Position numbers and translations under genes: made by a program
Shown here: positions 1 to 20,890 of the stretch, one piece after another
Layout: every line of letters begins with the position of its first letter
Numbering within the stretch: position 1 is the stretch's first letter
The notes under the pieces: generated by a model
The model's database searches: none
Seen by the model: only the letters and a program-made list of their open reading frames with translations
What the model was told of the DNA's origin: nothing
IMG/VR virus record: IMGVR_UViG_3300032086_000811
Coordinates: 1 to 20,890 of that record
DNA length: 20,890 nucleotides
DNA from: a virus
Direction: 5' to 3' (one strand)

Positions 1-484
1 TTTGATTGTCACCTGCTAATACTGTCGCGTATTTATTAGTTGGTACACCGCCTGTTGGTGCTGATTCTGTGCCCACATATAAAACACCTGCGTTAGCACC
101 ACCACTACCAGCAGTATTAACTACAATTCTATTGACTCTAAACCAAGTACTACCGTTTAGCTCAACACCTGATTGACCGTTTAAAGTAACAGTTTCTACT
201 TTTTGATCGAAATTATTATCTAAACCACTAACGGTTACGGTTCTTGCTCCTGTTCCTGCACCTGTATCAGCAGTAGATGAGCTAGAAATATAAAGGGTTG
301 ATGCACCACTTAAATAAGAATAAACACCCCCTTGACTCCATATCGTTGATAGGCTTGTATCAACAGAAGCATAGAATCCAAACTTGTGGATAGATTCATG
401 AAAAGCAATCTGACCTCTTGCTACTTGAAGCTCGAAAGGCTCATCCCTTCCAAAACGAGAAATGGATGAGACCTCTCTAGTCAT
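1..484 (-). CDS. Virion-associated protein candidate, N-terminal 161 residues (runs off left edge)
   Basis: The frame is open from an ATG at 484 to the window edge, so the C-terminus is missing. The product begins MTREVSSISRFGRDEPFELQ. It continues with a Ser/Thr/Gly-rich, beta-strand-like sequence containing WSQGGVYSYLSG near residue 50, then a run of Ser and Thr. There is no signal peptide or membrane segment. The start lies one base after the stop of the preceding gene and has no clear Shine-Dalgarno sequence, so it is probably translated by coupling. It follows the capsid gene and two similar low-complexity genes, which suggests a head, neck or tail component. That role is inferred from position only; no named family is recognised. 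Confidence 0.75.
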   Translation of the reverse strand, partial: MTREVSSISRFGRDEPFELQVARGQIAFHESIHKFGFYASVDTSLSTIWSQGGVYSYLSGASTLYISSSSTADTGAGTGARTVTVSGLDNNFDQKVETVTLNGQSGVELNGSTWFRVNRIVVNTAGSGGANAGVLYVGTESAPTGGVPTNKYATVLAGDNQ

Positions 485-485
485 T

Positions 486-788
486 CTATGAATGGAATAT
501 TGTTACTCGATCTATATTAGAAAGTATGACATGGATTCCGCTTTCAAATAAAACGCCTGAATCAGGGATATTCAAAGTTTCCGTGTCGTTAGCATTGCAA
601 GGTGCAATTAATTGAACGGCTCCAGTTGCAGAGCCATCTCTAAAAGTGACGGTTCCATCGGAGGCACCGCCAGCAATGATATAACCTCTAAGTCTTGATC
701 GGTTTGATGTTAGAGCTGCACCACCTGCTGTTGCAGTGGTGGTGCTTGCCGTTTTAACATCTGAGCCTGTTATTCTGCCGTATGACAT
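486..788 (-). CDS. Small putative virion protein, 100 aa
   Basis: This complete gene starts MSYGRITGSDVKTAS and has a strong AAGGAGG ribosome binding site upstream of the ATG. The product is rich in Thr, Ala, Gly and Ser. Its second half (VTFRDGSATGAVQL, then LNIPDSGVLFESGIHVIL) reads as a small all-beta domain of the kind found in compact phage structural or decoration proteins. There is no signal peptide, cysteine cluster or membrane helix. It lies 12 bases after the previous gene and one base before the next, so it belongs to the same late transcript. No specific family is recognised; the structural role is inferred from composition and neighbours. Confidence 0.75.
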   Translation of the reverse strand: MSYGRITGSDVKTASTTTATAGGAALTSNRSRLRGYIIAGGASDGTVTFRDGSATGAVQLIAPCNANDTETLNIPDSGVLFESGIHVILSNIDRVTIFHS

Positions 789-800
789 AATTCAGCCTCC

Positions 801-1256
801 TTACTCTACGCCATCGTTAAACATGACATAAGTAAAGATACCTGTAAATGTACCGCCAGTTCCAGCAGAAGCTCCTACATTACCTGTAACAGTTGTATCT
901 GCTGCAATACCGTCACCATCAACTAAAGCTCCATCGGCACCTTTTAAAGTACCTTTAGTATCAGCATCTACTTCATTGAAGAATCCATCGGGATCAGCTG
1001 AAGAACCAATATCAACAGTTGGGTTTGTTCCGCCTGTAGTTCCGCCTAAAGATAATAGTGAGATAGGAACAGCACCAGCTGGTAAAACGAAGTTTTGACC
1101 TGTAGATGAAGATGTTCCAATTTTTACTGCTGTAGCTCCTGTAGCTGTTGGATCAAAAGAAATCGTTACACTTTGTGTTACCACGCCTGGTGTTACGGAA
1201 CCCTTAGAGCCACCGCCATAAGATCTTACAACTCCTGTAAAAGATGTATTAGCCAT
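801..1256 (-). CDS. Putative virion structural protein, 151 aa, first gene of a restarted late transcript
   Basis: The gene begins MANTSFTGVVRSYGGGSKG with an AGGAG site just upstream. The product is extremely rich in Gly, Thr, Ser, Val and Asp, with a repeated TGGT/GTGGT style near residues 72-76 and 131-136, and is predicted to be all beta. Marine phages often carry proteins of this composition next to the capsid gene, but no named family is recognised. A candidate minus-strand promoter with an extended -10 lies about 85 bases upstream. A terminator lies between it and the capsid gene, so it is probably expressed separately from the head operon. A surface or fibre-like structural role is inference. 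Confidence 0.75.
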   Translation of the reverse strand: MANTSFTGVVRSYGGGSKGSVTPGVVTQSVTISFDPTATGATAVKIGTSSSTGQNFVLPAGAVPISLLSLGGTTGGTNPTVDIGSSADPDGFFNEVDADTKGTLKGADGALVDGDGIAADTTVTGNVGASAGTGGTFTGIFTYVMFNDGVE

Positions 1257-1300
1257 TTATTTCTCCTAACTAATTGTCGCATCATCTTGGAGTAAGTCTG

Positions 1301-1331
1301 CCGAGCCAGTTGATGCAACGGTTATTCTCGG
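1301..1331 (-). promoter_or_regulatory. 5'-terminal hairpin of the minus-strand leader
   Basis: CCGAG at 1301-1305 pairs with CTCGG at 1327-1331. Inside it, CC(a)GTTG at 1306-1312 pairs with CAACGG at 1316-1321 around an ATG triloop. The predicted start of the transcript from the promoter at 1340-1368 is about 1333, so this hairpin would sit at the very 5' end of the mRNA for the 151 aa protein. Such stems often protect mRNA from 5' decay. That role is inferred. Confidence 0.45.
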
Positions 1332-1339
1332 TTTCGTAA

Positions 1340-1368
1340 AGTATAACAGATTTTGGTTTTAGGCTAAA
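1340..1368 (-). promoter_or_regulatory. Minus-strand sigma70-like promoter with extended -10
   Basis: Read on the minus strand, TGT-TATACT forms an extended -10 (hexamer 1340-1345). A weak -35, TTTAGC, lies at 1363-1368 with a 17 base spacer. It faces the 151 aa gene. It stands back to back with the plus-strand promoter at 1406-1434, making a divergent promoter pair inside the late region. The -10 is good and the -35 poor. Confidence 0.45.
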
Positions 1369-1405
1369 AAAAGGTTTTTAGTATTGTATGCTAATTTATA
1401 CAAAT

Positions 1406-1434
1406 TTGCAAATGTTTATACATTGTGTTATAAT
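1406..1434 (+). promoter_or_regulatory. Plus-strand promoter of the reversed island gene
   Basis: A -35 TTGCAA (1406-1411), a 17 base spacer and an extended -10 TGT-TATAAT (hexamer 1429-1434) are all visible. The predicted start is near 1441. This is the best-matched promoter in the window. It would also be recognised by host sigma70 in a lysogen or early in infection. It rules out the upstream in-frame ATG at 1388 as the real start of the gene. Confidence 0.65.
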
Positions 1435-1447
1435 AGACACTGGTCGA

Positions 1448-1471
1448 GATTTTCAAGAAGCCACGAAAATC
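1448..1471 (+). promoter_or_regulatory. 5' leader hairpin of the plus-strand gene
   Basis: GATTTTC at 1448-1454 pairs perfectly with GAAAATC at 1465-1471 around a 10 base loop. It starts a few bases after the predicted transcription start and ends before the ribosome binding site at 1487-1494. A second pairing of GAAG with CTTC in the same leader is possible. A protective or regulatory role is inferred. Confidence 0.35.
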
Positions 1472-1498
1472 GCCTTCGTAGTAAAAAGAGGAGGCATC

Positions 1499-1834
1499 AT
1501 GAAGAAGCCAACACTACAAAAATGCTACGAGAAAATGCAAATGATCAAGAACAATCCTGATCAGCTTGTTTTGATGGCTGCTAAAGAAAACGGCAAACCA
1601 TGTTTGGTTTTAGCTTTGGCAGACGATAAGACATTGCAAACTGGGGGACAAACTCCTGTTGCAATCATCTTAGATCAAGGCAGGATTGATAATCTTGTTC
1701 CTGACTACAATGCTTCTAAGGCTATTGCTCCCATTATAAATGGGGCTGAAGCCAAAGAGCATAGAACTTCTCCAAAGGAGTTCGATGGTGAGGATGAGAT
1801 CATTGATCGGCATTTTGCTCAAGCCGACTTCTAA
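1499..1834 (+). CDS. Moron-like orphan gene on the opposite strand, 111 aa, unknown function
   Basis: The start chosen is the ATG at 1499, preceded by AGAGGAGG at 1487-1494, not the in-frame ATG at 1388 that precedes the promoter. The product begins MKKPTLQKCYEKMQMIKNNP. It is soluble and mixed alpha/beta, with a hydrophobic core strand LVLALADD near residues 36-43 and a charged, acidic C-terminus (GEDEIIDRHFAQADF). There is no signal peptide, membrane helix or recognised catalytic motif. It is the only complete plus-strand gene in the window. It has its own promoter, leader hairpin and terminator and sits between the capsid gene and the next late genes, the classic layout of a moron. It could be a superinfection, host-modifying or regulatory protein. 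Function is unknown. Confidence 0.8.
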   Translation: MKKPTLQKCYEKMQMIKNNPDQLVLMAAKENGKPCLVLALADDKTLQTGGQTPVAIILDQGRIDNLVPDYNASKAIAPIINGAEAKEHRTSPKEFDGEDEIIDRHFAQADF

Positions 1835-1843
1835 GAGGTCGTT

Positions 1844-1876
1844 AAAAAAGAAGGGGAGCATAAGCTCCCCTTTTTA
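1844..1876. terminator. Bidirectional Rho-independent terminator
   Basis: AAGGGGAGC (1851-1859) pairs over nine bases with GCTCCCCTT (1864-1872) around an ATAA loop. It is followed by a T tract on the plus strand (1871-1875). An A-rich run at 1844-1849 gives a T tract on the minus strand. It therefore ends the plus-strand gene and also the converging capsid-operon transcript, 17 bases beyond the capsid stop codon. Confidence 0.85.
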
Positions 1877-1892
1877 CTTTCAATGAAAGATT

Positions 1893-2810
1893 TTACGCAC
1901 CTTGAGATCCGTAGATACCTCTCCAGTTAGACCAACCGAAGCTGTATCTTTCTCTAGCTTTGTATCTAAGGTTTCCAGTGGTGAACTCAGGTTCCATAGA
2001 TGTTTCCATTCCTGTTCTTTGGAACATCTTAAGACCTTCGCCTTGCTCTGTAATATCAGTAAGCAAGAAGAAAGCATCAGGATCGTTGAGATAATGGTTA
2101 ACTACATAACCACCAGGTAATACCCCAGTGTTTCTGATAGCGTTAACATCATTATCAGCAGTTCCTGATCTTAGAGGTGAGTTCAAGATTCTGTCAGCAA
2201 CAAATACTAATTGTGGTGGCACGATTAATTTTGTAGCTTGTACAGAAATAGTAAGACCTCTGTCATCTTGGAAAGTTGATATATCAATCAATGCATCTTC
2301 CAATGAAGTTTCGTTAAGGTCTGCCATTGTGACTGCTCTGTTAGCAGCTGTCCCACCGCCTGCAAGCGGGTGAGAAGTGTTAATTAGAGAAACGCCATCT
2401 CCTCCAGTAAAGGAAGATGAGAAAGCGTTGTTCAACACATCGGCACCTTTTACTTCTTTGGTATGAGCCATTGATTTAGCAAGTGCTGTTGTATATCTTC
2501 TACCCAAAGAATCATAAAGGTTATCTTCGATAGCTTCTTCGGTTAGAGAGAATGCTAATGCAATCGTTTCGTGATTGTATCTTGCTACATAGCTCTCTGA
2601 AGAATTATCAAAGCTAACGCCTTGACCTTCGGTTTTACTTGGTGCTGCACCAAATCCTGTTACAAGAACTTCTTCTTCAAAAGCTCTTTGTGAATCTTCG
2701 ACTGCAAAAATTTCCTCGTACTCTTTTGAGTATTGGTCATAAGATAAACCGAAAATTGCGTTTAGACCTGGCTCTAGTTCTTTAGCTAATTGTGCTCTTG
2801 ATATCGCCAT
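1893..2810 (-). CDS. Major capsid protein, Mu gpT-like, 305 aa
   Basis: This is the probable major shell protein. The N-terminal helix MAISRAQLAKELEPGLNAIF, the segment with YNHETIALAFSLTEEAIEDN near residues 79-98, and the DVLNNAF...TSHPLAGG...ADLNETSLEDAL stretch follow the pattern of Mu gpT-like HK97-fold capsid proteins. The C-terminal half has the usual PPQL / RSGTADNDVN / VLPGGYVVNHYLNDPDAFFLL style. Length is near normal for the family. Its ATG overlaps the previous stop by one base (TAATG), with an AGGAGG site inside the upstream gene. It follows a scaffold-like gene and a putative decoration gene, as expected in a head module. A terminator lies just after it, so it ends the head transcript. 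Confidence 0.85.
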   Translation of the reverse strand: MAISRAQLAKELEPGLNAIFGLSYDQYSKEYEEIFAVEDSQRAFEEEVLVTGFGAAPSKTEGQGVSFDNSSESYVARYNHETIALAFSLTEEAIEDNLYDSLGRRYTTALAKSMAHTKEVKGADVLNNAFSSSFTGGDGVSLINTSHPLAGGGTAANRAVTMADLNETSLEDALIDISTFQDDRGLTISVQATKLIVPPQLVFVADRILNSPLRSGTADNDVNAIRNTGVLPGGYVVNHYLNDPDAFFLLTDITEQGEGLKMFQRTGMETSMEPEFTTGNLRYKARERYSFGWSNWRGIYGSQGA

Positions 2811-3397
2811 TATGCTAACCCTCCTGAGCTAACGCCCATAATATGATTCTGTATCACGCAAAGTACATTAGTATTTGCTGAAGCTACATCATCGTTTTCA
2901 GGATCTTGAGAGATGTCAATAGCTTTTAGAGGTAAGGTCGTGGTGGTTGCACCAGTTGTTACATCTAATTCTACATTAGATCTCCCACTGTAAACATCGC
3001 CTGTTGTTGCTTGATCGACAATGTCAAAGTTTCCAAACAAGTCTGCCACTGGGAAAGTGTCGTCTGCTTGTACTTCAAAGACAACATTTTTGTCGTCAAT
3101 AACAAAAGCAATGATGTCATCGGCAGCGATGCTGCCTGGATAATAGTTGCTATAAACCTGTTCGCCTGAAGTAGGATCAGTATATTGACAACCGTTAAAA
3201 ACGCCAACAACTGGAACGGCAGAACCCGCAGCAGCTCTTTCGATGCCACCGCCAGTGACTTGTTTTACTAAGTCACCTTGGAAGATTTTACCACTCAAAT
3301 TATTAGCAATTCTGTAACGGCTCTGTCCACCTGAGTAAGGTGAACCGCCCATCATACGAACTGGCTTAAGACCAAATGCTGCGTCTTTATTCGCCAT
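2810..3397 (-). CDS. Putative head decoration/minor capsid protein, 195 aa
   Basis: The gene starts MANKDAAFGLKPVRMMGGSP behind a GGAG site and overlaps the capsid gene by one base. The N-terminus is polar. The rest is beta-rich, with strands such as DDIIAFVIDDKNVVFEVQAD at about residues 92-111 and a repetitive DVTTGATTTTLPLKAIDI segment. Its position directly before the major capsid gene matches that of decoration or capsid-stabilising proteins in many phages. The KPVRM...SGGQSRY opening is familiar from marine phage structural proteins. The assignment rests on context and secondary-structure style, not on a diagnostic motif. Confidence 0.65.
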   Translation of the reverse strand: MANKDAAFGLKPVRMMGGSPYSGGQSRYRIANNLSGKIFQGDLVKQVTGGGIERAAAGSAVPVVGVFNGCQYTDPTSGEQVYSNYYPGSIAADDIIAFVIDDKNVVFEVQADDTFPVADLFGNFDIVDQATTGDVYSGRSNVELDVTTGATTTTLPLKAIDISQDPENDDVASANTNVLCVIQNHIMGVSSGGLA

Positions 3398-3428
3398 TTT
3401 TTATTTCTCCGTAAGTTAAATTACTTAA

Positions 3429-3899
3429 TTAGTTTTTTCCGAATCGTACTGAAGATTCTCTTTTGGAGTCATACTTAACATATCTTCTATCTCTCTCTGA
3501 ATCTTTATACAGAGTATTGTCAAGAGCTTCACTTCTTTCTGAAGTTTTACCTTCATAGTAAGTTCTTCTCTCTTCGATAGTTTCTACGGGTATTTTCGCC
3601 AATAGTAATCCTTCATTATATACGACTCCAGCATGTCTACCTGACTCTAGTGCTGGAAGAGCAAACTCGGCTGGCAATTCTTCTGCTCTTACGAGCTCCC
3701 AACCTTCTCTTAGCCTATAGCTAACATTGTTTCTATCTTCCTGACCTAGAATACTCTCCCTAATCCAACGGTATTCATAACCAGCTGGAGGTGGAGGAGT
3801 CTCAAGTTTTCGTACTGGTCTCCATGGTTTTCTTCGAGTATCTTTATCGTGTAACTCGGAATCACGACTTGCTCTTGATGTATTTTTAGCTTCTGACAT
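3429..3899 (-). CDS. Conserved-looking phage protein, 156 aa, head module
   Basis: The product is highly charged, with many Arg, Glu, Lys and Asp. It opens with a polar tail (MSEAKNTSRASRDSELHDKD), then PPPPAGYEYRWIRESILGQE near residues 36-55 and YRLREGWELVRAEELP near 61-76. It ends with an Arg/Lys/Asp/Tyr-rich stretch. It has no cysteines or membrane helices. The start follows the scaffold stop by one base and has a GGAG site. The gene lies between the scaffold and the decoration gene, so an internal head protein or assembly factor is likely by position. The PAGYEYRWIR...REGWE pattern is reminiscent of small head-module proteins in marine phages. I do not recognise a named family. Confidence 0.65.
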   Translation of the reverse strand: MSEAKNTSRASRDSELHDKDTRRKPWRPVRKLETPPPPAGYEYRWIRESILGQEDRNNVSYRLREGWELVRAEELPAEFALPALESGRHAGVVYNEGLLLAKIPVETIEERRTYYEGKTSERSEALDNTLYKDSERDRRYVKYDSKRESSVRFGKN

Positions 3900-3900
3900 C

Positions 3901-4839
3901 TTATGCTCCTTTTTGTTGTGCTTTCATTTTTTCTTTTGCGACTCTTTTCAGCCACTGATCCTCACTCATATTGTAAGGTTTCAAGCCACGAAGTCTTTCA
4001 ATCTCAGACTTACTAAATGTCACACCGTTCCTTTTTCCTTGTGTTTGTTGTCGACTTCCAACGGAAGCGGAGGCAACTCTTTGCACAGCGGGTTTGTCCT
4101 CACTTTTTTCGACTACCTCACCTTGTTGAAGGTGTGGGTAAACTTTATAAACTCTACTATTAAGTTCATCGTAGTAATCGTCTGAATCAGGTTCAAAACC
4201 TTCATTCACCAAATTAAAATGCGTAAAGTAAGCAAATTGCGTTGCTTGTGCATTTTGTGGATCAGACGAATCTCCGTACCACTTATTATTTTCATACCAA
4301 CCTAAAGCCTCTTGTGTTGGCTCAACCACTTGCTGTTGTTGTGGTTGTTGGTATTGCACTTGCTGCTGTTGTTGTTGAGCAGGTTGTGCCTTAAGTTGTT
4401 CTTGTCTTTGTTTTGCTAAACGAATTTTTTCCTTCTGAATAGCAATATCACTTTTTAAAGTATCAGCCTTAGAAAGCAATTCAGCATCGCTTGCTTCAAC
4501 TGCTTTTCTGTACAGTTGGTCAGCTTCTCTTTCTTTGCTTGCTAGAGCTTCTTCTTCTTTAGCAAACAAATTAGTGTTTAACTCGGCTGTTCGAGAAGTT
4601 AGAGCTTGAACCTGTTGTTCTTTTTGCAACAACTGTTGTTCAAGATAAGCAGCTCTTTCAGCTTCTTGCTTTATTCTATCATTTAATTTGTTTACTCGTT
4701 TTGAAACCGACTTAGTGTACTTCTCAAGCTCATCTTCTTGGGATGCTTTTGCACCTTCGGTTGTTTGATCTTCTATCTGAACATCAATATCGTCATCGAC
4801 ATTGACATTTTCGTTTTGTGTAACTTCCATATTATCCAT
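3901..4839 (-). CDS. Putative scaffolding protein, 312 aa
   Basis: The layout is typical of a capsid scaffold: an acidic N-terminus (residues 1-40, DVDDDIDVQIED type), a long coiled coil from about 36 to 150 rich in Glu, Lys, Gln and Ala, a Gln tract (about 152-170, including six and four Gln in a row), then a basic helical C-terminus with a SKSEIERLRGLKPYNMSEDQ segment. Scaffolds usually bind the capsid protein through such a basic C-terminal helix pair. The gene lies after the GroES-like gene with a one-base gap and three genes before the capsid gene. No protease gene is seen nearby, so a proteolysis-free scaffold, or a protease elsewhere, must be assumed. The function is inferred from architecture and position. 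Confidence 0.65.
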   Translation of the reverse strand: MDNMEVTQNENVNVDDDIDVQIEDQTTEGAKASQEDELEKYTKSVSKRVNKLNDRIKQEAERAAYLEQQLLQKEQQVQALTSRTAELNTNLFAKEEEALASKEREADQLYRKAVEASDAELLSKADTLKSDIAIQKEKIRLAKQRQEQLKAQPAQQQQQQVQYQQPQQQQVVEPTQEALGWYENNKWYGDSSDPQNAQATQFAYFTHFNLVNEGFEPDSDDYYDELNSRVYKVYPHLQQGEVVEKSEDKPAVQRVASASVGSRQQTQGKRNGVTFSKSEIERLRGLKPYNMSEDQWLKRVAKEKMKAQQKGA

Positions 4840-4840
4840 A

Positions 4841-5281
4841 TTATAAACTCACTATATCATCAGGATCTAGTATTGTAGCGATAACATCGTCATCATTTAT
4901 GATTCTGACCTCTTCGCCCCCATCTAATTTGAAGCGTGCTCCAGCATAACGACCAATTAAAACCCATTGTTTTTCTTGGCACCACGGTTTCCCGTACTTC
5001 TCTTTATTATCATAACAAAGAGGTCCTTGCTTAACCACATAGGCAACAACTGTCGCTAACGCTTCTTTATCAACAGTTTCTTTGGTTAAGACGATACCGC
5101 CTTCTGTTACGCCTTTGCCTTTATAAGGTAATACCAACATCCTCCAACCAGTGGGTTGTGGCATTCTTTCCAAAATTGATTTATCTAGTAAGGTGGGATC
5201 TAAAATTTTATTAGATGAGTCAACATACGCATCCTCTATTTTAGAAACTTTGTTTTCTTCTTTTTTTACTGACTTCGTCAT
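4841..5281 (-). CDS. GroES-like phage co-chaperonin, 146 aa
   Basis: From residue 41 the protein follows the GroES fold: PQPTGWRMLVLPYKGKGVTE, then GGIVLT at 61-66. That hexamer is identical to the GroEL-binding mobile loop of bacterial GroES. It is followed by a VV.YVVKQGP strand and a closing RIINDDDVIATILDP (127-140). An extra insert with CYDNKEKYGKPWC (89-101) and a polar 40-residue N-terminal extension make it longer than bacterial GroES (about 97 aa). Phage co-chaperonins such as T4 gp31 help host GroEL fold the capsid protein, and this gene sits inside the head module. Its ATG overlaps the previous stop by four bases (ATGA), indicating coupled translation. Confidence 0.85.
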   Translation of the reverse strand: MTKSVKKEENKVSKIEDAYVDSSNKILDPTLLDKSILERMPQPTGWRMLVLPYKGKGVTEGGIVLTKETVDKEALATVVAYVVKQGPLCYDNKEKYGKPWCQEKQWVLIGRYAGARFKLDGGEEVRIINDDDVIATILDPDDIVSL

Positions 5282-5463
5282 TTATTTTCCCCAAAATAAT
5301 CTTTTAATTCGCTTTCAACATAGTATAAAGCAGTCAACTCGCCTTGCAAGTATTTATACTGATCCATGTCTTTAATACCGCCTGACATGAGGGTATCTTT
5401 GATTTGCTCTCTCCGTTGCTCGATGCTTTTTTTAATTGCATCAGCTAAATCTATTTCACTCAT
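5278..5463 (-). CDS. Small helical protein, 61 aa, head module
   Basis: The product MSEIDLADAIKKSIEQRREQ... is short, acidic and almost entirely helical. It has a heptad-like pattern and a central Gly-Gly turn (LMSGGIKDMDQ, about residues 25-35), which suggests two packed helices. It overlaps the following GroES-like gene by four bases and the preceding small basic gene by one base, so all three are translated as a unit. Small helical genes just after the portal are common in phages of this architecture, but their function is unsettled. No catalytic or metal-binding residues are evident. Confidence 0.7.
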   Translation of the reverse strand: MSEIDLADAIKKSIEQRREQIKDTLMSGGIKDMDQYKYLQGELTALYYVESELKDYFGENK

Positions 5464-5711
5464 TAATAAGTAATTTTAAAATCGTACCCTTTAGTTGCTG
5501 CTCCGTGTCCTCTAGCTTTGACAGTTTTAGGCTTTGCAGGTTTTGGGTATGGCTTTACTTTACTAGCTACAGCTCCACCTGTCACCATTTTTTTAACACC
5601 AGCAGATTTTAAAGCAATAGCTACGGCTTGTTTTTGACCTTTGCCTTCGCCTTTTAGTTTTCTAATATTTTTAGAAATAGTTTTTTGTGATTTACCTTTA
5701 AATAATGGCAT
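5463..5711 (-). CDS. Small very basic protein, 82 aa, unknown role after portal
   Basis: The protein is strongly basic. The N-terminal half has a helical motif, SQKTISKNIRKLKGEGKGQK, followed by QAVAIALKSAGVKK. The second half is a Pro/Lys-rich tail (KVKPYPKPAKPKTVKARG). Similar K/R-rich small proteins with a QAVAIAL helix are frequent in phages and their role is unknown. The resemblance is from memory of the pattern and not a family assignment. DNA binding inside the head is possible from the charge alone. A good AGGAG site overlaps the end of the portal gene, one base before the stop-start gap. Confidence 0.7.
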   Translation of the reverse strand: MPLFKGKSQKTISKNIRKLKGEGKGQKQAVAIALKSAGVKKMVTGGAVASKVKPYPKPAKPKTVKARGHGAATKGYDFKITY

Positions 5712-5712
5712 G

Positions 5713-8187
5713 TTAACTCCTAAGTTTAGATTCTAATTCTAACAGTTTTAAATTAGCTTGTTGTTCTAATCTTGCGATTGCTACATCTAATTTATCGTCT
5801 GCAATATCTTTTTGTGACTGAATGCGTTGTTTTTGCAGTTCAGTTTCTAATAATTTCTCTTGTGCTCTTTGGTTTTGTTTTGACTCAAACTGCTGTTGAT
5901 CAATGTCAAGCTCTTTATCTCTAAGCTCTAATTCTTTTTCACGGATAGCAACCAATGGATCTTCTCCGCCACCCTGACCAATAGATTGCAAGAACTCTGC
6001 GGTTAATTGTGCAAGGATAGGCGAGCTAAATTGCTCAAGAATCATTTGTATTTGTTGTTGTATTTGTTGTGCTTCTTGTGGAGATACTTGATTCATTTGT
6101 TGTTGTATCTCTGCAATTCTTTGATTTACTTCTTCAGGTATCTGCTCTTGTGAAAGTTGTGATGCTAAGAATTGTAAATGTTGCATAACATGAGCAATGA
6201 TTATGGATTGTATTGCTGGGTTTTCTTGAACCACTCCAGTCAAAAACAATGATCTATGTGCATCTATGTGTGCTTGATGATTTTGTTGTGCAAACGCTGT
6301 TGCAGGCTGACCAAGCATAAGGCTTGAGTTTTCTAAACCAGCATCAATAGGTTGTGGAGTTGGATCAGCGGGTGGTTGTATTAATGATTCAATATTATCT
6401 ACACCTAAAGCAGCGTACATTCTTCTGTATGCCTCATAAACTCCATTAGGTCCATGCACTTGTGGGTTTGATTGCACCATTTGCAATAATTCCTGAGCCA
6501 TAGATATTCTTTGTGATTGTGAGAAGATGTTTGGATCTGAAACTGGTATTACATCGACACGGTCATCAAAATCTTGTCCCTTGATGGTTCGTGGTCCTGA
6601 TCCTGTTTCAAATACATATTCAGGTGGCAAGTATTCTTGAAATACTTTTGAAAGCAACCCAAATTCTAATCTTTGTGAATAATGTAATCTTTTGTGAATT
6701 GCTGACATTACTTTGGTTCCTCTTTCTAAAAGAGCAACAGTTGTCCCAACTGGCATAGCTTGGTTGACATCACCAATATTCATGTCTGCAATAGCAGCAA
6801 ATCTTTTACCTGAATCTACCAATAGACCAAGCAAGCTGTATAAAACTTGGCTAGGTTCTTTTACTGGTAAAGGTATTAGGTTTTCTCTAAGAGAACCGCC
6901 TGTTGTGTCTATGTCACGAAATTCACCAGGCTGTAGAGGGGATGCCTCATCCCGAATCCTCATCCCCCTAGCCTTAAATCCTGCTGGTAAGTTTGCTAGG
7001 GTTCCCGCATCTATTAACTGTCTAAGAATGGATGTAGATGCTTTTGCTAATCCGCCTATCATGTGAGATAGACCTAGACCGTAGAAGCCGAGACCTGGTA
7101 AAAACTTATACTGAACAAAATAGTTAATCTTGTTCTTCATTGGATCTTGTGGGTTATAATTTCTGCGAATTGCTAAAACTTTTTCTGATTGTTCATCAAT
7201 AGTAACGATGTAGGGTAATTTTAATCCTGTAGACTCACCGCTTTCATCTTTATCTTCAAAACCTTCAAGATCAAGAATGGTGTGAACTTCATAAATGGTT
7301 CTGTTTCTATGTTCTGTATAAGAAGGATGAACGCCTTGTATATCATCAACTTCATCTTCCACTTCGTTTCTATCGGTCAGATATCCATTTTCAGGAATAT
7401 CAATGTCAGCATAAAAACCGCTAAGTTGTTGTTTCTTGACTTCGTTCATTGACATGCTAATAGCATGAGTAATTCTTTCGGCTGAGAATAAATCGGTTGC
7501 CTCATAAGGCACGATTAAATCTTCGGGTGGAATAAATTTAGCTACGGCTCTGTTTAGAACAAAATCATAGTAAATCTTTTTGAATGCTGAACCAGCTAAT
7601 GGTAAATAAAATAATAATTGGTCTAACTCAGGATCGTATTCTTTCATTATGTTCATGATGTAAAAATTCATGAACTCTTTAACTCTGTCTGCTTGACTTT
7701 CTACTTCAGCAGTTCTTTGTCCAATAATTTGTGTTTTGACTGGTCCTTGTGCTGGTAACATTTCCTTATAGCTTTGTGCTTGGAATTGAGTTACAGCTTC
7801 GGCTAATATTGGATGAATTACACCGCTAGAGCCTTCAAATGGCTCTGATCTTTGTTCATCAAACTTCATGCCAAGATATTTCAAGCCGTCTACATAAGTT
7901 TTTTCCCAGTCAGCTCTTGATTGCTTGTCAGACTGAATGGATGCTAATAAGTCGCTTGATAGACTTTCTAATGCATCGTCACTAACAAAGTCCACTAAGT
8001 TAGCATTAAAATCGGGTTCAGGTTCTACCTGATCAATTTCATCATCGATAAGAAGCTCTTCTTCATTAATCAGAATCTGAGCAGCATCTTCTATTTCTTC
8101 TTGTCTTGTTTTTTCTACGGGAACCGTTACCTCTGTAGAAAGGTTTTTTAAGTTTGGATCCGTATAATCTCTTTTTTCAACAGCCAT
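5713..8187 (-). CDS. Portal protein, 824 aa
   Basis: This is the large portal (head-tail connector) through which DNA enters and leaves. The chosen start is the ATG at 8187 (MAVEKRDYTDPNLKNLS), one base after the previous stop. The in-frame ATG at 8208 would overlap the upstream gene and has no ribosome site. The N-terminal 80 residues are acidic. The core includes FEGSSGVIHPILAEAVTQFQ near 115-134, an LPLAGSAFKKIYYDFV strand-helix, and a FYGLGLSHMIGGLAKASTSI helix region near 370-390, features typical of P22/Epsilon15-size portals. The last 150 residues are Gln/Glu-rich coiled coil (QQQMNQVSPQEAQQIQQQIQ type), probably the barrel and internal tail. The position after terL is standard. Confidence 0.9.
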   Translation of the reverse strand: MAVEKRDYTDPNLKNLSTEVTVPVEKTRQEEIEDAAQILINEEELLIDDEIDQVEPEPDFNANLVDFVSDDALESLSSDLLASIQSDKQSRADWEKTYVDGLKYLGMKFDEQRSEPFEGSSGVIHPILAEAVTQFQAQSYKEMLPAQGPVKTQIIGQRTAEVESQADRVKEFMNFYIMNIMKEYDPELDQLLFYLPLAGSAFKKIYYDFVLNRAVAKFIPPEDLIVPYEATDLFSAERITHAISMSMNEVKKQQLSGFYADIDIPENGYLTDRNEVEDEVDDIQGVHPSYTEHRNRTIYEVHTILDLEGFEDKDESGESTGLKLPYIVTIDEQSEKVLAIRRNYNPQDPMKNKINYFVQYKFLPGLGFYGLGLSHMIGGLAKASTSILRQLIDAGTLANLPAGFKARGMRIRDEASPLQPGEFRDIDTTGGSLRENLIPLPVKEPSQVLYSLLGLLVDSGKRFAAIADMNIGDVNQAMPVGTTVALLERGTKVMSAIHKRLHYSQRLEFGLLSKVFQEYLPPEYVFETGSGPRTIKGQDFDDRVDVIPVSDPNIFSQSQRISMAQELLQMVQSNPQVHGPNGVYEAYRRMYAALGVDNIESLIQPPADPTPQPIDAGLENSSLMLGQPATAFAQQNHQAHIDAHRSLFLTGVVQENPAIQSIIIAHVMQHLQFLASQLSQEQIPEEVNQRIAEIQQQMNQVSPQEAQQIQQQIQMILEQFSSPILAQLTAEFLQSIGQGGGEDPLVAIREKELELRDKELDIDQQQFESKQNQRAQEKLLETELQKQRIQSQKDIADDKLDVAIARLEQQANLKLLELESKLRS

Positions 8188-8188
8188 A

Positions 8189-8662
8189 TTATGTTTCCAC
8201 TTTATCATCGGTTATAGGACCACCACTTACCCAAGCATCGCAAGTTCTTTTGCTTGCACACTTGAATTTAAGGAACTGACAATAGCCGAGATCTCCCGCC
8301 TCAATGACATCCCAAGGATCATCTAATCCTTCGGTTCCTATTCCCTCTGATATACATTCTAATATTTTTGATGTCTGATTGAAAGCTGCACAATTTAAAC
8401 AGCGTGAGCCTTTGGTTCTTTCCATTGTAGTATTCCATAAATCGGCTTTATCTTGCCAAAAATCAGGATCTACCTTATAAGGGTTTAGAGGTCCATAGCC
8501 ATATTCTTCGATGGCTTCTTGTCTGTTTTTTAAATTTATGTCAATATCTTGTGTAGCAATCGGACAACCGTTTTGCATTTGATCGACTGGTATACCTTCG
8601 TCACCGTGTCGTTCTTTGCTATCATTAACGATAGTTATATGTATAACAGTTTGCTTTTCCAT
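8189..8662 (-). CDS. Cys-rich putative metal-binding/Fe-S protein between terL and portal, 157 aa
   Basis: Six cysteines cluster in the C-terminal half: C88 and C91 (SRCLNC), C103, C128 (GYC), C135 and C141 (FKCASKRTCDAW). The C-x2-C, spaced C and C-x5-C pattern with an aromatic near the last Cys recalls high-potential iron-sulfur (HiPIP-like) proteins or a zinc-ribbon fold. Which metal is bound cannot be told from sequence. The N-terminal 85 residues are acidic, with a further Cys at 33 and a NPYKVDPDFWQDKADLW segment. The gene overlaps terL by one base (TAATG) and precedes the portal by one base. Its place in the packaging module suggests a virion or packaging role. No small terminase is visible, so it might also fill that slot, which is speculative. 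Confidence 0.7.
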   Translation of the reverse strand: MEKQTVIHITIVNDSKERHGDEGIPVDQMQNGCPIATQDIDINLKNRQEAIEEYGYGPLNPYKVDPDFWQDKADLWNTTMERTKGSRCLNCAAFNQTSKILECISEGIGTEGLDDPWDVIEAGDLGYCQFLKFKCASKRTCDAWVSGGPITDDKVET

Positions 8663-10149
8663 TAATAATAAACAGTCCTATTTTTTCTTAGTAATTGTAC
8701 CTCATCTTCGTAATCTTCGTATAAAGATACAAAGCCACCTTGCCTAAAACGCATCAAAGCCATAGTTGCACTATCGGCTAAGTCATCGTGATCTCCGTAT
8801 GGGAAGCTAGCCATCTCTTCAATAACTTCATCGGCAAACTGTCTGTCGGGTGCCCAAACCATCCCTGATTCAAATATGGGTGCAACCGAGTTCATTCTTG
8901 CAATCTTGTCTTGACCTCTTGATGGGGAGTATTCAGATATGGGTATGCCCATTCTTCTAAGCTCATGGGCGAGAGGTGTTCCAGTGGCTTTTGCTTCAAT
9001 TAACACACAATCAGGATTCCAATATTTATACTCTTCCATTGCAATTCTTTTTAAATCAGGAAAATCAACACGAAATTTCTTAGCATCAAGCAATATAATT
9101 TGTTCGGCTGTGCCTTCTTCAGGCTCAAAAATAGCCCATGTAGTAATTGCAGAATAGTCAGCGGTTTCTTTTTTAGAGTAAGCCGTGTCCATTGACATTA
9201 TCACATAGGAGTAAGGCGGAATATCTTCATCTTCCCAACGGTTCCACCACTCTCTTTTGATAATAGATCCCTCTTCAGCGGTTGGGTTTTGCATCCACTG
9301 AGCATTCCATTTACCTACGGGCAAAGATGCTTTGACCGAAAGAAGTTCTTCTTTTTTCCAAAACTCACCCCAAAGAGGTTCTTCAGATTCGGGCATAATC
9401 GCAGGAAACTCCACAATTTCCCATTGATCGGCATGATCTTCGGATTGTTTTTTCAACAGCTTACCCACAAGGTCTTTGGTAGACCAACGAGTCATGACTA
9501 CTATTATGGTGCCACCAGGCTGTAGCCTCTGTCGAGGACCTGAAGTGTACCACTCGTAAGCTGACTCCATTGCTCTAGGAGAAAGGGCATCTTGTTCAGA
9601 ATGTGGATCGTCAATGATTAAAAGGTCAGCACCACGACCTGTAATCGCACCACCTACACCAGCATAGAAGGCTTCACCGCCTTTGTTGGTTGTCCAACGA
9701 CCAGCTGATTTGTTGTCGGATGATAGATAAACATCGGGAAAAACCGTTTTGTAATCAGGTAAATCCATTAAGTTTCTGACTTTACGACCAAAATTAACAG
9801 CTAGTTCTGCGGTGTGAGTTGATTGAATTATTTTTAAATCGCCCCTATGTCCCATCATCCATGCGGGTAAATAAATAGATGAAAACTCTGATTTAGAGTG
9901 TCGGGGTGGCATACAAATAATAAGTCGTTTTAATTTGCCTTGTGCAATCTTGTTAAACTTATCTGCAATAATTCTATGGTGCCTACCTTCAATAAAGCCA
10001 GTTCCCCACATGTGTTTGACAAAAGCCATAAAGTCGTTTTTGCAAACATCTTGTTTTTCTAATTTATCGTAGCGTTCTAAAAGAGCAACTGCTTCGGTTT
10101 TCTCTTGTTCAGAGAGAAGGTCAAAATCTTTTAATGAAATCTCATTCAT
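8662..10149 (-). CDS. terL: Terminase large subunit, 495 aa
   Basis: The ATPase-nuclease motor that packages DNA into the prohead. All diagnostic motifs are present: Walker A PPRHSKSE (81-88), Walker B LLIIDD (176-181) with DPHSEQDA following, a coupling motif VMTRWS (218-223), and RNase H-like nuclease acidic residues in SMDTAYSKKETADYS (D321), VLIEAKATG (E385) and HDDLADS (D455/D456). The length is normal for the family. The gene overlaps the Cys-rich gene by one base at its 3' end. Upstream is a 90-base gap holding a candidate promoter and a GC-rich inverted repeat. No terminase small subunit is recognisable in the window, so it may lie outside it or be very divergent. Confidence 0.97.
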   Translation of the reverse strand: MNEISLKDFDLLSEQEKTEAVALLERYDKLEKQDVCKNDFMAFVKHMWGTGFIEGRHHRIIADKFNKIAQGKLKRLIICMPPRHSKSEFSSIYLPAWMMGHRGDLKIIQSTHTAELAVNFGRKVRNLMDLPDYKTVFPDVYLSSDNKSAGRWTTNKGGEAFYAGVGGAITGRGADLLIIDDPHSEQDALSPRAMESAYEWYTSGPRQRLQPGGTIIVVMTRWSTKDLVGKLLKKQSEDHADQWEIVEFPAIMPESEEPLWGEFWKKEELLSVKASLPVGKWNAQWMQNPTAEEGSIIKREWWNRWEDEDIPPYSYVIMSMDTAYSKKETADYSAITTWAIFEPEEGTAEQIILLDAKKFRVDFPDLKRIAMEEYKYWNPDCVLIEAKATGTPLAHELRRMGIPISEYSPSRGQDKIARMNSVAPIFESGMVWAPDRQFADEVIEEMASFPYGDHDDLADSATMALMRFRQGGFVSLYEDYEDEVQLLRKNRTVYY

Positions 10150-10159
10150 CTTTAAAGTT

Positions 10160-10208
10160 GGGCGGGTGTGTGGTTATGATGATGAAAGAAGGGAATTATG
10201 CCCCGCCC
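10160..10208. repeat. GC-rich inverted repeat beside terL
   Basis: GGGCGGG at 10160-10166 and CCCGCCC at 10202-10208 form perfect 7-base arms separated by 35 bases, in an otherwise AT-rich region just upstream of terL. Read as RNA it would be a long-loop hairpin in the terL leader. As DNA it could be a terminase recognition (cos or pac) site. The sequence supports the repeat itself; the role is inferred. Confidence 0.5.
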
Positions 10209-10223
10209 TGCACAATTTGAATC

Positions 10224-10252
10224 AGTATATACGGTTTTTTTATTTTTCTCTA
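10224..10252 (-). promoter_or_regulatory. Candidate minus-strand promoter for the packaging/head operon
   Basis: On the minus strand, TAGAGA (10247-10252), a 17 base spacer and TATACT (10224-10229) resemble a sigma70 promoter, pointing at terL. The -35 overlaps the end of the holin gene. The predicted start near 10217 puts the GC-rich inverted repeat in the leader. The match is moderate and the region is AT-rich. Confidence 0.3.
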
Positions 10253-10626
10253 CTAACACCTTTCATTTTCTCGTAGCTACGGGCACCTGCTAAACCTAGC
10301 ATCCCCATTACTATTGTTGAAAGTTGAGAGAAATCAAATTCAGGCAGATCTACTGTGCTACCTGATAAAACTAATATCCATTCTATAAGCGGTGCGAATA
10401 TAAAGTGATAAGCTAATGATATACCGCATACCCAACCTATGAATGGTCGCCATCCAGCCACAAATATAGATTTATGTGCAGCCTCTTGTTGGTTGACTTT
10501 TATTTGTGCAAGGTTAGCTTCTTGAATAGACATTAATAATTCGTGTTCTAGTTTTTGTTTAAGATCTTTGTCAGCAACAAACTTATCCAATATCTTGCTG
10601 ACTGGCTCTATAAATTTATCAATCAT
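10240..10626 (-). CDS. Holin, GTA-type 3TM family, 128 aa
   Basis: This membrane protein makes the lesion that lets the endolysin reach the cell wall. It has an amphipathic N-terminal helix region (1-50), then FVAGWRPFIGWVCGISLAYHF near 55-75 continuing to about residue 88, and a C-terminal helix with TIVMGMLGLAGARSYEKMKG (104-123). The order, the WRPFIGW signature and the GARSYEK end fit the holin family of three transmembrane segments used in gene-transfer-agent release (PF11351). It overlaps the preceding 90 aa membrane gene by four bases and lies two genes after the M15 peptidase. terL follows after a 90-base gap. Confidence 0.85.
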   Translation of the reverse strand: MIDKFIEPVSKILDKFVADKDLKQKLEHELLMSIQEANLAQIKVNQQEAAHKSIFVAGWRPFIGWVCGISLAYHFIFAPLIEWILVLSGSTVDLPEFDFSQLSTIVMGMLGLAGARSYEKMKGVSREK

Positions 10627-10895
10627 TTTCTTGGGCTACCGCCAACATATAAACCAAACCATGCAGCTCCAGCACCTACTACTACAGATACAAAAGCTGA
10701 CTGGGCGTTAGTGGGATCTGATAAGGTCATAAACCATTCGGTGGTTCTATAAAAAGCAACTCCGTAAAGCGTTATTAATAATCTAGGAAATACTCTCCAT
10801 TTATCAAAACCTTCAGCTAAGTTATACCAAGTCTTATTATCGTTTACGCTTATTTCAATCTTGTGGGCTTCTTTCATTTGGTCGTCAATGCTCAT
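10623..10895 (-). CDS. Small lysis-cassette membrane protein, 90 aa
   Basis: The N-terminal 35 residues are polar (MSIDDQMKEAHKIEISVNDN). They are followed by two hydrophobic segments, about residues 36-57 (LLITLYGVAF...) and 66-85 (SAFVSVVVGAGAAWFGLYVG), with a short basic end. The gene overlaps both neighbours by four bases, the M15 peptidase before it and the 3TM holin after it, so the three are translationally coupled. A second holin, antiholin or pinholin is the natural guess. The lack of a signal anchor plus periplasmic coiled coil makes a spanin less likely. The family is not recognised. Confidence 0.75.
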   Translation of the reverse strand: MSIDDQMKEAHKIEISVNDNKTWYNLAEGFDKWRVFPRLLITLYGVAFYRTTEWFMTLSDPTNAQSAFVSVVVGAGAAWFGLYVGGSPRK

Positions 10896-11356
10896 AGTGT
10901 CGTATACTCCTTGCCATCAAATTTTAAAGATCTTTGCCTGTTTTTTTTCTCGCTTACATAAGACACATGCACCCATCCACTAGATGGCACATCTTCTTTG
11001 TAGAATTCTAATAAGACAGTATCGTAGTCCAAGTTATCCCTAATCCAAATTCCAAGTTCGTAGTTTGAAACGGTTGGTATTTCAATATCACATGCCTGCC
11101 CTCTAGTGTGTTGAGATTTGTCAGAACTTCCCAGTTTTCGGTTGAGCTTAAGGCATCTATAACCACTAGAAGGAGAAAAAGGCACACCATAATGATTGCG
11201 TATAGGCTCCAATATGTTTTCACATAGGAGAATAAGGTTGTTATAAACTTCTTCATCTTTAACGGTGTTGTCTATTTCATAACGATCTGCGATTTGTGAC
11301 TTTTCAAACTCTCGCAATTTAAAATGTGGCGAAAGCCTATCGTTAGAATTGTACAT
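10892..11356 (-). CDS. Endolysin, M15 family zinc peptidase (D-Ala carboxypeptidase-like), 154 aa
   Basis: The lytic enzyme cuts peptide cross-links of peptidoglycan. The fold is that of peptidase M15_3/M15A: an N-terminal LSPHFKLREFEKS (8-20), a helix LLCENILEPIRNHYGVPF (43-60), SSGYR (63-67), the zinc motif QHTRGQACDIE with H83 and D90, and a third ligand H130 in GWVHVSY. Length matches stand-alone phage M15 endolysins. There is no signal peptide, so release depends on the holin. The gene overlaps the following 90 aa membrane gene by four bases and lies seven bases after the XhlA-like gene. Confidence 0.92.
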   Translation of the reverse strand: MYNSNDRLSPHFKLREFEKSQIADRYEIDNTVKDEEVYNNLILLCENILEPIRNHYGVPFSPSSGYRCLKLNRKLGSSDKSQHTRGQACDIEIPTVSNYELGIWIRDNLDYDTVLLEFYKEDVPSSGWVHVSYVSEKKNRQRSLKFDGKEYTTL

Positions 11357-11363
11357 GGTGTAC

Positions 11364-11582
11364 TTATTGTAGCGGTAAAACTCCTGATATCAAAGCTATA
11401 AAGAGAGCACCAATAAACCCAAAAACACCAAATGTTGCCATTTTTATTGTGTTATTTATGTTCGATATTTCTTGTTTAATTTCTGAGGTTTCAGAAAAAA
11501 TTGTTTTCCAGCGTTCTTCGCATTTAACCTCATGAGCATGAAGGTTTGCTGCTACTTGTTCTGTGGTTGCTTTAGTTGCCAT
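11364..11582 (-). CDS. XhlA-like small membrane protein, 72 aa
   Basis: The N-terminal 45 residues form an amphipathic helix (HEVKCEERWKTIFSETSEIK near 17-36), followed by a single transmembrane segment (about 48-69) at the C-terminus. This is the layout of haemolysin XhlA-type proteins, which associate with holins and endolysins in several phages. The ATG has no clear ribosome site. A TATAAT (TGC-TATAAT on the minus strand) lies about ten bases upstream and could give a near-leaderless transcript, though such matches occur by chance in AT-rich DNA. Its position just before the M15 endolysin supports a lysis role. Confidence 0.65.
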   Translation of the reverse strand: MATKATTEQVAANLHAHEVKCEERWKTIFSETSEIKQEISNINNTIKMATFGVFGFIGALFIALISGVLPLQ

Positions 11583-11603
11583 GATGCAACAATTATAGCA
11601 AAA

Positions 11604-11708
11604 TTATTTTTTTATTTTTTTCTTAGCTTTTTCTATCCACTCAGGCTTCCATCTTTCAATAAGAAAAAACCCTGCAAGTATTCCTAATACTAGAATTAAC
11701 CATTCCAT
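11604..11708 (-). CDS. Micro-gene, 34 aa single-pass membrane protein in lysis cassette
   Basis: A short frame starts at an ATG at 11708 preceded by AAGGA with normal spacing. It encodes MEWLILVLGILAGFFLIERW, followed by KPEWIEKA and a lysine-rich end (KKKIKK). The first 18 residues form one hydrophobic helix and the tail is amphipathic and basic, like small holins or lysis-accessory peptides. It lies between the fibre-associated gene and the XhlA-like gene, on the same strand, with gaps of 9 and 21 bases. The good ribosome site, the composition and the tight fit argue that it is real. The function is inferred. Confidence 0.6.
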   Translation of the reverse strand: MEWLILVLGILAGFFLIERWKPEWIEKAKKKIKK

Positions 11709-11717
11709 AATAATTCC

Positions 11718-12287
11718 TTAGTTCGAAGGTGCTGGAGGAAATTCAGGAAGAGGTCTTGTTGGTGGCTCTCCTGAATAAACATATAAAGCCTGTAGTTCAG
11801 GTACTGTTGTACAAGCGTTAATCATAGCAACTTGACTTTCGCAAGTTGTCCTAATTGATTCTCTCCAAGTATCCCAATCGGCAGGTATATCTACACCATT
11901 TTCAGATTTTCTAACAACATACCAATCGCTAGGTTGTAATAAACCGTATGCTTGTTGTTTTTGGGTTGTAACCGCATTTGATTTTAATCCTGGTGTTACC
12001 GTACCGTCAGGGTTAGTTGTATCGTCTAAATTTTTAGGGGTAGCTGGTCCGTAACTTGCGGTTACTACTCCGTTTGCATATACAAAAGATTGTTGAGTAT
12101 TTATGTAATATGCTGGATCTTGGTAATTGCTGTTATCTTCAACTACTTCGTAAATGCTTATAGCTTCTAGCTCACTCGCTGACCAAAGCATAAATATATT
12201 GGAAGGATAACTGACATCCCCAATAGTAATAGCTTTAGGGTTTTGGTAAACCTGAGTTACTTGATTGTTTTCTACTAATGCCCACAT
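11718..12287 (-). CDS. Tail-associated protein, 189 aa, possible fibre assembly factor
   Basis: The protein opens MWALVENNQVTQVYQNPKAI. An N-terminal segment of the style "ALVENNxVxxVYxNP" followed by a small beta domain (to about residue 75) is common in phage proteins encoded after tail fibres. The second half is helical (QKQQAYGLLQPSDWYVVRKS, then DTWRESIRTTCESQVAMINA) and ends in a Pro-rich tail (PPTRPLPEFPPAPSN). The SDWYVVRK...PADWDTWR block is typical of DUF4376/tail-fibre-assembly style proteins, where it follows the receptor-binding gene. The gene follows three large fibre genes, so a fibre chaperone or tip protein is plausible. A ribosome site (AGGAA) precedes the ATG. Confidence 0.65.
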   Translation of the reverse strand: MWALVENNQVTQVYQNPKAITIGDVSYPSNIFMLWSASELEAISIYEVVEDNSNYQDPAYYINTQQSFVYANGVVTASYGPATPKNLDDTTNPDGTVTPGLKSNAVTTQKQQAYGLLQPSDWYVVRKSENGVDIPADWDTWRESIRTTCESQVAMINACTTVPELQALYVYSGEPPTRPLPEFPPAPSN

Positions 12288-12306
12288 AATTAATTCCTAT
12301 TATATA

Positions 12307-13338
12307 TTATCTTGCTGTTGTTGGTATCCCTGTTGATGTTACAAATGGATTTTCTGCAAATGCCATGTAGATGTATGTTGCATTAACAGTATTAGCTAAT
12401 GCATTTGTTGTTCTTGGTTTAAATCCGTTAGACAATAAATCATAAGCTTCCGCAGTATCTTCTGCATTAGTTAAGTTTGGAAACAATCTACTAGTACCTG
12501 TACTTCCGCTAATACCATCGTTAGCTGGATCTCTTGCACTATCAAGAATAAGCCAATTACCTATGCTGTCTGTTCTTTTTATCATCATAAATGCAGGTTT
12601 AAATCCTAAATAAACAAAAGGACCACTAAAACTATTATTACCTGTATAGCTTCCAATCTTGCTAAATCCTTGTTTTTCTGCGAAGCAATAAACTATGCTT
12701 GTTGCACCAAGCGTATCGTTATATTGAAATACGGAGCTTGTTGGTAGGTCGTAGCTAGTAGCATTTTGTGCAGCTGGGTTATTTAAATAAAGATAATCGT
12801 GTGTGCCATCTATAACGCTAGTTAGCCAAAGCCAATTTCCTATTGCGCTTGTTCTTTTTATTAAAACTACCTGTGGTTTTACTCCCAATCCATGCCCATA
12901 AGTAGCATTAGCTCCTGTTCCTGTAATTTCTACAATACTAAAACCTGCATCGGTGTTTGCCTGAACTGTTGAGTTTGCACTTCCATCGGTGTTTGTTACT
13001 GTGCTTCCACCATTGGCTTTCCATGCCCACGAAACAAAATTACCTGCTGCATTTAAGTTACCTGCATTACCCCAAGTAAAACCATCTGAATTAAAAGATA
13101 CTATACGATTGGCTGAAGTATCCTCTGCTGAAGTGTTATCAGAAAATAAAGTAGAGTTTACTCCTCTTGTTGAATCCCAAAGCTCATGGCTATCTGCATT
13201 ACTTCTTGATTTAACCCATAAAAAATCAGGTTGTAAATCACTGTTACCATCAAAAGTTGCAGAACCAGTACCGCTACTTTTTGAAAAAGCGTAACTTTGA
13301 AAATGTGCTGATGGGTCGTCTATATTTGTATAAGCCAT
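12307..13338 (-). CDS. Putative tail fibre/receptor-binding protein with threefold internal repeat, 343 aa
   Basis: Three related beta-rich units are visible: residues about 35-108 (LQPDFLWVKSRSNADSHELW ... WAWKANGG), 152-222 (VKPQVVLIKRTSAIGNWLWL ... VYCFAEKQ) and 245-331 (FKPAFMMIKRTDSIGNWLIL ... IYMAFAENPF). Each has the "xPxxxxIKRTxxxGNWxxxDSxR" theme followed by an aromatic closing strand. This looks like the DUF7483-type repeats of marine phage tail proteins, although that name is recalled, not computed. The gene lies one base after the LamG-SPRY gene. A host-recognition role is inferred from the domain style and position. Confidence 0.7.
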   Translation of the reverse strand: MAYTNIDDPSAHFQSYAFSKSSGTGSATFDGNSDLQPDFLWVKSRSNADSHELWDSTRGVNSTLFSDNTSAEDTSANRIVSFNSDGFTWGNAGNLNAAGNFVSWAWKANGGSTVTNTDGSANSTVQANTDAGFSIVEITGTGANATYGHGLGVKPQVVLIKRTSAIGNWLWLTSVIDGTHDYLYLNNPAAQNATSYDLPTSSVFQYNDTLGATSIVYCFAEKQGFSKIGSYTGNNSFSGPFVYLGFKPAFMMIKRTDSIGNWLILDSARDPANDGISGSTGTSRLFPNLTNAEDTAEAYDLLSNGFKPRTTNALANTVNATYIYMAFAENPFVTSTGIPTTAR

Positions 13339-13339
13339 A

Positions 13340-14776
13340 TTATCCGAACTCCGCTAAGTTTTTACTGCATAAGGCGTAGTAGCCTGTGGGGGGTGCATAT
13401 TCAAAGTTTCCGTAACCATTGGCATCACTTGCTGCGCTTGCTATTGATATAGTTGTGTAACCGCCAAAGTTAAACTCTTGTTCATCTCCATTATCAAAAA
13501 TAGAAGCTGATGGTGTGTAGTAAATTCCACTGGTTATAGAAATTGCACCAGTTCCAGTTGCACCACTTGTAGGATCACCTGAGTTTTGCCAAGTATTGTC
13601 TTTAGCAAAGTACAATTTATTATTATCCATATCTAAAGCTACACCAATAATGTTTGTAGAATTAAAAGTATTGCCATAAGTTGTTTCAATACTGTTGTTT
13701 ATATATTTACCATTAAAAGCATAGTATGCCCAACTTGTAGCAGTTTGACCAAGAAAAGCACTTGTACCAAAACTAGAAAATGTATCTATATCAGCGATAC
13801 CAGTCATATTATCTGCTTCACTTGTTTTATATTCCCAATACCACTTGCCTGAAGTAATGCCTATAGTGGCAAATGCTGTTTGCCAAGTAGCAGCAGTTTT
13901 ACCCATTTTTGTAGCACCATTTGTAATTACTGTGGTACTTAGATATGGTTGAAGCGTATTAATAGTACAAAAATTATTAGTAGGCGTATCGGTTGCTTGG
14001 TCTGCGGATGTGATGTTGTTTAGGGTGAAGTTATTACCATTACCGCTTGAATCTGCCCCCAAAGAACCTGAGCTTTCAAAGTCTAAATAAAAACCATTAG
14101 TGCCATAAGAGCCCTGAAATGCCGTTGGCTTCCAAATGCCTGTATCTTCGTCAAACTCTCCGAAGTCTGTAGGCAATAACTGTTGTCCGTCAATATGATT
14201 GTATTCAGCCATATAGCCATTAAATTTTCCGAAAACAGTACCGCCTGAAACATAAGCCCCTATATCCTGCTGATAAGTTGAAGATACTGAATAATTATTT
14301 TGAGTATCAGCATTTTGAGTTGGATAGTAAGAAGATGCAAATGAAGTTTCTTGTACGCCATTTACATATAATTTCCATCTATCGGATGCAGTAGCTTGTG
14401 TAGTATCTACTGCAACAACAATATGATACCAAGCAGAAGTATCTCTAAAAACTCTATTAGTAACACTTACCTGTGTATCTGAAACAAATTGTAAACGAAG
14501 TTGGTCAGTATTAGTGCTTGTTCCGAATCTAAATAAAACGGATGTGCCTGTTCCAGCATTACCGCCTTGAAAAAAGGTATGTCCATAAACATCGCCAGTA
14601 TCGCTAACTTGAGTTCTTTTTAACCAAACGCTAACAGTAAAAGTTTTTCTATTTCCTGTTGAAGTCATAATACGAGACATATACTCAGTATTATCAGCTT
14701 CAAACTTCAAAGAATTATCAATATCAAAGCCAGTAGAGATGCTACCTCTATTTGCTGTTCTTTGGAGGACTTCCAT
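13340..14776 (-). CDS. Tail adhesin with LamG-like and SPRY-like domains, 478 aa
   Basis: Residues about 20-200 resemble a concanavalin A/laminin-G sandwich: SLKFEADNTEYMSRIM, then FTVSVWLKRTQ, AWYHIVVAVD, DRWKLYVNGVQ and FNGYMAEYNHIDGQ. Residues about 290-440 resemble a SPRY domain: SGKWYWEYK, then IGVALDMDNNKLYFAKDNTW and the closing FNFGGY. The central part (DFESSGSLGADSSGNGNNFT) links the two. Such domains bind sugars or proteins, so the protein is a good candidate for cell-surface attachment. It overlaps the upstream fibre gene by one base (TAATG) and is followed one base later by the repeat-type fibre gene. Confidence 0.8.
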   Translation of the reverse strand: MEVLQRTANRGSISTGFDIDNSLKFEADNTEYMSRIMTSTGNRKTFTVSVWLKRTQVSDTGDVYGHTFFQGGNAGTGTSVLFRFGTSTNTDQLRLQFVSDTQVSVTNRVFRDTSAWYHIVVAVDTTQATASDRWKLYVNGVQETSFASSYYPTQNADTQNNYSVSSTYQQDIGAYVSGGTVFGKFNGYMAEYNHIDGQQLLPTDFGEFDEDTGIWKPTAFQGSYGTNGFYLDFESSGSLGADSSGNGNNFTLNNITSADQATDTPTNNFCTINTLQPYLSTTVITNGATKMGKTAATWQTAFATIGITSGKWYWEYKTSEADNMTGIADIDTFSSFGTSAFLGQTATSWAYYAFNGKYINNSIETTYGNTFNSTNIIGVALDMDNNKLYFAKDNTWQNSGDPTSGATGTGAISITSGIYYTPSASIFDNGDEQEFNFGGYTTISIASAASDANGYGNFEYAPPTGYYALCSKNLAEFG

Positions 14777-15798
14777 TAGGTTTGTGCTAGGTTTTGAACT
14801 CTACCAATTTCTTGCCAAACTGTTCCGTTGTATCTAAAGCTAAATATATCTGTCTTGTTAGCTGTTGCGGTTACTGTCGGAGCAGTAGAGGCTGCCCACT
14901 CAAAAGCTGTGTTCCAAGCTACCGTATAAGGTGTTCCGCCTTGAGCAATCTCTACAGAAATAATTGCACCTTCAACAGCGTTGGTTGGTGCTGAGAAAGT
15001 GGTGTTTTCTGTAGTTGCATGATAAGCGTTAGCTGCTGCTTTTGCATCCCAAGCTACAGAGTTTGAGCTTGAGGTAATAGCTACTTGAGAAATGTTAGCT
15101 GAAGTTGCTACCGTAACGCCAGTGCTCGGACTTGCTGTACCAATTCCCACTCTGTTGTTTGATGAGTCAACTTTAAGTGTAGAGGTATCAAAGGTTGCAT
15201 CTCCTGAAACTGTTAAACTTGAAAGCGTTCCAACGCTTGTGACATTTGTTTGGGCTGCTGTTGAAAGGGTTCCTGCAAGAGTTCCGCCTGTGACGGTTCC
15301 AGTTGTGGTTATACTTCCTGATCCTGCATCAAGACCGCCAACTGTTGTGGTTCCAGCCAAGTCAAGATCTGTTAAAGCGTTAACGATTGCACCGTTAGTA
15401 GCTCCCGCACCGTCTGCATAAATCATGGCACTTGAGCCATTCGCAACGGTTACAGTGGATCCTGAAGATCCTTGTTTAAATGTTAGTGACTGACTGCCTG
15501 TAGTTGCATTTTCAACAATCCATAGTTTTTTAGAATCATCGGGTGCTAAAGTAATAGTTCTTGTTGCTGTCAACGACACGGAAGAGGTAAATTTGATAAA
15601 AAAGTACCTTGCATCGGATGCGGAGCCGTCTGAAATTGTTAGTGTTGCATCGGCATCAGAGCTAAGGTCGTGATTGACATAGGAAAACGCATTGTCCAAT
15701 AATTCGTATTGAGTATTTGTTTCGGTTCCCCATGTTCCACTACGAGTTCCTGTCTCAATCTGTCGAATGCTCAGTGAAGTAGTAAATGTGTCTGCCAT
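14776..15798 (-). CDS. Tail fibre protein, 340 aa
   Basis: The N-terminal segment MADTFTTSLSIRQIETGTRS followed by GTWGTETNTQYELLDNAFSY is characteristic of marine phage tail fibres and probably anchors the fibre to the virion. Next come a beta-rich region (residues 45-125), a Gly/Thr/Ser-rich shaft (about 130-205), the RVGIGTASPS motif near 215-225 often found before fibre heads, and a C-terminal globular part ending in FSFRYNGTVWQEIGRV. There is no chaperone autocleavage motif. A good TATAAT-type -10 lies about 20 bases upstream and a GAGGA ribosome site precedes the ATG. Confidence 0.8.
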   Translation of the reverse strand: MADTFTTSLSIRQIETGTRSGTWGTETNTQYELLDNAFSYVNHDLSSDADATLTISDGSASDARYFFIKFTSSVSLTATRTITLAPDDSKKLWIVENATTGSQSLTFKQGSSGSTVTVANGSSAMIYADGAGATNGAIVNALTDLDLAGTTTVGGLDAGSGSITTTGTVTGGTLAGTLSTAAQTNVTSVGTLSSLTVSGDATFDTSTLKVDSSNNRVGIGTASPSTGVTVATSANISQVAITSSSNSVAWDAKAAANAYHATTENTTFSAPTNAVEGAIISVEIAQGGTPYTVAWNTAFEWAASTAPTVTATANKTDIFSFRYNGTVWQEIGRVQNLAQT

Positions 15799-15818
15799 AT
15801 ATATGTCCTCGTTGTAAG

Positions 15819-15824
15819 ATTATA
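15819..15824 (-). promoter_or_regulatory. Candidate -10 (TATAAT) for the tail fibre gene
   Basis: On the minus strand TATAAT lies about 20 bases before the fibre ATG, placing a start near 15812. A possible -35 (TTGCTG) has a short 15-base spacer, so the match is partial. It could provide extra fibre transcript. Confidence 0.3.
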
Positions 15825-15834
15825 CCAAATTTAA

Positions 15835-16467
15835 TTAAGCAGCAATCTCTTCCCAGTTGGGTGTTTGGCTCTCATCAATCAATGACCAAACTAAGAAATT
15901 ACCAAGTTCTCCGTCTATCTCTACACCAGCAGGAGTGAAGTTTGCTTTTCCGCTTACGGATGCAGGATTTAATAATGCACCTACTCGTAAACCAGTAACC
16001 GTAACACTATTAGATGATCGAGTAATAACTGTGCCGATAGCCGAGGTAATAGCTTGACCAGTTGGTGTTACATTGGCTTCACCGTCTACCAATACAGTAG
16101 CAACTCCTAATGCAGAGCTTACACCTGCGAGCTCAACATCAGCCTCAGCATCAATAACAACTGTTGAAACGCCTAATGTAGATGAAATACCTGCTAATTC
16201 AACATTTGCCTCTGCATCAATTTGAACGGATGCAACTCCTAGGCTTGAGCTTATACCAGTTAAAGAAACATTGGCTTCAGCATCTATCTGAACAGCAGCT
16301 ACGCCTAGACCAGCTGATACGCTTGGTAAGGTTGCGATAGCTGAAGCATTAACCGCTGCGGTTCCTATGCCAGCTGTCGCTTCTAATCCAGTTAAGGTTA
16401 CATCAATGAATAAAGGCTCGCCAAAGGCTCCCAATCCCCATGTACCTCTGCCCCATCCTTCTTGCAT
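15835..16467 (-). CDS. Tail-region protein with 22-residue tandem repeats, 210 aa
   Basis: The N-terminus (MQEGWGRGTWGLGAFGEPLF) is Gly/Trp-rich, followed by near-exact tandem repeats of 22 residues from about 25 to 134. Their consensus is L-x-G-[IV]-S-S-x-L-G-V-[AS]-[ST]-V-x-[IV]-D-[AG]-E-A-[ND]-V. Two degenerate copies continue to about residue 175. Each unit alternates hydrophobic and acidic positions, like a stacked beta-solenoid or fibrous stalk. The C-terminus (FLVWSLIDESQTPNWEEIAA) is distinct and may be a cap. It overlaps the upstream 557 aa gene by one base and precedes the tail fibre. A virion stalk or spacer is inferred; no named family is recognised. Confidence 0.75.
   Translation of the reverse strand: MQEGWGRGTWGLGAFGEPLFIDVTLTGLEATAGIGTAAVNASAIATLPSVSAGLGVAAVQIDAEANVSLTGISSSLGVASVQIDAEANVELAGISSTLGVSTVVIDAEADVELAGVSSALGVATVLVDGEANVTPTGQAITSAIGTVITRSSNSVTVTGLRVGALLNPASVSGKANFTPAGVEIDGELGNFLVWSLIDESQTPNWEEIAA
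16066..16395. repeat. Five 66-bp tandem repeats inside the 210 aa gene
   Basis: Five consecutive 66-base units encode the 22-residue repeats (residues 25-134). The middle three (residues 69-134) are most alike at the protein level, while synonymous bases differ, so the array is old or under selection at the protein level. Tandem DNA of this kind can expand or contract by recombination or slippage. Confidence 0.75.
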
Positions 16468-18140
16468 TATATAAGTTTCCTGTTGCCCTCAAGAGGCTTG
16501 TAGATGTTCTTTGGTTTTTGGTCTATAATACCACTTGTGGAAACTTTATACTTTTCTTGGGAAAGAGGACCTGCGGTTCTTGTGCCTTCCTCTGCATCTA
16601 GTTTTAAAGGTTTTTTCATGAAACCACGAGACAAAGACTGGCAACCAGCTAGTGGTGCAAATGTTACAGATTGGTATGAATACGGTTCCAGTCTATCAAA
16701 ATCTGAATTTACAAATAAGTTTGGATCTATTGGTGAAGAGCTTCCATCTCTACCTATATAACCACCGAATCTTTTTTCTAAAACTATAATATCTTCAAAG
16801 AATTTTTCATCCATTTTGTTTTGAGCTTCTTTGTAGATGGTTTGTGATTTTTTCTGAAGCTCTTTTTTTTGTTTTATAATATCAGCTGGCATGTCGCTAC
16901 CCGCTGGATAGACTTTGTCTATCTCTCTTAAGCCTTCGTATAAAACATGTCCATCATCCGCTGCTTGTGCCATAGGTTTTGTAATCAAGCCAATCTCACC
17001 TACGATTTGCTCACCATTAGGTCCTACATATTGCACATTAAGTTTCCTGTCTACAAAACCAGTTTTGCTATAGACCTGATTTCCTGAATCTATGGTTGGA
17101 AATCTTTGCGATATTCTGCGGGCAACTTCATCTGCTTCTTGAGGTGTTTGAATGTATATTCTTGTTCGCACTGGATCTGTGATATCACCTGCAACCTCAA
17201 AGTTTCTTCTGACCATTTTGTCTTTGATGGTGTCGAGTTCTTTTACTTCGACATCAATTAACTTATCGTTTTTAGCATCGTACTTGTACTTGGGTGCTTT
17301 TTCTAAATTCATAGAATCAGCAATCTCTTTTATTTCAGCCTGAAAACCATCGTTTACCTTGAGAGCTGTACCGTGTAGATCTTCTGCACTTTGAAGAGTG
17401 CCTTGATGAGACTTAAATACTTGTTCGGTTAGATCCTCTAATTCTCTGTCGCCTAAGTTTCTGAGGGGTTGTTCAAAGGTTGGATCGCCAGCTTTGGGTT
17501 GCAATTGGTAAGCGTTATCTAACCTTCTTCTTTCTTTGCTGGCTTTTCTAGCTAAATCGTAGGCTTCAAATTCTTCTACGGAATTAAATATTCTGACTGG
17601 TGCTTCTGTTTCTCCAAAACCTTCGAGTGCTTCCCGTGTCGATTTGCCACCTATTTGTTGCAGAGAGCCATCGGGCATTCTTAAAACTTCTATGGGTTGT
17701 CTTTTGGGTATGCCAACTCCTTTGTATGCTTGTGCTTGCGATGCAGATTCCATCATAGATTGTGCCTTGGAGACTTTTTCAGGATCTGATTTTATAACTC
17801 TTCCAAACTGATCTTTGACTCTTGCGATTTGATCTAATGGCACGATGGCATCGGCATCTTGGCTAGAAACATATTTAAAGACCTTTTTAGCTCCTGCTTT
17901 TGCAACTATTGCGGGTGCTGCTGAGACTAAATAATTTAACGGGTTGGTTAATTCTTGTTCAGCAAATCCTAGTAATTGTCTGCCTTGTGGATTTAGGACA
18001 TCGTAAAGCAAATAATCTTTAATGGGAGTGGGTAAAGTTGGTTCAATGGTGCTTTGTGGCGGATTGCCAGCTTGTAAGATCTCTTCAGGAGATGGTGCCT
18101 GATAGTTAAATATATCTATCTGATCGAATTCGTTTGCCAT
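16467..18140 (-). CDS. Large protein with putative ParB/Srx-like and RelA/SpoT-like domains, 557 aa
   Basis: Residues about 98-200 resemble a ParB/sulfiredoxin-type domain: an opening IVPLDQIARVKD, then QPIEVLRMPDGSLQQIGGKS, TREALEGFG and APVRIFNS. The G-x3-R-x-A-L core matches the family's GxxRxxA box. Residues about 255-405 resemble a RelA/SpoT-type fold: KELDTIKDKMVRR (300-312), DITDPVRTRIYI (319-330), a GFVDRKLNVQYVG strand, GEIGLIT (381-387, with Gly in place of the usual Gln of E-x-Q) and GHVLYEGLREID (397-408). The missing Gln makes synthetase activity uncertain. A long helix follows, then a Pro/Lys-rich C-terminus. The gene leads the tail operon, so an injected virion effector is possible. 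Both domain calls are pattern-based. Confidence 0.6.
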   Translation of the reverse strand: MANEFDQIDIFNYQAPSPEEILQAGNPPQSTIEPTLPTPIKDYLLYDVLNPQGRQLLGFAEQELTNPLNYLVSAAPAIVAKAGAKKVFKYVSSQDADAIVPLDQIARVKDQFGRVIKSDPEKVSKAQSMMESASQAQAYKGVGIPKRQPIEVLRMPDGSLQQIGGKSTREALEGFGETEAPVRIFNSVEEFEAYDLARKASKERRRLDNAYQLQPKAGDPTFEQPLRNLGDRELEDLTEQVFKSHQGTLQSAEDLHGTALKVNDGFQAEIKEIADSMNLEKAPKYKYDAKNDKLIDVEVKELDTIKDKMVRRNFEVAGDITDPVRTRIYIQTPQEADEVARRISQRFPTIDSGNQVYSKTGFVDRKLNVQYVGPNGEQIVGEIGLITKPMAQAADDGHVLYEGLREIDKVYPAGSDMPADIIKQKKELQKKSQTIYKEAQNKMDEKFFEDIIVLEKRFGGYIGRDGSSSPIDPNLFVNSDFDRLEPYSYQSVTFAPLAGCQSLSRGFMKKPLKLDAEEGTRTAGPLSQEKYKVSTSGIIDQKPKNIYKPLEGNRKLI

Positions 18141-18159
18141 GGGCTACATTATAGCCCAT
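18139..18159. promoter_or_regulatory. Hairpin enclosing the start codon of the 557 aa gene
   Basis: ATGGGCTA (18139-18146) pairs perfectly with TAGCCCAT (18152-18159) around five bases. On the minus strand it contains TATAAT (18148-18153), and its 3' arm overlaps the first two bases of the start codon. No Shine-Dalgarno sequence precedes the ATG. Either the hairpin hides the start in long transcripts, or the TATAAT gives a nearly leaderless transcript. Both ideas are inference. Confidence 0.45.
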
Positions 18160-18175
18160 TAGCATTATTTGGGTT

Positions 18176-18250
18176 TTATAAATAAGGTGGCTCGTCAAGC
18201 CAACTTAAAATTATGAAAAGTCCGCACCAAAGTAATAATATATCAAACAT
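18176..18250 (-). CDS. Candidate micro-gene, 24 aa hydrophobic peptide
   Basis: Three bases after the recombinase stop, an ATG at 18250 opens a frame encoding MFDILLLWCGLFIILSWLDE and four more residues (PPYL). It is almost entirely one hydrophobic helix. An AGG seven bases before the ATG is a weak ribosome site inside the recombinase end, allowing coupled translation. The tight spacing and a peptide suited to the membrane argue for a real gene. The length is so short that chance cannot be excluded. Confidence 0.35.
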   Translation of the reverse strand: MFDILLLWCGLFIILSWLDEPPYL

Positions 18251-18253
18251 TCT

Positions 18254-19051
18254 TTAACCTGCCTCTTTGAATCCTAGACCTTGAACTTTGCGGTGAAGAA
18301 TGTTGTGCACTTTCCAGTAAGGGAACTTCTCAAAACCAGCGTGGGAGTTTTGAATTTGTTTGGCAATTCGTCTTGCACCTAGACCTCTTTTCTTACATTT
18401 TTCTATGGTTCTAAGGACTGCTTGCTCTTCGGGAATCTCTTCTAGTTTCCAACGAGTCTTTCTGCCGTGCTTGACGGGTACTTTTTTGTAGCCAAAGGGT
18501 GCAGAGCCACAAATAGAATAAGACTTAGATGCCCAATCGAGTTTGCCATCGTTGAATCTGTCGACAATGTTACCGTGTTCAATCTCAGCAACTGCGGAGA
18601 GAACCATTAGCATAATCTTGTTAGCCATTTCGTTCATGTCAAACTTGGCATGGAGACCTTTCTCTTTCTTAGACTTTGGATAGGCAATTGGGATATCACC
18701 AAACTGTTGACAGAAATACATGGTGACACCAATGTCCTCTAAGATAGGAATGATCTCCAATAAATCTTTAGAGTTTCTTGATAGACGGTCAAGTCTTGTG
18801 GTAATAACAATGTCGTGTTCTTCTAGCGTGTCGGTCATTTCTCTTGAGCCTTCTCGCTGTTGAATAGACATAGTGCCTGATTCGCCAGCATCAATAAAGA
18901 AGTGATCGACTTCTCGATTGAACTTGTCTCTGACAAATTCTTTGATCAGTTTCTTTTGAGTTTCTAATGAGCAACCGTTGGTAACTTGCTCGTAAGTAGA
19001 TACACGGACATAGCCGTAAATATTATTGATTTGATTTTTAGGTGTTATCAT
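18254..19051 (-). CDS. Serine site-specific recombinase (resolvase/invertase type), 265 aa
   Basis: The enzyme cuts and rejoins DNA through a serine nucleophile. The catalytic domain (about 10-160) has YGYVRVSTYEQ with S18 as the expected nucleophile, a TTRLDRLSRN block around residues 75-84, and the long E helix (MLMVLSAVAEIEHGNIVDRF). The second part includes an APFGYKKVP recombinase-domain motif and a helix-turn-helix-like end (GLGARRIAKQI). It is intermediate in size: longer than small resolvases and shorter than large serine integrases. Its AGGAGG ribosome site lies inside the preceding 31-codon gene. It could act as an integrase, an invertase of tail genes or a resolvase. No inverted repeats for inversion were spotted. 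Confidence 0.95.
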   Translation of the reverse strand: MITPKNQINNIYGYVRVSTYEQVTNGCSLETQKKLIKEFVRDKFNREVDHFFIDAGESGTMSIQQREGSREMTDTLEEHDIVITTRLDRLSRNSKDLLEIIPILEDIGVTMYFCQQFGDIPIAYPKSKKEKGLHAKFDMNEMANKIMLMVLSAVAEIEHGNIVDRFNDGKLDWASKSYSICGSAPFGYKKVPVKHGRKTRWKLEEIPEEQAVLRTIEKCKKRGLGARRIAKQIQNSHAGFEKFPYWKVHNILHRKVQGLGFKEAG

Positions 19052-19133
19052 TTTTACCTCCTATAAAAATTGCATAACCCAAAGTTAATAGCACCATAAG
19101 TTTAGTTAACCCTAAAATAAACTCAGGTGCCAT
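19038..19133 (-). CDS. Micro-gene, 31 aa single-pass membrane peptide overlapping the recombinase start
   Basis: The ATG at 19133 follows the preceding stop by six bases and has a GAGG site at good spacing. It encodes MAPEFILGLTKLMVLLTLGY, then AIFIGGKNDNT. Residues 5-25 form one membrane helix. Its end overlaps the recombinase start by 14 bases in another frame and contains the recombinase ribosome site, so the two may be translationally linked. It continues a run of small membrane proteins. The function is unknown. Confidence 0.5.
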   Translation of the reverse strand: MAPEFILGLTKLMVLLTLGYAIFIGGKNDNT

Positions 19134-19139
19134 TTAACC

Positions 19140-19358
19140 TCACTGTGAATAAAACCTTATGGCAACAATGCCAGCTAAGATTATAAATGCAAGCATGTAA
19201 TGTCCAGCATTCCATTTCGTTTTTTCTTCAACCCAAGCCTCGTTAATATGTGGAGTGCTAGGATCATCCGCCTTGAATGTTCCTTTAACAGTCCTTGCTC
19301 TTTTACGAGTGGTTTCGATTTTAGCTCTTGGAGCTTTTTTTCTCATCGTCTTTGTCAT
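19140..19358 (-). CDS. Small basic single-pass membrane protein, 72 aa
   Basis: An ATG at 19358 is preferred over an in-frame GTG at 19367, because an AGGG site lies eight bases before the ATG and almost touches the GTG. The N-terminal 25 residues are very basic (MRKKAPRAK, TTRKRART). Then comes a polar KGTFKADDPSTPHINEAWVE segment and a C-terminal membrane helix (about 53-68) ending RFYSQ. The KADDPSTPxxNEAW stretch feels conserved in phage small membrane proteins, though no family name is known. A cytoplasmic basic tail with a C-terminal anchor could bind nucleic acid or membrane lipids. That is inference. Confidence 0.65.
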   Translation of the reverse strand: MTKTMRKKAPRAKIETTRKRARTVKGTFKADDPSTPHINEAWVEEKTKWNAGHYMLAFIILAGIVAIRFYSQ

Positions 19359-19363
19359 AGCAG

Positions 19364-19594
19364 TCACCCTAACATTAATAAAATGATAAACATTACTGAA
19401 GCATAACCAATGGCACCAGCTATTGTGGCACCAGCAATGGCAAGCAACTTACCGTGTTCCTCTACTGTTTTTGTGTAGACTAAGTAACCCAGTGCTACAC
19501 AAGCCAAGCCAGCGACTCCAAAGAGTCTAGTAAAGATAATTGCACCTAAAACAAAACCTATGTTTATAAGTGTTGATTTTGTACTTTCGTTCAT
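19364..19594 (-). CDS. Small multi-pass membrane protein, 76 aa
   Basis: After a short polar start (MNESTKSTLIN) the protein is hydrophobic. One long stretch at about 8-41 could be one or two helices, and another spans about 50-75, with a charged loop TKTVEEHGKL between them. An AAGGAGAG site precedes the ATG. The GAxxAG and GAIIF glycine-alanine patterns suit tight helix packing, as in holins or superinfection-exclusion proteins. It is far from the lysis cassette, beside the recombinase, so an exclusion or membrane-remodelling role is at least as likely. No family is recognised. Confidence 0.7.
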   Translation of the reverse strand: MNESTKSTLINIGFVLGAIIFTRLFGVAGLACVALGYLVYTKTVEEHGKLLAIAGATIAGAIGYASVMFIILLMLG

Positions 19595-19615
19595 AATCTC
19601 TCCTTGTGTACAAAT

Positions 19616-19957
19616 TTATAATTTTTTATAGTACCCTGTGTGATATCTTTTTTCAACTAATTTTGTTGCATCGTCATAATTAAGGTCTTTCTTGGTCATG
19701 ACCTCACGGATCCGTTTCTCCTTTCTAACAGCCATGAATTTCTTATTGAGATCTTCCCATAGCTCATCATGAACTGCTTTCTTGGTTTCTTTGTCTAACT
19801 TGGTCTTGATAACCACATCGGATTTCTTTGGCTCCCAGCTGTCGTAGAACTGTTTGACCTGATCCTTCCAATACCACTCAATCACTCCGTGAGTATCAGA
19901 ACTAGTGTGTAAGATTACGGGGAGATCAAACCCCTTAATCCATTCTTCTATTTTCAT
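19616..19957 (-). CDS. Hypothetical charged protein, 113 aa
   Basis: The product is soluble, rich in Lys, Asp and Glu. Its N-terminal half contains EWIKGFDLPVILHTSSDTHG near residues 4-24 and IEWYWKDQVKQFYDSW. The C-terminal half is helical (KKAVHDELWEDLNKKFMAVR, then MTKKDLNYDDATKLVEKRYH). There are no cysteines and no membrane segment. It overlaps the preceding papain-like gene by four bases (ATGA), so the two are translationally coupled and might act as a pair, for example as a modulator or immunity partner of the putative peptidase. That pairing is speculation; no family is recognised. Confidence 0.7.
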   Translation of the reverse strand: MKIEEWIKGFDLPVILHTSSDTHGVIEWYWKDQVKQFYDSWEPKKSDVVIKTKLDKETKKAVHDELWEDLNKKFMAVRKEKRIREVMTKKDLNYDDATKLVEKRYHTGYYKKL

Positions 19958-20730
19958 TTGGCACCTCCTTTGTAACCTTTGCTTAATAGATATTTGTGAA
20001 TGTTTTCCCAGTCGATGTCGTTGTTGACAACATTCAAAGTAAGAACTCCATAAAGAGTTTGTCCTTGAACTTTGATGGGAGTGTGAAGCTGAACTTTGGT
20101 GTAGTTCTTGTGCTCGCCAATATAGCTAATCTTGATGCCGTACTTCTTGCAAGTTCTTCGCACTCGGTTGTAGTAGACTTTCTTTCTCTTAGCTTCATTG
20201 CTTTGCCCGACTTGTTTGACTTGTCCAATCTCTTGCATTTCAGGAATTGGAGCATAGGCTTGAAGTCGCTTTCTTTTCCATCTATGGTCTTGGGGTTTTA
20301 TCCAAGCCTTGCTGTAGTTGTCAATAACCAACTTGTCTTTGTCATCCCAAAGCATTTCGTGACCAGTAACTTCGATCATGAAATATCTAGCATCTTTGTA
20401 CTCAGGATAGTATTTCTTGAGAACCTTCACCCATTTCTCAATGTGGTACAAGCTGAAAGGCGGAAGATTGCTAAAACCCATTTTGGTGTCCGCCAGCCAT
20501 TTCCACCACACATCGTTATGGTAAACATACTTGGTATCAATACCGTGTTGTCTTAACATCTTAAGAGTAGCTGCTCGACCAACACCAGTAACTTGTCTAC
20601 CAGCATTTTTACAATAGAGAGCGTAGATCTCATCGTAAGTTTTCCCAAGCAAAGCAGCTGTTGCATAAGGAACGCACCAATTGCGTTCATTAACAATAGC
20701 TGGCTGGGGAACGAACCTTTTTTCCATCAT
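19954..20730 (-). CDS. Putative papain-like (C39/NlpC-like) cysteine peptidase, 258 aa
   Basis: The start chosen is the ATG at 20730, five bases after GGAGG; an in-frame GTG at 20742 lies at the predicted transcription start. The order of elements fits a papain-like fold. ERNWCVPYATAALLGKTYDE has a Cys (residue 19) at the start of a helix. VTGHEMLW has a His (124) opening a strand. KLVIDNYSKAW supplies Asp/Asn (137/138) in the next strand. Peptidase C39 and related amidases or deubiquitinase-like enzymes use this Cys-His-Asp/Asn triad. The C-terminal third is very basic (KRKRLQ, KRKKVYYNRVRRTCKK), suggesting nucleic acid contact. It leads the minus-strand operon from the divergent promoter. 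Substrate unknown; moderate certainty. Confidence 0.65.
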   Translation of the reverse strand: MMEKRFVPQPAIVNERNWCVPYATAALLGKTYDEIYALYCKNAGRQVTGVGRAATLKMLRQHGIDTKYVYHNDVWWKWLADTKMGFSNLPPFSLYHIEKWVKVLKKYYPEYKDARYFMIEVTGHEMLWDDKDKLVIDNYSKAWIKPQDHRWKRKRLQAYAPIPEMQEIGQVKQVGQSNEAKRKKVYYNRVRRTCKKYGIKISYIGEHKNYTKVQLHTPIKVQGQTLYGVLTLNVVNNDIDWENIHKYLLSKGYKGGAK

Positions 20731-20747
20731 CAATACCTCCACTTACT

Positions 20748-20775
20748 ATTATGCATATTTCCGTGTCGTTGTCTA
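20748..20775 (-). promoter_or_regulatory. Minus-strand promoter of the papain-like gene
   Basis: On the minus strand TAGACA (20770-20775), a 16 base spacer and CATAAT (20748-20753) each match the sigma70 consensus in five of six positions. The start would be near 20741, giving a leader of about ten bases carrying the GGAGG site (20736-20740). Confidence 0.55.
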
Positions 20776-20786
20776 CATTTTTATAA

Positions 20787-20802
20787 AAATAAATATTTAT
20801 TT
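20787..20802. repeat. 16-bp AT palindrome between divergent promoters
   Basis: AAATAAATATTTATTT is a perfect palindrome placed between the two -35 elements (11 bases from one, 8 from the other). It may be an operator or an easily melted element. AT-rich DNA makes chance palindromes common. Confidence 0.4.
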
Positions 20803-20810
20803 ATAAATAC

Positions 20811-20838
20811 TTGTAAAAAGTTGCAAAATACTTATAAT
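20811..20838 (+). promoter_or_regulatory. Plus-strand promoter of the gene leaving the right edge
   Basis: TTGTAA (20811-20816), a 16 base spacer and a perfect TATAAT (20833-20838) face right. An inverted repeat, ACTTAT (20830-20835) and ATAAGT (20840-20845), straddles the -10 and would suit a repressor operator. Confidence 0.6.
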
Positions 20839-20878
20839 AATAAGTGTGGATAGTAAATTGTTAATGAAAGGAGGAATG

Positions 20879-20890
20879 ATGGTTTACAAA
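20879..20890 (+). CDS. Start of a plus-strand gene, cut by the window edge
   Basis: An AAAGGAGG site (20867-20874) is followed four bases later by an ATG at 20879; another ATG at 20876 is in frame but too close to the site. Only MVYK is visible. With the promoter at 20811-20838 it is the first gene of the divergent, rightward operon. Confidence 0.55.

Follow-up and report, generated by a model that had tools for sequence, protein, structure and literature searches.

A Plus-Strand Gene Lies within the Minus-Strand Late Operon

The window analyzed here, a 20,890-nucleotide (20.9-kb) stretch of DNA, comes from an uncultivated virus and represents a fragment of its genome; the minus strand carries the late genes, namely capsid (Mu gpT-like), portal (SU10-like), terminase, and tail genes. 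Its capsid protein is 60–63% identical to those of phage DSL-LC04, phage 023Pt_psg01, and Pelagibacter phage HTVC023P. The major capsid protein gene (Mu gpT/PHROG major head; 1893–2810, minus) is followed in the late operon by a cement/decoration-type gene (801–1256, minus), the position of which matches that of the annotated cement protein of DSL-LC04. Between the two lies a gene of opposite strand, as the initial annotation had described, which we refer to with its signals as the island. This plus-strand gene (1499–1834; ATG at 1499, stop at 1834) encodes a 111-residue protein (12.3 kDa, pI 5.3) of a new family. Its frame is open upstream to 1388, which would give 148 residues if used whole, but the 111-residue start is preferred because homologues begin there.

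The annotated promoter, ribosome site, and leader hairpin all held up on analysis. A sigma70-type promoter with an extended -10, TGTTATAAT, spans 1405–1434 on the plus strand and can be read as TTTGCA-18-TATAAT or TTGCAA-17-TATAAT with TG; the extended -10 (1426–1434) is near consensus. When the 110 bp preceding the gene were shuffled 500 times with dinucleotides preserved, 0.2% of the shuffles equalled its score, as did 0.9% of 117 control genes, and the DNA upstream of a 51%-identical homologue in locus L096 resembles the window promoter region. The gene thereby carries its own predicted promoter. The leader (1448–1495) comprises a 7-bp hairpin (1448–1471, z about -2) and a weak stem (1472–1495) that includes the Shine-Dalgarno sequence GAGGAGG (1488–1494). 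An Rfam scan of the island gave matches only far below the gathering score. Divergent promoter matches within 1383–1434 share the palindromic TTTGCAAA as their -35 on both strands, and this palindrome may represent an operator or a bidirectional promoter.

Downstream of the gene, a predicted bidirectional terminator (1851–1872) with a T-run on both sides is common to the island and capsid genes.

The Capsid-Cement Junction Is Empty in Most Relatives

We classified this junction in 69 capsid relatives. In 57 of them the gap holds no gene and measures 115–217 bp (median 151), and in 12 it is longer, nearly always with other cargo, including HNH-type and acetyltransferase-like proteins (judged by eye). 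A search of 35 whole records, among them 30 relatives with capsid proteins 56–84% identical, found copies of the island gene only in the five records fetched as carriers. The possibility, raised with the initial annotation, that the gene would occupy the same place in all relatives was not borne out, since it is found at several junctions and is absent from most relatives.

The empty gaps also define the ends of the inserted piece. In 49 of the 57, the same kind of terminator follows the capsid gene, and the late promoter and leader come next. Thus the terminator at 1851–1872, annotated as the island's own, does have T-runs on both sides but belongs to the ancestral late operon. The minus-strand promoter thought to restart the late genes beyond the island is likewise present and ancestral: its -10 (TATACT, 1340–1345, minus) is that of the conserved cement-gene late promoter, is found in island-free relatives, and stands 8 nt from the cement leader, as in L187 and L195. 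A second minus-strand promoter match occurs at 1383–1412; the promoter conserved in relatives is that at 1340–1345. Because the terminator and the late promoter with its leader flank the island just as they occur in island-free relatives, the inserted piece is best delimited as about 1371–1850, within the originally proposed 1340–1876, and it borrows, as judged from this comparison, the capsid terminator.

The junction is a hot spot with varied cargo (L014, L016–L018, L020, L023, L025, L082, L091, L093, L187–L190), including reversed genes in L014 and L091 as well as HNH-like genes; in L187–L190, phages with the nuclease context described below, it holds a short co-directional ORF. The cement-gene leader RNA (1277–1331, minus) consists of a stem and a pseudoknot (CCGAG/CTCGG) and is similar to Mu-gpT-DE RNA. 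Pseudoknotted leaders occur at the same place in the window, L008, L009, L022, L187, L191, L195, and others, and the two sides of the pseudoknot co-vary (CTAGG/CCTAG, CCGAG/CTCGG, CCAAG/CTTGG, CCTAG/CTAGG) in 20 of the 21 leaders examined; in two of these the pairing spans only 4 bases. Rfam does not recognize this form, and it finds Mu-gpT-DE RNA (RF03012) at the same place in L012 and L083; the pseudoknotted leader looks like a variant of that RNA.

The Island Gene Encodes a Conserved Protein with a Predicted New Fold

The family comprises about 60 IMG/VR contigs, a number at which scans with growing alignments saturate. Because members are 38–100% identical across these contigs, with dN/dS of 0.05–0.36 (nine pairs; 0.25 within the window type), the gene codes for a real protein. 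Among 39 aligned members 18 positions are invariant, with a core of TLQK.YEK ... P.AI.LDQ. Searches of Pfam, PHROGs, NCBIfam, and PDB sequences matched nothing, so the earlier statement that the protein lacks a recognized homologue stands for curated databases and fails for viral contigs. No carrier was found among isolated phages, plasmids, or GTDB genomes; the GTDB scan was seed-based (84,980 bacterial and archaeal species genomes), and a very divergent member could be missed because these scans start from short conserved peptides. HTVC023P gp45 was considered as a homologue and rejected as a chance match (36 columns, 13% probability).

Structure prediction, which had been put forward with the initial annotation, gave a confident AlphaFold model (pLDDT 91) when built on 22 sequences, and this was used in place of an earlier, poor model on 4 sequences (pLDDT 63.5). 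The predicted order of elements is alpha-beta-beta-beta-alpha-alpha. Foldseek returned nothing convincing (best E 0.74 in PDB and 0.071 in BFVD) and listed T7 Gp1.2 at E 1.5. The family, and the fold as modeled, appear to be new, as the model resembles no solved or viral fold. Family members are acidic (pI 4.5–5.6) with GRAVY of -0.2 to -0.7, a composition that marks the protein as soluble, and the alpha/beta model likewise points away from membrane-type superinfection exclusion.

The Unit Moves as a Whole between Junctions

Family genes occupy six contexts. In four of them the gene is reversed: the capsid/cement junction (A); a site flanked on one side by a staphylococcal-nuclease-like gene and on the other by surface-protein, CsgF/CsgG-like, or other genes (B); a site between homologues of window genes 11364–11582 and 11718–12287 in the sibling phage L097 (C); and a site near a small-terminase-like gene (D). 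In the remaining two the gene is co-directional, lying either in a curli cluster, with FecR on one side and the CHASE2 adenylate cyclase on the other (E), or in a small-gene cluster with MazG upstream of the small terminase (F), the latter arrangement being that of two subfamilies. At these other junctions the unit is found in phages whose capsid proteins are 63–76% identical.

Most subfamilies have predicted promoters of their own; for the reversed subfamilies L006 and L104 and for some co-directional ones, the promoter scores do not exceed those of shuffled sequence. All reversed forms have a terminator and most have a 5' hairpin, at the same place as the window leader hairpin; no comparable hairpin or terminator was found in the co-directional forms. 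In the reversed B subfamily a palindrome, AAGTGTT-N6-AACACTT, lies at the -35 and is a candidate operator, seen by eye.

Direct evidence of movement comes from L097 (context C) and L098 (context B), in which the gene DNA is 98.8% identical. Identity stops about 170 bp upstream of the gene and 50–75 bp past its stop, the terminator lies inside the shared unit, and the flanks are unrelated, with nothing beyond chance outside the unit. In the pairs L101/L104 and L104/L102 identity breaks at one unit end only. L097 is a sibling of the window phage (neighboring proteins 64–92% identical), and its insertion corresponds to window 11583–11717, a gap that is empty in the window and contains an extended -10, TGCTATAAT, at 11592–11600 (minus); both insertion gaps therefore lie at promoter-like sites of late genes. 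Deep forks of the family and capsid trees are weakly supported, and for this reason no claim of transfer is built on trees. Taken from these alignments, the unit moves whole, to several positions and in both orientations. Because it is absent from close relatives, has its own predicted promoter, and relocates as one piece, the island qualifies as a moron in the original sense, defined as a complete transcription unit added to a phage genome (definition as quoted in PMC6316719). The moron-like character first proposed for the cassette, on an opposite strand and present or absent at the junction, is in this respect supported.

A Recurrent Promoter Element Points to an Early Class

The element AAGTGTTGAC is kept in the promoters of the B and E subfamilies, whose proteins are about 45% identical. 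In carrier contigs it occurs almost only at family promoters, and it is present in 1 of 15 other records. Nine contigs match AAGTGTTGACWT: seven have a single copy and two have a second one, which precedes a cluster of small genes of unknown function. The larger product of a reversed gene pair at the capsid-cement junction of L014 (capsid 84% identical) is 37% identical over 93 residues to a protein whose gene lies immediately upstream of the second AAGTGTTGAC site in contig G028. AAGTGTTGACAT is also seen before a small unknown-gene cluster in L184 (around 2210–2220, minus) and L185 (around 1166–1177).

Because AAGTGTTGACAT precedes another small-gene cluster as well, the promoter of the island family may represent a type of early phage promoter. 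Together with the F context, the second AAGTGTTGAC site, which precedes a further small-gene cluster, suggests that the family genes belong to an early class, and we infer early expression from these arrangements. In the lytic HTVC023P-type phage HTVC027P, the one member profiled, RNA-seq places the early genes in a scattered, mosaic-like pattern, all of them of unknown function (PMC12753301).

A Mobile Moron with a Proposed Host-Directed Early Role

We propose that the island is a mobile one-gene moron with a host-directed early role, a reading to which we assign a probability of roughly 0.6. The unit was placed in the gap that separates the capsid terminator from the cement promoter in a marine phage of the HTVC023P/DSL-LC04 type. 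Host RNA polymerase would transcribe it on the strand opposite to the late genes, starting at the unit's own sigma70-type promoter, while the terminator common to the island and capsid genes would keep the convergent transcripts apart. With its own promoter, opposite strand, and terminator, the gene would be independent of the late programme, and since it has its own promoter on the opposite strand, expression may occur early or throughout infection, whatever that programme does. The small acidic alpha/beta product would then bind a host target early in lytic infection, in takeover or in counter-defence. This host-directed function is the least certain part of the explanation: taken alone, binding of a host protein, the likeliest role judging by the gene's location and general properties, is a tentative assignment that we would hold at somewhat under even odds.

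An unlikely alternative, in line with the exclusion or defence role suggested in the initial annotation, is a lysogenic moron, expressed from a prophage to exclude or defend against other phages. Prophage accessory loci typically combine a promoter of their own with an antisense position in a late operon (PMC7067206), and the window contains a serine recombinase gene (resolvase domain, 265 residues, PHROG integrase/invertase; 18254–19051, minus), so a temperate life is possible for this phage. However, no carrier turned up in the seed-based GTDB scan of 84,980 species genomes, bacterial and archaeal, and a cultured relative, HTVC027P, is lytic according to its description in PMC12753301. In PADLOC the window protein was unmatched and one of four members matched at E 0.036, which is chance level, and in several relatives the gene has MazG and further small genes as neighbors.

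A late or virion-associated accessory protein, acting in assembly, lysis, or the envelope with an incidental promoter, would explain why the gene has virion genes around it in the window and, in many relatives, adjoins tail, lysis, or curli genes. We regard this as improbable, because the gene is on the opposite strand with terminators in four contexts, is absent from most relatives, and has a MazG small-gene context in two subfamilies. Neither virion nor lysis proteins matched it by sequence or fold, and a structural counterpart, which would have spoken against the moron proposal, was thus not found.

We give little credence to the view that the gene is part of a curli (type VIII secretion) accessory module, for example its regulator, moved out in the window lineage. 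More than 20 contigs do have the gene between FecR and the CHASE2 adenylate cyclase, and CsgF/CsgG-like genes adjoin some reversed relatives, but the linkage is not constant: contexts A, C, and D and the MazG type have no CsgF, CsgG, or FecR nearby. In the window, L096, L097, L118–L125, and L129 there are no curli genes near the island, from which the gene appears to be kept without the module. Such clusters were already known in HTVC023P-type pelagiphages (PMC9599517). That of L162 (3955–9137) comprises CsgF-like, CsgG, curlin-like, FecR, and CHASE2-cyclase genes; similar loci are found in L099, L109, L112, L126–L128, and L130–L148, and the curli-cluster phages have a window-like terminase and portal. 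Finally, a selfish insertion of no benefit, kept only by recombination at late-gene junctions, would suit the many unrelated cargoes at the junction but is very improbable given purifying selection (dN/dS 0.05–0.36), an invariant core in 39 members, and a unit without a mobility enzyme.

Returning to the mobile moron, its fullest form is a conjecture that we judge plausible but a little short of an even chance: a mobile cassette for early host takeover or counter-defence in HTVC023P-like phages, among which are the most abundant SAR11 phages known, with a new fold and an almost gene-specific promoter element (AAGTGTTGAC in two subfamilies), repeatedly parked backwards in late operons. If so, the cassette keeps its early schedule wherever it lands. 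The island is a clean case from nature in which a moron can be seen to relocate as an intact transcription unit. The phages that carry it are related to the most abundant SAR11 phages known, and its family of about 60 contigs with no known fold is a defined target for studying phage effects on hosts.

Comparison with Known Systems

The curli (T8SS) cluster of HTVC023P-type pelagiphages (PMC9599517) houses one subfamily, between FecR and the adenylate cyclase, and differs from the window, where the island stands apart from curli genes. STMMW_20121 of prophage ST64B is likewise antisense to lytic genes with its own promoter, but it belongs to a temperate prophage and its expression is documented by RNA-seq (PMC7067206), whereas the island is known here from sequence. 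In the lytic phage SPP1, the segment of ORFs 8–10 also introduces moron genes, flanked by transcription signals, among the late virion genes and interrupts their order, although it consists of three genes and a replication origin (PMC6316719). The island also resembles the morons of lambdoid phages (Juhala et al. 2000; PMC6316719), which are likewise complete units with their own promoters between virion genes, absent in relatives, and replaced by unrelated cargo at the same joint. The island differs from these in its new protein family, in occurring in phages related to a lytic group, in the terminator it borrows from the capsid operon, and in the presence of the unit at several junctions in both orientations. 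The moron is a known kind of element; the novelty here lies in the protein family and in showing that the unit moves.
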